The position numbers were made by a program, and so were the translations under genes. Of a DNA stretch of 64,000 bases, positions 1 through 64,000 are shown in pieces. How positions within the stretch are numbered: position 1 is the first letter of the stretch; every line of letters begins with the position of its first letter. A model generated the notes under the pieces. That model was given only the letters and a program-made list of their open reading frames with translations, had not been told where the DNA came from and searched no databases. Source of the stretch: an uncultured Clostridia bacterium (GTDB taxonomy: Bacteria; Bacillota; Clostridia; Oscillospirales; Acutalibacteraceae); the NCBI GenBank assembly GCA_947589575.1, contig CANQBM010000003.1:62001-126000 (forward strand), written 5' to 3'.

Positions 1-361
1 ACCTAACAGGAAAGAAGCGCTGAAAATTACAGGAACAGACAACGAAGAAGACGCGGCGTATGCCCTTAAAAAATATTTTGACAAGGTTGTTGTCAAGGTT
101 GACGCTGACGGGTGCATCGGTATTGACAATGGCAATTACTTTTTCTGTCCGAGCGTTAAAAAATTTAAAAATGTTGACTCAACGGGAGCAGGCGACGCCT
201 TTCTTGCGGGATTTATGTACGGAATATTTTATGATTATCCGCTTAAGGACTGCATTGAATTCGGCAACATAACAGGCGGCAAGGCGGTGACACAGGTAGG
301 TGCGCTGAGCGGATATGTTACCGAAAACGAACTCAAAGCATTTAAAGCCGAATATAAATAA
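1..361 (+). CDS. PfkB-family carbohydrate kinase (3' part)
   Basis: This is the C-terminal 119 codons of an ATP-dependent sugar or nucleoside kinase of the ribokinase/PfkB family; the start lies before the window. The reading frame begins at base 2. The family's signature is visible as DSTGAGDAFLAGF near bases 175-215, which holds the anion hole (GAGD) and the catalytic Asp. The following helix (GNITGGKAVTQVGA) and the end are typical of the fold. The substrate cannot be named from this part; fructose, ribose or a nucleoside are all possible. The gene ends at a strong bidirectional terminator shared with the convergent lipoprotein gene. Confidence 0.9.
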   Translation, partial: PNRKEALKITGTDNEEDAAYALKKYFDKVVVKVDADGCIGIDNGNYFFCPSVKKFKNVDSTGAGDAFLAGFMYGIFYDYPLKDCIEFGNITGGKAVTQVGALSGYVTENELKAFKAEYK

Positions 362-402
362 ACAAAGGAACTGTTTCACAAAAGTGAGACAGTTCCTTTG
401 TT
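361..402. terminator. Bidirectional terminator between pfkB-like and lipoprotein genes
   Basis: A near-perfect inverted repeat, AACAAAGGAACTGT paired with ACAGTTCCTTTGTT, closes on a short loop and has A and T tracts on its two sides. It lies exactly between two convergent genes and should stop transcription from both. Confidence 0.9.
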
Positions 403-403
403 A

Positions 404-2026
404 TTACGAATTATTATAGTCGATATATTTTTCCCAGTATGCCCGCTCGATTGATGACACACTCGGAAAAACCTTTCTGATAGTCTTGCACAAAAATACG
501 GCTTTTTTGTTGGCAGTCCCGCTTTTCAGCCAATCGGGCATTCCCTCGTTTTCATTTGTTTCGCAAAGGAATTGAAATGTTTCCGCCATATCCTCGTCAG
601 CATTTGTCATTGCGTAATAACTTACAAAATAATCATTATTCACTTCTTCGGCATCGGGGTTATATTCTATTCCGTCGTTTAATTCTTCCCAAAGAGCGTA
701 AAAATTTTCACCCCTGTCGTTATAATAATTATTTATCCGCTCATATATAAGGTGCATCATTTCATGATAAACTATATTTTTAGTAAAGCCATCGGTTGCA
801 AAAGTGATTTCAAAATGCTCAAAAGTAAACGCAAAGGCATTTATTGTACCGCCAATATCCTTAACAATATTTATATTAAAATCATAACCGCCGTCTAAGT
901 CGGAATACATTTCGGTAATAAAATTATCGGGAAATACAGATAACCCGTCATCAAGCTGATTTAACAGAAGATAGAGTTCAAGCGGTTTTACACCGTATGA
1001 AATTTCATAATCGGAATAATCAATTTTTTTGTCAACATAAACATTAATTGTATATTTATTCTTTATATCATCAATCAGGCTGTTATTTTCCCTGCTGAAA
1101 TCCTCCTCTGTCATTGCCCTAACATCAATGCTGCTGTTAACCGGCTCTGCACTGTATTCCCAAATATAAGGAATATACGAAGGTTCTTCGCCCTTTGAAT
1201 TTGAATATTCAAATATTACGCATACGTATTTATCATTTAACGCGGCAACGGCGGGGTTAACATAAACACCCTGCTCTGACACTTCGGTTTTTACTTTGTT
1301 GATACAAATAGCTTTTTCATAGTCATTAACTGAAAAATCAAGGCTCTTACCGTTGCTTTTGTATTTTACACAAAGCATTATTTTGCCGAAGCTGTCGAGA
1401 ATTTGGTCACTGTCGGTTCTGTCAACAAAAGCATATTGAGGATTATCATAGAATACACAGATTTTCATTTTATTCTCATAGTCGGCTGTATAGTCGTCAT
1501 AATAACCGAAACTACCGTTTACAAACGGCGATTTCTTTGCCTTTTCTTCCAGCTCTTCGCCCGAATAATATTTATATTCAACCTCATCTATTTTATTGAA
1601 ATTAAAATCATATATTATGCCCTTTTCTCTATTCACATCAATAACTGCTATTTTGTCTTTGTCGTAAAAACGGGCGTCGTTTATTTCCATTTGCTTACTA
1701 TCCGTTAAGCTTTTTTTTAAAATAATTTTTTCCTCTTTTAAATTATACAAAACCAAATAATATATATTTAAATCATTATCGGTTAATTTAGTTGAAAAAA
1801 TCAAAATATTGTCACCGGAAATATCAACAGAAAGAGGGTATGTTTTTTCATCAAACAAATTCTTTATTTCTGTAAGTCCGGGATATTTTGTTGCAATATC
1901 CGTTGAAGTGAGCTTTGTATTATCTTTAGTATGGTTTTCGTTAACGGAGGACGTTACCGAACAGCCGTTTAGAAATATAATTGCAACAGCCAGAAAAAGC
2001 GAAAATAAAGCTTTGATATTTTTCAT
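404..2026 (-). CDS. Putative lipoprotein with HExxH metallopeptidase motif
   Basis: A predicted secreted lipoprotein of about 540 residues. The N-terminus is a basic, hydrophobic signal with the lipobox FLNGC near residue 20, so it should be lipidated and displayed outside the membrane. Late in the protein (about residue 421) there is HEMMH followed roughly 55 residues later by DEDMAE, the arrangement of a gluzincin-type zinc protease (HExxH plus a distal Glu); protease activity is inferred. The first 400 residues match no family I recognise. I chose the ATG at 2026 over a GTG at 2035 because AGAGGTGG is well placed for it. The ATG overlaps the cca stop codon (ATGA), implying translational coupling. 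Confidence 0.7.
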   Translation of the reverse strand: MKNIKALFSLFLAVAIIFLNGCSVTSSVNENHTKDNTKLTSTDIATKYPGLTEIKNLFDEKTYPLSVDISGDNILIFSTKLTDNDLNIYYLVLYNLKEEKIILKKSLTDSKQMEINDARFYDKDKIAVIDVNREKGIIYDFNFNKIDEVEYKYYSGEELEEKAKKSPFVNGSFGYYDDYTADYENKMKICVFYDNPQYAFVDRTDSDQILDSFGKIMLCVKYKSNGKSLDFSVNDYEKAICINKVKTEVSEQGVYVNPAVAALNDKYVCVIFEYSNSKGEEPSYIPYIWEYSAEPVNSSIDVRAMTEEDFSRENNSLIDDIKNKYTINVYVDKKIDYSDYEISYGVKPLELYLLLNQLDDGLSVFPDNFITEMYSDLDGGYDFNINIVKDIGGTINAFAFTFEHFEITFATDGFTKNIVYHEMMHLIYERINNYYNDRGENFYALWEELNDGIEYNPDAEEVNNDYFVSYYAMTNADEDMAETFQFLCETNENEGMPDWLKSGTANKKAVFLCKTIRKVFPSVSSIERAYWEKYIDYNNS

Positions 2027-3354
2027 AATATCCACCTCTTGACATACGAAATCAACTCGTCCTTTTCATTAACCAATTCATTATTAATTACTTTATCAAT
2101 AAGCGTATTTAAAGCATTTCCGACTTCTTTGCCTTTAAGACCTAATGATAACATATCATTTCCGTTCACAGCCAAATCTTTTACTCTAAAAGGTTCGCCT
2201 TCAGCAATAATCTCGTCAAGCACGGCTTGAGTTATGTCAAGATTAATCAGCTCCCACTGTGTCATCTGCGGATTTTGCGCCAGCTTATCGGCGCGCTTAA
2301 CCTCAATCAAATCACGCAGATTTTTCTCGCCCGCTTTAGAAAGGCACTTTTTTATTTTCTTTTTTTCTGTACCGATGTGCATATCGTGAATCGGAACAAG
2401 AAACATTACCCGGTCATATATTTCATTTGGCGCTTTAAGACGTTTTAAAATATTTTCCGCGTAAACAGCGCTGATTTTCTGATGGCCTTTAAAATGGTCT
2501 GTACCGTTTTCATCAGTAGTTTTTGAATAAGCCTTGCCTATATCATGAAGAAGCATTGTTATTCGCAGCGCCAAATCTTTAGGCGACTGCTCAACTGATT
2601 TGCAGGTATGCTCCCAAACATCGTAAATATGCCATTTTGTATTCTGAGATATATTAAAAATCGGCTCAAGCTCCGGAATGACAACCGCGATAATTTCCCT
2701 GTACTCCATAAGAACATTGAAAACATTATCCCCCGTTAAAAGTTTTGAAAGCTCGGTAAAAATACGCTCTAAGGATACGTTTTTTAAAAGTTCCTTATTT
2801 TTATAAATTGCTTTTTTAGTCTCATCTTCAATGTTAAATGAAAGAACGGAGGCAAAGCGGATTGCCCTCATAATCCTAAGCGCATCCTCATTAAACCGCT
2901 TATCTGGATCTCCGACCGCTCTGATAATTTTATTGTCAATATCCTCTTTTCCGCCGAAAATATCTACTGTTCCCACGCTGTCATTATATGCAATCGCATT
3001 TACTGTGAAGTCGCGTCTTGCTAAATCCTCACTTAAGCTTTTTACAAATCTGACATTTTCGGGGTGACGGTTGTCCTTATAGTCTCCGTCTGTTCTGTAA
3101 GTTGTAACCTCAAAGGCATCACCGTTAAAAAGTACGGTAACCGTTCCGTGCTTTAGTCCTGTTTCAATAAATTTTATATTATTATTACTTAATGCCTTTT
3201 CAAGCTCACCGGGTGTTGCAGATGTGGTTATGTCAACATCGCCACAGGGTCTTTTCATAATACAATCACGAACACAGCCGCCGACAAAAAAAGCCTCATA
3301 TCCGGCGTCTTCCAGAACAGAAATAACTGCTTTCGCATTTTTGGATATTGTCAT
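2023..3354 (-). CDS. cca: CCA tRNA nucleotidyltransferase with HD domain
   Basis: Class II CCA-adding enzyme, which builds or repairs the 3' CCA end of tRNAs from CTP and ATP. The nucleotidyltransferase head shows FFVGGCVRD (residues 22-30) and the catalytic carboxylates GDVD (38-41), then RRDFTVNAIAYN and EDALRIMRAIRFA of the neck/body. The C-terminal half carries an HD phosphohydrolase motif (LLHDIGKAY), as in many bacterial CCA enzymes with added phosphatase/phosphodiesterase activity. Length (443 residues) is normal. It is followed with an ATGA overlap by the lipoprotein gene. Confidence 0.95.
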   Translation of the reverse strand: MTISKNAKAVISVLEDAGYEAFFVGGCVRDCIMKRPCGDVDITTSATPGELEKALSNNNIKFIETGLKHGTVTVLFNGDAFEVTTYRTDGDYKDNRHPENVRFVKSLSEDLARRDFTVNAIAYNDSVGTVDIFGGKEDIDNKIIRAVGDPDKRFNEDALRIMRAIRFASVLSFNIEDETKKAIYKNKELLKNVSLERIFTELSKLLTGDNVFNVLMEYREIIAVVIPELEPIFNISQNTKWHIYDVWEHTCKSVEQSPKDLALRITMLLHDIGKAYSKTTDENGTDHFKGHQKISAVYAENILKRLKAPNEIYDRVMFLVPIHDMHIGTEKKKIKKCLSKAGEKNLRDLIEVKRADKLAQNPQMTQWELINLDITQAVLDEIIAEGEPFRVKDLAVNGNDMLSLGLKGKEVGNALNTLIDKVINNELVNEKDELISYVKRWIL

Positions 3355-3383
3355 AAACCCACCTGCCTTAAATTTCTATGTGT

Positions 3384-3412
3384 ATTTTAACATAAAAAAA
3401 ATAATAATACAA
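3384..3412 (-). promoter_or_regulatory. Candidate sigma-A promoter for cca
   Basis: On the minus strand TTGTAT (3412-3407) and TAAAAT (3389-3384) are separated by 17 bases, upstream of the cca start at 3354. It overlaps the start region of the divergent gene at 3415. Confidence 0.55.
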
Positions 3413-3414
3413 TT

Positions 3415-3780
3415 ATGAGATATTTTTTCAATTATTTGATTGCCGCATTAATCGGCGGGTTCGGATACTGCCTGATAGAAATCATTTACAGAGGCAGAAC
3501 GCATTATTCCATGTTTTTTGCGGGAGCAATGGTTTTGAGCGCTTTCTATTATATAAGCAACAATTATCATCTTCCCCTCTGGCAGAAATGCTTTGCGGGA
3601 ATGATTATTATAACGGGAATAGAACTTGTTTTCGGCATTGTGTTTAATATTATTTTAAAAGAAAATGTGTGGGACTATTCAAACGTACCGATGAATTTTT
3701 TAGGGCAGATATGCGTGCCGTTTTCGCTGATTTGGTTTGCGCTTTCGGGCGTAACATTTAAAATTTTGGAAAAGATATAA
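3415..3780 (+). CDS. Small multi-pass membrane protein, PF06541-like (CmpB)
   Basis: A 121-residue membrane protein with about four hydrophobic segments. The pattern (G..GYCLIEIIYRGRTHYSMF near the start and NFLGQICVPFSLIW near the end) resembles the family annotated as putative ABC-transporter type IV (CmpB-like). The role is not established for this family. There is no recognisable ribosome-binding site before the ATG and an in-frame stop 24 bases upstream rules out a longer ORF from ATG, so translation may be leaderless or from a very short leader. It is divergent from cca and ends at a hairpin terminator. Confidence 0.7.
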   Translation: MRYFFNYLIAALIGGFGYCLIEIIYRGRTHYSMFFAGAMVLSAFYYISNNYHLPLWQKCFAGMIIITGIELVFGIVFNIILKENVWDYSNVPMNFLGQICVPFSLIWFALSGVTFKILEKI

Positions 3781-3812
3781 AAAAGGCAGGTCGTTGTGAC
3801 CTGCACTTTTTA
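3781..3812. terminator. Bidirectional terminator
   Basis: GCAGGTC (3786-3792) pairs with GACCTGC (3798-3804), flanked by an A tract and a T tract. It sits between the convergent small membrane protein gene and the ABC permease gene and overlaps the permease stop codon. Confidence 0.85.
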
Positions 3813-4433
3813 TATCTCACGTTTTTTGTAGGCGTTAACCGATAATAAAATGGAAACGATTATCATAATCACAGCGATAACCGCAAATAAAAACGCATTT
3901 TTTTGCGGAGTAAAAGCACCCTCGATCAACGTGCCACTTGATATATTTTTTGCGTTTATAATAGTTATTGATGATGCCAGCACCGCAATAATTATCATAT
4001 TGATAACTCTCCCTTTAATGTATCCGAATTTATATACAACAGGAAAAACAACAATCGGTGACATCGTACCGCAAAAGAGCATAATTGACATTAAACTTAA
4101 TAAATCCAAAATATCAAAGCCGAAAACAAAAAAGGAAACCACTCCCTCAAGCAGTATTACCGGCGTAATAATTATAAATAAAAGCAGATATTTTTCGCAC
4201 ACGACTGTTACTCTGCTAACCGGCAACAATAACTCGTATTTATTCCACTTGTATGCCTCGTCATAAGCAATCGTATTTATCGGTATTATTGAAACTATTG
4301 CTATTGAATAATATAAAAAATACGTTGATTTCCCCGAAAACATGGAAATTGCCAAAAACAGCGCCGAAACAGCAAGCAATAATAAACAATGCTTTTTTAT
4401 TATCATAAAATCTTTAATTAATAAACCTCTCAT
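3810..4433 (-). CDS. ABC-2 type transporter permease
   Basis: A 207-residue integral membrane protein with about six hydrophobic helices, starting MRGLLIKDFMIIKKH, which fits the short ABC-2 permease family (ABC2_membrane_5 type). It should form the channel of an ABC transporter with the ATPase encoded just upstream, to which it is coupled by an ATGA overlap at 4430-4433. The substrate is unknown; GntR/YtrA-linked systems of this kind often respond to cell-wall-active compounds, but that is inference from family context. Confidence 0.85.
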   Translation of the reverse strand: MRGLLIKDFMIIKKHCLLLLAVSALFLAISMFSGKSTYFLYYSIAIVSIIPINTIAYDEAYKWNKYELLLPVSRVTVVCEKYLLLFIIITPVILLEGVVSFFVFGFDILDLLSLMSIMLFCGTMSPIVVFPVVYKFGYIKGRVINMIIIAVLASSITIINAKNISSGTLIEGAFTPQKNAFLFAVIAVIMIIVSILLSVNAYKKREI

Positions 4434-5266
4434 TTCTTATACCCTCTTATCATATATACAAATAAATCCTCAAGATTTACCGGCGTTACATTCATATTTT
4501 CCTTTACGGCATTCTTTTTAATCACGGCGCTGATTGAGTAGTCTGTTCTGCGTACTCCGAGTACTGCTGATTTATCAATGCTGTTAAATGTATTTTCGTC
4601 GCACCTGAGAACACAGCAGTTATTGACAAGCTCATCCTTTTCCTCAAATAAAATAAGTCTGCCATTGTGCATAAAAGCTATATAATCGCAAAGCTTTTCA
4701 AGGTCGCTGATAATGTGTGACGATATTAAAATCGAGTGATTTTCTTCCCTTGTAAATTCATAAAAAATATCAAGTATTTCATCACGCACAACCGGGTCGA
4801 GTCCGCCTGTTGCCTCGTCGAGAATAAGAAACTTTGCGCCGTGCGAAAGCGCGCAGGCAATATAAAGCTTCATTTTCATTCCCCTTGAATATTCTTTTAT
4901 TTTTTTATCGTCCGGAAGATGAAATTTTTTAATCAGAGAAAAATACTCGTTTTCATTCCAGCGGTGATAAATATTTTTAAAAACGCGGTTTGTTTCCTTT
5001 GCATTAAGACATTCCGGCAGACCGTTTTCCTCCATAACTACTCCTATGTCGTCCTTAGAACAAATTTTATAATCCTTGCCGAGTACCTTTATTGTTCCGC
5101 TGTCTTTTTTAATCATATCAAGTATAAGTTTAACAGTCGTGCTTTTTCCCGCACCGTTCTCACCTACCAAGCCCAAAATATATCCGCTTTCAAGCGTAAA
5201 GTTAATATTGTCAATTTTAAATTCCTTATACGATTTGCACAAATCTTTTACTTCAACAGCGTTCAA
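4430..5266 (-). CDS. ABC transporter ATP-binding protein
   Basis: A 278-residue cytoplasmic ATPase. Walker A is GENGAGKST (about 35-43), the signature motif appears as the variant SRGMKMKLYIACAL, and Walker B is FLILDEATGGLDP with the catalytic Glu. The H-loop is ISSHIISD. The C-terminal 70 residues are an accessory region common in ABC-2 exporters. It is the middle gene of a GntR-ATPase-permease operon: two bases separate it from the regulator and it overlaps the permease gene. Confidence 0.93.
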   Translation of the reverse strand: MNAVEVKDLCKSYKEFKIDNINFTLESGYILGLVGENGAGKSTTVKLILDMIKKDSGTIKVLGKDYKICSKDDIGVVMEENGLPECLNAKETNRVFKNIYHRWNENEYFSLIKKFHLPDDKKIKEYSRGMKMKLYIACALSHGAKFLILDEATGGLDPVVRDEILDIFYEFTREENHSILISSHIISDLEKLCDYIAFMHNGRLILFEEKDELVNNCCVLRCDENTFNSIDKSAVLGVRRTDYSISAVIKKNAVKENMNVTPVNLEDLFVYMIRGYKK

Positions 5267-5268
5267 GA

Positions 5269-5640
5269 TTATTCCTCCTCCATAATATCAATCATATCAA
5301 TAATATCCCGCTTAGTTAGATTACAGCTTGAGGCAAGCTGAATTATTTTATTAATGTATTCCTCTATTTTTTTCAGATTTTCCTCTCTTAAAAGCTCGGT
5401 ATTTTTATGCGCCACAAAGCACCCCTTGCCCGCTACCGTATAAATATATCCGTCACGCTCAAGTTCGTCATAAGCCCTTTTGGTAGTAATAACGCTTATT
5501 CTCAAATCCTTAGCAAGATTTCTTATTGACGGCAAAGACTCATCTTCATTTAATGAAGAATTTATAATCTGCGCCTTTATCTGATTATATATCTGTTCAT
5601 AAATCGGCATACCGCCCCTGTTATCTATAAATATTTTCAA
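5269..5640 (-). CDS. GntR-family (YtrA-like) transcriptional regulator
   Basis: A 123-residue regulator with an N-terminal winged helix (GGMPIYEQIYNQIKAQII through SIRNLAKDLRISVITTKRAYDELERDGYIYTVAGKGCFV) and a short helical tail instead of a large effector domain, the layout of the YtrA subfamily. These usually repress their own ABC transporter operon. I chose the TTG at 5640, 8-10 bases after a GGCGGTGA/AGAGG ribosome-binding site; the longer frame to 5697 would begin inside the promoter. A palindromic operator overlaps the -10 element. Confidence 0.88.
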   Translation of the reverse strand: MKIFIDNRGGMPIYEQIYNQIKAQIINSSLNEDESLPSIRNLAKDLRISVITTKRAYDELERDGYIYTVAGKGCFVAHKNTELLREENLKKIEEYINKIIQLASSCNLTKRDIIDMIDIMEEE

Positions 5641-5664
5641 CCTCTCACCGCCTTGATTTAATAT

Positions 5665-5704
5665 TGTATATATACAGTATATACAGTTAACACACACTTG
5701 TCAA
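5665..5704 (-). promoter_or_regulatory. Promoter and operator of the GntR-ABC operon
   Basis: Minus-strand TTGACA (5704-5699) and TATACT (5681-5676) are spaced by 17 bases, a near-consensus sigma-A promoter. A 21-base imperfect palindrome (arms TGTATATA and TATATACA, 5665-5685) covers the -10 element. This is where the GntR protein most likely binds to repress the operon. Confidence 0.8.
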
Positions 5705-5707
5705 TAG

Positions 5708-5745
5708 TAAAATAAAAAATCCGGGCGGATATTACCGCCCGAACA
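5708..5745 (-). terminator. Terminator after the small membrane protein gene
   Basis: CGGGCGG (5722-5728) and CCGCCCG (5735-5741) form a GC-rich hairpin followed on the minus strand by a run of T residues. It ends the upstream operon just before the GntR promoter. Confidence 0.9.
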
Positions 5746-5751
5746 AAAAGA

Positions 5752-6141
5752 TTATTTAAAAATAATTTTTACAGGATTCTCTTTATTATATTTTTCAAGC
5801 TCGGACAAAAGCTGTTTTAGCTCGTCCTCGTTAAGAGGCTCCCGCTCTTCGGGATAATCCCAGCGTTCAAAGGGATTTTCACGGGCGCAGAGCATTTTAC
5901 CGTCCGAAAGCGTCCACGGAAAAGCCAAAATTTTTCTCTTATTTTTAACATAATACAGAACACCGGATCTGCCTTTGGAAACATTTTTAAAAAATATTAA
6001 ACCCTTGGCCTCTTTCATAATTATACGCACCTGCTGGTCAGGCGGAAGATTGCGAAACTGTCTGCGGTTTATGAGCGGAAAAATTATAATTCCTAAAACG
6101 AGGACAACTGCAGCTATTATAATAACCTGTGTTGCTGTCAT
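5752..6141 (-). CDS. Hypothetical single-pass membrane protein
   Basis: A 129-residue protein with one N-terminal membrane helix (TATQVIIIAAVVLVLGIIIFP) and a cytoplasmic domain rich in aromatic and basic residues, including GRSGVLYYVKNKRKILAFPW. I do not recognise the family. It starts two bases after the GH38 stop codon and is the last gene of that run, ending at a strong terminator. Confidence 0.7.
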   Translation of the reverse strand: MTATQVIIIAAVVLVLGIIIFPLINRRQFRNLPPDQQVRIIMKEAKGLIFFKNVSKGRSGVLYYVKNKRKILAFPWTLSDGKMLCARENPFERWDYPEEREPLNEDELKQLLSELEKYNKENPVKIIFK

Positions 6142-6143
6142 TA

Positions 6144-9065
6144 CTATACTCCTATTGTAATAATTTCAAACGGCTTATATTCAATAACATCGGTTTCCTT
6201 TTCAACATCTTCAAGCATATTTAGAAGTTTAACCTTTTTGTCAAGCTTAATTCTTCCCCGTCTGCCGTCCTGCTCCGAGAGTCTGATAACTGTCATTTTA
6301 CCGTCCTCGGATTTTTTCATCGCCTGCAAATAAAGGGGCGCATATGAATTGCCGTCATATTCGGCGTCCGCTTTTATAAGCGGAATATTATACTGGAAAG
6401 CGATATTGTTAATACCGGCGTCAAAAGCGTTTTTGCTGTGAGGCATAATCATATAGCAGAAATTGTGATAACCCATATCGCTTGTTACGTCAGGTCTGAT
6501 TGTCGCGCGAAGGAGTGAGAGAGACATAATATTATTTTCAAAGCCGATACCATATTTACCGTCATTGATAAGAGCAATACCGCCGTCCGTTTCCGCAAGG
6601 TCAGCCCACTTGTGATGGCAGGTTTCAAACCTTGCCTGCTGCCAAGAAGTGTTCCTGTGTGTATCCCTCTCAATAAAGCCTGCCGAGGTATCACACAAAG
6701 CTTTTCGTGTTAATACGTTACAGCCAAACTCAGCTTTAGCGAGCTTATGCTTTTCGTTCCAGTCAACAATATTTTCAACCTCAATGCCCCTACTTCTTCT
6801 GAACACACGCACAAGCATAGTCCAAACAGATTTATCTGTTTTAAGAACAGTTTTAAAGGTTGCGCTTTCACCGTCCCGCTCGCATAGCGCAAGAGGCTCG
6901 CTTACTTTAATTTCAATCTGTTTATCCTTATAATTAGGAAGAATATCCCACGCGTCATAATTTCCGGGGCAGTCGGTATATATTTTCAGCTTGTTGAAAT
7001 CGCCGTCAACCCACTGTCTGTCAATCTCCTTATCATAAAGTGAGGATATTGAACCGTCAGAGTTAAAAATAATTGAGTAGTACGGCGTTTCAACAGTATC
7101 ACCGACAGTTATCCATTCGCCGCTGAACCTTGTTGTTCTCAGGCTTGCGGAAGAAAGTGCAGGAATATTCGGAATGATCCAGTTACCCTTTACGCCGTAA
7201 CGTGTCGCGGTACCCTTTTTATTCGGTACAAATGTAATTGCGTCACGCTTAAAGTTAAGAGTATTAAAGTATTTTGAACCCGAGCCGATTATTTTATCAA
7301 GCTTCTCCTCAATTTCTTTATAGTCCTCCATTGCGTCCTCATAAACAGGATGAATATGAGAACCCGGAAGAATATCGTGAAACTGGTTAATAAGAAGTTT
7401 TTTATAAAGCTGTGTAATCTCCTGCTGATTATCCTCCCCGCGCAGAACGGAAAGCATTTCCGCATCTCTGAATTTATATTCAAGCCTGCGGTTGGCGCGT
7501 TTCATATTGCTTTTTGTTGTAAATGTTCCTCTGTGCATTTCAAGATAAAGCTCGCCGTCCCACGTTTCAAGCTTATCATTATTTTTCAGATTTCTTTCAA
7601 GAAACTCCGACGCGCCCATATGTTCGCATTTTGGCATAATTGACAGTTTGTCAAACCGGTGCATCAGCTCAATCATTTCCTCTGTACAGCCTGAGCCTCC
7701 GTCGCCGTAGCCAAACATATTCATTGTCTGGCCTCCGCTGTCCTTGTCTATATACGCCTCCCAGTTCTCCTGAATCTGCGACGGCATATTCCAAGTGATA
7801 AAATGTGTAGGCGGAACACAGGCAAGAACGTCCGTGCCGTCAATACCTTTCCATATAAAGTTATTATGCGGAAAACGGTTAGTATCATTCCAAGTTGACA
7901 TCTTATTTGAAACAAAATAGTCAACACCGCTTTTCTTTAAAATCTGCGGTAAAATCCAGCTGTTGCCGAAAACATCGGGTAGCCAGGCATTGTTGACTGT
8001 TTTGCCGAACATTCTCTTATATGTCTGCTGACCGTAAAGGCACTGGCGGATAAGCGACTCGGCAGACGGAACATTACAGTCAGGCTCAACATACATTGCG
8101 CCGACAGGCTCAAACTGACCGTTTGCAACTTTCTCCTTAAGTTCTTCAAAAACTTCGGGATAATACTTTTCAAGCGTTTCATAAACATAAGGCTGTGTAT
8201 GAGTATACTTAAAATCGGGGTATTTATCCATAAGCCTGAGCTGAATCAGGACAGTACGCAGATTTTTCTGAACAGCGTGAATACGTCTCCAGTAATACGC
8301 AATATCAAGGTGCGAATGCGCGATAAGAGCAACATCACCGTTTCCCTTGTAATTATCATTCGCAAAAACAACGTCATTAAGATACTTTTGACACTCCTCA
8401 ACGCCTGTAAGCTCATCGCTTTCAAAGTCAATTAAATTCATAGCGTTATTAAGCTCTCTGTTAAGGAAATTTCTGTAATCCTCACTGAAAAGCTCACTCT
8501 TGGCAACATCAAGCAAAAGCTCAAAATTCCATACCAAATCCTGTACTAGGTGATTAACGGTGCAGATATACGCTCCCTCAAAAATCTGACGGCATCCTCT
8601 TACAGAAAGGGATTCGGGATTACGCTCGTCGTCAGGCTTTGAACGGTTATAGCCCATCATTTCAATATGAAGTGTCTTTTTATCGTCAATATAAGGCGAA
8701 AGGAGCATACGCTCTCTGTTTGGGTCAACACCGCCTACATATTTTCCGTTTACCTTAACGCAGATTTCGGCAGCAGTTTTAAGAGAAAACCAAAGTTCCT
8801 TTCCCTGAAGCTTCTTTGGTATATCAACATCCGCCTTTATAAATGCAGTTCCGTCGGGAGTGAAATACATATCGCCTTTATTAAGCGGTCTGTAATCATC
8901 ACTGTAATACTCAAATTCCATTTCGGAAACCTGACGCGCATCACGTATCTTAAGGTTTTTGATTTCCCATTTGTTATCATATATATGCCGTTTAAGCCAG
9001 CCGAAACGGAGGTCTGTCCACTCCTCAGGTCGCATTGAACGCCTTGTTACTTTAATATGAGCCAC
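6144..9065 (-). CDS. GH38 alpha-mannosidase
   Basis: A 973-residue cytoplasmic glycosidase (no signal peptide) of glycoside hydrolase family 38, which removes alpha-linked mannose. An N-terminal beta domain precedes the catalytic barrel. Zinc ligands are seen in AHSHLDIAYYW (His252, Asp254) and the catalytic nucleophile in NAWLPDVFGNSW (Asp364). The region HQFHDILPGSH, with the further zinc-site His, follows about 210 residues later, then the C-terminal beta domains. It lies 13 bases after the NifU-like gene and two before the small membrane protein gene. A second, dissimilar GH38 lies at 58-61 kb, so the organism likely handles mannose glycans or mannosyl-glycerate type substrates inside the cell. 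Confidence 0.92.
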   Translation of the reverse strand: MAHIKVTRRSMRPEEWTDLRFGWLKRHIYDNKWEIKNLKIRDARQVSEMEFEYYSDDYRPLNKGDMYFTPDGTAFIKADVDIPKKLQGKELWFSLKTAAEICVKVNGKYVGGVDPNRERMLLSPYIDDKKTLHIEMMGYNRSKPDDERNPESLSVRGCRQIFEGAYICTVNHLVQDLVWNFELLLDVAKSELFSEDYRNFLNRELNNAMNLIDFESDELTGVEECQKYLNDVVFANDNYKGNGDVALIAHSHLDIAYYWRRIHAVQKNLRTVLIQLRLMDKYPDFKYTHTQPYVYETLEKYYPEVFEELKEKVANGQFEPVGAMYVEPDCNVPSAESLIRQCLYGQQTYKRMFGKTVNNAWLPDVFGNSWILPQILKKSGVDYFVSNKMSTWNDTNRFPHNNFIWKGIDGTDVLACVPPTHFITWNMPSQIQENWEAYIDKDSGGQTMNMFGYGDGGSGCTEEMIELMHRFDKLSIMPKCEHMGASEFLERNLKNNDKLETWDGELYLEMHRGTFTTKSNMKRANRRLEYKFRDAEMLSVLRGEDNQQEITQLYKKLLINQFHDILPGSHIHPVYEDAMEDYKEIEEKLDKIIGSGSKYFNTLNFKRDAITFVPNKKGTATRYGVKGNWIIPNIPALSSASLRTTRFSGEWITVGDTVETPYYSIIFNSDGSISSLYDKEIDRQWVDGDFNKLKIYTDCPGNYDAWDILPNYKDKQIEIKVSEPLALCERDGESATFKTVLKTDKSVWTMLVRVFRRSRGIEVENIVDWNEKHKLAKAEFGCNVLTRKALCDTSAGFIERDTHRNTSWQQARFETCHHKWADLAETDGGIALINDGKYGIGFENNIMSLSLLRATIRPDVTSDMGYHNFCYMIMPHSKNAFDAGINNIAFQYNIPLIKADAEYDGNSYAPLYLQAMKKSEDGKMTVIRLSEQDGRRGRIKLDKKVKLLNMLEDVEKETDVIEYKPFEIITIGV

Positions 9066-9078
9066 AAATCAAACCTCC

Positions 9079-9321
9079 CTACACATCCTGAAAATAAGGT
9101 TTTTTGCGAATTGCGTTAACCTTAACATTCTTGTTTAAATCTTTTTTTATCTGCTCCTCAATCCATGCGGTACAGCGGTGAAGAATAAGGCACTTTGAGC
9201 ACTCGCCCCTGAACGTAAGGGTAAGCTCTCCGTTTTCAAGCGACACAAATTCCACCCATCCGCCGTCGCCCTGAAGCTTTGGCTGCAAAACAGTTTCAAC
9301 ATAGCTTTGAACTTTGTTCAT
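9079..9321 (-). CDS. NifU C-terminal-like protein
   Basis: An 80-residue protein matching the NifU/Nfu Fe-S scaffold domain: LQPKLQGDGGWVEFVSLENGELTLTF is the typical start, and the cysteine motif follows as GECSKCLILHRC. The CxxC needed to hold a transferable Fe-S cluster is present; the third Cys after it is not typical. The start was placed at the ATG at 9321, which has GGAG nine bases upstream; the longer TTG frame overlaps the pgcA end. It is likely a small cluster carrier, perhaps serving the class I fumarase encoded in the same run, though that link is inference. Confidence 0.8.
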   Translation of the reverse strand: MNKVQSYVETVLQPKLQGDGGWVEFVSLENGELTLTFRGECSKCLILHRCTAWIEEQIKKDLNKNVKVNAIRKKPYFQDV

Positions 9322-9340
9322 TACAGTTATCTCCAAACTA

Positions 9341-10969
9341 TTAATTTTCAATTATATTTTTTATTTTTTCTCTTATCAAATTAAGCCTTTTCTTAGCGGC
9401 ATTCTTATCGGGGTCTACAATAGAGTAATAAACTTTAATTTTCGGCTCAGTACCCGACGGACGAACCGCCATCCAAGAACCGTCCTTCCATATGTATTTA
9501 AGGACATTTTCCTTTGGCAAATCACGTATACCCGTGCTGAAATCAATAACTTTTTCAATACCGTCGAAAAGCTCTTTACCTGTATTTCTGAAATATGTCA
9601 TGAGGTTTTGTATTTTCTCTGCTCCGTCCTTACCTTTGAGGACAAAGGAATCGAGAAAATCAAGATAATAGCCGTACTCATCATATATTTCATTAAGCCC
9701 GTCAACAAGAGTTTTGCCCTGATTTTTATACCACGATGCCATCTGGCAGATAAGCATTGATGAAACAACAGCGTCCTTATCCCTCGCGTGTGTACCTACA
9801 AGATAGCCGTATGACTCCTCATATCCTATAACAAACTCCTGTTTTCCCGTTTGCTCGTACTTATTGATTTTATCACCTATATACTTAAATCCCGTCAAGG
9901 TTTCCTCTATCTGCAAACCAAATTTTCTGCCGATATTCGCTCCCAGCTCAGAGGTTACAATTGTCTTGACAAGAGTTGACTTTGTGTTGAGCTGCGGTTT
10001 TTTCATTGTAAGAACAAACTTTACAAGCAGAGCTCCCGTCTGATTGCCTGTAAAGAGCCTGTAATCATCACCGTCCTTTACGGCAATACCTACCCTGTCA
10101 CAGTCGGGGTCTGTGCCGAGAACAAGGTCTGCTCCGATTTCCTTCGCTTTTTTTATAGCTATTGTAAGCGCGTCTTTTTCCTCCGGATTAGGCGAACGGA
10201 CTGTAGAAAAATTACCATCGGGAAGCTCCTGCTCCTTAACAACAGTAACATCCATGCCCTTAAGCATTCTTCTTACAGGAATATTTCCAGTACCGTGAAG
10301 GGGTGTATATACAATTTTCAAATCGCTTTTTTCCTCGTAAAGCGACTGTTTTTTTACTTCATCAAGAAAGGCTGAAAGCTCCTTTTCACCGATATAAGTT
10401 ATAAGTCCGCTTTCCTCTGAGAAAGGGATTGAAGAATAGTCCGTTATATCGTTAATAAAGGAAATTGCGTTCTTTGCGTCCTCTGTACAGAACTGACAGC
10501 CCTTTGAGTCATATACCTTGTAGCCGTTATACTCTTTTGGATTATGCGACGCCGTAATCATTACGCCTGCCGTACAGGAAAGATAATGCGTTGTGAATGA
10601 AAGCACCGGAACAGGAACTACTGTTTCGTAAATAAAAACTTTAATTCCCTGCGATGCGAAAACGCCTGCGGCTGTTTTTGCAAAATACTGCGAATTATTA
10701 CGCGTATCATATGCAATCGCAACTGAAATATCGCCGTCATTCCTGCTTTTAAGATACCTTGCAAGACCGAGAGTTGCTTTGCCGACAGTATACCTGTTCA
10801 TACGGTTTGAACCCGCGCCCATAATACCGCGCAGACCGCCTGTGCCGAAAGCAAGATCCTTGTAAAATCTGTCCTCTATTTCCTTTTCATCTGTTATTGA
10901 TATGAGCTCTGATTTTGTATCCTCATCTGAAAAATCAAGCCACTGCTGATATTTTTCTTTGTATTCCAT
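9341..10969 (-). CDS. pgcA: Phosphoglucomutase / alpha-phosphohexomutase
   Basis: A 542-residue enzyme of the alpha-D-phosphohexomutase family that interconverts glucose-1-phosphate and glucose-6-phosphate (or the mannose or sugar-1,6-bisphosphate equivalents). The active-site phosphoserine loop is ITASHNPKEYNGYKVY, the metal loop is LGTDPDCDRVGIAV, the sugar-binding loop is GYEESYGYLVG, and the phosphate-binding loop is RPSGTEPKIKVYY. Start ATG at 10969 has a strong GGGGAGG site. Neighbouring mannosidase fits a role in feeding sugar phosphates to central metabolism and envelope synthesis. Confidence 0.92.
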   Translation of the reverse strand: MEYKEKYQQWLDFSDEDTKSELISITDEKEIEDRFYKDLAFGTGGLRGIMGAGSNRMNRYTVGKATLGLARYLKSRNDGDISVAIAYDTRNNSQYFAKTAAGVFASQGIKVFIYETVVPVPVLSFTTHYLSCTAGVMITASHNPKEYNGYKVYDSKGCQFCTEDAKNAISFINDITDYSSIPFSEESGLITYIGEKELSAFLDEVKKQSLYEEKSDLKIVYTPLHGTGNIPVRRMLKGMDVTVVKEQELPDGNFSTVRSPNPEEKDALTIAIKKAKEIGADLVLGTDPDCDRVGIAVKDGDDYRLFTGNQTGALLVKFVLTMKKPQLNTKSTLVKTIVTSELGANIGRKFGLQIEETLTGFKYIGDKINKYEQTGKQEFVIGYEESYGYLVGTHARDKDAVVSSMLICQMASWYKNQGKTLVDGLNEIYDEYGYYLDFLDSFVLKGKDGAEKIQNLMTYFRNTGKELFDGIEKVIDFSTGIRDLPKENVLKYIWKDGSWMAVRPSGTEPKIKVYYSIVDPDKNAAKKRLNLIREKIKNIIEN

Positions 10970-10985
10970 AACATCCTCCCCTTAA

Positions 10986-12101
10986 TTATTTAAAGTACAT
11001 ATAATACTGGCATTTAATCATTCCGTTATAAAGCTTACGCCGTTTATCCGCCCTTCTGCCGAAAACCTTTTCAAAATCCTCATCCGGTGAAATAATGCCG
11101 TATGACCAGCCGTACTTTGAAACAAACTTATCTCCCATTATACGGTAAAGCCTTTCAGCCTCACGAATATCGAGCATACGTTCACCGTACGGAGGATTTG
11201 TAACAAGCGTTCCCTTGTCGGTAGAAGGATTAAAATTTTTAATATCTCTTTGCTCAAGCCTTAGGAATTTATCAACCTTAATTCTCTTCGCGTTATTCAT
11301 TGTAAGTTCAAGCGCGCGGGAATCAATATCACCGCCAAATGCAATAAAATCCGTATCTGTCTTAATTTCGTCGTGACATCGTTCACGCTCATTAACCCAC
11401 ACGTTTTCGGGAATAAAACCCCAGCGGTCACACTGAAAATTTCTGTTTATTCCCGGGGCAATATTATTCGCCGTCATAGCCCCCTCAATAAGAATTGTAC
11501 CGCTGCCGCAAAAAGGGTCATACAGCGTATGATAATGTCTTAGTCTTAAAAGACTGCAAAGCGCCGCCGCAAGCGTTTCACGAATAGGAGCATCGTTAGC
11601 CTCGGGGCGATAACCTCTTTTATGAAGTCCTATGCCTGTTGTGTCGAGCATAACGGTGACTTCGTCCTTCATAATTGAAAACTGAATTTGGTGAACCGGT
11701 CCAGTTTCCTCAAACCAAGAGGTATTATACTCCTCCTTAAGCGACTCTACAACTGCTTTTTTAATTATTTTCTGGCAGTCGGGCACAGAATGAAGAATCG
11801 AATTAATGCTGTAGCCTTTTACGGGAAAGGTATCCCGTGAGCCGATAAATTCAGACCACGGAAGAGATTTGACTCCCAGAAAAAGCTCTTCAAAGGTAAC
11901 TGCTTTGAATCTGTCGAGGACAATCAGTATTCTCTCGGAATACCTGCTGTTTATATTTGACCTTGCCAGTATATTTTCATTACCCTCGAAAAACACCCTG
12001 CCGTTTTCCGCAAAAACATTTTCCGCTTCAATTTTTTTAAGTTCATCCGCAACCAAACCTTCCAATCCCAAAAGGCAGGGCGCAACCATTTGTAAATACA
12101 T
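10986..12101 (-). CDS. THUMP-domain class I SAM-dependent rRNA methyltransferase
   Basis: A 371-residue RNA methyltransferase of the RlmL/YpsC group, expected to make N2-methylguanosine in 23S rRNA. The N-terminal third is a ferredoxin-like/THUMP RNA-binding unit. The catalytic Rossmann half shows LYDPFCGSGTILIEGA (SAM loop) and VTNPPYGERM (the NPPY catalytic motif). It lies between the fumarase and phosphoglucomutase genes with 11- and 16-base gaps, so it is probably co-transcribed, without obvious functional link. Confidence 0.9.
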   Translation of the reverse strand: MYLQMVAPCLLGLEGLVADELKKIEAENVFAENGRVFFEGNENILARSNINSRYSERILIVLDRFKAVTFEELFLGVKSLPWSEFIGSRDTFPVKGYSINSILHSVPDCQKIIKKAVVESLKEEYNTSWFEETGPVHQIQFSIMKDEVTVMLDTTGIGLHKRGYRPEANDAPIRETLAAALCSLLRLRHYHTLYDPFCGSGTILIEGAMTANNIAPGINRNFQCDRWGFIPENVWVNERERCHDEIKTDTDFIAFGGDIDSRALELTMNNAKRIKVDKFLRLEQRDIKNFNPSTDKGTLVTNPPYGERMLDIREAERLYRIMGDKFVSKYGWSYGIISPDEDFEKVFGRRADKRRKLYNGMIKCQYYMYFK

Positions 12102-12112
12102 ACTAAATTCCT

Positions 12113-12958
12113 TTAAATTGTTTTGCTTGCGTGTCTTGTCACGTGGCAGCCTACATTGACTGCTACCGGAAGTCCCGCAATATGAGTAGGGTAAGTTTCA
12201 ATATTAACGCAAAGAGCGGTAGTTTTTCCTCCAAAGCCCTGCGGTCCTATATCAAGTGAGTTTATTTTTTCCAAAAGTTCTTTTTCCATATCCGCATAAA
12301 ATTTATCAGAATTTCTTTTTGATACATTTCTGCAAAGCGCTTTTTTTGCAAGAATTGCGCTGTACTCAAAATCGCCCCCGATACCGACGCCTATAACAAC
12401 AGGAGGACACGGATTTGAACCTGCCGCTCTAACGCAGTCAACAACAAAATCAATAATATCCTCACGTTTTGCAGAGGGAGTAAACATTTTAAGTCTGCTC
12501 ATATTTTCACTGCCGAAACCTTTTGGAGCTGCGGTAATCTCAATTTTATCGCCGTCAATAATGGACGTATGAATAATTGCAGGAGTATTATCGTTAGTAT
12601 TAACGCGGTTTTTAAGCGGGTCAGAAACAACCGATTTTCTGAGCAGTCCGTCGGTATATCCCTGTCTTACACCCTCATTAACCGCCTTTTCAAATGAGCC
12701 TTTGGTTATGTGAACCTCTTGTCCGATTTTTGCAAAAATAACTGCCATACCGGTATCCTGGCAAACAGGAATATCAAGCTCCTTTGCCGCGTCAATATTC
12801 CTCTCCAAATCGGAAAGAATTGATTTGGCGGTATCATTTGTTTCAAAAATCTTTGAACATGAAATACATTCAACCAAATCATCAGGTAATATTTTATTTG
12901 CTTTTATAACAAGTTCCCTGACAACCTGCGTGATTTTTTCAGCCTCAATCTCTCTCAT
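12113..12958 (-). CDS. fumA: Fumarate hydratase class I, alpha subunit
   Basis: A 281-residue alpha subunit of the two-subunit, oxygen-sensitive [4Fe-4S] fumarase/tartrate dehydratase family. The three expected cluster Cys are present: in PVCQDTGMA (about residue 66), in GSNPCPPVVIGVGIGG, and in NVGCHVTRH near the C-terminus. The length matches the alpha subunit of split enzymes. The beta subunit, normally the next gene, is not here: the genes on either side are an rRNA methyltransferase and divIC. It should act in the TCA/fumarate branch or on a related diacid with a beta subunit encoded elsewhere. Confidence 0.9.
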   Translation of the reverse strand: MREIEAEKITQVVRELVIKANKILPDDLVECISCSKIFETNDTAKSILSDLERNIDAAKELDIPVCQDTGMAVIFAKIGQEVHITKGSFEKAVNEGVRQGYTDGLLRKSVVSDPLKNRVNTNDNTPAIIHTSIIDGDKIEITAAPKGFGSENMSRLKMFTPSAKREDIIDFVVDCVRAAGSNPCPPVVIGVGIGGDFEYSAILAKKALCRNVSKRNSDKFYADMEKELLEKINSLDIGPQGFGGKTTALCVNIETYPTHIAGLPVAVNVGCHVTRHASKTI

Positions 12959-12981
12959 AGCTTACCTCGTTATACATCATC

Positions 12982-13006
12982 AAAAAAGACCGATTGACTC
13001 GGTCTT
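12982..13006 (-). terminator. Terminator after divIC
   Basis: AAGACCGA (12986-12993) and TCGGTCTT (12999-13006) form a hairpin that is followed on the minus strand by six T residues, directly after the divIC stop codon and before the fumarase gene. Confidence 0.85.
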
Positions 13007-13013
13007 GAATAAT

Positions 13014-13346
13014 TTATTCACTTGCAGATATATCGTAAAAAACAATCTCATCGGATTTAACATAACCCTTTTCACGAGCCTTTTTCTCAATATATTCGTC
13101 CTTATCCTCGTTGTCAAGAACAGCCTGAAGTTCTTTATTTTTCTGTTCCTGCTGTTCAACCTTCAGGGCAATCTCCTGCTTTTGATTTTCCATACGGCTT
13201 ATATCGGCATTCTGATTAACAACACTAACGCCGAAGAAAGCAAAAACGCCGACTAAAAGTAACGTCAGAACGACAGTAGTGATATTTTTTTTACCTGTGA
13301 AAAATGATTTTAAAGAAAATTTATTTTTCTTTATTTTCTTTATCAT
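13014..13346 (-). CDS. divIC: Septum formation initiator DivIC/FtsB-like protein
   Basis: A 110-residue bitopic protein: basic cytoplasmic N-terminus, one membrane helix (TTVVLTLLLVGVFAFFGVSVV), then an extracytoplasmic coiled coil (ADISRMENQKQEIALKVEQQEQK) and a short C-terminal lobe (KAREKGYVKSDEIVFYD). This is the DivIC/FtsB layout, part of the FtsL-DivIB complex that activates septal wall synthesis. The ATG at 13346 has AAAGGTGA upstream and is preferred over the GTG at 13355. It follows yabQ with an overlap, the same order as in Bacillus subtilis. Confidence 0.88.
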   Translation of the reverse strand: MIKKIKKNKFSLKSFFTGKKNITTVVLTLLLVGVFAFFGVSVVNQNADISRMENQKQEIALKVEQQEQKNKELQAVLDNEDKDEYIEKKAREKGYVKSDEIVFYDISASE

Positions 13347-13758
13347 ATCCGTCACCTTTGCTTTTTTTGCGAAAAAGACTCTTTACCTGTGTGGTTATAT
13401 TATAATATAGATTATATAATGATTGCAACACTTTTTTAAAAGTTTTTAGCACATTTTTTACTTTTTTTAACCAAATTTTAATCTTTTTAGCAACCCGTAT
13501 TTCTACATTTTTTGTCAGATAACCAAGAGTAAAGGTATAAAAAATGAAACCGATAAAAATGAAAATAAAATTTATCATTCTTATCGTACCGTCGTTAAAA
13601 ATTAAAAAATAGCAAAAGACAAATATTGAGCTTATTATCCAAAAGAAAAAATCCAAGAAAAACCTATCGTTAAAAATAATTCTCGGTAATCTTAAAAAGT
13701 CAAAAATAAAGCCTAATGAAACACCGACCAACACAGCATAAAATAAATCCTCACCCAC
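13321..13758 (-). CDS. yabQ: Sporulation protein YabQ
   Basis: A 145-residue membrane protein with about four hydrophobic segments and a basic C-terminal tail. The start, LFYAVLVGVSLGFIFDFLRLPR, is the typical YabQ pattern. In B. subtilis YabQ is a sigma-E-controlled outer forespore membrane protein needed for the spore cortex. It overlaps yabP by eight bases and divIC by 26, so the three are tightly coupled. Its presence implies the lineage makes, or once made, endospores. Confidence 0.85.
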   Translation of the reverse strand: MGEDLFYAVLVGVSLGFIFDFLRLPRIIFNDRFFLDFFFWIISSIFVFCYFLIFNDGTIRMINFIFIFIGFIFYTFTLGYLTKNVEIRVAKKIKIWLKKVKNVLKTFKKVLQSLYNLYYNITTQVKSLFRKKSKGDGYDKENKEK

Positions 13759-14017
13759 CGAATAGCCTTTTTAACACAGATGATTTGGTGAATTTTTCAT
13801 TATAAGTCAGTGAGGAAATTTTACCGCTTACCGTCATTAAACCGGATTCAATACTAAGCTCCTCAATATGAAGATTATCACCCTTGATTACAAGTTCTCC
13901 GGTATCGCATATTGCGACAATCTCCTGTTCATTGAACGCATCAACATCGCTGATTCCTGTAAGTGAAAGGCTTGATCTGTTTGTAAGCGTTAAGGTATGC
14001 TGTGTTTCATTTTCCAT
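13751..14017 (-). CDS. yabP: Sporulation protein YabP
   Basis: An 88-residue protein of the YabP/YqfC family (HTLTLTNRSSLSLTGISDVDAFNEQEIVAICDTGELVIKG is characteristic). The family are small beta-rich proteins that, with YabQ, act in spore cortex/coat formation under sigma-E. Start ATG at 14017 is preceded by AGGTGA that is itself the 3' arm of a hairpin at 14021-14052. I could not identify a convincing sigma-E promoter. Confidence 0.87.
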   Translation of the reverse strand: MENETQHTLTLTNRSSLSLTGISDVDAFNEQEIVAICDTGELVIKGDNLHIEELSIESGLMTVSGKISSLTYNEKFTKSSVLKRLFGG

Positions 14018-14020
14018 AAA

Positions 14021-14052
14021 AAATCACCTGCTAAATACTATGCAGGTGATTT
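14021..14052 (-). terminator. Hairpin after the GT2 gene that also holds the yabP ribosome-binding site
   Basis: AAATCACCTGC (14021-14031) pairs perfectly with GCAGGTGATTT (14042-14052). Read on the minus strand the hairpin is followed by a T run, as in an intrinsic terminator for the glycosyltransferase gene, but the 3' arm contains the AGGTGA that serves yabP six bases later. Transcripts that read through would have that site masked. Confidence 0.75.
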
Positions 14053-14075
14053 ATGATTTATTATATTTGAAAAAA

Positions 14076-15005
14076 TCATTTTATTTTTTCATTATGAGCC
14101 TGCTGAAGCCTCATTTCAAAATCCTGTTTTTCCTTCTGGCGAAGCGTCTGTAAAATAGTTCCCGAAAAGAAAGATAAGATTGAAACAGTCATAACAAAAC
14201 AGCATACTATAAGCGTCGGGAAGTTTGGAACCGCGCCTGATTTGATATAAGTTGTAAGCACGGGAATAAAGAATAAAATTGCAAGCACAGCAAGCAAAGC
14301 AGCGATTATTGAAAAGAAAGCGAACGGCTTATAGTTTTTAAACATCCTGATAATTGTTTTAATAACCTTGAGTCCGTCCGAAACGGTATTAAGCTTAGAT
14401 TCGCTTCCGTCGGGTCTGTCACGATATTCAACAACAACATTTTCTACAAACATATTTTTATCGACTGCGTGAATTGTCATTTCTGTCTCAATCTCAAAGC
14501 CCTTTGAAAGAACAGGATAAGTTTTTACAAATTCATAGCTGAAAGCTCTGTAGCCTGTCATTATGTCTTTAATATCATTTTTAAATAAGGTGTTTATACT
14601 TTTTCTGACAAGTTCATTTCCGAAATTATGAAACGGTCTTTTATTTTCCTCAAAGTATGTTGATGAAAGCCTGTCGCCTATAACCATATCCGCATTTCTG
14701 CCCAAAACCCCTTCAACCATCTTCGGTGCAAATTCAGCCGGATATGTGTCGTCGCCGTCTGTCATGACATAGCATTTTGCGTCTATCTCTCTGAACATTC
14801 TGCGGATAACATTTCCTTTACCTTGACAGTATTCGTGCTTAACCACAGCGCCGGCTTTCTCCGCAATTTCAGCCGTTTTATCGGTAGAATTATTATCATA
14901 TACATATATTACCGCTGACGGAAGTGCCTTTTTAAAATCAGCAACCACCTTCTCGATTGTTTTTTCCTCATTGTAGCATGGAATTAATACAGCAATATCA
15001 TCCAT
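14076..15005 (-). CDS. GT2 glycosyltransferase, polyprenyl-phosphate sugar transferase type
   Basis: A 309-residue family 2 glycosyltransferase resembling DPM1/GtrB enzymes, which move a hexose from a nucleotide sugar to undecaprenyl phosphate. The GT-A domain starts at AVLIPCYNEEKTIEKVV; the metal-binding motif is MTDGDDTYP (about 95) and the acceptor region is GYRAFSYEFVKTYP. Two membrane helices close the protein (AFFSIIAALLAVLAILFFIPV and VCCFVMTVSILSFFSGTIL). With GtrA and the large membrane transferase upstream it forms a classical sugar-flipping and transfer set. Confidence 0.88.
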   Translation of the reverse strand: MDDIAVLIPCYNEEKTIEKVVADFKKALPSAVIYVYDNNSTDKTAEIAEKAGAVVKHEYCQGKGNVIRRMFREIDAKCYVMTDGDDTYPAEFAPKMVEGVLGRNADMVIGDRLSSTYFEENKRPFHNFGNELVRKSINTLFKNDIKDIMTGYRAFSYEFVKTYPVLSKGFEIETEMTIHAVDKNMFVENVVVEYRDRPDGSESKLNTVSDGLKVIKTIIRMFKNYKPFAFFSIIAALLAVLAILFFIPVLTTYIKSGAVPNFPTLIVCCFVMTVSILSFFSGTILQTLRQKEKQDFEMRLQQAHNEKIK

Positions 15006-15043
15006 ATTTTTATTCTCCTTTTCTTACTCTGTTTTATCTTTTT

Positions 15044-15232
15044 TAATGATATAAATATTGTAAACACAATTACACATACCATCGGTATGTCATACCTCAT
15101 ATATGAAACAGAGCCGGCAAAAGAAAATATCCTTAACTACATATCGGAAACAGCGACTTAAGCGCGAAAAACACTGCCGAACATATCAAGCTCAATACCA
15201 TGCGCTTATATTTTAATAATTGTGATAATTTC
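15044..15232 (-). pseudogene. Collapsed remnant of a second copy of the large membrane-protein gene
   Basis: Three short blocks align in order with the intact gene at 15844-17742. Bases 15044-15130 match its 3' end (15867 on; for example ATGATATAAATATTGTAAAC is identical). Bases 15131-15180 match an internal part (around 16820-16875, with an 11-base gap). Bases 15180-15232 match its 5' end and ribosome-binding region (17695-17745). Most of the gene is gone and the start codon is changed, so it is not coding. It is the decayed downstream member of a duplicated GtrA/membrane-protein pair. Confidence 0.85.
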
Positions 15233-15709
15233 TTATTCTCCCGTTTTCTTGCTTTTAAATACAAACAGTTTTGAGAATATATAGTTTAAAATAACAACAA
15301 TAACAGAAATTATTATTTTTGAGTATATTCCGTCGGTAAACAAAAATTCAAATTTGTCAAGATTGAGTTTGTACATTAAATTAAAAAACAGATTGTCCAG
15401 TCCTGTTTTTGCAAGAAGCGGAACACCGGCTATTTCAATTAATCCTGTAATTACTCTTGATGTTACAAAAGTTGTCAGTTCTTTTATAAGAATACGCGGA
15501 CTCATGCTTTTTGACTCAAAAACCCATAACTTATTAGTTATGAAAGCAAACGCGACCGCGCAAATCCAGCTTAATAGATTTGAAACAAAAACGCTAAGAG
15601 CAAATTTTTGTTCAAAAAGAATATATGTCCCCCAGCTTACAACTGTTGAAAGAACGCCGAAAAATATATATGTGATTATTTCTTTATATTTTTTAATCAG
15701 TTTTATCAT
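15233..15709 (-). CDS. GtrA-family membrane protein
   Basis: A 158-residue protein with four predicted membrane helices (for example EIITYIFFGVLSTVVSWGTY and IIISVIVVILNYIFSKLFVF), the GtrA layout. GtrA-like proteins are thought to help move polyprenyl-linked sugars across the membrane for wall or lipopolysaccharide glycosylation. A strong promoter lies upstream. Its C-terminal end, ...FKSKKTGE followed by the stop, has a decayed twin just upstream of the big membrane-protein gene. Confidence 0.9.
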   Translation of the reverse strand: MIKLIKKYKEIITYIFFGVLSTVVSWGTYILFEQKFALSVFVSNLLSWICAVAFAFITNKLWVFESKSMSPRILIKELTTFVTSRVITGLIEIAGVPLLAKTGLDNLFFNLMYKLNLDKFEFLFTDGIYSKIIISVIVVILNYIFSKLFVFKSKKTGE

Positions 15710-15740
15710 ATTTACACCTCTACCTCGTTTTTTGCAACAA

Positions 15741-15769
15741 ATTATAGCATATTAGTAAAATATATGCAA
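15741..15769 (-). promoter_or_regulatory. Sigma-A promoter for gtrA
   Basis: Minus-strand TTGCAT (15769-15764) and a perfect TATAAT (15746-15741), spacing 17 bases. A related, degraded version (TACAAT) sits at the matching place upstream of the GtrA remnant near 17885. Confidence 0.8.
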
Positions 15770-15843
15770 GACAGCGCTTACACTGTATAAGTTTAAAAAC
15801 TCAGAGAAGAAAACTGATTAATCCGTAAAGAAAAACCGCCTTT

Positions 15844-17742
15844 TTACGTTTTAGCATCAGACTTCAATGATATAAATATTGTAAACGGAACTACACATAC
15901 CATCGGTACGGCGTACCTCATATACGAAATAGGTCCTGCAAAACAAATCAGATAGTTAAGAAATACAACAGAAGTAGCAAGCAGAGCTTTAAATCGTTTA
16001 TGCTTTAGTGAATAGAATAAAAGAAATACATATAACCAAGAATAAGTTACCGTTCTTATAAATACTTTTGAAACGGGATTTGAGTCAATCAAATCCATAA
16101 ACGTATTAACTGATGATCTGAAGGCGGGATTTCCCATATAATTCGGAAAATCCTCAATAAGATCTGTAATATGCGTATCACCGACTCTTGAATACGCAAC
16201 AAGACTTTTTTTCTCCAGACAAAACCATCCGTAATGAAGATTAAGGTATGCCTGGATATATGTTGATGGGTGCGCTTTTAAGCCTTTAAACCATACCTTA
16301 AAATATTTAACAAGGTCCTCATTATCCGAATACTTATTAAATTTATTCTTTACCGAATCGGAAATCAGCGGATTATACGCTTTTCCTATCTCTTCAAGCG
16401 TTCCCCCGTTATTCAGTACATTCAATATTGCCTTTTCATCGTCCTCGCTTATTTCATCTCGGTGTTCTTTAATATATCTTGCAGTCTGAACAAAGGGCAC
16501 GGAAAGCATTTCCCTCTTACTGCCCGGAGTTATACTCAACGCCGGATAAAGTATACTTACAAAGCCTATCTGAAAAACAAGAAGCGCCGCAAGCACAACC
16601 GAGCCGACCTTTAACATCCTCTTTTTTTCCTTAAACAGAATGATTATCAGCAGTATGAAAACCACAAGCATAATATAAAAGCTGTTATTTCTTATAAGCA
16701 TAAACAGAATTAATGTAAAGAAAAACGCGAACATCCTTTTGAAACTGATTTTTTCAACGACAGCTATTTCATACAGCTGAACAACCGTCAATACAAACAG
16801 CACGCAGAACAAAGTATCCTTAACTACAGTCATTGAGTATATCGGAAACAACGGATTAAGAGCAAAGAACACCGCTGAGCAGACTGTAAAAGATTTTTTG
16901 CACAAATGTTTTTTCATTACGGCTATCGTGTACGCAAACGATAACGCAAGTAATAACGCCTGCAACATACACATAATTTCAAATGAGACGGCGTAGGAAG
17001 AAATTGCTTTACCAAACTTAACAAACAGTGCAAGAATCGCTGTATAAAGAACAGGATGATGATTATTTAAAATAACGGAATCATCCAGAAGGACTATGGA
17101 TCTCTGTGTCCAACAACATTCACGATTATTAAAAATCTGTGCAAGCTCGTCCTTACAATCCGGTGAAAAGCAGCCCGGATAGAGCAGTATCATATATGGA
17201 ATCCAGCATATAAAAAACAATACGGTATATTTTATTAAATCACTTTTAAACGATGATTTTTTATAATTGCCTTTAAGTGCAACAGGACTGTATTCAACAT
17301 TTGACAAAAAGCAGAACATGGTATACACAGGGAATGAAAAGCCTATTATTTTTATAACGGCAATTAAAACCGCGCTTTTACTTCCAAACACCATATCCCA
17401 CGATGAAACCTTATTGTAGCTTTCACATAAAAGCTGAACAAAAGGAACAAAAAGGGAAAAAAGATACGCAAATAACTTTTGCGCTCGAGTGCCCTTATAT
17501 TCGGGTCGTTTTAAAAAGAAATAAAATACTGCCGCAAAAATTAGCAAAGAAAATATATCAAGCGGACCTACGCTTTTAATAATATGATTTAATAATTTAT
17601 AAAGCGTGAACTCATAAAGCGGTGACGCTTTTACAGATGCAGATAGCTTTCCCCCTCCGCTTTTCATATAAAACGAAACAGTCGTAACTGCAGAACATAT
17701 CAAGCTTAATACCGTTCGTTTATATTTTGATAATTGTGACAA
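15844..17742 (-). CDS. Large polytopic membrane protein, DUF6020-like (GT-C type)
   Basis: A 632-residue protein with about 11-13 hydrophobic helices and an extracytoplasmic segment (around 400-520). The motif MILLYPGCFSPDCKDEL just after a helix, followed by NNHHPVLYT, resembles DUF6020 proteins, which have the layout of GT-C transferases that take sugars from polyprenyl carriers. Enzyme activity is inferred. The start is a TTG at 17742 with AGGAGG eight to nine bases upstream. It forms a module with GtrA and the GT2 gene, likely glycosylating a wall polymer or surface protein. Confidence 0.8.
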   Translation of the reverse strand: MSQLSKYKRTVLSLICSAVTTVSFYMKSGGGKLSASVKASPLYEFTLYKLLNHIIKSVGPLDIFSLLIFAAVFYFFLKRPEYKGTRAQKLFAYLFSLFVPFVQLLCESYNKVSSWDMVFGSKSAVLIAVIKIIGFSFPVYTMFCFLSNVEYSPVALKGNYKKSSFKSDLIKYTVLFFICWIPYMILLYPGCFSPDCKDELAQIFNNRECCWTQRSIVLLDDSVILNNHHPVLYTAILALFVKFGKAISSYAVSFEIMCMLQALLLALSFAYTIAVMKKHLCKKSFTVCSAVFFALNPLFPIYSMTVVKDTLFCVLFVLTVVQLYEIAVVEKISFKRMFAFFFTLILFMLIRNNSFYIMLVVFILLIIILFKEKKRMLKVGSVVLAALLVFQIGFVSILYPALSITPGSKREMLSVPFVQTARYIKEHRDEISEDDEKAILNVLNNGGTLEEIGKAYNPLISDSVKNKFNKYSDNEDLVKYFKVWFKGLKAHPSTYIQAYLNLHYGWFCLEKKSLVAYSRVGDTHITDLIEDFPNYMGNPAFRSSVNTFMDLIDSNPVSKVFIRTVTYSWLYVFLLFYSLKHKRFKALLATSVVFLNYLICFAGPISYMRYAVPMVCVVPFTIFISLKSDAKT

Positions 17743-17754
17743 TTTTTTATCCTC

Positions 17755-17905
17755 CTGTTTTCCTGCTTTTAAATTTAATTTTTACAACCTAAAATAAAAA
17801 TATGTAAAAAAACAGATAGTCAGTTCCTGTTTTTTGCAAGAAGAAAAAAACCGAGATTTCGATTAATTTCCTCATTTGCAGAAATTGTAACATAATTTAA
17901 AATTT
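17755..17905 (-). pseudogene. Decayed second copy of gtrA
   Basis: Pieces of the intact gtrA (15233-15709) and its promoter region are recognisable here in order: the 3' end (17755-17775, CTGCTTTTAAATT against CTTGCTTTTAAAT), an internal block (17810-17870, sharing AACAGAT, TCCTGTTTTT, GCAAGAAG and GATTAATT-like stretches with 15388-15450), and the upstream region (17876-17905 against 15730-15765). Large deletions and frame breaks leave no ORF. It now forms the 5' leader of the big membrane-protein gene. Confidence 0.8.
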
Positions 17906-18010
17906 TAAGCAGTTATTATGTAGTATTGCGTAAAAATCATTACAAATTGCAGATTTTCTGATACAATTTGACTCTTTTTTCACCTGTAAAAATTATATAG
18001 TTCAAAACGG

Positions 18011-18052
18011 AAAAAAGCTGAGGCAAAAAATAATTTTTTGCCTCAGCTTTTT
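18011..18052 (-). terminator. Strong terminator after rqcP
   Basis: GCTGAGGCAAAAAA and TTTTTTGCCTCAGC are perfect arms around a three-base loop, flanked by A6 and T6. It ends the mazG-HU-rqcP run. The 17743-18066 interval otherwise holds only the gtrA remnant and its old promoter. Confidence 0.92.
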
Positions 18053-18066
18053 TGTTGTGATTAAAT

Positions 18067-18306
18067 TTATAATTGCTCATACATTTTAACTGCATCATCC
18101 TTAAGAGCGTGTTCGGTTACAAGCAGAACCTTATATACTTTAACATTATTACCAAAGGTTATTTTAATTTCATCTCCAGCTTTAACATCATATGAGGCTC
18201 TGGCTGTTTTTCCGTTTACCTCAACCTTTCCTGCGTCACACGCCTCGTTTGCGATTGTCCGCCTTTTAATAATTCTTGAAACCTTTAAATATTTATCTAA
18301 TCTCAT
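18067..18306 (-). CDS. rqcP: RNA-binding S4 domain protein RqcP (YabO)
   Basis: A 79-residue S4-domain protein (MRLDKYLKVSRIIKRRTIANEACDAGKVEVNG). In Firmicutes RqcP/YabO binds the 50S subunit with RqcH and supports poly-alanine tailing of stalled nascent chains. Location next to HU and mazG is the conserved yab order; yabP would normally be next but the glycosyl-transfer module intervenes. Confidence 0.93.
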   Translation of the reverse strand: MRLDKYLKVSRIIKRRTIANEACDAGKVEVNGKTARASYDVKAGDEIKITFGNNVKVYKVLLVTEHALKDDAVKMYEQL

Positions 18307-18337
18307 AATATACCGCCAACTTTACAAAACATAAAAT

Positions 18338-18367
18338 AAGGCGCCGATAAACTAAAATCGGCGCCTT
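18338..18367 (-). terminator. Hairpin after the HU gene
   Basis: AAGGCGCCGAT (18338-18348) and ATCGGCGCCTT (18357-18367) pair perfectly around an eight-base loop. The T tract is interrupted, so it may terminate only part of the transcripts and set a high HU to low rqcP ratio. Confidence 0.8.
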
Positions 18368-18380
18368 AATACAATGAAAC

Positions 18381-18653
18381 TTATTTTACAGCATCCTTGA
18401 GAGCTGAACCAGCCTTAAATGCAGGAACCTTTGTCTCAGGAATAGAGATAGATGCTTTTGTAAGAGGATTAATACCTGTACGTGCGGCACGAGTCTTAAC
18501 AGCAAAGGTGCCGAAACCAACAAGAGAAACCTTATCTCCGTCAGCGAGCGCGTCTTTAACTGAGTCTAAAACTGCTGATACCGCAGCCTCTGCATCTTTC
18601 TTAGAAAGGTCTGTTTTTGCAGCAACAGCTGCTACGAGTTCTGTTTTATTCAT
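18381..18653 (-). CDS. hup: HU-family DNA-binding protein
   Basis: A 90-residue HU/IHF-family nucleoid protein (MNKTELVAAVAAKTDLSKKDAE; core VSLVGFGTFAVKTRAARTGINP). It binds and bends DNA as a dimer. Standard length and sequence. It lies 26 bases after mazG and ends at a strong hairpin. Confidence 0.97.
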   Translation of the reverse strand: MNKTELVAAVAAKTDLSKKDAEAAVSAVLDSVKDALADGDKVSLVGFGTFAVKTRAARTGINPLTKASISIPETKVPAFKAGSALKDAVK

Positions 18654-18679
18654 TTAAAATTCCTCCGTTTTGCCGATTA

Positions 18680-19498
18680 TTAATCGGCTGTAATTTCTTT
18701 TGCATTATCCCATAACAAATCAAGCTCATTTAATGAAGAGTCATTCATTGATATGCCCTTTTCCTCTGCAAGCTGTTCAACTGCATTAAAACGTCTGATA
18801 AATTTATCGGTTGCATTTTTTAATGCCTCTTCACTGTCAACACCGATAAACCTTGAAACATTTACACAGGAAAAAAGCAGATCGCCGAATTCATCCTCAA
18901 TATCGGGTGAATCATTACGGTCAATAGCATTGTTTAACTCGTTAATCTCCTCATATACCTTGCTGAATGCACCACTGATGTCTTTCCAGTCAAAGCCGGC
19001 CTTTGAAGCCTTTGACTGAACCTTCTGAGCACGCATAAGAGCAGGAAGCTCATTAGGAATTGCTGACATGGACAGACCAGGTTTATTCATCCCCTTTGTC
19101 TTAAGCTTTACAGCCTCCCAGTTTGAAAGCGCGTCATCAACATTATCAGCCTTAACATCACCGAAAACGTGCGGATGTCGGATAATAAGTTTTTTACAAA
19201 TATCATTGCAGACATCGTTAAAATCAAAACTGCCCTCTTCCCTTTCCATTTCACAATGCAAAGCAATCTGGAGCAAAACATCACCGAGTTCCTCTTTAAG
19301 ACCGGGCTTGTTTTTTTGATTTATTGCCTCAATTACTTCGTAGGTCTCCTCGATAAAATTCTTTTTAATCGAGGTGTGAGTCTGCGCTCTGTCCCACGGG
19401 CATCCATCCGGTGCTCTGAGCAGTGTAACTATTGCAATTAAATCATCAATACTGTACTTATCCTTCTGTTTAAATTCAACAGCCACTGAACCACTCAC
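18680..19498 (-). CDS. mazG: Nucleoside triphosphate pyrophosphohydrolase MazG
   Basis: A 272-residue MazG (YabN C-half type) that hydrolyses (d)NTPs to NMP and pyrophosphate, cleaning the nucleotide pool. Two tandem MazG domains are visible: LLRAPDGCPWDRAQTHTSI with EETYEVIEAI and EELGDVLLQIALH in the first, and the EFGDLLFSCVNVSRF helix in the second. The frame opens at a GTG; a second GTG four codons later is possible and neither has a strong ribosome-binding site. The tetrapyrrole-methylase half found in Bacillus YabN is absent. Confidence 0.92.
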   Translation of the reverse strand: MSGSVAVEFKQKDKYSIDDLIAIVTLLRAPDGCPWDRAQTHTSIKKNFIEETYEVIEAINQKNKPGLKEELGDVLLQIALHCEMEREEGSFDFNDVCNDICKKLIIRHPHVFGDVKADNVDDALSNWEAVKLKTKGMNKPGLSMSAIPNELPALMRAQKVQSKASKAGFDWKDISGAFSKVYEEINELNNAIDRNDSPDIEDEFGDLLFSCVNVSRFIGVDSEEALKNATDKFIRRFNAVEQLAEEKGISMNDSSLNELDLLWDNAKEITAD

Positions 19499-19522
19499 TT
19501 TCGATTAACTTGTCTAAAAGTA

Positions 19523-19551
19523 AATATACAATAAAGATTTTAAAATTTCAA
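19523..19551 (-). promoter_or_regulatory. Sigma-A promoter for mazG-HU-rqcP
   Basis: Minus-strand TTGAAA (19551-19546) and TATATT (19528-19523), spacing 17 bases, 25 bases before the mazG start. Confidence 0.75.
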
Positions 19552-19573
19552 GTATTTATGTATAAAATTTATA

Positions 19574-21223
19574 TTATTTTATGGATTTTATTTCCTTTAA
19601 AGACACACAATTCATCAAAATAAGCAGTACACAGAAGGATAATAGACAAACGGTTGCACTTAGTATAAAAACGAGTATATCTGACATTGAACTGCTAATG
19701 GACTCTCTTATTGATGAAGTTGAAAAATATGCCAGAGCAGCGCAGGCAACAGGCTTTATGAATATTTCAAGCAAGCTGAATTTTGCTTTTGTCTTTTTGT
19801 GTATTATTATCATATTCCATACAAGAATTATAAAATAACCTATAAAGTTTGATATTGAACTTCCCAAAATATTAATATTGCCGTTTGTAATTAATATGAA
19901 ATTCAGTATAACTCTTACAACTGCCGACACGGCAAACGGCACTATTGTCTGCTTTGAATATCCGAGCGCCTGCGCGCAGTAGACTGACGTTGACGCTGCT
20001 GCGCAGGGCAGTGAAGTCATACCGAATAAAAACAGAAGTCTTCCTGCATTTTGAACAATATCTTCATTACTACCCGAATAAAAAATTGACAGTAAATCAT
20101 TATAAAACAGACAGATTGCCGCTCCGCCTCCAACAGACATAATAACGGTATATTTAAAGATACTTGTAAGAAGTGACGAAAACCTTTCCTGTCCGTTTTC
20201 AAAAGCTGTGCTTACCGCCGGAACAGCGCTTACTCCGAGCGCCATAACCGCCGCGGGTACAAGATTTTTAAAATCAAGCGCTACCGCGTAAATACCGAAG
20301 ACATATGTATAAATATCACTGCTTTCCAAGCCGTACTGCGCCGAAAGAACATTCGGGTCACAAAGCGAAAGACAATACTGAATTGAAGAGGTATCCGCGA
20401 AATTTGCAAGGCTCTGAACAACTGTAGCACCGACAAGACCCGCGCTGAAGGTTAAAAGCTCAGAATACGCGCTCTTTGAATTCACTTTATCCTTTGGCAG
20501 TATATTATAGTATTTAATCTTTGCATAAACACCCGCAAAAATATATCCCGCAATACTTCCGATAGTCACACCAAGCATTGCACAGGCAGAGGTTATGGGA
20601 TAAATAACCGAAAGGGCTTCCTCGTCATTCATAACGCCGATGCCAAAAACCGTACCGTTTTCAATATAAAATCCATACAGCCAGCTCATTGAAAACCGCG
20701 CAAACAACAGACCGAATATCATTTTGCACAGCGCCTCAATAGTCTGACTTATTGCAGTCGCCTTCATATCAAGAAAGCCTTCCGCAAATGCCCTGTGGCA
20801 GGCGCAGAGGCAGGAAAAAAATATTGAAGGCGCAAGCGCAAGTATTGTATAAATGCTTTTAGGCGAGGATGCTATAAAATTTGCATAAGGCTTTGCCGTA
20901 ATTAATATAATTCCGAGACCGATAATACCAACGATAAAAAATAGTTTTTTTGCGGCCTTTCTAAGCGCCTTTATTCTCAACCTGTCGCCCTTTGCCTCGT
21001 AGCTGCTGACAAGTCTTGTAAGCGCAAGCGGAAACGCGCCCATAGTAAGCGCGTGAAACGGCATACAAAAATTATACGCAACAGAAAAATATCCTCTGCC
21101 TGTTGCGCCTATGTAATTTGTCAGAGGGATTTTATATACGGCGCTTATTATTTTAACAATTACAGTTGCCGCAAGTAAAATAATTGCCGATGTAATATAC
21201 CTTTCCTTAAGACTTTTTTTCAA
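19574..21223 (-). CDS. MOP-family flippase, SpoVB/YabM-like
   Basis: A roughly 550-residue polytopic protein with about 14 hydrophobic helices of the polysaccharide transporter/MurJ-SpoVB family (ATVIVKIISAVYKIPLTNYIGATGRGYF is a typical start). Such proteins flip lipid-linked sugars; YabM/SpoVB homologues act in cortex or wall precursor export. The position before mazG matches yabM. The frame extends to 21277 but its first codons run through the terminator of the previous gene; AGGTGA supports the TTG at 21223, with the ATG at 21238 as alternative. Confidence 0.87.
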   Translation of the reverse strand: MKKSLKERYITSAIILLAATVIVKIISAVYKIPLTNYIGATGRGYFSVAYNFCMPFHALTMGAFPLALTRLVSSYEAKGDRLRIKALRKAAKKLFFIVGIIGLGIILITAKPYANFIASSPKSIYTILALAPSIFFSCLCACHRAFAEGFLDMKATAISQTIEALCKMIFGLLFARFSMSWLYGFYIENGTVFGIGVMNDEEALSVIYPITSACAMLGVTIGSIAGYIFAGVYAKIKYYNILPKDKVNSKSAYSELLTFSAGLVGATVVQSLANFADTSSIQYCLSLCDPNVLSAQYGLESSDIYTYVFGIYAVALDFKNLVPAAVMALGVSAVPAVSTAFENGQERFSSLLTSIFKYTVIMSVGGGAAICLFYNDLLSIFYSGSNEDIVQNAGRLLFLFGMTSLPCAAASTSVYCAQALGYSKQTIVPFAVSAVVRVILNFILITNGNINILGSSISNFIGYFIILVWNMIIIHKKTKAKFSLLEIFIKPVACAALAYFSTSSIRESISSSMSDILVFILSATVCLLSFCVLLILMNCVSLKEIKSIK

Positions 21224-21240
21224 AAAATCACCTGACATAA

Positions 21241-21269
21241 AAAAATCAGGCAGTACGTTTGTACTGCCT
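21241..21269 (-). terminator. Terminator after the coiled-coil protein gene
   Basis: AGGCAGTAC (21248-21256) and GTACTGCCT (21261-21269) form a perfect stem with a four-base loop, followed on the minus strand by seven T residues just ahead of the flippase start. Confidence 0.9.
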
Positions 21270-21295
21270 TTAAACATCTTTTTATTATTCTTAAT

Positions 21296-21757
21296 TTAAT
21301 TTTCTTTCTTTACTTCGTCGGTATTTTCAGCGTCAACCGTTACCTCGCTTTTACTGCCATTATCCGAATCTTTTTGAAAAGCGTTTTTTGTTTTCTTTGC
21401 AGCTCCGGCAACAGCCTCGCTGAAATTAGCCTTTGCTTCTTCAATCTCCGCTGTTAAAAGAGAAATTTTTTCTTTTATCAGTTTAATACGATTAACAATA
21501 TCCTCTTTTTCCGAAGAATTGATTTCTTCACCTATTAAGAGATTATACTGAATTTCTCCGTATTTTTCATATAGTTTTGAAAGCTTTGTTTTTGCGTCAA
21601 GACATTCAATCTTTTTACGGCTGATTTCAAGATGCTCCGCGCTTTTTTTTCCGAAATTTTCAGCCATATCAATCGTTTTGTTAAAAACCTCTTCAAGCTT
21701 TGGATTATTCAAATTTATATCGCTGTTTGAGAAAATGTCACTGAATTTTATCGACAC
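21296..21757 (-). CDS. Hypothetical coiled-coil protein
   Basis: A 153-residue, charged, helical protein without a signal peptide or membrane helix; heptad-like stretches (around 35-110) predict a coiled coil, and the tail (KDSDNGSKSEVTVDAENTDE) is acidic and low-complexity. I do not recognise a characterised family. The GTG at 21757 follows AGAGGTGA; the GTG nine bases upstream lies within that site. It has its own promoter and terminator, so it is a single-gene unit. Confidence 0.65.
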   Translation of the reverse strand: MSIKFSDIFSNSDINLNNPKLEEVFNKTIDMAENFGKKSAEHLEISRKKIECLDAKTKLSKLYEKYGEIQYNLLIGEEINSSEKEDIVNRIKLIKEKISLLTAEIEEAKANFSEAVAGAAKKTKNAFQKDSDNGSKSEVTVDAENTDEVKKEN

Positions 21758-21776
21758 TGTTATCACCTCTTAGTTC

Positions 21777-21805
21777 ATTATATTACAAGCTGTAAAATAA
21801 TGCAA
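21777..21805 (-). promoter_or_regulatory. Sigma-A promoter for the coiled-coil gene
   Basis: Minus-strand TTGCAT (21805-21800) and TATAAT (21782-21777) with 17-base spacing, about 20 bases before the start codon. Confidence 0.8.
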
Positions 21806-21832
21806 TACTTCAGGTGTTATTAATTCTTTGTA

Positions 21833-23266
21833 TTATCTATATTCATTATAAAAATCATATATACCCTTCTTGCGTGAAATAATTTCATCAAAATTATCTA
21901 TATATTCATAAGGATATTTGTAATTATAAATACGCTCGATTTTACCGGATTTTGTGTCTTTCAATCTTGTAACCGCACCTGCGCCGACTGCAAATACGGA
22001 ATGTGTTTCGTCCATCATATAGACATTGTAAAGGCACTCTCTGCCCTCTTTGCACCATCCGACATTTTCAAGATTTGCAAGTGACTTTGACTGTCTGTAC
22101 ATATAATACGGATAGTATTCATTATTTTTTAATACTTCATTTGAGTAATCAACCATATTGCACGCGGTAATTCTGTCGGTTATATCAAAAGTTCTTTCAC
22201 GGGTTACCATATATGCCGCTGACTTTAATGCGAGCGTGTGAACGGTTACAGATTCAGCGCCGAGCTTAACTGCGGTGTTAATGCTGTTTTTAAATGAATC
22301 ATAATTATCTTTGGGAAGTCCTGCGATAAAATCCATATTGATATTATCAAAACCGTAATTTCTCGCAAGATTAAACGCTTCAATCGTCTGCTTTGACGTA
22401 TGTTTTCTTCCTATTTCGGCAAGGACCTCGTCATTGAAAGTCTGCGGATTAATACTGATACGGCTTACGCCCGCCTCTTTGAGCGCTGTCAATTTTTGCG
22501 GTGTTACAGTATCCGGACGTCCTGCCTCAACCGTGTATTCCCTTAAGTTTGACAAGTCAAAGCTGTTTTCTATCGCGGTAAAAATTCTTGAGAGCAGAAC
22601 GGCGTCAAGCGTGGTAGGAGTTCCGCCACCAAAATAAACTGTTTCAAGCCTCAAATTAAGACTTGAGGCGATTTCCCCAGTTTTCTCAATCTCCGCGCAA
22701 AGCAGGTCAACATAAGGCTCAATCAATTTCTTGGTTCTTTCAATCGAATGTGACACAAAGGAGCAGTAGGAACAGCGTGTCGGACAAAAAGGTATGGAAA
22801 CATAAAGCGAAAAGGAATTTTCACTTGAAAGTGAAATAATTTTGTTTTCGCGTTTCATAATCTCAACAGCCAAATCTGCTTTTGGCGGTGCTACAAGAAA
22901 TTTATTAATAAAATAATTTCTTGCTCCCTGCTCGCCGTACCGGTTTGCAAAACGGTGCATCAGCTTTGCGGGGCGGACGCCGAAGAGTATTCCCCATGCG
23001 GGCTTAAATCCCATAAGTTCGCTGAGTACGTTATAAAGCAAAACGGACATAGCGGTTGCCATATCCTCATTGTTTTCTGATATATGAGTTTTTTTCAAAG
23101 ACTTATCATACACCCTTGCTTCAACTGTCAGGGTGTTTTCTTCCCTTTCGGTAATGATAACAATGTCATCTCCGCCTTCGCTCTTAATTTTCTCATACGG
23201 AAAAAAGATTGTGCAAAGATTTTTCATATCAAATTCAAAGGGATGGTTAACAGCTTTAAGTATCAT
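21833..23266 (-). CDS. hemZ: HemZ-like radical SAM coproporphyrinogen III oxidase
   Basis: A 477-residue radical SAM enzyme of the HemZ type. The N-terminal 150 residues are the HemZ-specific extension; the radical SAM core starts at YVSIPFCPTRCSYCSFVS with the CxxxCxxC cluster motif, followed by ETVYFGGGTPTTL and the HemN-like IDFIAGLP region. The family is named for oxygen-independent coproporphyrinogen III dehydrogenation, but HemN-like proteins also include other enzymes, so substrate is uncertain. Last gene of the recJ-rel-dtd-MBL-hemZ run, seven bases after the MBL gene. Confidence 0.87.
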   Translation of the reverse strand: MILKAVNHPFEFDMKNLCTIFFPYEKIKSEGGDDIVIITEREENTLTVEARVYDKSLKKTHISENNEDMATAMSVLLYNVLSELMGFKPAWGILFGVRPAKLMHRFANRYGEQGARNYFINKFLVAPPKADLAVEIMKRENKIISLSSENSFSLYVSIPFCPTRCSYCSFVSHSIERTKKLIEPYVDLLCAEIEKTGEIASSLNLRLETVYFGGGTPTTLDAVLLSRIFTAIENSFDLSNLREYTVEAGRPDTVTPQKLTALKEAGVSRISINPQTFNDEVLAEIGRKHTSKQTIEAFNLARNYGFDNINMDFIAGLPKDNYDSFKNSINTAVKLGAESVTVHTLALKSAAYMVTRERTFDITDRITACNMVDYSNEVLKNNEYYPYYMYRQSKSLANLENVGWCKEGRECLYNVYMMDETHSVFAVGAGAVTRLKDTKSGKIERIYNYKYPYEYIDNFDEIISRKKGIYDFYNEYR

Positions 23267-23273
23267 AAAAATC

Positions 23274-23888
23274 CTATTTCATATACGGGTTGTTTTCTCT
23301 TTCAAAATCAAGCGTTGACATTCTGTCGTGACCCGGATAAACCGTTAAATTACCGTCAAGCGCCGAAAGCTTTTTAAGACTTGCAAGAATTTCCGACGAT
23401 GAACCTCCCGGAAAATCTGTACGTCCGCAGGAGCAGAAAAAGAGAGTATCACCTGTGAAAAGCTTATCATCGCAAAGGTAGCATACTCCGCCTTTTGTAT
23501 GCCCGGGAGTCGCAATAACTTTAACAGCGCTGTTGCCGAGAGTAATTATATCCCCTTCACTAACGATAATATCCGCTTTTGTATCGTTATGCACTCCGCC
23601 GCAAAAAGCGGCAAGACTGTGTTTTGAAGAGGACAACATAGGCTCGTCTTCACGGCTTATTACAACCTTGGCGCCTGTAAGCTCCTTTATCCCCTTAACG
23701 CCTCCGATATGGTCAAAATGGCCGTGTGTTAAAAGGATATATTTAAGATCCGCGCCGGAAATAAAGTCCCTCATTTTCCCGTTGTCTTGCGTACAGTCAA
23801 TAAGAGCGGATTTGCCTGTATCTCTATCGGTTATGAGATAGCAGTTATTTTCAAGACTGCCGAAAACAGCATATTTAACATCAAGCAT
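23274..23888 (-). CDS. MBL-fold metallohydrolase (glyoxalase II-like)
   Basis: A 204-residue metallo-beta-lactamase-fold hydrolase. The metal site motif LLTHGHFDHIGG, the later ATPGHTKGGVCY, the Asp in LFTGDTLFF and a C-terminal PGHD are all present. Length and sequence suit the small YcbL/YqgX-like glyoxalase II group, hydrolysing a thioester such as S-lactoyl-thiol. It lies one base after dtd, within a translationally coupled run. Confidence 0.87.
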   Translation of the reverse strand: MLDVKYAVFGSLENNCYLITDRDTGKSALIDCTQDNGKMRDFISGADLKYILLTHGHFDHIGGVKGIKELTGAKVVISREDEPMLSSSKHSLAAFCGGVHNDTKADIIVSEGDIITLGNSAVKVIATPGHTKGGVCYLCDDKLFTGDTLFFCSCGRTDFPGGSSSEILASLKKLSALDGNLTVYPGHDRMSTLDFERENNPYMK

Positions 23889-23889
23889 A

Positions 23890-24339
23890 TCATATTTCCT
23901 TACTATTTAAAATAATTGTAACAGGTCCGTCATTCAAAAGCGATACTTTCATATCAGCGCCGAATTCACCTGTGTCCACCTTTTTAATTCCTGATCTTCT
24001 GAGTCCTTCAACAAGGTACAAATATAGTGCATTAGCTGTATCCGGCGGCGCTGAAGATGTGAAGCTCGGTCTCCTGCCATGTGAGCAGTCAGCACAGAGT
24101 GTAAACTGTGATACAACTAATATTTCCCCGTCAATATCAAGGCAGGATAAATTCATTTTACCGTTTTCGTCCTCAAAAATTCTTAAAACGGGAATTTTTT
24201 TTATCAGCTTATCTGCGTCTTCTTTTGTATCGCCCTGCTCGACACCGAGCAGAATCATAAAGCCCTTATCGGTTTTTCCGACCTCTCTACCGTCAATAAC
24301 GACAGAGGAATATGAAACTCTTTGAATTAAAGCTATCAT
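23890..24339 (-). CDS. dtd: D-aminoacyl-tRNA deacylase
   Basis: A 149-residue DTD homodimer-type enzyme that frees tRNA from wrongly attached D-amino acids (and glycine from tRNA-Ala). Characteristic motifs are visible: VVSQFTLCADCSHGRRPSF, with the SQxT catalytic stretch, and LLNDGPVTIIL, the cross-subunit Gly-Pro motif. It overlaps the rel stop codon by ATGA, the common Firmicutes rel-dtd arrangement. Confidence 0.96.
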   Translation of the reverse strand: MIALIQRVSYSSVVIDGREVGKTDKGFMILLGVEQGDTKEDADKLIKKIPVLRIFEDENGKMNLSCLDIDGEILVVSQFTLCADCSHGRRPSFTSSAPPDTANALYLYLVEGLRRSGIKKVDTGEFGADMKVSLLNDGPVTIILNSKEI

Positions 24340-26540
24340 TGATTACCGCTTCTTTCAATATGATAAACTCCGTCAACCTTTCTAAGTAGCTTAGCAACAC
24401 TTTCAAGATGCTCCTTTGAATTAACGGATATAGTCATTGTGGTAAGGCAGTTGCCGTCATTAATAGGTCTTGCGTTAATTGAATGGATTTTAACATGCGC
24501 ATTTGCCATTTTTGTTGTAATATCAAGCACAACGCCGTCGCGGTCAATCGCATATACGTCAATAGTCGATCTTGCCGCAACCTGTACGCTGCTGTCCCAA
24601 TGCGCGTTTACCCATCGGTCAGGCTCCGGAGAAAGAGAAATGTCAATAGGAACATTTATGCAGTCACGCCTGTGAATTGTAAGACCTGTTCCTCTGTTAA
24701 TAAACCCGATAATAGGCTCTCCGGGAATGGGAGAACAACAGCGCGCCATTTTAATAAGGCAGTTGTCAATTCCCTCAACTACAATACCGTTGGTGCTTTT
24801 TGATGAGGACTCCTCAATATTCATAACGGATCTTGAAGATGTTATGTCTTTAGGTTTCCAGTTACGGTTGTACTCGTCCTTAATACCGGGCATAAGCCTT
24901 GTAATCTGAATACCGCCGTAGCCCACCGCGGCATAAAAATCATCAATATCATTAAAATGCTGACGCTCGGCAATCTTATTTATAAAGCTCTCGTACTGCT
25001 CAGAATCAAGACGTATGAAGTTTCTTTTAAACTCACGCTCAACCTCGGCTTTACCCTGAACAATATTCTCCTCACGCTTTTCCTTTTTAAACCAAGCACG
25101 GATTTTACTTCTCGACTCGCCTGTCTTAACAATATTGAGCCAGTCGCGGCTCGGTCCCTTACCCTGCTGATTTGATGTGAGAATTTCAACAATCTCGCCT
25201 GTTTTGACCTGATAGTCAAGGTTGACAATTTTACCGTTTACCTTTGCACCTACCATTTTATTTCCGACAGCGGAGTGAATAGCATATGCAAAATCAATGA
25301 CGGTTGCTCCTTTGGGCAGTGATTTTACATCACCGCGCGGTGTGAACACATATACCTCCTCAATGGAAAGATCACCCTTTATATTTGCAACAAGCTCTTC
25401 GGCGTTATCGGTTTCATTACCCGCCTCAAGAATCCTGTGTATCCACTCAAGATTATTATCCATTTTATCCTTGCCGCCCTTACCGAGCTTATATTTCCAG
25501 TGAGCGGCAATACCGAATTCGGCAGTCTTGTGCATATCCCAAGTACGAATCTGAATTTCAAACGGCACGCCCGACTTTGACAGCACGGTAGTATGCAGCG
25601 ATTGATACATATTCGGCTTCGGCATTGATATATAGTCCTTGAATCTGCCCGGCAGAGGCTGAAACATATCGTGAACGATACCAAGTGCATTATAACAGTC
25701 AATCATTGAGTCAACAATAATTCGTACCGCATATATGTCAAAAATCTGTTCAAAGTTCTTACCCTTGATATAGACCTTACGGAAAATACCGTGAACAGAT
25801 TTAACTCTTGAGGTAATCTGAACATTATTCATTACAGGTTCTATTTTATCACTTATTTGCTTTGTGATTTCACTGAGGAATTTTTCACCCTGCTCCTTTT
25901 TCATAGAAAGATTTTTTTCTATCTCTTTATAGGCAATCGGGTCAAGATAATAAATCGCTAAATCCTCAAGCTCCTCCTTGATAGGACGGATACCGAGACG
26001 ATGCGCGATAGGAGCATATATTTCCAGTGTTTCAAGGCTTTTTTCTCTCTGCTTATACTCAGGCATATGCTGAAGAGTTCTCATATTATGGAGCCTGTCA
26101 CATAACTTGATAATTATAACACGTATATCCTCGTTCATAGCGATGAACATTTTACGTATATTTTCCGCCTGCACCTCTTCCCTTGTAGAAAGCGGAATCT
26201 GACCAAGTTTTGTTACGCCGTCAACAAGCAGCGCAACCTCGTCGCCGAATGATTTTTTTATATAATCAAGATCGTATTGCGTATCTTCAACAACATCATG
26301 GAGCAGCGCACCTATAATACACTCATTGTCCATACCGAGCTTAAACAGGATTTTAGCAACCGCAACCGGGTGCATAATATACGGCTCGCCCGAACGCCTG
26401 CGCTGGTTTTTATGAGCATCACGCGCAAGATTATATGCCTTTTCAATTTTATCATAATTGTACTGAGGATTCTTTTTTACCTCTTCGAAGAATTCTTCAA
26501 AGCCGTCGTTATATTCCTCATTATAAACTGTATCACTCAA
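24336..26540 (-). CDS. rel: Bifunctional (p)ppGpp synthetase/hydrolase Rel
   Basis: A 734-residue long RSH enzyme controlling the stringent response. Order: HD hydrolase (HPVAVAKIL at 57 and LLHDVVEDT at 80), synthetase (RFKDYISMPKPNMYQSLHTTV with the substrate Tyr/His), TGS domain (VYVFTPRGDVKSLPKGATVIDFAYAIHSAVGNKMVGAKVNG), a zinc-finger-like CCSPIPGEPIIGF, and a C-terminal ACT domain. Both catalytic centres look intact. It overlaps recJ (eight bases) and dtd (four), so it is coupled at both ends. Confidence 0.96.
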   Translation of the reverse strand: MSDTVYNEEYNDGFEEFFEEVKKNPQYNYDKIEKAYNLARDAHKNQRRRSGEPYIMHPVAVAKILFKLGMDNECIIGALLHDVVEDTQYDLDYIKKSFGDEVALLVDGVTKLGQIPLSTREEVQAENIRKMFIAMNEDIRVIIIKLCDRLHNMRTLQHMPEYKQREKSLETLEIYAPIAHRLGIRPIKEELEDLAIYYLDPIAYKEIEKNLSMKKEQGEKFLSEITKQISDKIEPVMNNVQITSRVKSVHGIFRKVYIKGKNFEQIFDIYAVRIIVDSMIDCYNALGIVHDMFQPLPGRFKDYISMPKPNMYQSLHTTVLSKSGVPFEIQIRTWDMHKTAEFGIAAHWKYKLGKGGKDKMDNNLEWIHRILEAGNETDNAEELVANIKGDLSIEEVYVFTPRGDVKSLPKGATVIDFAYAIHSAVGNKMVGAKVNGKIVNLDYQVKTGEIVEILTSNQQGKGPSRDWLNIVKTGESRSKIRAWFKKEKREENIVQGKAEVEREFKRNFIRLDSEQYESFINKIAERQHFNDIDDFYAAVGYGGIQITRLMPGIKDEYNRNWKPKDITSSRSVMNIEESSSKSTNGIVVEGIDNCLIKMARCCSPIPGEPIIGFINRGTGLTIHRRDCINVPIDISLSPEPDRWVNAHWDSSVQVAARSTIDVYAIDRDGVVLDITTKMANAHVKIHSINARPINDGNCLTTMTISVNSKEHLESVAKLLRKVDGVYHIERSGNQ

Positions 26541-28569
26541 TGCTAAGCCTTCCCTTCAGGGTTTTCATCACATTTGTATTATCAAGATCCGCTTTGCCTT
26601 CGGTTTTATTAAGTATTACGCTTTCTCCTTCAAAAGTTATTAAGCCTGCTTCACAGAAAGCGTCAAGCGCAAAGGAAAGCTGACCGTAGCTGACTGCCTG
26701 ACCGAGCGCAAAATACAAATCGTCAAAGCTGTATTTCCAGCCGTTATTCTGTTTTAAAAATCTGTATATTAAGGCAAAATCCTCTCTTCTCGGCAACAAA
26801 TTATTTTTACCGTTATATCCGAGCTTAAAAAGCTCATAATCGCTTTTTTGTAAAAAGTATTTATCATCATCAATTCCGTTAAGCCTAATATCAACACTTC
26901 TTACAGAAAGATAATATTTCCCTTTAAAATAATTTTTTGAAACCTTAACCGCAAGGTCAAGCATATCTCCCGCCTTGTAAGGAAAATCCTCGGCAGAGAT
27001 ATTAAACTGAACTACTTTAACATTCTGCCCCTTTTTCTGAACCTCAATTCTTATATGCTTTCCGTCACCGATTGAAGTTACAGACATAAGCCTGACATTG
27101 AACAAGCCGAAAACAGGCTGGGAATTTTCCGCGCCGTACGGTTCAAGAGAGGTTAAATTATCAACTAAATCAATGTTAAGGTAAAACGGTGAAAGCTTAC
27201 AGTCAAGCCTCAGTATTTGAGGGGGCATAACAGGATATTTTTCCCTTGCGTAATCATTTATACGCTCTCTGAATAAATCAATATTATTTTCATCTATGCC
27301 GAGTCCTGCGGCAAGCGGATGACCCCCGAAATGAGTTAATATATCGGAGCAGGAAGAAATCGCTTCAAATATGTTGAAACCGTCAACACTCCTTGCTGAG
27401 CCCGTACATTTGCCGTCATCGTCAATTCCTATTATAATTGAAGGCTTGCCATAGACGGATACAATATTTGAGGCAGCGATTCCTATAACGCCGTGATGGT
27501 AGTTTCTGCCTGCAATAACTATAATTCTATCCTCAATAAGAGATGGGTTCTTATCAATAATTTCTCTTATATCCTCTGCAATATTTGTTTCAATCTCATG
27601 CCTGTGAATGTTTTCAAGATTGAGCTGTTCTGCTTTAAAACGCGCCTCGTCATAATCATCGCATATTAAAAGCTCAACGGCAATATTTGCAGTATCCATT
27701 CTGCCTGCCGCATTGATACGCGGACAAAGCTGAAACGCAACATCAACTGATGAAAGCTCGTTTTCATCGTTGCCTGCCGCTCTGCGAAGCGCATTAACAC
27801 CTATTCTCGAATTAGAATTAATTAGCTTAAGACCTGTTCTTACAAGTCCTCTGTTTTCGCTCTTGAGCGGAACAATGTCACCTATGGTTCCGATTGCCAC
27901 AAGGTCGGCGTACTGCTCAAGCATTTCAGCAACGTCGCCGTCATATACAGCGCATGCAAGCTTAAATGCTACACCGACGCCCGCAAAATCGTGAAATTTA
28001 ATTTTATTATTATCCCTGTGGGGATTTATAACAGCACACGCCTTCGGAAGAGTATCTCCGATTTGATGATGGTCGGTAACAATGAGCTCCATACCGAGAG
28101 AATAAATATGCTCAGCCTCTTTAACGGCGGATATGCCGTTATCAACGGTAACGATTAAATCTGTCCCCAGGGATTTTATTTTATCTATTGCAGACATATT
28201 CATACCATATCCGTCAGTCAAGCGGTTTGGAATAAAATATGTAACATCCGCTCCCATACTTTCAAAAAATGTATAAAGCAGCGCCGTTGCGGTTACACCG
28301 TCACAGTCATAATCGCCGTAAATACATATCTTTTCATTATTATCAAGAGCCTTATTAATACGCTTAACAGCCTTATCCATATCGGCTAATGAATAAGGCG
28401 AGGTAAACGCACAGCTTTCTGATAAAAAGTCGGAGACCGAAAGCTCATCATCAATTCCTCTTGACACAAGAAGAAATGCAATAAACGGATCTATATTCAA
28501 TTTTTCGCTTAAAAGCGACGCCTTCTCTTTATCGGCATCAGCAACTATCCATTTTTTATGAGCCATCAC
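26533..28569 (-). CDS. recJ: Single-stranded-DNA-specific exonuclease RecJ
   Basis: A 678-residue RecJ nuclease (5'-3' on ssDNA; recombination and mismatch/base repair). DHH-family motifs: IYGDYDCDGVTATALLY (about 82-98), TVDNGISAV, VTDHHQIG and the DHHA1 motif FGGHPLAAGLGI. The C-terminal OB and extra winged-helix-like region (SYGQLSFALDAFCEAG) match the longer Gram-positive form. The frame starts at a GTG overlapping the hisE stop; an ATG three bases downstream is equally likely. Confidence 0.95.
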   Translation of the reverse strand: MMAHKKWIVADADKEKASLLSEKLNIDPFIAFLLVSRGIDDELSVSDFLSESCAFTSPYSLADMDKAVKRINKALDNNEKICIYGDYDCDGVTATALLYTFFESMGADVTYFIPNRLTDGYGMNMSAIDKIKSLGTDLIVTVDNGISAVKEAEHIYSLGMELIVTDHHQIGDTLPKACAVINPHRDNNKIKFHDFAGVGVAFKLACAVYDGDVAEMLEQYADLVAIGTIGDIVPLKSENRGLVRTGLKLINSNSRIGVNALRRAAGNDENELSSVDVAFQLCPRINAAGRMDTANIAVELLICDDYDEARFKAEQLNLENIHRHEIETNIAEDIREIIDKNPSLIEDRIIVIAGRNYHHGVIGIAASNIVSVYGKPSIIIGIDDDGKCTGSARSVDGFNIFEAISSCSDILTHFGGHPLAAGLGIDENNIDLFRERINDYAREKYPVMPPQILRLDCKLSPFYLNIDLVDNLTSLEPYGAENSQPVFGLFNVRLMSVTSIGDGKHIRIEVQKKGQNVKVVQFNISAEDFPYKAGDMLDLAVKVSKNYFKGKYYLSVRSVDIRLNGIDDDKYFLQKSDYELFKLGYNGKNNLLPRREDFALIYRFLKQNNGWKYSFDDLYFALGQAVSYGQLSFALDAFCEAGLITFEGESVILNKTEGKADLDNTNVMKTLKGRLSIE

Positions 28570-28889
28570 GTATTCTTATCTACCACATGAAATTTCTTCA
28601 AATTTCCTGCCTTTGCCGCTCTTTTTTCAAGCTCGGCTTCAATATCTTCGGGAGTAATCCCCTGATTTGCCATCATAACAAGCGTATGATAAATGAGGTC
28701 CGTAATTTCATATACGGTTTCATTCTTATCGTTATTTTTGGCGGCGATTACCATTTCGGTACATTCCTCGCCTACCTTTTTTAATATTTTATCAATTCCC
28801 TGTTCAAAAAGGTAGCAGGTATAAGATCCCTCCTGCTTTGCCGCCTTTCTTTCAAGAATTGTCCTGTATTCATTCTTAATATAGTCCAT
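28566..28889 (-). CDS. hisE: Phosphoribosyl-ATP pyrophosphatase
   Basis: A 107-residue HisE, hydrolysing PR-ATP to PR-AMP and pyrophosphate, step 2 of histidine synthesis. The all-alpha NTP pyrophosphatase motif GEECTEMVIAAKNNDKNETVYEITDLIYHTLVMM is clear. It is separate from hisI here, as in many clostridia, and abuts it without a gap. Confidence 0.95.
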   Translation of the reverse strand: MDYIKNEYRTILERKAAKQEGSYTCYLFEQGIDKILKKVGEECTEMVIAAKNNDKNETVYEITDLIYHTLVMMANQGITPEDIEAELEKRAAKAGNLKKFHVVDKNT

Positions 28890-29215
28890 CAGAATTCCCC
28901 TTCTATTTTATTGAAAAAACAGGAATGATTTCCTGTATGGCAGGCGGCGCCTGTCTGAATAACCTTGATTAAGAGTGTATCATCATCACAGTCACCGTAA
29001 ATTGACACAACCTTTTGAAGATGACCTGAAGTCGCGCCCTTGTTCCAAAGCTCCTGCCGTGAACGCGAGTAAAACCATGTATACCCTGTTTCAAGAGTTT
29101 TTATCATTGACTCTCTGTTCATATATGCAAGCATTAAAACCTCGCCTGTATCATTCTCCTGAATAATCGCAGGGATAAGGTCCGCTTTTTTAAAATACTT
29201 TTCTACATCTGTCAT
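28889..29215 (-). CDS. hisI: Phosphoribosyl-AMP cyclohydrolase
   Basis: A 108-residue HisI, step 3 of histidine synthesis (opens the adenine ring of PR-AMP). Conserved [34 protein letters not shown], with the metal site [11 protein letters not shown] and the Cys/His pair CHTGNHSCF, is complete. ATG at 29215 follows GGAGG and overlaps the hisA stop by ATGA, so I moved the start six bases inside the open frame. Confidence 0.95.
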
Positions 29216-29925
29216 TTGCAAGCCTCCACCGCGTCGTGTAAATCAAGCGTACCTTCATAAATACTTTTACCGCATATTACCGCATACAATCCGATTTTAC
29301 GAAGATTATTTATATCGTTAATATCCGTAACTCCGCCAGATGCCGTAATATCACAGGAAACAGCGTCATTAATTTCCCTAAGCTGTTCTGAATTAGGGCC
29401 CGAAAGCGTGCCATCTCTGCTTATGTCGGTAAAAATAATGTTTTTAACTCCGATATTCTCCATACGCTTTGCAAGGTCGGTAAAATAGACATTACTGCTT
29501 TGTGTCCAGCCCTCAGTTGCAACATAGCCGTTTTTTGCGTCAATGCCTACCACAATTAAATCTCCGAATTCTTTGACTGCCTCGCTTACAAGAGCCGGAT
29601 TTTTAAGCGCTACAGAGCCAAGTATCACCCTGCTTATACCGTTATTGATATAAAAATCTATATCTTTCATCGAGCGGATACCTCCGCCAAGCTCAACCTT
29701 AAGCGGAGTTTCCTTTGCTACACTGATGAACGTGTCTGCATTAACAGGCTTTTTTTTCAGCGATCCGTCAAGGTCTACCATATGTATCCATTCACAACCG
29801 GCATGAACAAAGCTTTCAGCAGTTTCAAGCGCGCTTTCCGCTACCCGCATTGCGGTTGAAAAATCCCCTTTATATAGCCTTACCGGCTTTCCTTCTATAA
29901 TATCAATTGCAGGAAAAATAATCAT
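29212..29925 (-). CDS. hisA: ProFAR isomerase (phosphoribosylformimino-AICAR-P isomerase)
   Basis: A 237-residue HisA TIM-barrel, step 4 of histidine synthesis. [20 protein letters not shown] with the catalytic Asp8, VDLDGSL, LGGGIRS and [10 protein letters not shown] (second catalytic Asp) are all present. hisH and hisF, which usually flank it, are missing here: hisB precedes it directly and hisI follows directly. Confidence 0.96.
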
Positions 29926-30503
29926 TAAAGAACTCCTTTGGTTGAAAGAACTGTGCCGTCGCTGTTTCTTCTCGTGGCAATACGCAGCGCATGCGCAGTT
30001 GCTTTGAAAATCGCCTCAATTTCATGGTGGGCATTAGAACCGTACGGCGCTTTTATATGCAGAGTAATGCAGGAATTCATTGCAAATGCCCTGAAAAATT
30101 CCTCAGTCACGCAAGTTTCATAATCACCGCACAATTCCTGCTCAAATGAGGCTTTAAAAACAAGAAACGGTCTGTTTGAAATATCAAGAGTACACATTGC
30201 AAGCGACTCGTCCATAGGAATAAAGAATGTGCCGTAGCGGACAATACCGCTCATATCACCGAGAGCCTTTTTAAATGCCATGCCAAGCGCTATGCCGGTA
30301 TCCTCAACGGTGTGATGAGTATCCACCTGCAAATCGCCCTTAACCTTAATCTTGAGCCCAAAACCGCCGTGAACGCCAAATGCAGTAAGCATATGGTCAA
30401 AAAAGCCGATTCCTGTTGAAATCTCAACATCTCCGCCGTCAAGATTAAGCTCAACTGTAATCTGTGTTTCCTTAGTATTTCTTATAATCTCAGCAGTCCG
30501 CAT
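29925..30503 (-). CDS. hisB: Imidazoleglycerol-phosphate dehydratase
   Basis: A 192-residue monofunctional HisB (step 6). Metal-binding histidines are in GFFDHMLTAFGVHGGF, DTHHTVEDTGIALG and HHEIEAIFKA; all intact. The start was moved to the ATG at 30503, which follows GAGGTGG; the open frame to 30533 would overlap the DUF3006 gene. No HisB-N histidinol-phosphatase domain is fused. Confidence 0.95.
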   Translation of the reverse strand: MRTAEIIRNTKETQITVELNLDGGDVEISTGIGFFDHMLTAFGVHGGFGLKIKVKGDLQVDTHHTVEDTGIALGMAFKKALGDMSGIVRYGTFFIPMDESLAMCTLDISNRPFLVFKASFEQELCGDYETCVTEEFFRAFAMNSCITLHIKAPYGSNAHHEIEAIFKATAHALRIATRRNSDGTVLSTKGVL

Positions 30504-30513
30504 AAAATCCACC

Positions 30514-30714
30514 TCAATCCTTAAACAAGTCATTCATCAGCTTGTTAATCTTTTTCTTTCTGTTTTCTGTTTCGGTACTGTCAACGGAAATATTTAAAAC
30601 ATCGCCCTCTTTGACCTCTTTGGGCAGAGCTTTCAATATAACGTCTATTGTTCCGCAGTCCTCGATTTCACAGATGGCTGTACCATTTTCAATTCTATCA
30701 ATTATCCATTTCAT
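30514..30714 (-). CDS. DUF3006-type small protein
   Basis: A 66-residue protein (KWIIDRIENGTAICEIED...ALPKEVKEGDVLNI) of the DUF3006 family, a small beta domain frequently paired with ComEC-like hydrolases. The function is unknown. It follows the MBL gene with no gap and precedes hisB by ten bases, so this pair is embedded in the his operon. Confidence 0.8.
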   Translation of the reverse strand: MKWIIDRIENGTAICEIEDCGTIDVILKALPKEVKEGDVLNISVDSTETENRKKKINKLMNDLFKD

Positions 30715-31614
30715 TTATTTTCCCTCAGTTTCAACGTCAAATTCACCGCTGCCGTCACAGGTTATTGTTATATTTCCCTGTTCGTCTGTACGGTAAATTT
30801 CAGCTCCTGCTTTATTCAGCTTATCAACTGTTTCTCTGTGCGGATGTCCGTAGGAATTATCAACACCGCAGGAAATCACTGCATATTTCGGACTTACTGC
30901 ACTGAGAAATTCATATGTTGATGACGAATCGGAGCCGTGATGCCCAACCTTGAGAACATCGGCATCAAGCAAAGTATGATTATTTTTAATCATTTCTTTT
31001 TCTGAAAGTTCTTCGGCATCTCCCATAAACAAATACGAGTTACTGCCGTAACTTATTTTAAGCACAGCGGAGCTGTTATTTAAATCATCATAATTACTGC
31101 TTACCGGCGCAAGAAATTCAATTTCAAGAATGCTGCCGGAATAAACTTTAACACCAGCTCTTGCAGTATTGATTGACAATCCCTTATCGGAAATTGCGGT
31201 CAGCAGATTTTCAAAGGTTCTTGTTGATGTTGAAACCTTCGGCATATAAATTTCACCGATTTCAAAACTGTTTATAACCTCACTCATACCTCCGATATGG
31301 TCAGCGTGCGGATGTGTTGCCACCACATAATCAATTAAGGAATATCCATAGCTGTTAATATTTTCAATTACCGTCTGTGAATATTCAGACGTACCGGCGT
31401 CAATGAGCATACACTTGCCGTCAGGCAATTCAATAAATTCACTGTCACCCTGGCCTACATCAAGAAAGTGAACAACAAGATTGCCGCTGTTTGAATTTAC
31501 GTTATTTGCCGGTCTGCTGTCTTCTGTCTGATTGTTTATGACAGAAGCAACAGATACAATAACAGCGATTATTAAAGCAATTATTACAGGAATCTGCTTT
31601 TTACCAAATTTCAT
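30715..31614 (-). CDS. Secreted or membrane-anchored ComEC/Rec2-type MBL hydrolase
   Basis: A 299-residue protein with an N-terminal membrane helix (IPVIIALIIAVIVSVASVI) that may anchor it outside, then a metallo-beta-lactamase domain like that of ComEC. Motifs: LDVGQGDSEFIE, DYVVATHPHADHIGGM, YLFMGDAEE and VLKVGHHGSDSSS, the latter being typical of the ComEC clade. Nuclease or phosphodiesterase action on exported substrates is suspected but unproved. It overlaps hisD by four bases. Confidence 0.87.
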   Translation of the reverse strand: MKFGKKQIPVIIALIIAVIVSVASVINNQTEDSRPANNVNSNSGNLVVHFLDVGQGDSEFIELPDGKCMLIDAGTSEYSQTVIENINSYGYSLIDYVVATHPHADHIGGMSEVINSFEIGEIYMPKVSTSTRTFENLLTAISDKGLSINTARAGVKVYSGSILEIEFLAPVSSNYDDLNNSSAVLKISYGSNSYLFMGDAEELSEKEMIKNNHTLLDADVLKVGHHGSDSSSTYEFLSAVSPKYAVISCGVDNSYGHPHRETVDKLNKAGAEIYRTDEQGNITITCDGSGEFDVETEGK

Positions 31615-32894
31615 TCAAAACGCACCTTTATTGAATTTGCGTGGGCAGTAAGCCCTTCGGTTTCTGCAAGCTTAACAATATCGTCCTTGGCCTTTCTGAG
31701 TTCCTCCTCAGTATAATAAATAAAAGAACTTTTCTTAATAAAGCTGTCCACCGAAAGCGGTGAGAAAAATCTTGCCGTACCACTTGTAGGCAGAACGTGG
31801 TTGGGTCCCGCATAATAATCCCCGAGAGGTTCAGGCGAGTAATTTCCGAGGAAAACAGAACCCGCATTATCAACCATACCAATATATTTTAAAGGCTCCT
31901 CAACGCACATTTCAAGATGTTCCGGAGCAAGTTCGTTAGCAAATTCGATTGCCTGCTTCAAATTTTCACAAACAATGATTTCGCCGAAATCATTCAATGA
32001 GCTTTCAATTATTTCCTGCCTTGAAAGGAGTTTTATCTGCTTATCAATTTCCCTTGCGGTTGCCTTTGCAATATCAAGCGAAGTTGTGAGCAGAATTGAC
32101 GAAGCAAGCTTGTCGTGCTCTGCCTGACTCATTAAATCAGCCGCAAGAAATGCAGGCTTGGCAGATTTGTCCGCAACGATAAGGATTTCAGACGGACCGG
32201 CTACCATATCAATATCCACAACTCCGTAGAGCAGTTTTTTAGCTGTGGCGACAAAAATATTTCCCGGACCGACAATTTTATCAACCTTTGGTATTTTTTC
32301 AGTGCCAAAAGCAAGCGCTGCAACTGCCTGCGCACCGCCTACAAGAAATACCTTATCAACACCGGCAACAGCGGCAGCCGCCATAATATCGGGATTTGGA
32401 TTTCCGTCCTTTGACGGCGGAGTGACCATGATTATTTCCTCAACTCCCGCAATTTTTGCGGGAACTGCATTCATCAAAACAGAGGACGGATAGGCGGCAG
32501 TACCGCCGGGAACATAAATCCCCACTCTCTTAAGTCCCCTGACGCGCTGTCCCATTATGATTCCGTTTTCCTTTGTAGTCATCCAAGACTGCTGCGCCTG
32601 ACGGCTGTGAAAATCATAAATATTATTCTTCGCATTTATAATTGCCGATTTGAAATCCTCATCAACTATATCAAGATAGCTCTGAAGTTCATCTTTATCA
32701 ATAACAGTTTTTTTGGGAACTGCGCCGTCAAAACGCACGGTAAATTCCCTCACTGCCTCATCGCCCTGCTCCTTAACTGAATTAATAATATTTTTTACAA
32801 TTTCAGCAACTTTGGCGTCTGTTTCTCCAGCGCGTTTTTTTAAACTATCTATCAGAGCATATTCCGCCTTGCCGTTTGCTTTAGTAATATTCAT
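31611..32894 (-). CDS. hisD: Histidinol dehydrogenase
   Basis: A 427-residue HisD, the last two oxidation steps of histidine synthesis (NAD and zinc dependent). The family signature GPSEILIVADKSAKPAFLAADLMSQAEHD, RVGIYVPGGTAAYPSSVLMNAVPAKIAGV, and NHVLPTSGTARFFSPLSV are intact. The ATG at 32894 was taken; a GTG at 32912 is in frame and directly after the hisZG stop, and could also serve. Confidence 0.96.
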   Translation of the reverse strand: MNITKANGKAEYALIDSLKKRAGETDAKVAEIVKNIINSVKEQGDEAVREFTVRFDGAVPKKTVIDKDELQSYLDIVDEDFKSAIINAKNNIYDFHSRQAQQSWMTTKENGIIMGQRVRGLKRVGIYVPGGTAAYPSSVLMNAVPAKIAGVEEIIMVTPPSKDGNPNPDIMAAAAVAGVDKVFLVGGAQAVAALAFGTEKIPKVDKIVGPGNIFVATAKKLLYGVVDIDMVAGPSEILIVADKSAKPAFLAADLMSQAEHDKLASSILLTTSLDIAKATAREIDKQIKLLSRQEIIESSLNDFGEIIVCENLKQAIEFANELAPEHLEMCVEEPLKYIGMVDNAGSVFLGNYSPEPLGDYYAGPNHVLPTSGTARFFSPLSVDSFIKKSSFIYYTEEELRKAKDDIVKLAETEGLTAHANSIKVRFE

Positions 32895-32912
32895 AACTTT
32901 ATAACCTTTCAC

Positions 32913-34526
32913 TTACACCTTTGACGCTAATTCAAGATCCCTTAAAAAGTTCTCTATCTCTTCTTTTCTAAGCTTCATTGACGCCATATTGACAATAACT
33001 CTGGCTGATATAGGCATAATCTCATCGACAATTTCAAGGCCGTTCTCCTTTAGAGTTGAACCTGTTTCGACTATATCAACAATACCGTCCGCAAGACCGA
33101 GAAGCGGCGCAAGCTCAACGCTTCCCTCAATCTTAATTATATCCACGTCCATACCCTTTGATTTAAAGTATTCCTTAGCAACCTTAGGATATTTGCTTGC
33201 AATAACCTTTCTCTTATAGCCGGAGAAAAAGTCAGTACCCTTTGGACAAGCAAGCGCAAAACGGCATCTTCCGATATTAAGGTCGATTACCTCGTAAAAA
33301 GAATTTCCGTGCTCCGCTATAGTGTCCTTGCCAACGACGCCTATGTCACAAACGCCGTGCTCAACATACGTAATAACATCGGGAGCCTTTGAAAGAACAG
33401 CCTCATATGCGCCGACAGGAAGTATCAGACGTCTGCCCTTATTTTCAAGCTGCGATATATCAAGCCCCATTGTTTTAAACAGAGAAACAGATGATTTTTC
33501 AAGTCTGCCCTTTGTAAGCGCAATTCTCAGCGGTCGGTCAATATTTATCTCCTCACGCATAATATCGCAAAGCGCGTTCACATTAACGCCGAAACCGACA
33601 GCAGGCGCGTCAAGACCGAATTCCGAAATGAGATTATCATATCTTCCGCCTGAAAGAATTGTTACACCGCTTCCCTGAGCATATCCCCTGAAAATTACGC
33701 CTGTATAATAATTACTTCTGTTTACAAGACTTAAATCAATAAGAATGTTATCCTTAAATCCTAGCGAGCAAAGCTTTTCATAAATATCTTTAAGATAGTC
33801 AAGGGCATCATTTGCGCTCTTGTCGCTGTAAAGAGCCTTTGCCTCATTTATTACGCTTACATCGCCGAAAAGTCTCGGTAGCTTTTTTATAATCTCAGTT
33901 TCTCTGCTCGCCCCGACTTTGTCAAGCATATCACCGAGAGCCGAATAATTCTTGCCTTCAATAAAACTGCATATATCAGCCTTTTGCGAGGGTGACAAAT
34001 TCATTTTATCAAGTATCGCATTGAAAAATCCTGCGTGGCAGAGTTCGAGCTTGAAGGACTGAACATCGTTGCGTTTAAGAGCCTCATACGCCATTGATAT
34101 TACCTCTATGTCAGCGCCGATACTGCCGTCGCCGATAAGCTCAATACCGCTCTGCTCAATTTCGTCTGTTCTGCCCGCAAGCTGTTTATTGCGGACATAG
34201 ACATTCTGATTATAATAAAGCCTTACAGGAAAATCCTCATTTGACAGCCTTGTCGCAACAAGGCGGGCGATAGGCGCGGTATTATCGGGACGTAAAACGG
34301 TAGTTCTGCCCTGATTGTCGGAAAGCTTATACATTTCTTCCGGCTCAATACCTAAATTATCGCTTTTAAATACATCAAAAAATTCTATGGTAGGAGTCAT
34401 TACCTTACGGTAATTATTCTCCTTGAACAAATCGGAAAGGACGCCCTCAACTCTTCTTCTGTCATCACATTCCTCGAATAACAAATCACGGCTGCCCTGA
34501 GGGGTCAGCTTAGAATATCTTTTCAT
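32913..34526 (-). CDS. hisZG: HisZ-HisG fusion: ATP phosphoribosyltransferase
   Basis: One 537-residue protein holds both parts of the short-form ATP phosphoribosyltransferase, which starts histidine synthesis. Residues 1-330 are HisZ, a class II aminoacyl-tRNA-synthetase-like regulatory subunit (PQGSRDLLFEECDDRR; YYTGVIFRGYAQGSG; LSGGRYDNLI). Residues 331-537 are short HisG (RPLRIALTKGRLE; VGKDTIAEHG; ADGIVDIVETGSTLKENGL). Normally these are separate genes forming a hetero-octamer. No stop or frame slip is seen between them. It is first in the operon, just behind its promoter. Confidence 0.93.
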   Translation of the reverse strand: MKRYSKLTPQGSRDLLFEECDDRRRVEGVLSDLFKENNYRKVMTPTIEFFDVFKSDNLGIEPEEMYKLSDNQGRTTVLRPDNTAPIARLVATRLSNEDFPVRLYYNQNVYVRNKQLAGRTDEIEQSGIELIGDGSIGADIEVISMAYEALKRNDVQSFKLELCHAGFFNAILDKMNLSPSQKADICSFIEGKNYSALGDMLDKVGASRETEIIKKLPRLFGDVSVINEAKALYSDKSANDALDYLKDIYEKLCSLGFKDNILIDLSLVNRSNYYTGVIFRGYAQGSGVTILSGGRYDNLISEFGLDAPAVGFGVNVNALCDIMREEINIDRPLRIALTKGRLEKSSVSLFKTMGLDISQLENKGRRLILPVGAYEAVLSKAPDVITYVEHGVCDIGVVGKDTIAEHGNSFYEVIDLNIGRCRFALACPKGTDFFSGYKRKVIASKYPKVAKEYFKSKGMDVDIIKIEGSVELAPLLGLADGIVDIVETGSTLKENGLEIVDEIMPISARVIVNMASMKLRKEEIENFLRDLELASKV

Positions 34527-34564
34527 AACATTCTCCTTGACTGAAATATCTTAACATCTGCTTT

Positions 34565-34613
34565 AGCATATTAGAGTGTTACTATGCTACCACACTAAAC
34601 CAACAATGTCAAG
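34565..34613 (-). promoter_or_regulatory. Promoter and candidate operator of the his operon
   Basis: Minus-strand TTGACA (34613-34608) and TAGCAT (34590-34585) lie 17 bases apart. The -10 is the first arm of an inverted repeat, TAGCATA ... TATGCTA (34565-34590), and a second, overlapping GTGT...ACAC symmetry is nearby. This suggests direct repressor control of histidine synthesis, possibly by a TrpR-family HisR/YerC protein, which is inference. No T-box is visible in the roughly 60-base leader. Confidence 0.65.
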
Positions 34614-34620
34614 CATAAAA

Positions 34621-37600
34621 TCAGAACAGCGAAATCTGGTTTGATTCAGGCATATCACCGAGAGCGCCTGTTTCCTTTAGGGAATCTACAACACTCTTTC
34701 CTATTCCCGCTCTCGCCATAAGGTCATCATAAGACATAAATTCTCCGTTACCGTCATCTCTCGCCTTTGCGATTGCCGTTGCGGCATTCTCGCCTATTCC
34801 GTCAATAGCGCCGAAAGGCAAACGTATTTTTCCGTCCTCAATTCTGTAAAGTCTTGAATCGGATTTATATATATCAACAGGGAGGAATTCAATTCCCCTT
34901 GCAAGCATTTCAATAACAATTTGATTTACTACATAGGTTGACTCTTCTTTTGCCGTAACGGGAAGATTATTTTTTTTCTTTGAGTTAAATTCCTCCATTT
35001 TCTTTTTCACGGCTGTCTTTCCCTCAACAGCGGCAACAGCGTCGATAGCTCCTCCGCGTACTGTGAAATATGCCGAATAAAATTGAATAGGATAATAAAT
35101 CTTATACCACGCGAGACGGAGCGCCGCAATTACATAAGCGGCAGCATGCGCCTTTGGGAACATATACTTTATTTTATAGCATGAATCAATATACCACTGC
35201 TCAACACCGACTGTTTTCATCGCCTCCTCATACGGAGGAAGCTCCTTTGGCGCTTTGCCCTTTCGGGTATATTCCATAATTTTAAAACAGTCCTTTTTTG
35301 AGAGAGGAGACTCCTTACCTGTTTCCCTTTCGTATTTCTCTGTCTTATGAATCAGATACGTCATAATATCATCACGGCATCCGATTACTTCGGAAATTGT
35401 ACAGATACCGTTCTTTATGAGTTCCTGTGCATTTCCAAGCCATACGTCCGTACCGTGCGACAGACCTGAAATCTGGAGGAGGTCTGCGAAATTCTTAGGC
35501 TTTGCCTCCTCGAGCATACCGATAACAAACTGCGTGCCCATTTCAGGTATTGCAAGTGTGCCTGTATTGCAGTCTATATCCTGCGGTGATACACCTATAG
35601 GCTCGGTAGAAGTAATAAGCTCATAAAGCTTGGGGTCGGATAAATCAACATCCATAACGGGAATACCTGTTGAATCCTCAAGATATTTGTAAAGAGTGGG
35701 ATTATCGTGTCCAAGCTCATCAAGCTTTAAAAGCGTGTCATGAAGCGAGTTTTTAAAGTCAAAGTGAGTTGTATATGTACCCTTGTCCTCATCATTTGAC
35801 GGAAACTGTATAGGCGTGAAGTCCTCAACCGTATACTTATTGGGAACAACAACCATACCGCCGGGGTGCTGTCCTGTAGTACGCTTAACTCCCGTACATC
35901 CGGCAGTCAGTCTGTCAATCTCGGCCTTAGGGGTTGAGGCGGTAAGACCGCGCTCGTCAAGATATTTCATTACATAGCCGTATGCCGTTTTCTCCGCAAC
36001 GGTTGCCATTGTACCTGCTTTGAACACATATTCCTTACCGAAAAGCTCCTGAGTGTATCTGTGTGAGCGCGACTGATATTCTCCTGAAAAATTAAGGTCA
36101 ATATCGGGTTCCTTGTCACCGTCAAAGCCAAGGAATGTTTCAAACGGAATCTCGTGCCCGTCGCGTTTCATAGGGGTATTGCAATTCGGGCAGTTTTTCG
36201 GCGGGAGGTCAAAACCGGAGCCGACCTCGCCGTGAGTAAAGAACTCGCTGTGCTTGCAGTTTTTGCAGTAATAATGCGGAGCAAGAGGGTTAACCTCCGA
36301 TATTCCCGCCATATGCGCCGCAAAAGACGAACCGACTGAGCCTCTTGAACCGACAAGATAGCCGTTTCGTTCGCTCTCCTCAACAAGACGCTTTGCAATA
36401 ACATAAAGCACACCGAAACCGTGACCTATTATTGAATCAAGCTCACGCTGGAGCCTCTCTGCCACGTTTTCGGGTACAGGGTCACCGTAAATCTCCTTTG
36501 CCCTTGTCCAGCATTTTTCGGTGAGCTCCTCATTCGCTCCGTCAATATGCGGTTGAAAAGTTCCCAGAGGAATAGGCGGAATATCATCCATAATCATATC
36601 GGCAATCTTATTAGGGTTATCAATAACAAATTCCCTTGCCCTGTCGCCTGCCCAGGCAAAATCCTTGAGCATCTCATCTGTTGTTTTAAAGTAAAGCGGA
36701 GCCTGATTATCCGAATCCTCAAAACCCTTTGAAGCCATTATTATCGAGCGGAATTTAGCATCCTTTTCGTCAAGGAAATGAACGTCCCCGGTCGCGACAA
36801 CAGGCTTACCTAATTTATCCGCAAGAGCGATAATTTTCTTATTTATTTTAATCAAATCATCTTCACTGTTTATTCCCTCGTGTATATCTCTGTTTGACCT
36901 TATCATAAAGGCGTTGTTGCCGTTGGGCTGAATTTCAAGATAATCATAGAATGAGGCAATTTTTTCCAGCTCTTCTTCGCTTTTTTTCTCAAGAACAGCC
37001 TGGTAAAGCTCGCCCTGTTCACATGCGGAACCGATAATAAGGTCTTTTCTTTTTTCCGCAAGCATACTTTTTGGAATTAAAGGACGCGACTTAAATGTCT
37101 TTATGTGAGAAGAGGAAATAAGCTCGTACAAATTTTTCCTGCCGTACTTACGCTCCTCATTCAAAACATTATCGTCAAGCGAGTTATCAGCCTTGACAAG
37201 CAGAATAATATGGTGACGCTTAAACTGTTTCAGCTTAAGGTTCTTAAAATCGGGATATTTTGTATCGTCAACCAAATATCCTTCCATACCGAGAATGAGC
37301 TTGATTTTACCCTTTGCGGTATTATATGCCTCCGGAAGCGCCTGAACAACGCCGTGGTCTGTTACGGCTATTGCTTTATGTCCCCACTTTATTGCTCGGT
37401 TAATAAGAGATTTCGGAGATGAAATTCCGTCCATTTCCGACAAAGATGTATGAAGATGCAGTTCAACTCTTTTTTCATCCGCATCGTCAGTCTTTTCAAT
37501 TTTTTTAACGCTTGATATTGAAAACGGACGCAAAACGTACTGGTTTGAAAAAGTGTCAAACTGATATGCGCCGTTAATAATAACCGTTGTACATTCATTC

Positions 37601-38427
37601 AGTTTTTCAATAAGCGGGTCAATCTTGTGCTTGTCCTCAAACATTTTAACTGTAACAGACGAAGTATAATCGGAAATGTCAAAATTAAATATTTTGCTTA
37701 AACCGCGCTTAGTATCCCTGACTTCAGTTTTGAGGACATCGCCCCAAACGGTAATATATCCATCGTCTGTGCTTATTTCACTAATAGGTTTCGGCTTTTC
37801 TCTTAAAGTTTTACCGAAAATATTTTTAACAGTGTCTTTATAAAGCGGGAGGTTATCCCACTGCTCGTGGACAACATTTTTTTCCTCGTCTTCTTTACGG
37901 CGCTTTTCTTCCTCGTGCTTTTCTGCTACAGCAGCCTTAACCGCCTTTTCAATATCAAACTCCTGTACCTCTAAAAAGCTTATATCATAGTCAACATTAA
38001 AAAGTCTAAAAAGAGTTTTTGAAATCACCGTGTCAACCTTTTGGGATTCTAAAACATCCTTTCCGCCTTTTTTGAGGAATACGGTAAGCGTATTATCCTC
38101 AATTTCCGCCTCGGCAGATTCAAAAAATCCGTTTGCCGCCGGAGTTTCTCTTTGAACATATTCAAGTATCTGTTCGATATTTTTAACTGAAAATTCTGAT
38201 TTAGGAAAAACAGGATTGATGACCGCTTTTCGTATATCCAAAGCCTTTTCAACAGCTTTTTCCGCATTATGTATTTCAAGACAGCTAATAAAGGCGTCAA
38301 ACAAAAGACCTATTTCAAGCGTCCGCTTTTCTCTTGATACTGTAAAAGAAATTATTTCAGCATTTCCGATAACAGAGATAATTTCACTGTCTATGTAATT
38401 TGTAAAATAATCCGAAAATCTATTCAT
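34621..38427 (-). CDS. polC: DNA polymerase III alpha subunit PolC lacking the exonuclease domain
   Basis: A 1268-residue Gram-positive replicative polymerase. Seen in order: N-terminal domain, OB fold (about 225-300), PHP domain (ELHLHTSLSEMDG at 323, VTDHGVVQALPEA, LGMEGYLVDD at 380), the palm (GSRGSVGSSFAAHM; catalytic EPDIDLNF), the structural zinc finger (CKNC...CPNC), QHPGGMVVVP, and the helix-hairpin-helix end. In Bacillus PolC a 3'-5' exonuclease of about 165 residues interrupts PHP right after this LVDD; here the text goes straight from LVDD to KQFKRHHIILL. None of the Exo motifs is present. The ATG overlaps the ispG stop (TGATG). Confidence 0.93.
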   Translation of the reverse strand: MNRFSDYFTNYIDSEIISVIGNAEIISFTVSREKRTLEIGLLFDAFISCLEIHNAEKAVEKALDIRKAVINPVFPKSEFSVKNIEQILEYVQRETPAANGFFESAEAEIEDNTLTVFLKKGGKDVLESQKVDTVISKTLFRLFNVDYDISFLEVQEFDIEKAVKAAVAEKHEEEKRRKEDEEKNVVHEQWDNLPLYKDTVKNIFGKTLREKPKPISEISTDDGYITVWGDVLKTEVRDTKRGLSKIFNFDISDYTSSVTVKMFEDKHKIDPLIEKLNECTTVIINGAYQFDTFSNQYVLRPFSISSVKKIEKTDDADEKRVELHLHTSLSEMDGISSPKSLINRAIKWGHKAIAVTDHGVVQALPEAYNTAKGKIKLILGMEGYLVDDTKYPDFKNLKLKQFKRHHIILLVKADNSLDDNVLNEERKYGRKNLYELISSSHIKTFKSRPLIPKSMLAEKRKDLIIGSACEQGELYQAVLEKKSEEELEKIASFYDYLEIQPNGNNAFMIRSNRDIHEGINSEDDLIKINKKIIALADKLGKPVVATGDVHFLDEKDAKFRSIIMASKGFEDSDNQAPLYFKTTDEMLKDFAWAGDRAREFVIDNPNKIADMIMDDIPPIPLGTFQPHIDGANEELTEKCWTRAKEIYGDPVPENVAERLQRELDSIIGHGFGVLYVIAKRLVEESERNGYLVGSRGSVGSSFAAHMAGISEVNPLAPHYYCKNCKHSEFFTHGEVGSGFDLPPKNCPNCNTPMKRDGHEIPFETFLGFDGDKEPDIDLNFSGEYQSRSHRYTQELFGKEYVFKAGTMATVAEKTAYGYVMKYLDERGLTASTPKAEIDRLTAGCTGVKRTTGQHPGGMVVVPNKYTVEDFTPIQFPSNDEDKGTYTTHFDFKNSLHDTLLKLDELGHDNPTLYKYLEDSTGIPVMDVDLSDPKLYELITSTEPIGVSPQDIDCNTGTLAIPEMGTQFVIGMLEEAKPKNFADLLQISGLSHGTDVWLGNAQELIKNGICTISEVIGCRDDIMTYLIHKTEKYERETGKESPLSKKDCFKIMEYTRKGKAPKELPPYEEAMKTVGVEQWYIDSCYKIKYMFPKAHAAAYVIAALRLAWYKIYYPIQFYSAYFTVRGGAIDAVAAVEGKTAVKKKMEEFNSKKKNNLPVTAKEESTYVVNQIVIEMLARGIEFLPVDIYKSDSRLYRIEDGKIRLPFGAIDGIGENAATAIAKARDDGNGEFMSYDDLMARAGIGKSVVDSLKETGALGDMPESNQISLF

Positions 38428-39476
38428 CACAATTTCTCAATTTCTTTCATTAATTCTTCAAGCAAATCCTTTTCGTCAACTTTTCTGAGTATCTCGCCTT
38501 TTTTAAAAATAAGACCGTTTCCGTCTCCTCCGGCAATACCTATATCCGCCTCTTTTGCCTCCCCGGGTCCGTTTACAACGCATCCCATAACCGCAACCTT
38601 AATCGGCTTTTTACAATTTCTGAGCCTCTCCTCAACCTGTCTTGCAAGCGAAACAAGGTCAATCTTGGTTCTACCGCAGGTCGGGCAGGAGATAAGATAC
38701 GGGCTGTCATTTTTCAGTCCGACTGCCTTTAAAATATCAAATGCGGCAAACACCTCTTTAACAGGTGCGTCGGTCAGGCTTACACGGATTGTATCACCGA
38801 TGCCGTGAGTGAGAAGCGAACCGATACCGACAGAAGATTTAATGATACCCATTCTCTCGGTGCCTGCCTCGGTAACGCCGAGATGAAGCGGATATCCGCA
38901 CTGCTCGGCGGCAAGTTCGTACGCGTTAATCATCGTATTTACATTTGATGATTTTATTGAAATAACTATATCGTCAAAATCAAATTTTTCAAGCAGTCTT
39001 GCGTGATAAAGCGCGGATTCAACCATTGCCTGCGGAGTCGGCGAGCCGTACTTTGCAAGAATTTCCTTTTCAAGCGAGCCTGAATTAACGCCTATTCTTA
39101 TAGGAATATTTTTAGTCCTGCAGGCATCTGCAACTGCCTTTACACGTGAATCGTCACCGATATTTCCGGGATTAATACGAATTTTATCAATTCCCCTTTC
39201 AACTGCGCCGAGCGCAAGACGGTAATCAAAATGAATATCGGCTACAAGCGGTACATCAACAGCATTTTTAATCGGCTCCACAAGGTCAAGCGCCTCTTTA
39301 TTCGGGACAGCAAAGCGGATTACCTGACAGCCTGCGGACGCAAGCTCCTTTGCCTGTGCGACAGAGCCTTCTATATCAGACGCAGGGATATTCAGCATAC
39401 TTTGAACAAGTATTTCACTGTCGCCGCCTATATAGGTATTTCCGAGTTTAATCTTCTTACTCTTTCTTCTTTCCAT
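38427..39476 (-). CDS. ispG: 4-hydroxy-3-methylbut-2-enyl-diphosphate synthase
   Basis: A 349-residue IspG (GcpE), the [4Fe-4S] enzyme that converts MEcPP to HMBPP in the MEP isoprenoid pathway. Cluster ligands are seen in SCPTCGRTKIDL and VMGCVVNGPGEAKEADIGIAGG. The ATG at 39476, preceded by AGGTGA, replaces the longer open frame. It sits between rseP and polC, where Bacillus has proS, and works with the dxr three genes upstream. Confidence 0.96.
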   Translation of the reverse strand: MERRKSKKIKLGNTYIGGDSEILVQSMLNIPASDIEGSVAQAKELASAGCQVIRFAVPNKEALDLVEPIKNAVDVPLVADIHFDYRLALGAVERGIDKIRINPGNIGDDSRVKAVADACRTKNIPIRIGVNSGSLEKEILAKYGSPTPQAMVESALYHARLLEKFDFDDIVISIKSSNVNTMINAYELAAEQCGYPLHLGVTEAGTERMGIIKSSVGIGSLLTHGIGDTIRVSLTDAPVKEVFAAFDILKAVGLKNDSPYLISCPTCGRTKIDLVSLARQVEERLRNCKKPIKVAVMGCVVNGPGEAKEADIGIAGGDGNGLIFKKGEILRKVDEKDLLEELMKEIEKL

Positions 39477-39499
39477 AAATTTCACCTGATAAAATTTTA

Positions 39500-40540
39500 C
39501 TAAAACAGTTTTGTAATATCGCTGAAGGTAACAAGACACATAAGCCCGAGAAGTAAAACAAGACCGACAGCGTTAATCATATATTCAGCCTTTGCAGGCA
39601 ATTTCTTTCGCGTAATTCCTTCTGCAATCAAAATAAATAATCTCCACCCGTCAAGCGCCGGTATCGGAAATAAATTAAAAAGCCCCACATTTATTGTAAG
39701 AAGCGCCATAATTCTCAGCATAGAAAGCACTGAAGTTTTCACAGCGTCCGACACAACCGAAACGGCGCCGACAGGACCGCTTAAATCAGACAGTCCGTAC
39801 CTTCCGACAAGCAAATCGTGAACAGAAAGGAAAACCATACGGGCATATGAAACGGTTTCCTTAAAGGTCTGCGCTATCACATTTACGAAAGTTTTTTTAA
39901 CCCCCTTAAGCCAGAAATCCATTTTGATGTACTGCGTACCCTCGTATTCGTCAAGCTCAAAATCAACCTGAAGAGTAATGTCCTCTCCGTCACGGTTTAC
40001 AAGCATATCAACTGTGCTGTCGGCGCTTCTTGAAAGGCCGGTCTGCACATCGTTTGTAGTATAAACACGCATACCGTCAATACTTTTTATAGTATCACCA
40101 ACCTGCAGTCCGCTTTGCACGGAAACGGCAGTATCATCGAATTTCGCTACCTGAGTAGTTCCGACGAGATTTTGGGAGCATACAATAATCAATACTATTA
40201 CAAGACCTAAAATCAAATTCATAATTGCCCCGGCGGCGACAACAAAAATCCTCTGACGCACCTTTTTATTTGCGAAGGCGTTTTCGTCTTCACTTTCCGA
40301 ATCCTCGCCCTCCATGGAACAGTAACCTCCGAACAAAATTAAACGAAGAGTATACTTGGTATCTTTGCGCTGAAACTGAAAAAGCTTCGGACCCATACCG
40401 ACAGAAAATTCATTCACCTTAATTTTCATCAGCCTTGCCGCCGCAAAATGTCCGCCCTCATGAATTATGATAATTAGTTCAAAAAAAAGTATTGCAATTA
40501 TTATCGGATAAACCGTATTCCAAATAGAACTGATAGTCAC
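39500..40540 (-). CDS. rseP: Site-2 intramembrane metalloprotease RseP/RasP
   Basis: A 346-residue membrane protease that cuts transmembrane helices (anti-sigma factors, signal peptide remnants). HEGGHFAAARLMK in the first helix gives the zinc HExxH; one PDZ domain follows (TQVAKFDDTAVSVQSGLQVGDTIKSIDG); the third zinc ligand is in NLFPIPALDGWRLF. It overlaps dxr by ATGA. The usual GG after LDG is GW here, a mild variation. Confidence 0.94.
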   Translation of the reverse strand: MTISSIWNTVYPIIIAILFFELIIIIHEGGHFAAARLMKIKVNEFSVGMGPKLFQFQRKDTKYTLRLILFGGYCSMEGEDSESEDENAFANKKVRQRIFVVAAGAIMNLILGLVIVLIIVCSQNLVGTTQVAKFDDTAVSVQSGLQVGDTIKSIDGMRVYTTNDVQTGLSRSADSTVDMLVNRDGEDITLQVDFELDEYEGTQYIKMDFWLKGVKKTFVNVIAQTFKETVSYARMVFLSVHDLLVGRYGLSDLSGPVGAVSVVSDAVKTSVLSMLRIMALLTINVGLFNLFPIPALDGWRLFILIAEGITRKKLPAKAEYMINAVGLVLLLGLMCLVTFSDITKLF

Positions 40541-41682
40541 TTAACCGCCTCAATAACATACTCACGGGCAATTCTGTCTGTTTCGAGAACGTCCTCGAGA
40601 GTAAAATCTTTTTTATTTGAGGCATTAAGCATTGCCTCGTTATTAAGATATGCAATATCGGTAAATTTAATTTTACCATTAAGGAAAAGTTTTACGCTTT
40701 CCTCATTCGCTCCGTTCGCAGCCGCCGGATGAAGTCCGCCCATATCTATTGCTTTTCTGCAAACGTCAATACACTTAAAGGTTTCATAGTCAGGCTCAAA
40801 AAATGTAAGCCTTCCATAGTCCGCGAGAGATAACTCCTTAACAGGACTCGGCTCGCGTTCGGGATAAGTAAGCGCATACTGAATAGGTATTCTCATGTCA
40901 GGTACACCGAGCTGGGCAATCATTGAATTATCCCGGTAAATAATTGCGGAATGGACAACAGACTCCCTGTGGACAACTATTTCAATATCCTCATTAGGCA
41001 TATCAAAAAGCCATTTTGCCTCAATAAATTCGAGACCCTTATTCATCATCGTAGCGGAATCTATGGTGATTTTAGCGCCCATATCCCAATTCGGATGCTT
41101 AAGAGCGTCCGCTGCCGTAACATTTTCAAGCTCCGGTAATTTTTTGCCGAAGAAAGGGCCTCCCGACGCTGTAAGAATAATTTTTTTAACCGCCTTCTTA
41201 TTCGGCATACCCTGCATTGACTGAAAAATTGCGGAGTGCTCACTGTCAACAGGCAGTATATCCACGCCGTTTTCTCGAGCGAGGTTTGTGACCAGATGAC
41301 CGCCTGCAACAAGCGTTTCCTTATTAGCGAGGGCGATAGTCTTTTTAGCCTTTATAGCCTCAAGAGTGGGCTGAAGCCCGACCATACCGACAACTGAATT
41401 AAGTACCGTATCCGCTTTGTCATATACCGCGCACTCAATCAGGCCGTCCATACCGCAGGTAACTTTCGTGCAGGTATCTTTAATTCTGTCCTTAAGCTCC
41501 TTTGCGGATGACTCGTTCATCATACAAACAAGGTCAGGTTTGAATTCCCTTATCTGCGTTTCAATAAGCTTAACATTTGAATTTGCTGTAAGACATTTAA
41601 TCTTGTAGCCGTGCATCCGGCATACGTCAAGGCTCTGCGTACCTATTGAGCCGGTCGAACCTAAAAGTGAAATATTTTTCAT
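40537..41682 (-). CDS. dxr: 1-deoxy-D-xylulose-5-phosphate reductoisomerase
   Basis: A 381-residue Dxr, the first committed enzyme of the MEP isoprenoid pathway. NADPH site LLGSTGSIGTQSLDVC at the start, LANKETLVAGG, PVDSEHSAIFQ, the substrate loop TASGGPFFG and catalytic DMGAKITIDSATMMNKGLE are all intact. It lies in the conserved envelope-lipid cluster between cdsA and rseP. Confidence 0.97.
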   Translation of the reverse strand: MKNISLLGSTGSIGTQSLDVCRMHGYKIKCLTANSNVKLIETQIREFKPDLVCMMNESSAKELKDRIKDTCTKVTCGMDGLIECAVYDKADTVLNSVVGMVGLQPTLEAIKAKKTIALANKETLVAGGHLVTNLARENGVDILPVDSEHSAIFQSMQGMPNKKAVKKIILTASGGPFFGKKLPELENVTAADALKHPNWDMGAKITIDSATMMNKGLEFIEAKWLFDMPNEDIEIVVHRESVVHSAIIYRDNSMIAQLGVPDMRIPIQYALTYPEREPSPVKELSLADYGRLTFFEPDYETFKCIDVCRKAIDMGGLHPAAANGANEESVKLFLNGKIKFTDIAYLNNEAMLNASNKKDFTLEDVLETDRIAREYVIEAVK

Positions 41683-41711
41683 TTTAACACCTGATTTTAA
41701 CTTTAATCATT

Positions 41712-42584
41712 TTATATAAAAATTTGCGCAATAAGCGCTATGGCATATGTGCACGGGAGGGTAAAAAGCGTTGAATCAAGTCTGTCCATAACTCCTCCGT
41801 GTCCGGGGAAAATTTTACCAAAATCCTTAACGCCGAAATTTCTCTTTAAAACCGATGCCGACAAATCCCCCATCATTCCCATAAAGGAAACGGGAATACA
41901 GCAGACAAGAAGTACAACTGTCATTGTTTTATCAAGCGGTACATTTGCCGCCTTATTATAAATCAGAATTGCGGCGATATTTAAAATCAAGCTGAAAATA
42001 AGACCTCCGACTGCTCCCTCGACAGTTTTTTTGGGTGAGATATTCGGTGACATCTTGTGCTTTCCGATTGCCATGCCTGTAAGCTGTGCTCCCGAATCGG
42101 TAGCCAGAGCGCAGATAAGAGCAAAGAAAATAAGATAAACACCAAGCTGTATATCGTCAAACATATCCCGTAGTTTTATAAACATACTGAAACCAAACGG
42201 AACAGCAACGCTTGCAAATACCGACACCGTAACGTCCTCAAAGCTTGTATACGCATAGCCTTTTAACATTGCAAGGAGAAACACAAGGCACAATGCAATA
42301 ACAAATATAATGTTTGGAACAAAGCCGATTATTTTCCCCCAGGTCTGCGCGTCGATTAACGGCGTCATTGCCCCTTCGCTTGCAAAAAACGGCACAAATG
42401 CAGAATAAATAATTCCCACGGTTTTAATAAATTTATTTTTGACTTTAGCGCATTTCATAATTTCACCGCTTGCAACTGCCGAAATAAACGCAACCGCCGC
42501 AGCAAGAACAGGCGTATTAATCTGCCAAACAATAAGTGCAAGAACTGCTAAAAGGCAGACCGCGGTAATAACTCTCTGTTTCAT
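41712..42584 (-). CDS. cdsA: Phosphatidate cytidylyltransferase
   Basis: A 290-residue polytopic enzyme making CDP-diacylglycerol for phospholipid synthesis. About eight membrane helices and the C-terminal signature (SVLKRNFGVKDFGKIFPGHGGVMDRLDS) are clear. It follows uppS by two bases, the standard order. Confidence 0.95.
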   Translation of the reverse strand: MKQRVITAVCLLAVLALIVWQINTPVLAAAVAFISAVASGEIMKCAKVKNKFIKTVGIIYSAFVPFFASEGAMTPLIDAQTWGKIIGFVPNIIFVIALCLVFLLAMLKGYAYTSFEDVTVSVFASVAVPFGFSMFIKLRDMFDDIQLGVYLIFFALICALATDSGAQLTGMAIGKHKMSPNISPKKTVEGAVGGLIFSLILNIAAILIYNKAANVPLDKTMTVVLLVCCIPVSFMGMMGDLSASVLKRNFGVKDFGKIFPGHGGVMDRLDSTLFTLPCTYAIALIAQIFI

Positions 42585-42586
42585 AA

Positions 42587-43303
42587 TTATCCTCCGAACC
42601 GACGATTTCTCTTTTCAAATTCACGCAGAGCTGAATGTAAATCGTCTGCCTTAAAATCAGGCCACAGCACATCACTGTACCAAAACTCGCTGTATGCCGC
42701 CTGCCACAGCAGGAAATTTGAAAGGCGCTGCTCTCCGCTTGGTCTGATAATCAAATCGCATTCATCAACTGTATAAATATTTTGCGATATATCATCTTCG
42801 GTAATTTTCGTTTTACCTTGCGCAATCAGCTTATTTACAGCAGAAACAATTTCCTGCCGACCGCCGTAATTGATTGCGAGGTAAACAGTCGTTCCTGTAT
42901 GTGACGCGGTTTCTTCCTCAGCCTCGTCCATAAGGTCAAGCAGTTCTTTAGAAATGCCTTCACGCTCTCCGATAAATTTTATCCTGCTGTTTCCCGCTTT
43001 TGTCATATCGCTCTTTGCCTCAAGAAGATATTCCATAAAAAGATCCATAAGAGCATCAACCTCTTCCTTGGGTCTTTTCCAGTTTTCTGTGGAAAAAGCA
43101 TAAAATGTCACATATTCTATACCGAGTTTTTCGCACTCTTTACTTATTGTGCGAAACACATTTGCTCCGGCTTTATGCCCCGCGGAGCGAGGAAGAGCGC
43201 GCTTTTTTGCCCACCTTCCGTTACCGTCCATAATAATTCCAATATGCTTTGGGAGTATGGAAAATTCAGTGCTTTTATCTTCTTTTTTGCCGAACAGTGC
43301 CAA
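42587..43303 (-). CDS. uppS: Undecaprenyl (isoprenyl) diphosphate synthase
   Basis: A 238-residue cis-prenyltransferase that makes the C55 carrier for wall glycans. HIGIIMDGNGRWAKKRALPRSAGHKAGA holds the catalytic Asp26 and phosphate-binding residues; the C-terminal LIIRPSGEQRLSNFLLWQAAYSEF is typical. Linked with cdsA and dxr; its product would also carry sugars for the GT2/GtrA module at 14-18 kb. Confidence 0.97.
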   Translation of the reverse strand: MALFGKKEDKSTEFSILPKHIGIIMDGNGRWAKKRALPRSAGHKAGANVFRTISKECEKLGIEYVTFYAFSTENWKRPKEEVDALMDLFMEYLLEAKSDMTKAGNSRIKFIGEREGISKELLDLMDEAEEETASHTGTTVYLAINYGGRQEIVSAVNKLIAQGKTKITEDDISQNIYTVDECDLIIRPSGEQRLSNFLLWQAAYSEFWYSDVLWPDFKADDLHSALREFEKRNRRFGG

Positions 43304-43367
43304 ATTTCAGCGCCTCCTTAATACAGTTATAGGGCGACTGTTGAAGCCGCCCTGAGAGCATCAAAAA

Positions 43368-43922
43368 TTACAGAGAGAGAATTTCCTCTTCCTTTTTTTT
43401 GGTGATAGCCTCAGCCTGCCTGATATAATCATCCGTAATATCCTGAAGCTTTTTTTCGCCGTCTTTCTGATCGTCCTCGGTAATTTCATTATTCTTTTTA
43501 AGCTTTTTAATATCATCCATAGCGTCACGGCGCACATTACGGATAGCTACCTTAGCCTCCTCGCCTCGTTTTGAAACATCCTTCTGAAGATTTTTACGGT
43601 GTTCCTCAGTAAGCTGAGGGAAAGAAAGTCTTATAACCTTTCCGTCGTTTTGCGGATTAATACCTATATCCGACACATTTATTGCCTTTTCAATATCCTT
43701 AAGAGTAGATGTATCCCATGGCTGAATAACAAGAAGTCTTGCCTCAGGAACGCTTACCGCCGCCATTTGGTTAACAGGCGTCGGCACTCCGTAATAATCC
43801 ACCATAACTCTGTCAAGCACTGACGGATTTGCTCTGCCTGCCCTTATTGATGAAAAATCCCTTTCAAGTGAATTAAGACATTTTTCCATTTTTTCCTTAG
43901 TTTTCGCATAAACAGTTTCCAT
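43368..43922 (-). CDS. frr: Ribosome recycling factor
   Basis: A 184-residue RRF that with EF-G splits post-termination ribosomes. FSSIRAGRANPSVLDRVMVDYYGVPTPVNQMA and the C-terminal helix bundle are normal. It lies 13 bases after pyrH and 64 bases before uppS. Confidence 0.97.
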   Translation of the reverse strand: METVYAKTKEKMEKCLNSLERDFSSIRAGRANPSVLDRVMVDYYGVPTPVNQMAAVSVPEARLLVIQPWDTSTLKDIEKAINVSDIGINPQNDGKVIRLSFPQLTEEHRKNLQKDVSKRGEEAKVAIRNVRRDAMDDIKKLKKNNEITEDDQKDGEKKLQDITDDYIRQAEAITKKKEEEILSL

Positions 43923-43935
43923 AAAAATACCTCTC

Positions 43936-44643
43936 TTAATTATTGACTAATGTTCCGATTGATTCACCCTGAACCGCTCTGACAACATTTTCAGGATCGG
44001 TCAAATCAAATACAAGTATTGATAAATCGTTATCCTTGCAAAGCGAAAATGCCGTTGAGTCCATAACCTTAATATCGCGGGCAAGTACCTCTTTAAATGT
44101 TACCTCGTCAAATTTGACAGCGTCGTCATATTTGTTGGGGTCTTTATCGTAAACGCCGTCAACATTGGTTGCCTTAAGCAGTACATCCGCATTGATTTCA
44201 ACCGCTCTGAGCGCAGCGGCAGTATCTGTTGAGAAAAACGGAGAACCTGTACCGCAACCGAAAATTACAATCCTGCCCTTTTCAAAATGGCGGATAGCTT
44301 TATTGCGTATATACGGCTCAGCAATTTGGCGCATTTCAATCGCCGTCTGAACTCTGACAACTGCGCCTAACTGTTCAAGAGCGTCGCAAAGCGCAAGCGA
44401 GTTCATCGCGGTTGCAAGCATTCCGATATGGTCCGCTCTCGTTCTGTCCATATGCTCGCTCGTCCTGCCTCTCCAGAAATTCCCTCCGCCGACAACGATA
44501 CCGACCTCAACTCCTAAATCAGCAATTTTTTTAACAGACTTACAGATTTTAATAACGGTATCAGTGTCTATACCGGTCGTCTTATCTCCTGCAAGAACTT
44601 CACCACTGAGCTTTAACAAAATTCTCTTATACGCAATACTCAT
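43936..44643 (-). CDS. pyrH: UMP kinase
   Basis: A 235-residue hexameric UMP kinase of the amino acid kinase fold ([38 protein letters not shown]). First gene of the pyrH-frr-uppS-cdsA-dxr-rseP-ispG-polC run, with its own promoter since the BspA-like gene separates it from tsf. Confidence 0.97.
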
Positions 44644-44674
44644 ATAAAACCTCCAACATTTTTTACTTTTATAT

Positions 44675-44703
44675 ATAATAATATAAAATATCCCTAAAGT
44701 AAA
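44675..44703 (-). promoter_or_regulatory. Candidate promoter for pyrH operon
   Basis: Minus-strand TTTACT (44703-44698) and TATTAT (44680-44675), 17 bases apart, 32 bases before the pyrH start, which has GGAGG. The region is very AT-rich, so the exact site is uncertain. Confidence 0.5.
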
Positions 44704-44751
44704 TAGTTACATTAAAAATTAAATATTAATTTACAGTTTTTCAAAATTATG

Positions 44752-44808
44752 AAAAAGGCGGACCGCCCTGCGCTAAATCAAGTCAACGTCAAGGCAGTCT
44801 GCCTTTTA
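44752..44808 (-). terminator. Terminator after the BspA-like gene
   Basis: AAAAGGCAGACTGCC pairs, with one mismatch and a wobble, with GGGCGGTCCGCCTTTT across a 22-base loop, followed by T residues on the minus strand. It separates the surface-protein gene from pyrH. Confidence 0.7.
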
Positions 44809-44813
44809 TTTTA

Positions 44814-47294
44814 TTATGGCTCGCTTTTGGTTTTATTTAGTCTTACAAGAACACTGTAATCCTTAGCGTTAATTATATTATCGCCCGTCAATTCAAACAT
44901 ATATCCCGTCACGGTGTCATAAGGAGAAGTATTTATATATCTAACATTCCAAAGAGCTAAAGCGCCTGATATGCTTGCGGTATAAATTTCTCCGCAGACA
45001 TCGCAAGTATAACTCAATCTGCCGTTGTCATTAACACCTGTATATTTATATTTATGACCGGGCGCGGGAACAGTATTTGTTCTTGTTTCACCGCAAAGAT
45101 CGCAAGTATCACGTGTAACTCTCGGCACAGCGCAGCTTCCCTGCGTTATAATCGCTGTTGTGTAACTGCCTTCTATCCATTCATCGTGCTGTGTTCTTGC
45201 GCTTTGCGTTGTTTTACAACGCGTGCAGGTAGGAGTAGCCATACTGTGTCCCGGTTTTTCGGGAATAGGTGTTAAAACATCTTCATAATTGTGTCCGAGT
45301 GCCTCGATAGTAATTTCAAATTCCGTACCGCAGGTTTTGCAGACAGAAGAAGCTTTTCCGTCATTAACACAATTTGGATCAGAGATAACCGAATAATTAA
45401 GCTCATCAACAGTATGACCGGTTGCATTTACAACATCTCTTGTCGACGAACCGCACCTATTACATTTCCATGTATTATATCCTGCATCTGTACAGGTAGG
45501 CGGTACGGTGCTTTCTTCAACAATGACGTAATCGTGTCCTAACGCATCAATGTTTTCGCTTTTAGTTAAATTGCAATTATGGCACGCGTAGTATATCTTG
45601 CCCACCGCAGTACAGTTTGGCTCAGTCCTTGCGGTTTCGTACCAGTCGTGTTGTCCGTTTGCGGGAATAGATACGTTTCTTGTCTGCGAGCATATATTAC
45701 AGGTATCTCTCTGTAAACCGTTTACAGTGCACGTCGGATTTAAAAGAACCGCTGATGTATAATAACCCTCCACCCATTCAATATGCTCTGATGTAATTGT
45801 TTCTTCATCACATACCGAACAGTTGTAAATTTCATATGTATGACCGTCTTCAAGTGTATTATCAAGAGTATCGGTGAGCTGATTCTGGTGCCCGAGCGGG
45901 GCAATCTCTCTTGTCACCATATTACCGCATACGGTGCAAAGACCCTCTTCGCTTCCCGCCTGTGTACAGTTAGGCTCAGTTTTAACATCATATTTTTCAA
46001 CAGTATGATGAACAGTCAAAGCAAGTTTACGCTCAACCTTTCCGCAACCCTCAACCTTACAGGTATATGTATCAATACCCGGGGTTGTGCAGGTTGATGT
46101 GGTTGTAAAATCGTAAAATCCCTCTACAAATGCGATATGCTCTATTTCTTCCTTTGTTTCCAGGCAATTTGCGCATAAGTATGAGTTATAGATATGACCG
46201 TCGTTCTCGGTTTCATCATAAGATTCGGAAATTTCCCAGCTGTGACCTTTTGCGGGTAATTCGGATGTTGAAACAACAAAACCGCATTCGTCGCACACCT
46301 GGGTTGTGGTACCTTTTTCCGTACAGTTAGGTTCGCGGGTAATCTCCTCGTGTGTTGATACGTGGTCACACGGGTCTATTGAAACAAAGACATAATCGCT
46401 GTTCGGATGGTCAGTAACATATTTTTCAGTGGTTGAGCCCTTGTGCCCGTAAAAGGTTATCTGCTGGTTTGAACCGTTAAACGGGTCTTCCTCAACAATA
46501 CCTTCAAATAATGTGTTTGGATTATTTACAGTAACGGAAGAAATGAAAGTACAATTTGCAAACGCGCGTGTTCCTATGCTTGTAATTTCCTGCGGCAATT
46601 CAATATCTGTCATCTTACAATTAAAAAAGGAATAGGAATCAACTGCCGTTATTGTTGATGAAAAAATAACATTTCTTACTCCGGAGCCGTAAAACATACG
46701 TACTCCTGTTGAGTTTAAACCTGTGCCGTACTTGACTGTTTCAAGGTTTGTACACTCCATAAACGCGCCATCATCAAGGGTTGTCAATGAATCGGGGAAT
46801 GTTATGCTTTTTAACGAACTGCAGCCTCTGAACGCCATAGCCTCAATCGTTGTAATATTCTGCGGAAGAGTAATTTTATCAAGGGATGTACATTCTCTGA
46901 ACGCTCCGTAGTTGACCTTGCTCCCCGAAATAGTTTTCAAAGTTGACGGGAATTTAACAGATGTTAAAGCAGTACAGCCGTAAAAACTAAGCGTGCCTAT
47001 ATTTTCAATACCCTCATCAATAATAACCGTTTCAATCTCGGTTTTATAATCATACCAAGGCGCTCTGTTAACAGCGGTATCGCCATAATCCTTAGTATCA
47101 CCGTTTCCTGTAATTGTAAGGGTTTTAGTTGCCTTATCATAATTAAATTTAGCATTATTTCCTGTCTGCAAAATACTGCCGCTTGCGCCGCAATTTCCGC
47201 TGGTAGCGCCCTGTACAATAGATATATTAAAACAAAACAGCGCACCGACAAGAAGAGCAAGCGCCAAAATCGCTGACATTAGCCTGCGTTTCAT
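44814..47294 (-). CDS. Secreted BspA-like LRR protein with Cys-rich repeats
   Basis: An 826-residue secreted protein. Signal peptide: residues 1-29 (MKRRLMSAILALALLVGALFC...). Residues about 55-290 hold BspA-type leucine-rich repeats (YGCTALTSVKFPSTLKTI; FRGCSSLKSITFPDSL; FANCTFISSVTV). About 300-770 hold about a dozen short units with the pattern C-T-x2-G ... CxxC ... A-x-G-H, each with a CxxC pair. The end (FELTGDNIINAKDYSVLVRLNK) resembles one half of a dockerin/EF-hand calcium repeat. No sortase motif is seen. A role in adhesion or host/plant-fibre contact is inferred from the family. Confidence 0.85.
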   Translation of the reverse strand: MKRRLMSAILALALLVGALFCFNISIVQGATSGNCGASGSILQTGNNAKFNYDKATKTLTITGNGDTKDYGDTAVNRAPWYDYKTEIETVIIDEGIENIGTLSFYGCTALTSVKFPSTLKTISGSKVNYGAFRECTSLDKITLPQNITTIEAMAFRGCSSLKSITFPDSLTTLDDGAFMECTNLETVKYGTGLNSTGVRMFYGSGVRNVIFSSTITAVDSYSFFNCKMTDIELPQEITSIGTRAFANCTFISSVTVNNPNTLFEGIVEEDPFNGSNQQITFYGHKGSTTEKYVTDHPNSDYVFVSIDPCDHVSTHEEITREPNCTEKGTTTQVCDECGFVVSTSELPAKGHSWEISESYDETENDGHIYNSYLCANCLETKEEIEHIAFVEGFYDFTTTSTCTTPGIDTYTCKVEGCGKVERKLALTVHHTVEKYDVKTEPNCTQAGSEEGLCTVCGNMVTREIAPLGHQNQLTDTLDNTLEDGHTYEIYNCSVCDEETITSEHIEWVEGYYTSAVLLNPTCTVNGLQRDTCNICSQTRNVSIPANGQHDWYETARTEPNCTAVGKIYYACHNCNLTKSENIDALGHDYVIVEESTVPPTCTDAGYNTWKCNRCGSSTRDVVNATGHTVDELNYSVISDPNCVNDGKASSVCKTCGTEFEITIEALGHNYEDVLTPIPEKPGHSMATPTCTRCKTTQSARTQHDEWIEGSYTTAIITQGSCAVPRVTRDTCDLCGETRTNTVPAPGHKYKYTGVNDNGRLSYTCDVCGEIYTASISGALALWNVRYINTSPYDTVTGYMFELTGDNIINAKDYSVLVRLNKTKSEP

Positions 47295-47323
47295 AAAATC
47301 CCCCCTTAACTTCCCTCAAATAA

Positions 47324-47352
47324 AATATATCACATCAACAAATTTTTTTCAA
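47324..47352 (-). promoter_or_regulatory. Sigma-A promoter for the BspA-like gene
   Basis: Minus-strand TTGAAA (47352-47347) and TATATT (47329-47324), 17-base spacing, about 30 bases before the start; a run of G residues forms the ribosome-binding site. Confidence 0.75.
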
Positions 47353-47386
47353 TATAATATACAATTTTGTCAATTATATACAAAAA

Positions 47387-47426
47387 AATAATAAAGAGCG
47401 TCTCGTCGGAAACGCTCTTTATTATT
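47387..47426 (-). terminator. Terminator after tsf
   Basis: AATAATAAAGAGCG and CGCTCTTTATTATT form a long stem around a short loop just past the tsf stop, and could work in both directions. Confidence 0.85.
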
Positions 47427-47441
47427 GTATTTAAAAATTTA

Positions 47442-48380
47442 TTAGCCGTTTATCTGCTTAGCAATTTCTTCTGCGAAATTTTCTTCTCTCTTTTCAAGAC
47501 CGTCGCCCTTCATCATACGGATAAAGCCTGTTGCCTTGATTTCTGTACCGAGTTGCTTAGCAACTGAATCAATGTAACCCTTAACAGTACCCTTGAAAAT
47601 ATCGCTGCGGACAAACTCCTGCTCAACAAGACAGTTCTCTGAATAATACTTGCCCATTTTACCTGCGGCAATTTTTGCAAGAACCGCCTCAGGCTTAGAC
47701 GCCATCTTAGGATCTTCTTTCATCTGCGCGGCAAGGATACCCTGCTCGTGCTCAACAACATCAGCAGGAACGCTCTCTCTGTCAAGATATGCGGGACTCA
47801 TAGCCGCAATCTGCATTGCTACATTCTTGCCCATAGCGTCAAACTCTGCTGTATCAGCCTTTGTCTCATCAGCTACATCAAAGCCTATCATAACGCCTAC
47901 TGCTCCGCCGCCGTGAATATATGTTGAAACAATACCGTCCATTGTTTCAAAACGGCGAACCTTCATATTCTCGCCGATAGCAAGAACAAGGTCGTTGAGA
48001 GTTTCAGTTACTGTTCTGCCTGTGCCGTTAAACTCTGTATTGCAAAGAGCTTCAACATCGGCAGGATTCACATCAATAATTGTCTTTGCAACGCCTGTTA
48101 CAAAGTCCATAAACTTTTCATTCTTAGCGACAAAATCAGTTTCTGAGTTTACCTCAACAACAACGCCCTTCTTTTTAGCGCTGTCATAATAAGGGAGAAC
48201 AACACCCTCAGCGGCAATTCTTGTTGCCTTCTTCTGTGCGGCAGCAAGACCTCTTTCACGAAGATAGTCGATAGCTTTGTCCATATCGCCGTCAGACTCA
48301 ACAAGAGCCTTTTTACATTCCATCATACCAACGCCGGTCTTTTCACGAAGAGCCTTAACGTCCTGAGCTGTAAATGCCAT
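47442..48380 (-). CDS. tsf: Translation elongation factor Ts
   Basis: A 312-residue EF-Ts that recycles EF-Tu. N-terminal UBA-like AQDVKALREKTGVGMMECKKALVESDGDMDKAIDYLRERG and the dimerisation core are normal. It follows rpsB by 39 bases with a good ribosome-binding site, the universal order. Confidence 0.97.
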   Translation of the reverse strand: MAFTAQDVKALREKTGVGMMECKKALVESDGDMDKAIDYLRERGLAAAQKKATRIAAEGVVLPYYDSAKKKGVVVEVNSETDFVAKNEKFMDFVTGVAKTIIDVNPADVEALCNTEFNGTGRTVTETLNDLVLAIGENMKVRRFETMDGIVSTYIHGGGAVGVMIGFDVADETKADTAEFDAMGKNVAMQIAAMSPAYLDRESVPADVVEHEQGILAAQMKEDPKMASKPEAVLAKIAAGKMGKYYSENCLVEQEFVRSDIFKGTVKGYIDSVAKQLGTEIKATGFIRMMKGDGLEKREENFAEEIAKQING

Positions 48381-48419
48381 TATAATATCCTCCTATTATT
48401 AAGTTATTTTTATAGTCAA

Positions 48420-49169
48420 TTATTCAGCTGTTTCCTCTGCAACTGCCTCTTCCACAGCAGTCTCTTCATCATCAGCTGTGTCCTTACCGTCACGTCCCTC
48501 AATTACAGCGTCGGCAATAGCGCCTGCAATAAGCTTTACCGCGCGGATAGCGTCATCGTTACCCGGAATAACATAATCCACTTCATCAGGATCACAGTTT
48601 GTATCGACAATAGCAACGATAGGAAGACCTAATTTCATAGCCTCCGATACTGCGATTCTTTCCTTGCGAGGGTCAACGATGAACATTGCGTTAGGAATTT
48701 TCTTCATCTCGGTAATACCGCCGAGATACTTTTCAAGCTTTTCAATCTCCAGCTCAAGACCTACAACCTCCTTTTTAGGGAGAAGGTCAAAAGTACCGTC
48801 CTCACGCATAGCCTTAAGCTGTGCAAGACGCGCTACTCTGCCGCGGATTGTCTTGAAGTTTGTGAGCATACCGCCGAGCCAGCGTGCGTTTACGTATGGC
48901 ATTGCGCAACGCTCAGCCTCTTCCTTTACGGAATCCTGAGCCTGCTTCTTTGTACCTACGAAAATAATTGAACCGCCGTCTGCTGCAAGGTCACGAACGA
49001 ACATATAAGCCTCATCAAGCTTCTTAACTGTTTTCTGAAGGTCGATGATATAGATGCCGTTACGCTCTGTGAAGATGTATTCTGCCATTTTGGGATTCCA
49101 TCTTCTTGTCTGGTGTCCGAAATGAACACCTGCTTCTAAAAGCTGTTTCATTGAAACTACATTTGCCAT
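48420..49169 (-). CDS. rpsB: 30S ribosomal protein S2
   Basis: A 249-residue S2 ([55 protein letters not shown]). The C-terminus carries a short acidic tail ([18 protein letters not shown]). AGGAGG precedes the ATG. Drives the rpsB-tsf unit from a near-consensus promoter. Confidence 0.98.
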
Positions 49170-49281
49170 AATAATTTCCTCCTTTTAAGGTTAATCCTCC
49201 GCAAAGGAATATGGCACAAGCCGATTAATACACCTACGGCTTATTCCCATGCGTGCGTATTCGCATACATTTTACGAATGC
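49170..49281 (-). promoter_or_regulatory. Structured leader of rpsB
   Basis: About 110 transcribed bases precede rpsB. They can fold: GGAAT...AAGCCG pairs with CGGCTT...ATTCC in 49205-49252, and a second stem may form around 49251-49280. Several ribosomal-protein operons are autoregulated at such leaders, so S2 feedback is possible; this is inference. Confidence 0.5.
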
Positions 49282-49287
49282 TGTGAA

Positions 49288-49316
49288 ATTATAGCAGAAA
49301 ATACTTGAAAAATCAA
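49288..49316 (-). promoter_or_regulatory. Promoter of rpsB-tsf
   Basis: Minus-strand TTGATT (49316-49311) and perfect TATAAT (49293-49288), spacing 17 bases. Confidence 0.8.
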
Positions 49317-49337
49317 GCCATTATTAGAAATTATTAA

Positions 49338-49553
49338 TTATTTATTTACAGCCGTATTATTTGTCCTCCCTAATAAATAATCAACACTAACATCGTAAAA
49401 ATCAGCAAGTTTTACTAATGTAGGTGCCGTTAGTTCTATAACACCGTTTTCATACTGAGAATAAGTATTTTGAGAAACATTTAAATATTCAGCAAGCTGT
49501 TTTTGTTTGTAGTCATTATCTTCTCTTAAATACCTAATATTTTGATATTGCAT
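49338..49553 (-). CDS. XRE-family repressor
   Basis: A 71-residue Cro/CI-type helix-turn-helix protein (KQKQLAEYLNVSQNTYSQYENGVIELTAPTLVKLADFYDVSVDYLLG), with essentially nothing beyond the DNA-binding domain. The ATG at 49553 sits after GGGGGGTGA. It is divergent from the micropeptide/ABC genes, and two identical 18-base operators lie between them. No strong terminator separates it from the rpsB promoter downstream. Confidence 0.92.
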   Translation of the reverse strand: MQYQNIRYLREDNDYKQKQLAEYLNVSQNTYSQYENGVIELTAPTLVKLADFYDVSVDYLLGRTNNTAVNK

Positions 49554-49581
49554 ACTATCACCCCCCAATAATATTATGCAA

Positions 49582-49624
49582 TATCTGTATTTCAGATATT
49601 GACATTTATCTGTATTTCAGATAT
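49582..49624. promoter_or_regulatory. Twin operators for the XRE repressor
   Basis: TATCTGTATTTCAGATAT occurs twice, identically and in the same orientation, at 49582-49599 and 49607-49624 (25 bases between centres). Each has perfect ATCTG/CAGAT arms around TATTT. The second fills the spacer of the plus-strand promoter, the first touches its -35, and the first is also close to the divergent repressor start. Confidence 0.88.
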
Positions 49625-49627
49625 AAT
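49599..49627 (+). promoter_or_regulatory. Strong sigma-A promoter of the micropeptide-ABC operon
   Basis: TTGACA (49599-49604) and TATAAT (49622-49627), both perfect, 17 bases apart. Operator copies overlap it, so it should be strong but tightly repressed. Confidence 0.88.
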
Positions 49628-49631
49628 AATG

Positions 49632-49645
49632 TTGTTAGCTAACAA
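49632..49645. repeat. Perfect palindrome at the transcription start
   Basis: TTGTTAGCTAACAA is a perfect 14-base palindrome five bases after the -10 element, unlike the XRE operators. It could be a site for another regulator or a 5' mRNA stem that protects the transcript. Confidence 0.6.
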
Positions 49646-49668
49646 ATAAATTCAAAAGGAGGGTAACT

Positions 49669-49755
49669 ATGGGTTTCTTATTTGGTAGCATCTGCTATTC
49701 TGTTGCTGTTATTGCAGGAGCAAAATGGTGTGCAAAAGGTAAAAAGAAAAGATAA
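49669..49755 (+). CDS. 28-residue cationic membrane micropeptide
   Basis: A short ORF (ATG 49669, stop 49753) with a perfect AGGAGGG site ten bases upstream. The peptide begins MGFLFGSICYSVAVIAGA and ends KWCAKGKKKR: one hydrophobic helix of about 18 residues, two Cys (positions 9 and 21) and a tail with six Lys/Arg. It has no leader-type double-Gly or sec cleavage site that I can see. It is the first gene behind the strong regulated promoter and is followed by an attenuator, then an ABC exporter. It may be a membrane-active peptide (bacteriocin, toxin or small transporter partner); function is unknown. Confidence 0.72.
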   Translation: MGFLFGSICYSVAVIAGAKWCAKGKKKR

Positions 49756-49768
49756 TAAATAATTATCT

Positions 49769-49800
49769 TGGCGAAGTTGTCTTTACAGCTTCGCCATTTT
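49769..49800 (+). terminator. Attenuator between micropeptide and ABC genes
   Basis: TGGCGAAG (49769-49776) pairs with CTTCGCCA (49789-49796), followed by TTTT. The short T run suggests partial termination, giving much more micropeptide than transporter mRNA, as in many peptide-export operons. Confidence 0.75.
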
Positions 49801-49812
49801 CGAGGGAAATTT

Positions 49813-50502
49813 ATGATAGTTTTAGAAAATATTAATAAATCATTTAAAAATAAAAAAGTATTAAGAAATCTCTCTTTAATAGTCAGAGATGGTAAAATAA
49901 CTGCGTTAGTGGGAAAAAACGGTTGCGGAAAAACAACTTTAGTAAGGCTTATATCAGGTTTAATTAAACCTGACAGTGGTACAATAATTAATTCTGATAA
50001 AAATATTGGTGTATTTTTAGGTGGAGATACTAAACTGTATGACAACTTGACAGGATATGAAAATATAAAATTTTTTGCCGGTATGCACAAAATTGATAAC
50101 AAGCAATTCCATAATAGATTTGATGAATTATCTGAAATATTGAAATTTAAAGATTTTGCTAACGAAAAAGCATCTTATTACTCAAGGGGAATGACACAAA
50201 AAATAGGCTTTGCAATATCTGTAATTCACAATCCTAATACAATAATTCTTGATGAACCCTCAACAGGTCTTGATATTATTGCAGCAAATGATGTTATAAA
50301 CTTTATCAATTACTGTAAACATCAAAATAAAACAATTTTAATATCCTCACATAATATGGCAGAAATTTCAGATATGAGTGATTATATAGCCATAATAAAA
50401 GACAAATCTATCGCCTTATATGATGAAACCAGTGTTTTTTTCAGTAATGCAACAGGAACGGAAAAAACTAACATACTCGCAAATTTTTTGGAGATAAAAT
50501 AA
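49813..50502 (+). CDS. ABC transporter ATP-binding protein (NatA-like)
   Basis: A 229-residue ATPase: Walker A VGKNGCGKTT, signature YSRGMTQKIGFA, Walker B TIILDEPSTGLD, H-loop ISSHNMAE. The ATG at 49813 has GAGGGAAA upstream; the longer frame back to 49768 would start inside the attenuator hairpin. It pairs with the NatB-like permease whose start overlaps its stop. The DNA is clearly more AT-rich than the flanking housekeeping genes. Confidence 0.93.
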   Translation: MIVLENINKSFKNKKVLRNLSLIVRDGKITALVGKNGCGKTTLVRLISGLIKPDSGTIINSDKNIGVFLGGDTKLYDNLTGYENIKFFAGMHKIDNKQFHNRFDELSEILKFKDFANEKASYYSRGMTQKIGFAISVIHNPNTIILDEPSTGLDIIAANDVINFINYCKHQNKTILISSHNMAEISDMSDYIAIIKDKSIALYDETSVFFSNATGTEKTNILANFLEIK

Positions 50503-51599
50503 TGAATAATGCAATTATCAATATTTTAAACAAAGAACTTAAAAATATTTTCAGAGATAAATTTTTTATAATTATATTAATAGTTCCAATATTTATATTT
50601 CCGTTAATAAATTTTGGAGCAGAATATATTTTTAATGATTCACAAATTATTTCTAACAAATCAAACATTGCAATAATCAATAATGAAGATATCAGCATTA
50701 TTAATAAATACTTTAAAAATAATGATAATTACAAGATCACTAATTCTTCTAACCCCTTTGAATTGTTAAAAAACGGAGACATTGATTTTATAATTATGTC
50801 AAATCCCAATAAAACTATATCTTTTATTTATAATTCAAAATATTATTCTTCACTGTTTAAAGCAACATCATGCGGTGAAAAATTTGAAAAGGAATTAATA
50901 AAAGAAAATAAAATGAAAAATCCATATGCTCTTTCGTGTGTTTTAAAAGATGAAAAAGGAAATTCTACAAATTCAGCATCAATAATTTCTCTTATTACTC
51001 CTGTAGTATTTATTCTTGTTGTTTGTCAGGGAAACTCCTTACTTGCAAACGATATATTTGCAGGTGAAAAAGAAAGAAAAACGATGGAATTGTTATTATT
51101 ATCACATACCAAAAAAACTACAATTTACTTAGGTAAAGTATTCACATTATTAGTAATTGAGATTTTATGTACTATTTTAAATATACTGTCTTATACTTTT
51201 TCAAATTATATTACTCCTAATAATCAAAATCACACAAACATAAATAATTTTTTATCACTTATTATATCAGCTGTATCCTTATGTATGATTACTGTATTTA
51301 TAAGTTCATTAATATCTTTGCTGTCAAAAACATATAGATGTTCTCAAATTATTAACGAAGTTTTTTCAGTAATCCCAGTATTTGCAGCAATATATTTTTT
51401 AATAGATAATATAGATATAAGTGATGCTTTAATATCTTTTATACCAATTTTTAATTCAGTAAAATCCATTATAAATACAATGGCTGATGAGATAAATATT
51501 CAGTTTTCCTTATTGTCTTTTACTATAAATTTTGCATACTGTATTTTGATTACCTTAATCAGCAACAAATATATGCGGAGTGAAAAAATATTGAATTAA
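50502..51599 (+). CDS. ABC-2 permease, NatB-like
   Basis: A 365-residue permease of the NatB/YhaP type: membrane helix near 22-45, a large extracytoplasmic domain (about 45-165), then five helices. The cytoplasmic coupling motif DIFAGEKERKTMELLLLS is characteristic of this family. NatAB exports Na+ in Bacillus; relatives export or give immunity to peptides. Here the linked micropeptide suggests the latter. Coding is very A/T-rich (many Ile, Asn, Lys), consistent with horizontal transfer. Confidence 0.88.
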   Translation: MNNAIINILNKELKNIFRDKFFIIILIVPIFIFPLINFGAEYIFNDSQIISNKSNIAIINNEDISIINKYFKNNDNYKITNSSNPFELLKNGDIDFIIMSNPNKTISFIYNSKYYSSLFKATSCGEKFEKELIKENKMKNPYALSCVLKDEKGNSTNSASIISLITPVVFILVVCQGNSLLANDIFAGEKERKTMELLLLSHTKKTTIYLGKVFTLLVIEILCTILNILSYTFSNYITPNNQNHTNINNFLSLIISAVSLCMITVFISSLISLLSKTYRCSQIINEVFSVIPVFAAIYFLIDNIDISDALISFIPIFNSVKSIINTMADEINIQFSLLSFTINFAYCILITLISNKYMRSEKILN

Positions 51600-51611
51600 C
51601 TAATTAAATCA

Positions 51612-51648
51612 AAAAGCTATCAGAAAGAATTTTTTTCTGATAGCTTTT
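51612..51648. terminator. Bidirectional terminator after the ABC cassette
   Basis: AAAAGCTATCAGAAA (51612-51626) and TTTCTGATAGCTTTT (51634-51648) form a perfect hairpin, ending the plus-strand cassette against the minus-strand gatD. Confidence 0.9.
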
Positions 51649-51689
51649 AATTTATATTGCGTGTAAAATTATTCGACAAAAACAATAAC

Positions 51690-52412
51690 TTATTTTATAT
51701 AAAGTCTCATAACCTGTTCTCTTGCCTTTGCCTCAAGTGAGTCGTCCAGGCTTGAAAGCTCTGATTTTCCGTATTTATTTTCAAGCGCCTTTGAGATTAA
51801 CAGGTCGGCAAGCTGAGGATTTTTCGGCAGAACAGGTCCGTGCGAATACGTACCGAAGGTATTTTTAAAACGAACGCCTTCCGTACCATCCTCGCCGTTA
51901 TTACCAAAGCCCTTAATCATTTTGCCGAGCGGCTCAACGCTCTTGCCGAGATATGTTCTGCCGCTGTGGTTTTCAAAGCCTACAACCTCAATACCCTCTT
52001 TGGTTTTATAGGCATAGTTGCCTATCATACGCTCCTCCTTACCCTCAGTATAAAAATCGAGAGCGCCTATATATTCAAGCATTTTTCCGTCATAGGTTTT
52101 ATAGTATTTGCCGAGCATCTGGTATCCGCCACAAATTGCGAGCATAACGGTACCGTTATGGATAGCCTTATTAATTTCAGTATCCTTGCCTTTTTTTAAA
52201 TCGTCAAGCAGTACGTCCTGTTCAAAATCCTGACCCCCGCCGATAAAGAGTATATCATAGTTATCGGCATTAAAGTTTTTTCCCATTGTGACTGCGTCGG
52301 TTTGAACATCAATGCCTCTTGCTTTCATCCTTTGAGTCAGTGCAATTATATTACCCCTGTCACCGTAAAGATTAAGCATATCGGGGTAAAGGTGCGCAAT
52401 TCTTATTATCAT
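51690..52412 (-). CDS. gatD: Lipid II isoglutaminyl synthase, glutaminase subunit GatD
   Basis: A 240-residue class I glutamine amidotransferase that supplies ammonia to MurT for amidating D-Glu of lipid II to D-isoglutamine. HLYPDMLNLYGDRGNI start, nucleophile Cys in LAICGGYQML and the His in FGTYSHGPVLP are present. The ATG at 52412 overlaps the murT stop (ATGA) and has GGAG upstream. Confidence 0.94.
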   Translation of the reverse strand: MIIRIAHLYPDMLNLYGDRGNIIALTQRMKARGIDVQTDAVTMGKNFNADNYDILFIGGGQDFEQDVLLDDLKKGKDTEINKAIHNGTVMLAICGGYQMLGKYYKTYDGKMLEYIGALDFYTEGKEERMIGNYAYKTKEGIEVVGFENHSGRTYLGKSVEPLGKMIKGFGNNGEDGTEGVRFKNTFGTYSHGPVLPKNPQLADLLISKALENKYGKSELSSLDDSLEAKAREQVMRLYIK

Positions 52413-53779
52413 TCCCAAAACTCCTTACCTCCTAATCTTTTAGCAATAACAGGGCGCATTGTCATCATTGACGTATATGTCGGAACGATATATACGTCCC
52501 TGTTCCTGCTTGTTGCAATATCAACAAGCCTGTCATAGTCCTCGTTTTCAATAACCTTTATTTCTCTGCCGCCTGTTCCCTCATATTTAACCCGTATCGC
52601 CATATCGTAGCAGCGTTTGCCTGAAACATAGATTTCCCTGACATTGCTCTTTTTGAATATTGAGTTAAAATCAACATCCCATATCCAGCTTACGTCACGA
52701 CCGTCGGCAGCGTTATCGTTAAGAGAAATAATTAGCGTAAAATCATCATCTATTGATGAAAGAAAGCTCATCGTCTGGCTGAAGCCCGCGGGATTTTTAA
52801 CAAGAATTACGTTGATTTTGTTATCTCCGCTCTCAAACTGCTCCATTCTGCCGAAAGCGCCGTTAAATTTTTCAAGCGCTTTATAAATGGTATTATTATC
52901 AAGTCCGAGCGCCGATAACGCCGATGAACAACCTATTGCATTATAGATATTATAAGTACCGCCGATATTGATTTTTGTAATGTTTTTATCCTCATAAAAT
53001 TGTGTAACAACTATTGAATAATTCGGCCTAAGCTCCTCAACCGATGTAACGGCAAAATCGGGATTTACACGTCTGTAACCGCACTCACCGCATTCAAAAC
53101 CGCCGAGATGTCCGTATGTATGATATGAATACTTATACTCGTGCTTGCAGAAAATGCAGTATTTTGCGTCCGAAATTTCAGGCTCCTTCGCGTTTTTATC
53201 AAAAGGAGCATTTACACCGTATGTTATTATTTTATTCGGAATTTCCTTTGACATTGAATAGGTCAAAGAACAGTCGGCATTAAGGCAGACGACAGCATCG
53301 GGAAGATTTTTGATTGACTCTTTAATTGCGTTAAGGGTATGCGTTACCTCGCCGTACCTGTCAAGCTGGTCACGGAAAACATTTGTAACAAGCACGACAT
53401 CCGCACGTATATATCTTGACACCTCTCTGAAAGCGTTTTCGTCACATTCAACAATCGCATATTCCTTTTTATTTCTGCCCGTTATTGTTGAATTCATAAT
53501 AAATGAGGCAGTTATTCCCGTAATAAGATTTGCGCCGGATTTGTTAATAAAATACGTTTTTCCCGCCGTTTTCAGCCCCTCTTCGATTATACGGCAGGAG
53601 GTGGTTTTTCCGTTTGTTCCTGTTACAATAATAACCTTAACATTTTTGGAAAGGTCGGACAGAACATTTCTTTTAACTCTGATTGCGACTCTGCCCGGAA
53701 GGGTTGTGGCTCCCCTGCCCATTTTCTGCAAAATGAAAGTAACAAATCTGCATACAAGACAGCTTAAAAAGACTCTCAC
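52409..53779 (-). CDS. murT: Lipid II isoglutaminyl synthase, Mur-ligase subunit MurT
   Basis: A 456-residue Mur-ligase-like ATPase that amidates lipid II using ammonia from GatD. ATP loop VTGTNGKTTSCRI (52-64); a zinc ribbon with CIFC and CGEC lies around 210-245; the C-terminal DUF1727 region is present. The start is GTG at 53779 behind GAGGATG. Amidated lipid II is favoured by Gram-positive PBPs. Confidence 0.95.
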   Translation of the reverse strand: MRVFLSCLVCRFVTFILQKMGRGATTLPGRVAIRVKRNVLSDLSKNVKVIIVTGTNGKTTSCRIIEEGLKTAGKTYFINKSGANLITGITASFIMNSTITGRNKKEYAIVECDENAFREVSRYIRADVVLVTNVFRDQLDRYGEVTHTLNAIKESIKNLPDAVVCLNADCSLTYSMSKEIPNKIITYGVNAPFDKNAKEPEISDAKYCIFCKHEYKYSYHTYGHLGGFECGECGYRRVNPDFAVTSVEELRPNYSIVVTQFYEDKNITKINIGGTYNIYNAIGCSSALSALGLDNNTIYKALEKFNGAFGRMEQFESGDNKINVILVKNPAGFSQTMSFLSSIDDDFTLIISLNDNAADGRDVSWIWDVDFNSIFKKSNVREIYVSGKRCYDMAIRVKYEGTGGREIKVIENEDYDRLVDIATSRNRDVYIVPTYTSMMTMRPVIAKRLGGKEFWE

Positions 53780-53836
53780 TTAATCACATCCTCAAAATAA
53801 TCTATAGTATTAACAAATCAAATTTATAACATTTTA

Positions 53837-53865
53837 ATTCTAAACTAAGCGGAGATTTAAGTCAA
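53837..53865 (-). promoter_or_regulatory. Promoter of murT-gatD
   Basis: Minus-strand TTGACT (53865-53860) and TAGAAT (53842-53837), 17-base spacing, about 57 bases before murT. Confidence 0.75.
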
Positions 53866-53909
53866 CAATATAATATTAAATAATTGTTTTTTTCATCACC
53901 CATTTGTGC

Positions 53910-53915
53910 TACAAT
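53910..53915 (+). promoter_or_regulatory. Candidate -10 element for the inositol-phosphatase-like gene
   Basis: TACAAT lies 20 bases before the ATG at 53935; the upstream T-rich stretch offers only a poor -35. A GGAG ribosome-binding site follows. Confidence 0.4.
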
Positions 53916-53934
53916 ATGATTCGGAGATGATACC

Positions 53935-54702
53935 ATGCTTGATAGAATAATAGATATAGTAAGAAAAGCAGGAGAAATTTATAAAAGCGCCGGAAACGAT
54001 CTCGGCATAGAAGATAAGGGTTCTTCTGTAAACCTTGTGACAAAATATGACAAAATGATACAGGATTTTCTTTTTGCCGAGCTGAAAAAGCTTGTACCCG
54101 ACTGCGGATTTCTCGGCGAAGAGGGCAAAGGCAATAAAATATTGACGGACGGTTACTGCTTCATTATCGACCCTATTGACGGGACTACTAATTTTATTAA
54201 GGGTTTTCAGCACAGCGCAATCAGCGTAGGGCTTGCAAAGGATAAAGAAATGATTATCGGAGTCGTGCTTGACCCTGACTTAAATAATATATTTTACGCT
54301 GAAAAAGGAAAGGGCGCTTTCCTTAACGGCAACCCTGTTCATGTTTCCGACTGTTCAATAGATAAAAGCCTTGTTTTATTCGGCACCTGTCCTTATGAAC
54401 ACGAACTCGCCCACAAGACCTTTGAACTTACAGAAAAAATTTTTTATAAAGCGGTTGAAGTAAGGCGCGGCGGATCCGCAGCGCTTGACATCTGCTATGT
54501 CGCGTCAGGTAAAGCCGACCTCTATTATGAAATGATACTGCGGCCGTGGGACTGGGCAGGAGCGTCGCTGATATTAAAAGAGGCGGGCGGCGAGGCTTAT
54601 ACATTTGAAAAAGAACCGCTTAACGCGGATAAAACAACTTCATTTGTATGCGGAAACAAAAACAGCTTAAGGGATTTTTATGAAATACTACAGTCTGAAT
54701 AA
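53935..54702 (+). CDS. Inositol-monophosphatase family phosphatase
   Basis: A 255-residue Mg-dependent phosphatase (SuhB/IMPase type). Motifs: FLGEEGKGN, CFIIDPIDGTTNFIKGFQHSAISVGL (metal-binding DPIDGT) and DWAGASLILKEAGGEAYTF. Substrates of this family include inositol phosphate, fructose-1,6-bisphosphate, PAP, and histidinol phosphate; the his operon here lacks a recognised histidinol-phosphatase, so that role is possible but unproved. It overlaps the radical SAM gene by 23 bases. Confidence 0.9.
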   Translation: MLDRIIDIVRKAGEIYKSAGNDLGIEDKGSSVNLVTKYDKMIQDFLFAELKKLVPDCGFLGEEGKGNKILTDGYCFIIDPIDGTTNFIKGFQHSAISVGLAKDKEMIIGVVLDPDLNNIFYAEKGKGAFLNGNPVHVSDCSIDKSLVLFGTCPYEHELAHKTFELTEKIFYKAVEVRRGGSAALDICYVASGKADLYYEMILRPWDWAGASLILKEAGGEAYTFEKEPLNADKTTSFVCGNKNSLRDFYEILQSE

Positions 54703-55555
54703 TTATCTTAGAGATACATTTGGTGAAAAGGTTTACAAGCTGAGCATCAATGCAGGGTTTACCTGCCCTAACCGTGACGGAACAGTTGGCACGAGAGGAT
54801 GTATATTCTGCTCAAAAGGCGGAAGCGGGGAATTTGCCGAAAATCCTGAACTGTCAATCACAGAGCAAATTGAAAATGCAAAGCAAAGAGTATCAGGCAA
54901 AATAAAAAGCGGCAAATACATTGCATATTTTCAGCCTTTTACAAATACATACGCGCCTGTTGAAATTTTAAGAGAAAAATTTTATGAGGCAATAAACCAT
55001 AAAGATATAGTCGCCCTTTCCATAGCAACAAGACCCGATTGCCTGGGAAATGATGTACTGTCGCTGCTTAATGAGCTTAACAAAGTCAAGCCTGTTTTTG
55101 TTGAACTGGGGTTACAGACAATTCACGAAAAAAGCGCAAAGTATATTAGAAGAGGCTACCGTCTTGATGTATATGACCGTGCTGTAACAGAATTGAAAAA
55201 AACCGGCATCAACACCGTAGTTCACATTATACTCGGTCTGCCCGGAGAAACAAAAAAAGATATGCTTGAAACGGTCAGATATGTCTGCCAAAGCGGTATT
55301 GACGGAATTAAGCTTCAGCTTTTGCACGTGTTAAAAAATACCGACCTTGAAAAAGATTACAAAGCAGGTAAATTTAAAACATTAGAATTTGACGAATATA
55401 TTGATATTATTAAATCCTGTGTTGACATAATTCCTGAAAATATTGTTGTTCACAGGCTTACAGGCGACGGCGCAAAAAAAGATTTGACAGCGCCTATTTG
55501 GTCGGCCGATAAGAAAAAAGTAATAAACGCAATAAACAAAGCACTTGGCAGATAA
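54680..55555 (+). CDS. ytqA: Radical SAM protein, TIGR01212/YtqA family
   Basis: A 291-residue radical SAM protein (SLNNYLRDTFGEKVYKLSI; cluster motif CPNRDGTVGTRGCIFC, a spaced CX(n)CxxC typical of this family; GSGEF; HIILGLPGETKKDM). Members act on tRNA or other RNA wobble uridine chemistry in some lineages; the exact role is unknown here. Its last codons form one arm of the terminator. Confidence 0.88.
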   Translation: MKYYSLNNYLRDTFGEKVYKLSINAGFTCPNRDGTVGTRGCIFCSKGGSGEFAENPELSITEQIENAKQRVSGKIKSGKYIAYFQPFTNTYAPVEILREKFYEAINHKDIVALSIATRPDCLGNDVLSLLNELNKVKPVFVELGLQTIHEKSAKYIRRGYRLDVYDRAVTELKKTGINTVVHIILGLPGETKKDMLETVRYVCQSGIDGIKLQLLHVLKNTDLEKDYKAGKFKTLEFDEYIDIIKSCVDIIPENIVVHRLTGDGAKKDLTAPIWSADKKKVINAINKALGR

Positions 55556-55573
55556 CCAAGTGCTTTGTTTATT
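55531..55573. terminator. Bidirectional terminator overlapping the ytqA 3' end
   Basis: AATAAACAAAGCACTTGG and its exact complement surround a short loop holding the ytqA stop codon. It also reaches the stop of the convergent nuclease-like gene (55572). Confidence 0.9.
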
Positions 55574-56693
55574 ATTTATGTGCTGCTTTTTTCAGCGGCT
55601 CTTTTAATGCCTTAATTAATTTTTTCATATTCAAACATAAAAATGCAACCGCCTTATCCCAATCATCAATATTTTTTATACTTACATTTTCTAATTTTAA
55701 AATTATTCTGGACATTTTTTTGTCATCAAGACGTTGCCATGTCAGTAAACCACCAAAAACATTCTCAATATTTTCTTTATTCGATTCCAAAGCGTCAAAT
55801 ATTTTCTTGTTCTGTTCTTGGCTCGCCGTGTTAATACCCAGTTCAACTCCCGCATATGAATTAGTCATGCAAAAGGTAAATAAACATCCGGAAACTCCTG
55901 CGCCACAACTTAGCCAATGGTCGGTACTAGCATTAACATTATCAAAATTACGGTCATATTTTTTGTATTCATTAAGAAGACGTTGCCAAAATTCCTTCCT
56001 CATATTCCCAATTTCATTATTTTTTATTGTTTTTGTATCTATATCTCGGTTTCTGTCTGCCATTTTAATAATATATTCTTCTGTTTCTTTTACAGGAATT
56101 ATTTGCTCAATATCTAAAAATATATCATTGTTATATTTATATGGAGTAGCTTTGAAACATTGTATTTTTAAATTATGTTCAAGCATCCACATGGCAGTAG
56201 ACGTTACTTCTTTTCTAAACTTACCGGCTACAAGTATCATACGCTGATCAAGTTCATTCAGTTTTATTTCTTCAAATGGTTTTCCGTCAAAAAAATCCAC
56301 AATTATTTCTTCAGCATTTTTACCATTTTCATATTTATCAAGATAAGATTGAAATATATCTTTGATTTGGTCCGTTGTGAGGGTAGAGCAGTATGATACA
56401 TATTTTAATGCCTGCCAATTTACATTTTTACCCGTATCGTCAAGCTTATTTTCAATGATAACTAATGCACCTTTTTTATCAATTGCTAAAAGGTCTAGTC
56501 TTTCATTTGTGTCATTAAATCCATCAAATTCTTTCTGTATTATTAACAAATCATCATTATCACCGGTACATAAGCATTTTGGGTTTTGAGCAATCCATTC
56601 CTGCAAATGATTTCTTTCTGAAAATCCAAGTTGATGAAACGTGCAGCTTGATATTTTATTAATTCTATTATTATCTTTGTCAATTATATACAT
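55572..56693 (-). CDS. DUF4268 protein with PD-(D/E)XK nuclease-like N-terminus
   Basis: A 373-residue protein. N-terminal part: HLQEWIAQNPK, NERLDLLAIDKKGALVIIENKLDDTGKNVNWQALKYVSY, a typical PD-(D/E)XK pattern (D..., E-x-K) like that of Type II/IV restriction and NucS-like nucleases. The C-terminal part (EFWQRLLNEYKKYD... onward) resembles DUF4268. Such proteins are mostly accessory and thought to be involved in defence; direct evidence is lacking. AT-rich coding. It follows the fucosidase by 20 bases and may be co-transcribed or read through. Confidence 0.78.
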   Translation of the reverse strand: MYIIDKDNNRINKISSCTFHQLGFSERNHLQEWIAQNPKCLCTGDNDDLLIIQKEFDGFNDTNERLDLLAIDKKGALVIIENKLDDTGKNVNWQALKYVSYCSTLTTDQIKDIFQSYLDKYENGKNAEEIIVDFFDGKPFEEIKLNELDQRMILVAGKFRKEVTSTAMWMLEHNLKIQCFKATPYKYNNDIFLDIEQIIPVKETEEYIIKMADRNRDIDTKTIKNNEIGNMRKEFWQRLLNEYKKYDRNFDNVNASTDHWLSCGAGVSGCLFTFCMTNSYAGVELGINTASQEQNKKIFDALESNKENIENVFGGLLTWQRLDDKKMSRIILKLENVSIKNIDDWDKAVAFLCLNMKKLIKALKEPLKKAAHK

Positions 56694-56713
56694 AAACTGT
56701 ATTTCCTTTTTAT

Positions 56714-58096
56714 TTATTCATAAAAACCAATTGATTTTATGATAGGGTTGCTTCTTGACTGGCGGATAACAAGGCACGCGCCGATACATTTTTTTCCTTT
56801 TACACGAATAATTTTTTTAGAGCCGACTGCCGTACCGTTATAAACGCGTTTATATTTACCGTTCGGCTTTTTGATATACAAGTCGAATGACTCAATTCTC
56901 TGGCTGTAGCTTATATCCTCGCTTATTACGGCATATTTCATTTTTTTAACGCAGTCAAAATTATACTCTATATATCCGTTATCCTTTGTAAGTCTGCCAA
57001 GCTCCTGAACAATTATCGGCGATTCGGTTACCGAATTAATCATTTTCCCGAAAGCTTTGAGCACTCTGGCATCTTTTCTGTGAATAACGCCCTTATCTGA
57101 CGGAGGAACATTTAAGAGAAGAGTACAGTTATTGCCGACTGAATCAAGATAAATATCAAAGAGCTTTTTAGGCGACTTAACTGTTTTGTTTTCGTCATCT
57201 GAATAAAACCAGCCTTTTCGTATTGAAACGTCAACCTCAGCAGGATACCAGCACAAAAAAGCATTTTTTTCAAGAATTTTTCTTGAGCCGAGATCTTCGT
57301 CCGTCTGCTTATACTGCTGGAGTGACGAAGCCTGCGATTCATCATGCTGGCTGTCTTTCATTACTCTTTCGGATTCCCTTAATGAACAAGGCACAACAGA
57401 GTATTCAGTTTTACGGCTTTTTCCTCCTTCGTTTCCTACCCAGCGGATATCCGGTCCGCAGATTGCAATATTCGCCTTCGGCTGTAATTTGCGCACAAGG
57501 TCAAAATACCTGTTCCAGTCATACTCAAACTTAACTGCATTTGAGCCTTTTGCACCGTCAAACCAAACCTCAAAAACATCTCCGTAATTCGTGAGAAGCT
57601 CTGTTAGCTGATTGCAGAAATAATCATTATAAGCGTCCGTACCGTAGCGCTTATCGTGCATATCCCACGGTGACAGATACACGCCGAAATCAAGTCCCTG
57701 CCGTCTGCACTCGTCAGATACCATTTTAACAATATCACCTTTAAAAGCTGAGTTTTTTACGGAAAAGTCCGTATAATCACTTTCCCAAAGGCAGAATCCG
57801 TCGTGGTGCTTGCAGGTCAGAATAATGCCGGAGGCTCCGCTTGATTTAATTACAGATACCCACTGCTTTGCATTGACAGACTTAATAGTGAAATCGTCTG
57901 CGGTTTCTAAACCGGATCCCCACTCCCTTGCAGTTGCGGTATTCATACCAAAATGTATAAAACAATAATAAGGTTTTTTTGCAAGTCTAAGCTGATTTTC
58001 ATTCGGTACAACCGATATGTAACGCTCAATTTCTTTGCTGTTCAACGGATAGCCGTTATTTTTATTTGTCCAGTTTTCATCAAATTTAGTTTTCAT
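56714..58096 (-). CDS. GH29 alpha-L-fucosidase
   Basis: A 460-residue fucosidase without signal peptide, so cytoplasmic. The GH29 barrel shows YYCFIHFGMNTATAREWGSG, LTCKHHDGFCLWES and the nucleophile in DVFEVWFDGAKG (Asp180). A C-terminal beta domain (about 350-460) follows. Two glycosidases in the same run (GH38 and GH29) suggest break-down of imported fucosylated, mannose-bearing oligosaccharides such as N-glycan pieces or mucin. Confidence 0.93.
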   Translation of the reverse strand: MKTKFDENWTNKNNGYPLNSKEIERYISVVPNENQLRLAKKPYYCFIHFGMNTATAREWGSGLETADDFTIKSVNAKQWVSVIKSSGASGIILTCKHHDGFCLWESDYTDFSVKNSAFKGDIVKMVSDECRRQGLDFGVYLSPWDMHDKRYGTDAYNDYFCNQLTELLTNYGDVFEVWFDGAKGSNAVKFEYDWNRYFDLVRKLQPKANIAICGPDIRWVGNEGGKSRKTEYSVVPCSLRESERVMKDSQHDESQASSLQQYKQTDEDLGSRKILEKNAFLCWYPAEVDVSIRKGWFYSDDENKTVKSPKKLFDIYLDSVGNNCTLLLNVPPSDKGVIHRKDARVLKAFGKMINSVTESPIIVQELGRLTKDNGYIEYNFDCVKKMKYAVISEDISYSQRIESFDLYIKKPNGKYKRVYNGTAVGSKKIIRVKGKKCIGACLVIRQSRSNPIIKSIGFYE

Positions 58097-58118
58097 TTTA
58101 ATTCCCTGCTAAAATATA

Positions 58119-61100
58119 TCAGTGATTAACATTATCTACTGTTCTCGATACAGCGGCGTGAGATGTTTCTAATCTCTTACCGTTTTTACCATTATTATTG
58201 TGACGGATAAAATCGTCCTTGTCGCCGAGATTCCAGACGCATTTATTCCATATATACTGAATTTTTTCTTTAAAATTCATTGAGAAAGTAAACGGTCTGT
58301 TGTTTTCAATCTCATCATATGTGGGAGTAGCAAGAAATGCGCTTACACCGCTGAGCTGTGCCGCAGATATAATTACAATTTTATCGTCAACAGGAAGCAT
58401 TACTTTTTTTGCACCCTTAACATCAAGCTGGACAATATAGAAATAAAGCCCCTTAGCAACAGCGTCCTTACCGTCCTTATGGCTGTGAGTCGCCTCATAT
58501 CCGAGCCTGCCTGATTTAATATATGCTGTCTCCTCAAAATCATATAAATCCCAGCGGGCAAAATTTTCAAAACAGGAGTTAACCTTAACATTAACAGACT
58601 TATCATCAACAAGAAATTCTGCGTTTCTGTCACCGTCAAGCGACGCGCAGAGGAAAACAAGCCTATCCGCATTATCGGAGATTTGAATACTCTGACCGTT
58701 TGCGGTAAGAGCATTTTTACCGTCCTTATTTATTATAAACTCAGCGCCGTATGATTTGATTTTATCGGGAATAATCTCATAAGGGATAGTAAAATCAAAA
58801 TCGGCGGTTTCGCCCTGCTTTGTAATAATGCTCTTATTGTAATCAAGACTGACAGGTAATGATTTAACCTTTTCAGCCTTAACCGACGATGCTTTCAGCT
58901 TAAGCGCAAAGCTTTTAATCTCATATGGTTTAAATGATGTAACAAGACATCCGTCTTTAATTACGGCTTCGCCCTTATATTCCTCGCTTGCATAGACTTC
59001 CCGCGCGGATTCAATGCCTTCACCGAGTATAAGCTCAAAACCGTCAACCTCTTTGCCTGTTCCCTCGTTAAGCCTTACAATAATTTCGTCGCTGTCCTCC
59101 GCCTTTTTGATTGCGCGGATAATAACGTCATTTGCGGATACGCCTCCGAAGGAATATTCGGTTTTAAGACATCCCTGATGCTTAGACGATACATACGCAG
59201 TCATAGGTGTGATAAACTGCCTTGCCTCAATCTGGGTTTGCTCCCCGACCTCACCGCTGTGGCTGAAAATTGCGTATGAATATCTGTTAAGCCCTAAGTC
59301 CATTAAGGACTGCATTGAGTCAATTCTGTAATTTCTCTTTGGAGTATGGAGTACAGTCATTCGAAGAGTATTGTCTTTAAACTTATCCCATCCATACTTG
59401 CACTCGCTTATAACGGAAACACCGAAATCACCGCTTTTGTCAGTGATGTCAGCCCATTTCTGTGCGGGTACCTCAAAGAGTTTTTCGCTCATATTTTCAC
59501 GTTTTATTGCGCCCAGTCCCAAGTCGAATGTTGCCTTGTCATTTTCACACGTAAAGGCAAATTTATTTTTCGCCATAGTGCGAAGCGACTGCCATTCAAT
59601 TTCGCTGTAAACCTCAACAACATTTGAACCGTCGGTTAGAGCGATAATATTTGTAAATGTACTTCTTTTATCCTGCTGAATTACTTTAAAAGCAACTCTT
59701 GCCGGTCCTTGTTCAAGTATAGTAATTGTTACAAGATTAGGCGTTCTGTCGGCCTCCTTGTTCGCCTCGTCATAATTCATTTCCCATGCGGGCCATTCCT
59801 TGGAACCTGTGTATTTAAACAGTCCGAGAGAAACAGGCTCTTTCAAAATTTCCCTCTCGTCAAGCTCTTTGTCGAGGATTGAGGTAATATTTCCGCGTCT
59901 GTTTAGCGTTACGATATATTTTTGGTTTTCCATTACATTATCTGTATTTATGGAAATATCACTCTTTACACAGCATGGTCTGTCACTCGGTCTGAAATCA
60001 TATATCCTTACGCCGAGACTTTTAACGTCCGCAATAAATACTACCTCAAGAGTGCCGTTTTCAAGAGTATTTACCTGTGATTTAACCTCTCTGCCGTTAT
60101 CATCATAAACACGTACATAAGGCTGTGAAAGCTCATTAAGCCTTACTGTGACCGCTGAGTGCCTCTGTGCCTCAACAGGGTTATAAACCATAACGGGAAT
60201 TCCAGAGCAGAAGTCTGTTTTCATAAGGTTTGAAACGGAAGAAACCGCTGCGTCAAGCTCGTTTGTAAACTGGTTCATTGACATGGCAAGGTCATTCCAC
60301 GAGCGTCTGTAAACACGTTGGCAGGAAGTACCGGGAATATCATCGTGAAACTGATGAGCAATAGTCCTTTTCCACGAGCGATTTATGCTCTCCTGATTAT
60401 AATCCGCCGTACCGAGATATGATGCCATAACCGAACCGCGTTCGGTTATATCAGCAAGCTCCTCGCACCTTCTGTTCCATCGCTTGCCTACAGCGCGCGA
60501 CGTATATCCGCCGACTGCGTGGTTCTTCATAACAAGCTCGGTCTTCCACACAGGTAGTTTATCCTTTTGTTCCTGTGTGAATTTTTCATCAATATCGTGA
60601 TATATTTCATCCGCGGCAGCAGCGACTACTTCAATATTATCGGTATTGTTCTTTTTAATTTCCTCTTCAACATATTTAACAGTCGCTTCCTCGGGCGCGC
60701 CGCCTCTGTCGCCTATACCGTGAAAAATATAAGTCCAGTCCAAATCATATTTTTCGTTTTCCTTTAATTTATTTAACACAAAATCCCAGTCACGAAGTTT
60801 TTTAAGCGTAAAATAATAATCATGCGGATTACAGCTTGCATATATTTCTTCACCGTCAACTCCCTGCCATTTGCCTATGTCAAACGGTATGCCGTACGCA
60901 CTGCCCCAAGCAAGCTTTTGCGTAGTAAATCCCATAAGATTTGCATGGCGGGCAATGCTCGGCAAAGCCCAGCCGAAACCGAAACAATCCGGCAAATAAA
61001 TATCAACCGAACGCTTATTGAAAGTTTTATCAAAATAGGAGTTTCCGAAAAGAATATTTCTGAAAAGAGCCTCAGGCGACGGCACATTTACATCTCCGTT

Positions 61101-61367
61101 TTCAAATGCAGAACCGCAGACATTCCATCTTCCTTCTTTGACATATTCCTTCATTTTTTCAAAAAGCTTTGGATAATACTCCTGCATAAGCTCGTATCTG
61201 TATGAACCCTCAAATGAAAAGGTATAAGTAGGATATTTCTCAAACAGCCTGAAATTATCCACAAGAGTATTATAGATATATTTACTTATCGTTTCTTCAA
61301 AATCCCAGCTCCATACGGTATCAAGATGAGCGGTAGCGACAGTATAAATTTTCTTTTTATCAGACAT
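58119..61367 (-). CDS. GH38 alpha-mannosidase (second)
   Basis: A 1082-residue glycoside hydrolase family 38 enzyme. Catalytic domain at the very N-terminus: TAHLDTVWSWDFEE (zinc His and Asp), IYLPDCFGFGW (nucleophile Asp), TIAHQFHDDIPGTS (further zinc-site His). Unlike the 6-9 kb enzyme it has no N-terminal beta domain but a long C-terminal region (about 700-1080). The ATG at 61367 has GAGG; it follows leuS by 28 bases. No signal peptide. Confidence 0.92.
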   Translation of the reverse strand: MSDKKKIYTVATAHLDTVWSWDFEETISKYIYNTLVDNFRLFEKYPTYTFSFEGSYRYELMQEYYPKLFEKMKEYVKEGRWNVCGSAFENGDVNVPSPEALFRNILFGNSYFDKTFNKRSVDIYLPDCFGFGWALPSIARHANLMGFTTQKLAWGSAYGIPFDIGKWQGVDGEEIYASCNPHDYYFTLKKLRDWDFVLNKLKENEKYDLDWTYIFHGIGDRGGAPEEATVKYVEEEIKKNNTDNIEVVAAAADEIYHDIDEKFTQEQKDKLPVWKTELVMKNHAVGGYTSRAVGKRWNRRCEELADITERGSVMASYLGTADYNQESINRSWKRTIAHQFHDDIPGTSCQRVYRRSWNDLAMSMNQFTNELDAAVSSVSNLMKTDFCSGIPVMVYNPVEAQRHSAVTVRLNELSQPYVRVYDDNGREVKSQVNTLENGTLEVVFIADVKSLGVRIYDFRPSDRPCCVKSDISINTDNVMENQKYIVTLNRRGNITSILDKELDEREILKEPVSLGLFKYTGSKEWPAWEMNYDEANKEADRTPNLVTITILEQGPARVAFKVIQQDKRSTFTNIIALTDGSNVVEVYSEIEWQSLRTMAKNKFAFTCENDKATFDLGLGAIKRENMSEKLFEVPAQKWADITDKSGDFGVSVISECKYGWDKFKDNTLRMTVLHTPKRNYRIDSMQSLMDLGLNRYSYAIFSHSGEVGEQTQIEARQFITPMTAYVSSKHQGCLKTEYSFGGVSANDVIIRAIKKAEDSDEIIVRLNEGTGKEVDGFELILGEGIESAREVYASEEYKGEAVIKDGCLVTSFKPYEIKSFALKLKASSVKAEKVKSLPVSLDYNKSIITKQGETADFDFTIPYEIIPDKIKSYGAEFIINKDGKNALTANGQSIQISDNADRLVFLCASLDGDRNAEFLVDDKSVNVKVNSCFENFARWDLYDFEETAYIKSGRLGYEATHSHKDGKDAVAKGLYFYIVQLDVKGAKKVMLPVDDKIVIISAAQLSGVSAFLATPTYDEIENNRPFTFSMNFKEKIQYIWNKCVWNLGDKDDFIRHNNNGKNGKRLETSHAAVSRTVDNVNH

Positions 61368-61395
61368 AAGCGTAATCCTCAATCAGTAATTTTAG

Positions 61396-63804
61396 TTAAA
61401 TTGCAACGATATTAACAAGCTTGCCGGGAACATAAATTTCCTTTTTAATTGTCTTTCCCTCTATCGCCGCGGCAATTTTTTCATCGGCTTTTGCGAGAGC
61501 GATTGCATCGTCCTTAGTAATATCAACAGGTACTGTGATACGTGAACGCACCTTACCCATAAACTGAAGAACAATTTCAACTGAATTTTCCTTCGTTTTT
61601 TCTTCGTCAAATTCAGGCCACTTTGCCTCGTTAACCATACCTCCGAAATTCATTGACTGCCACATTTCCTCGGTAATGTGCGGAGCGAACGGATTAAGAA
61701 GAACAGTCAGCGTTTTAAGTTCCGACTTATTCACACCCTTTGATGACATTTCATTAACAAGGCTCATCATTGCGGCAATCGCCGTATTGCACTTAAGGTT
61801 GTCTATATCCTCAGATACTTTTTTAATTGTTTTGTGCATTGACGCCTCAAGTTCGGCAGAGTAAGCGTCACCGTCCGTAACATTTTCCTGTAAGTTCCAG
61901 AAACGTTCAAGAAAACGCTTACATCCCTTGATTGAATCACTGTTCCAGGGAGCAGCCTTTTCAAAATCGCCTATAAACATTTCATAAAGGCGCATTGTGT
62001 CGGCACCGTACTGGTTTACAATATCGTCGGGATTTACAACATTTCCCCTTGATTTTGACATTTTCTCTCCGTTTTCACCGAGTATCATACCGTGTGAGGT
62101 ACGCTTAGCATAAGGCTCTTTGGTCGGAACAACGCCTATATCATAAAGAAATTTATGCCAGAAACGTGAATAAAGCAGATGAAGTGTCGTGTGCTCCATA
62201 CCGCCGTTATACCAGTCAACAGGACCCCAGTATTTTACTGCCTCAGGTGAAACAAGCTCCTTGTCATTATGGGGATCCATATACCTTAAGAAATACCATG
62301 ATGAGCCTGCCCACTGCGGCATTGTGTCGGTTTCTCTCTTAGCGGGCTTACCGCAGCAAGGACATTTTGTATTAACCCAGTCGGTCATTTTTGCAAGCGG
62401 CGACTCGCCTGTATCCGTCGGCTCATACGAGTCTACCTTCGGCAGTCTCAGCGGAAGCTCGCTTTCTGGAACAGGAACATATCCGCAGTCGTCACACTTG
62501 ACAATCGGAATAGGCTCGCCCCAATATCTTTGGCGTGAGAATACCCAGTCACGGAGCTTGAAATTGACCTTCTGATGTCCCTTGCCTTCTTTTGTGAGCC
62601 ACTCTGTGATTGCGGTTTTAGCCTCCTCAACAGTCATACCTGTAAGGAAGGAGGAATTGACAAGCTTTCCTGTATAGCAATCCGTAAACGCCTCGTTTTC
62701 AACGCCGACCTCTGAACCGGCAACAACCTCAATAATAGGCAGATTGAATTTCTTGGCAAATTCCCAGTCACGTGTATCATGCGCGGGTACAGCCATAATT
62801 GCGCCTGTTCCGTATGAAGTAAGAACATAGTCGGAAATAAAAATCGGAATTTCCGTATCATTAACAGGATTGATACCCATAACGCCATCAAGTTTTACAC
62901 CTGTCTTATCCTTGTTAAGCTCTGTACGTTCAAAGTCGGACTTATGCGCAGCCTCGTCCTGATATTTGCGAACCTCATCAATATTTTTAAGATTATCCGC
63001 CCATTTTTCAATAAGAGGGTGCTCAGGTGAAATAACCATATATGTAGCACCGAAAAGTGTGTCGGGTCTTGTTGTATAAACAGTGAGAGTATCACCGAGA
63101 GTTGTACCGAAATCAACCTCGGCGCCTGTTGAACGTCCAATCCAGTTTTTCTGCTGGACTTTTACTCTGTCAATAAAATCAAGGTCGTCCAAATCGTCAA
63201 CGAGCCTTTGGGCATACTCCGTAATTTTAAGCATCCACTGACTCTGATTTTTTCTTATTACCTCGCTGCCGCAGCGTTCGCAAACTCCGTTCACAACTTC
63301 TTCATTCGCAAGCACGCACTTGCAGGATGTACACCAGTTTACAGCCATCTCTTTTTTATAAGCAAGTCCTTTTTTGAAAAGCTGAAGGAAAATCCACTGC
63401 GTCCATTTGTAATATGACGGGTCAGTTGTATTGATTTCTCTTGTCCAGTCAAAAGAGAAACCGAGCGCCTGAAGCTGTGATTTGAAATGGGCGACATTAT
63501 TCTTAGTCACCTCTTCCGGATGAATATGATTTTTAATAGCAAAATTTTCAGTGGGAAGTCCAAAGGCGTCCCAGCCCATGGGATAAAGAACATTGTAACC
63601 TTGAAGTCTTTTCTTACGCGCGACAATATCAAGCGCGGTATATGAGCGCGGATGACCTACGTGCAGCCCCTGTCCTGATGGATAAGGAAACTCAACAAGG
63701 CAGTAAAACTTTGGCAGACTGAAATCCTGCTTTGCTGCAAAGGTATTTTGGCTGTACCAAATATTCTGCCATTTTGCTTCAATTTTTTTAAAATTGTAAT
63801 CCAT
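61396..63804 (-). CDS. leuS: Leucyl-tRNA synthetase
   Basis: An 802-residue class I synthetase. HIGH-type [17 protein letters not shown]; zinc-ribbon [22 protein letters not shown]; editing domain ([23 protein letters not shown] and [14 protein letters not shown]); KMSKS at [17 protein letters not shown]; anticodon-binding end. All key motifs intact. It lies three bases after rsfS. Confidence 0.97.
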
Positions 63805-63807
63805 ATA

Positions 63808-64000
63808 TTAGTCCTCCAAAAAATCTGTTATGTCTATCTTTTCTCCATCCTCCCATAAGCGCTCCAGCTGGTAAAAATCCCTCTGGTCCTTATAGAAGAT
63901 GTGAATAACTACCGAATTATAATCAAGGCATACCCAAGGTGTATTTCTCCCCTCAATATGATGCGGAGTAATTCCCTGCCTCTCAAGTTTATACTCAACC
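63808..64000 (-). CDS. rsfS: Ribosomal silencing factor RsfS (3' part)
   Basis: The C-terminal 63 codons of RsfS, which binds L14 and blocks subunit joining in slow growth. ITPHHIEGRNTPWVCLDYNSVVIHIFYKDQRDFYQLERLW is diagnostic. The start lies beyond the window. Stop at 63810-63808; leuS starts three bases later, with GGAGGAC within the rsfS end. Confidence 0.93.
   Translation of the reverse strand, partial: VEYKLERQGITPHHIEGRNTPWVCLDYNSVVIHIFYKDQRDFYQLERLWEDGEKIDITDFLED

What the first reader, a model, noticed from the sequence alone, without database searches (positions are those of the whole stretch)
49553..51648. Repressed cassette: XRE regulator, 28-residue membrane peptide, attenuator and ABC exporter
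An AT-rich block between rpsB and gatD holds a minimal XRE repressor and, divergently, a tiny cationic one-helix peptide with an excellent RBS, a partial terminator and a NatAB-type ABC exporter. Everything points to a peptide made in excess over its transporter under tight control. I know no described peptide of this sequence. It may be a micro-bacteriocin with immunity/export, a membrane-stress sensor, or a toxin whose exporter is the antidote.
Basis: partly seen in the sequence, partly recalled or inferred. Interest (0 to 1): 0.85.

Follow-up and report, generated by a model that had tools for sequence, protein, structure and literature searches.

The report
Tiny membrane-peptide and exporter cassette
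A rare, horizontally exchanged gene cassette in gut Clostridia pairs a previously unannotated 24-28-residue greasy, positively charged peptide with an ABC transporter that may well export it, which points to a very small self-exported antimicrobial or signalling peptide system.

Summary
The cassette is real. A bare-HTH XRE gene (49338-49553, -) faces a 12/12 consensus promoter overlapped by two identical 18-nt operators. That promoter drives a 28-aa ORF (49669-49755), then a stable stem-loop, an ABC ATPase and an ABC-2 permease. Relatives were fetched with the permease alone. The nearest (goat caecum MAG, 38% permease identity) has an XRE, the same operator geometry, two tandem 24-aa homologues, stem-loop and ABC. 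Two more distant loci also carry 25-28-aa peptides and a stem-loop before the ABC genes. The four permeases group together in trees (97/95, 100/98). 42 other permease loci show no such peptide (41 scored). The cassette is sporadic (2 of 80 genus genomes) and recently exchanged between two species. The XRE is conserved in only 2 of 4 lineages, and the stem-loop is not a U-tract terminator. Best reading: a leaderless membrane-active or signalling peptide made in excess over its exporter. No activity is shown. A regulatory leader peptide is the main rival. No described family matched.

The parts
49338..49553 (-). minimal XRE-type repressor gene, 71 aa, HTH domain only
   Evidence: Pfam HTH_3 66.5 bits against cut-off 23; 43% identical to the XRE of the G079 cassette
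49581..49599 (.). operator copy 1, ATATCTG-TATTT-CAGATAT, between the divergent promoters and abutting the -35
   Evidence: identical 18-nt direct repeat; G079 has ATATCCC-AATTT-GGGATAT in its divergent promoter region
49607..49624 (.). operator copy 2, TATCTGTATTTCAGATAT, in the -35/-10 spacer and -10 of the peptide promoter
49599..49627 (+). sigma-70 promoter TTGACA-17-TATAAT of the peptide/ABC operon
   Evidence: 12 of 12 consensus match
49655..49663 (+). Shine-Dalgarno AAAGGAGGG of the peptide
49669..49755 (+). 28-aa peptide: hydrophobic segment about residues 3-18, net charge +6, no acidic residue
   Evidence: homologues in L003 (2 copies), L081, L080
49769..49796 (+). intercistronic stem-loop between peptide stop and ATPase ribosome site
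   Evidence: a stem-loop at the same place in 3 relatives
49813..50502 (+). ABC transporter ATPase, 229 aa from ATG
   Evidence: Pfam ABC_tran 87.1 bits against cut-off 25
50502..51599 (+). ABC-2 type permease, 365 aa, start overlaps ATPase stop
   Evidence: Pfam ABC2_membrane_3 60.5 bits against cut-off 31.6
51612..51648 (.). bidirectional intrinsic terminator closing the operon and the convergent gatD side
   Evidence: both strands

Best explanation
A self-contained peptide-export cassette. When the XRE repressor leaves two operators over a consensus promoter, one transcript is made. A leaderless, cationic single-helix peptide is translated at high rate from a near-perfect ribosome site. A stem-loop after its stop codon gives more peptide mRNA or peptide than exporter (3' protection, processing or partial termination). 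The ABC-2 ATPase/permease pair takes the peptide out of the membrane or cytoplasm and at the same time protects the producer. The exported peptide would act on neighbours' membranes (micro-bacteriocin) or as a signal. Shown: gene order, promoter and operator sequences, recurrence and duplication of the peptide, recurrent stem-loop position, grouping of the ABC permeases, sporadic spread. Inferred: repression, excess, export, toxicity and target.
For: Relatives were fetched by permease, so the peptide's presence is an independent observation: all 3 further distinct permeases of the group (G079, G402, G1314), and near-identical G048, have one or two 24-28-aa peptides ahead of the ATPase. Best local score of any upstream frame to the peptide family: 50, 50, 41, 39 in the four loci, against a maximum of 33 in 41 control ABC loci and 34 in five further loci scanned over other lengths. 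The four permeases form one side of a branch, 100/98 (46 rows) and 97/95 (40 rows). Two similar copies in G079 (14 of the first 18 residues identical, 9 of those 14 with a different codon) and two different peptides in G1314: copy-number gain fits a substrate better than a stoichiometric subunit. Each distinct locus has a strong stem-loop between peptide and ATPase (z -5.65, -4.66, -3.27, -6.54). All six peptides have no acidic residue and charge +2 to +6. AT-rich, 2 of 80 genomes in the genus, near-identical between two species at one site: an accessory trait under exchange.
Against: No activity, expression or export data exist. The helix has a low calculated hydrophobic moment (0.06-0.14), unlike what is expected of amphipathic lytic peptides (general knowledge). 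The XRE has no sensing domain and is not beside two of the four cassettes. No separate immunity protein or protease lies in the cassette. The second G1314 peptide shows no sequence homology to the family (1538 of 2000 full shuffles score as high), and the G402 peptide only modest homology (4 of 2000 full, 19 of 2000 core/tail shuffles). Two of 41 controls have a stem-loop z as low as the weakest cassette. The ATPase ribosome site is predicted to pair with the peptide ORF in 3 of 4 loci, which also fits a regulatory leader ORF.
Confidence: 0.45

Rival explanations
1. The short ORF is a regulatory leader peptide: its translation, or ribosome pausing on it, opens the ATPase ribosome site, so the operon is an inducible efflux pump for a drug or host compound.
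For: Predicted pairing of the ATPase ribosome site with the peptide ORF: 9.3, 11.4, 0.6 and 10.5 expected pairs in window, G079, G402, G1314; codon-order shuffles reach the observed value in 7, 2, 147 and 22 of 200. The stem-loop sits in the position of an attenuator. ABC-2 exporters often handle drugs (general knowledge).
Against: Duplicated and divergent peptides, most with a strong ribosome site; amino acids conserved over changed codons (9 of 14 between the G079 copies, 8 of 11 between window and G079a, but only 3 of 12 between window and G079b); the stem-loop lies wholly after the stop codon; a repressor-type gene and operators already sit at the promoter; the coupling signal is absent in G402 and exploratory.
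Confidence: 0.2
2. A toxin/antidote module: the peptide is a type-I-toxin-like membrane peptide that harms the cell unless the ABC pair extracts it; the module persists by addiction.
For: Tight-looking control by XRE and twin operators; one hydrophobic helix with a cationic tail; sporadic distribution.
Against: No antitoxin RNA family found; PADLOC gave only generic domain matches for ATPase and XRE and none for peptide or permease; an energy-driven exporter as an antitoxin would be unusual; distinguishing it from a bacteriocin needs experiment.
Confidence: 0.15
3. The peptide is a small accessory subunit or activator of the ABC transporter.
For: Co-occurrence with one group of permeases; single transmembrane-like segment.
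Against: Two copies in two of four loci and a stem-loop that would give unequal dosage; strong turnover of the peptide (second G1314 peptide not alignable); 42 related permease loci show none.
Confidence: 0.12

Closest known systems
Staphylococcal phenol-soluble modulins with Pmt exporter and PmtR repressor
   Same: Peptides with a dedicated ABC exporter giving export and producer protection, and a small repressor with a very small ligand domain (PMC5354552, whole text read)
   Different: PmtR is GntR/YtrA-type, not XRE; Pmt has four components, here two; modulin genes are under quorum control and not in the exporter operon (recalled); ATPase scores 114.8 against the PmtC cut-off of 375; these peptides have a low calculated moment
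Multi-peptide leaderless bacteriocins (aureocin A70, garvicin KS)
   Same: Several short cationic peptides of 30-34 aa, an HTH regulator AurR for aureocin A70 (PMC6131525, passages)
   Different: Peptides here are 24-28 aa and matched no family; aureocin A70 has a separate immunity protein AurI (title in the reference list)
Type I toxin-antitoxin membrane peptides (recalled, no call)
   Same: Size, single hydrophobic helix, cationic tail
   Different: No antitoxin RNA family found; here linked to an ABC exporter
ABC-2 (NatAB-like, name recalled) exporters of the same class
   Same: ATPase and permease architecture
   Different: 42 such loci show no family peptide

Membership tests
ABC-2 exporter (PF00005 + PF12698) | ATPase and membrane domain above curated cut-offs | tested here: met
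   87.1 against 25 bits; 60.5 against 31.6 bits
PSM exporter Pmt | PmtA/PmtC ATPase above NCBIfam cut-off | tested here: not met
   PmtC 114.8 of 375, PmtA 100.2 of 350 bits
PSM exporter Pmt | amphipathic peptide helix | tested here: inconclusive
   Eisenberg moment 0.06-0.14 for six peptides; no known modulin was run as a yardstick
Leaderless bacteriocin | sequence match to a described family | tested here: not met
   no Pfam or NCBIfam hit for six peptides at E up to 5; one PHROG 'bacteriocin production or immunity' hit for one member at E 0.28, chance level
Leaderless bacteriocin | cationic, no cleaved leader, beside a transporter | tested here: met
   charge +2 to +6, hydrophobic almost from the start, ABC downstream; absence of a leader judged by eye
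Leaderless bacteriocin | antimicrobial activity | not testable with these tools
   needs experiment
Type I toxin-antitoxin | antisense antitoxin RNA | tested here: inconclusive
   three Rfam matches, all below cut-off and none an antitoxin, in 49300-51700; new antisense RNAs cannot be excluded without RNA-seq
RstR-type XRE repressor | NCBIfam NF041951 cut-off | tested here: not met
   50.3 of 80 bits; generic HTH_3 is met
Regulatory leader ORF | ORF-dependent masking of the downstream ribosome site | tested here: inconclusive
   3 of 4 loci show pairing; shuffles 7, 2, 147, 22 of 200

The most novel reading that the evidence does not exclude
A new family of very short leaderless, transmembrane-type peptides (24-28 aa, typically MGF-[hydrophobic]-[RK] tail), carried singly or as pairs in a one-operon module with its own ABC-2 exporter/immunity. 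The peptide itself may loosen a bare-HTH XRE repressor, giving autonomous, self-inducing peptide warfare or signalling between gut Clostridia.
Probability: 0.22. Interest if true: 0.8.

Novelty: new variant of a known kind. Interest (0 to 1): 0.56.

Why it matters
Genes this short are commonly missed by annotation (general knowledge), and no profile in Pfam or NCBIfam covers these six peptides. If exported and active, they would be shorter than the 30-34-aa multi-peptide leaderless bacteriocins tabulated in the passages seen. The module is compact and testable, and its permease group is a hook to mine more members.

Tried and rejected
Mobile-element search: plasmid and phage collections gave one weak permease hit each (24-28% identity). 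Both loci were fetched and the stretches scanned showed no family peptide (best scores 25 and 28). Three viral-contig scans gave no relative. The one genome-contig scan gave 6 loci, of which G048's and G079's contigs are cassettes. L020, L021 and L022 gave best scores 31, 26 and 34 (L022 over 2.5 kb, above the 33 of the controls but below the weakest cassette, 39); L023 was not scanned.

Peptide-profile search of 394 genomes of the order gave G000 and G079 strongly and ten weak hits. G275 (L007) proved to be a promoter-like intergenic stretch read as an ORF. L010 and L012 showed no ABC gene by eye. The other seven were not inspected. The same search did not report G402, which by its handle number was in the sample and whose peptide was found later through the permease; whether G048 was drawn is not shown, and G1314's handle is later. 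Peptide searches of this kind are insensitive.

The first small-ORF scan used first-start ORFs only and was superseded. In one search some control loci do have hydrophobic frames with a ribosome-site match before the ATPase (e.g. L034, L035, 6 nt); they do not resemble the peptide. Row L093 in tree 1 was a wrong short ORF. Tree 2 leaves out six controls (L031, L038, L049, L092, L093, L094); both trees warn of long branches meeting, also between the two cassette pairs. Control count: 42 loci (L093 dropped). Two of 41 controls (L027, L045) have stem-loop z below G402's, so a stem-loop alone is not diagnostic. Unoccupied-site check: of five genus genomes fetched, G015 shows it. G013's gatD has another neighbour. 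G008 shows no rpsB match up to its contig end. G011's contig ends at once, and G009's stretch was not compared. The permease model had mean pLDDT 46.9 and pTM 0.34 with four sequences and was not used for a fold search.
Full report
Anatomy. GC is 21-30% inside against 35-48% in the 500-nt windows on either side. XRE 49338-49553 (-) has only a helix-turn-helix domain (71 aa; HTH_3 66.5 bits). Divergent to it is the only 12-of-12 promoter in the scanned region (TTGACA-17-TATAAT, 49599-49627). Two identical 18-nt copies of TATCTGTATTTCAGATAT start at 49582 and 49607; the first abuts the -35 and overlaps a weak minus-strand promoter-like site (9/12, chance level), the second fills the spacer and -10. 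Then come AAAGGAGGG, the 28-aa ORF 49669-49755, a stem-loop at 49769-49796, the ATPase (ATG 49813) and the permease (50502-51599), closed by a bidirectional terminator.

Is the ORF more than chance? In 120,003 nt (window plus L097-L099, which were chosen because they hold cassettes), on both strands, 21 ATG ORFs of 18-45 aa have a ribosome-site match of at least 5 nt and 14-residue hydropathy of at least 1.6. Only 4 have a match of at least 7 nt, and all 4 sit immediately before the ABC genes in question. Six peptides are tabulated: length 24-28, charge +2 to +6, no acidic residue, calculated hydrophobic moment 0.06-0.14.

Relatives, found with the permease and not the peptide. Own genome: one copy. 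98 relatives at E<=1e-10: besides the own genome G048 (100%), G079 (38%), and G084 (24%, an ordinary transporter) (L004 read). Genus with the ATPase profile: 2 of 80 genomes. G079's family: 3 of 196 at E<=1e-25, namely G079, G402 and G1314, all inspected. Their genera: 1 of 6, 1 of 12, 1 of 7. Class: 32 of 391 at E<=1e-20; 29 of the 31 besides the own genome gave loci, none with a family peptide. Phylum: only the own genome of 348 at E<=1e-27. Order with the four-row profile: 15 of 295 at E<=1e-30, of which 13 are not cassettes. Samples overlap.

Conservation of the arrangement. G079 (L003): divergent XRE (43% identical), operator ATATCCC-AATTT-GGGATAT with the same 7-5-7 geometry and outer bases as the window's ATATCTG-TATTT-CAGATAT, two tandem 24-aa peptides MGFLAFSVIYSVVVITAAGKVRRR and MGFLAYSIVYSVVVIGAAYKLRRK (sequence), stem-loop, ABC. 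G402 (L081): MGFWIVWGILFVCVTAASAKTLRRK, ribosome-site match of 7 nt, stem-loop, ABC; a 117-aa XRE and an integrase-like gene precede it (names by eye). G1314 (L080): MATFVLTFCIVYSAVALQSSYTLIKLCR and MVTLCNLFMACWIVINGCRVLRTVLK, stem-loop, ABC; no XRE ORF of 60 aa or more in these 6 kb, only a 44-aa HTH-like fragment about 2 kb upstream. So peptide and stem-loop are constant in 4 of 4 distinct loci, the divergent XRE in 2 of 4.

Controls. Best local BLOSUM62 score of any upstream frame against the window/G079 peptides (self excluded): 50, 50, 41, 39 for the four loci; 41 control ABC loci reach at most 33, and five more loci scanned over other stretches at most 34. Residue shuffles with core and tail kept apart reach the observed score in 0 of 2000 (window), 0 of 2000 (first G1314 peptide), 19 of 2000 (G402) and 1719 of 2000 (second G1314 peptide, hence not demonstrably homologous). 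Stem-loop z in the 75 nt before the ATPase: -5.97, -5.70, -5.50, -3.23; 2 of 41 controls lie below the weakest. In trees the four permeases are one side of a branch with support 100/98 (46 rows) and 97/95 (40 rows); long branches are flagged and the root is not known. Codons over the first 18: between the two G079 copies 14 residues agree and 9 of those use a different codon; window versus G079a 11 and 8; window versus G079b 12 and 3; G402 versus the others 6-7 and 1-4.

Mobility. In G015 the rpsB and gatD sides are separated by about 58 nt where the window has the cassette (L079: matches end at 4325 and resume at 4384), an unoccupied site; of the other four genomes fetched none was informative in this way, and in G013 gatD has another neighbour. 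G048 has the cassette at the same site. Between window and G048 there are 4 differences in 49150-51720, the two 250-nt bins bordering that stretch have 5 each, and bins further out 8-33. This suggests recent homologous exchange of the cassette with its edges. No transposase- or integrase-like ORF lies inside the cassette (by eye).

How it may work. The operators over a perfect promoter imply strong repression and strong output on release. Two peptide copies in two loci argue for a dispensed product. The nearest functional precedent is the staphylococcal modulin system: dedicated ABC exporter that also protects the producer, and a small repressor displaced by the peptide (PMC5354552, whole text). 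The next is the multi-peptide leaderless bacteriocins with 30-34-aa peptides (PMC6131525, passages). Membership in either was tested and not met by sequence.

Main rival. In 3 of 4 loci the ATPase ribosome site is predicted to pair with the peptide ORF; codon-order shuffles reach this in 7, 2, 147 and 22 of 200. This exploratory signal would fit translational coupling. It is compatible with a functional peptide, but it also supports a regulatory-leader reading, which I keep at 0.2.

Literature. Eight full-text searches were run; I read one paper whole and passages of another, and otherwise saw listings only. None of the listings showed a peptide/XRE/ABC cassette of this kind; this covers only the open-licence library, those terms and the rows listed. 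No peptide sequence was searched in the literature. A structure model of the permease was too poor to use.

Noticed in passing
L097:6264-7646 (G402): The G402 cassette directly follows a 117-aa XRE and an integrase-like gene (names by eye), suggesting it rides on an integrative element there.
   Followed up: partly
window 49190-51690 versus L018: Almost no differences between two species over the cassette and its edges, with about 5% divergence beyond: a likely recent homologous-recombination tract.
   Followed up: partly
L007:1489-1596 (G275): Peptide-like ORF (profile E 0.0016) that overlaps a promoter-like stretch and has no ABC gene in its locus; judged chance.
   Followed up: yes
window 14984-15082 and 15844-15903 (-): Two small ORFs with similar starts (MVCV..FTIFISLK) and 5-nt ribosome-site matches.
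   Followed up: no
window 44814-47294 (-): 826-aa probably secreted protein with many repeated CxxC-bearing units (by eye).
   Followed up: no
window 49669-49830: Predicted long-range pairing between the start of the peptide ORF and the ATPase ribosome site, also peptide-ORF pairing in two of three relatives.
   Followed up: partly
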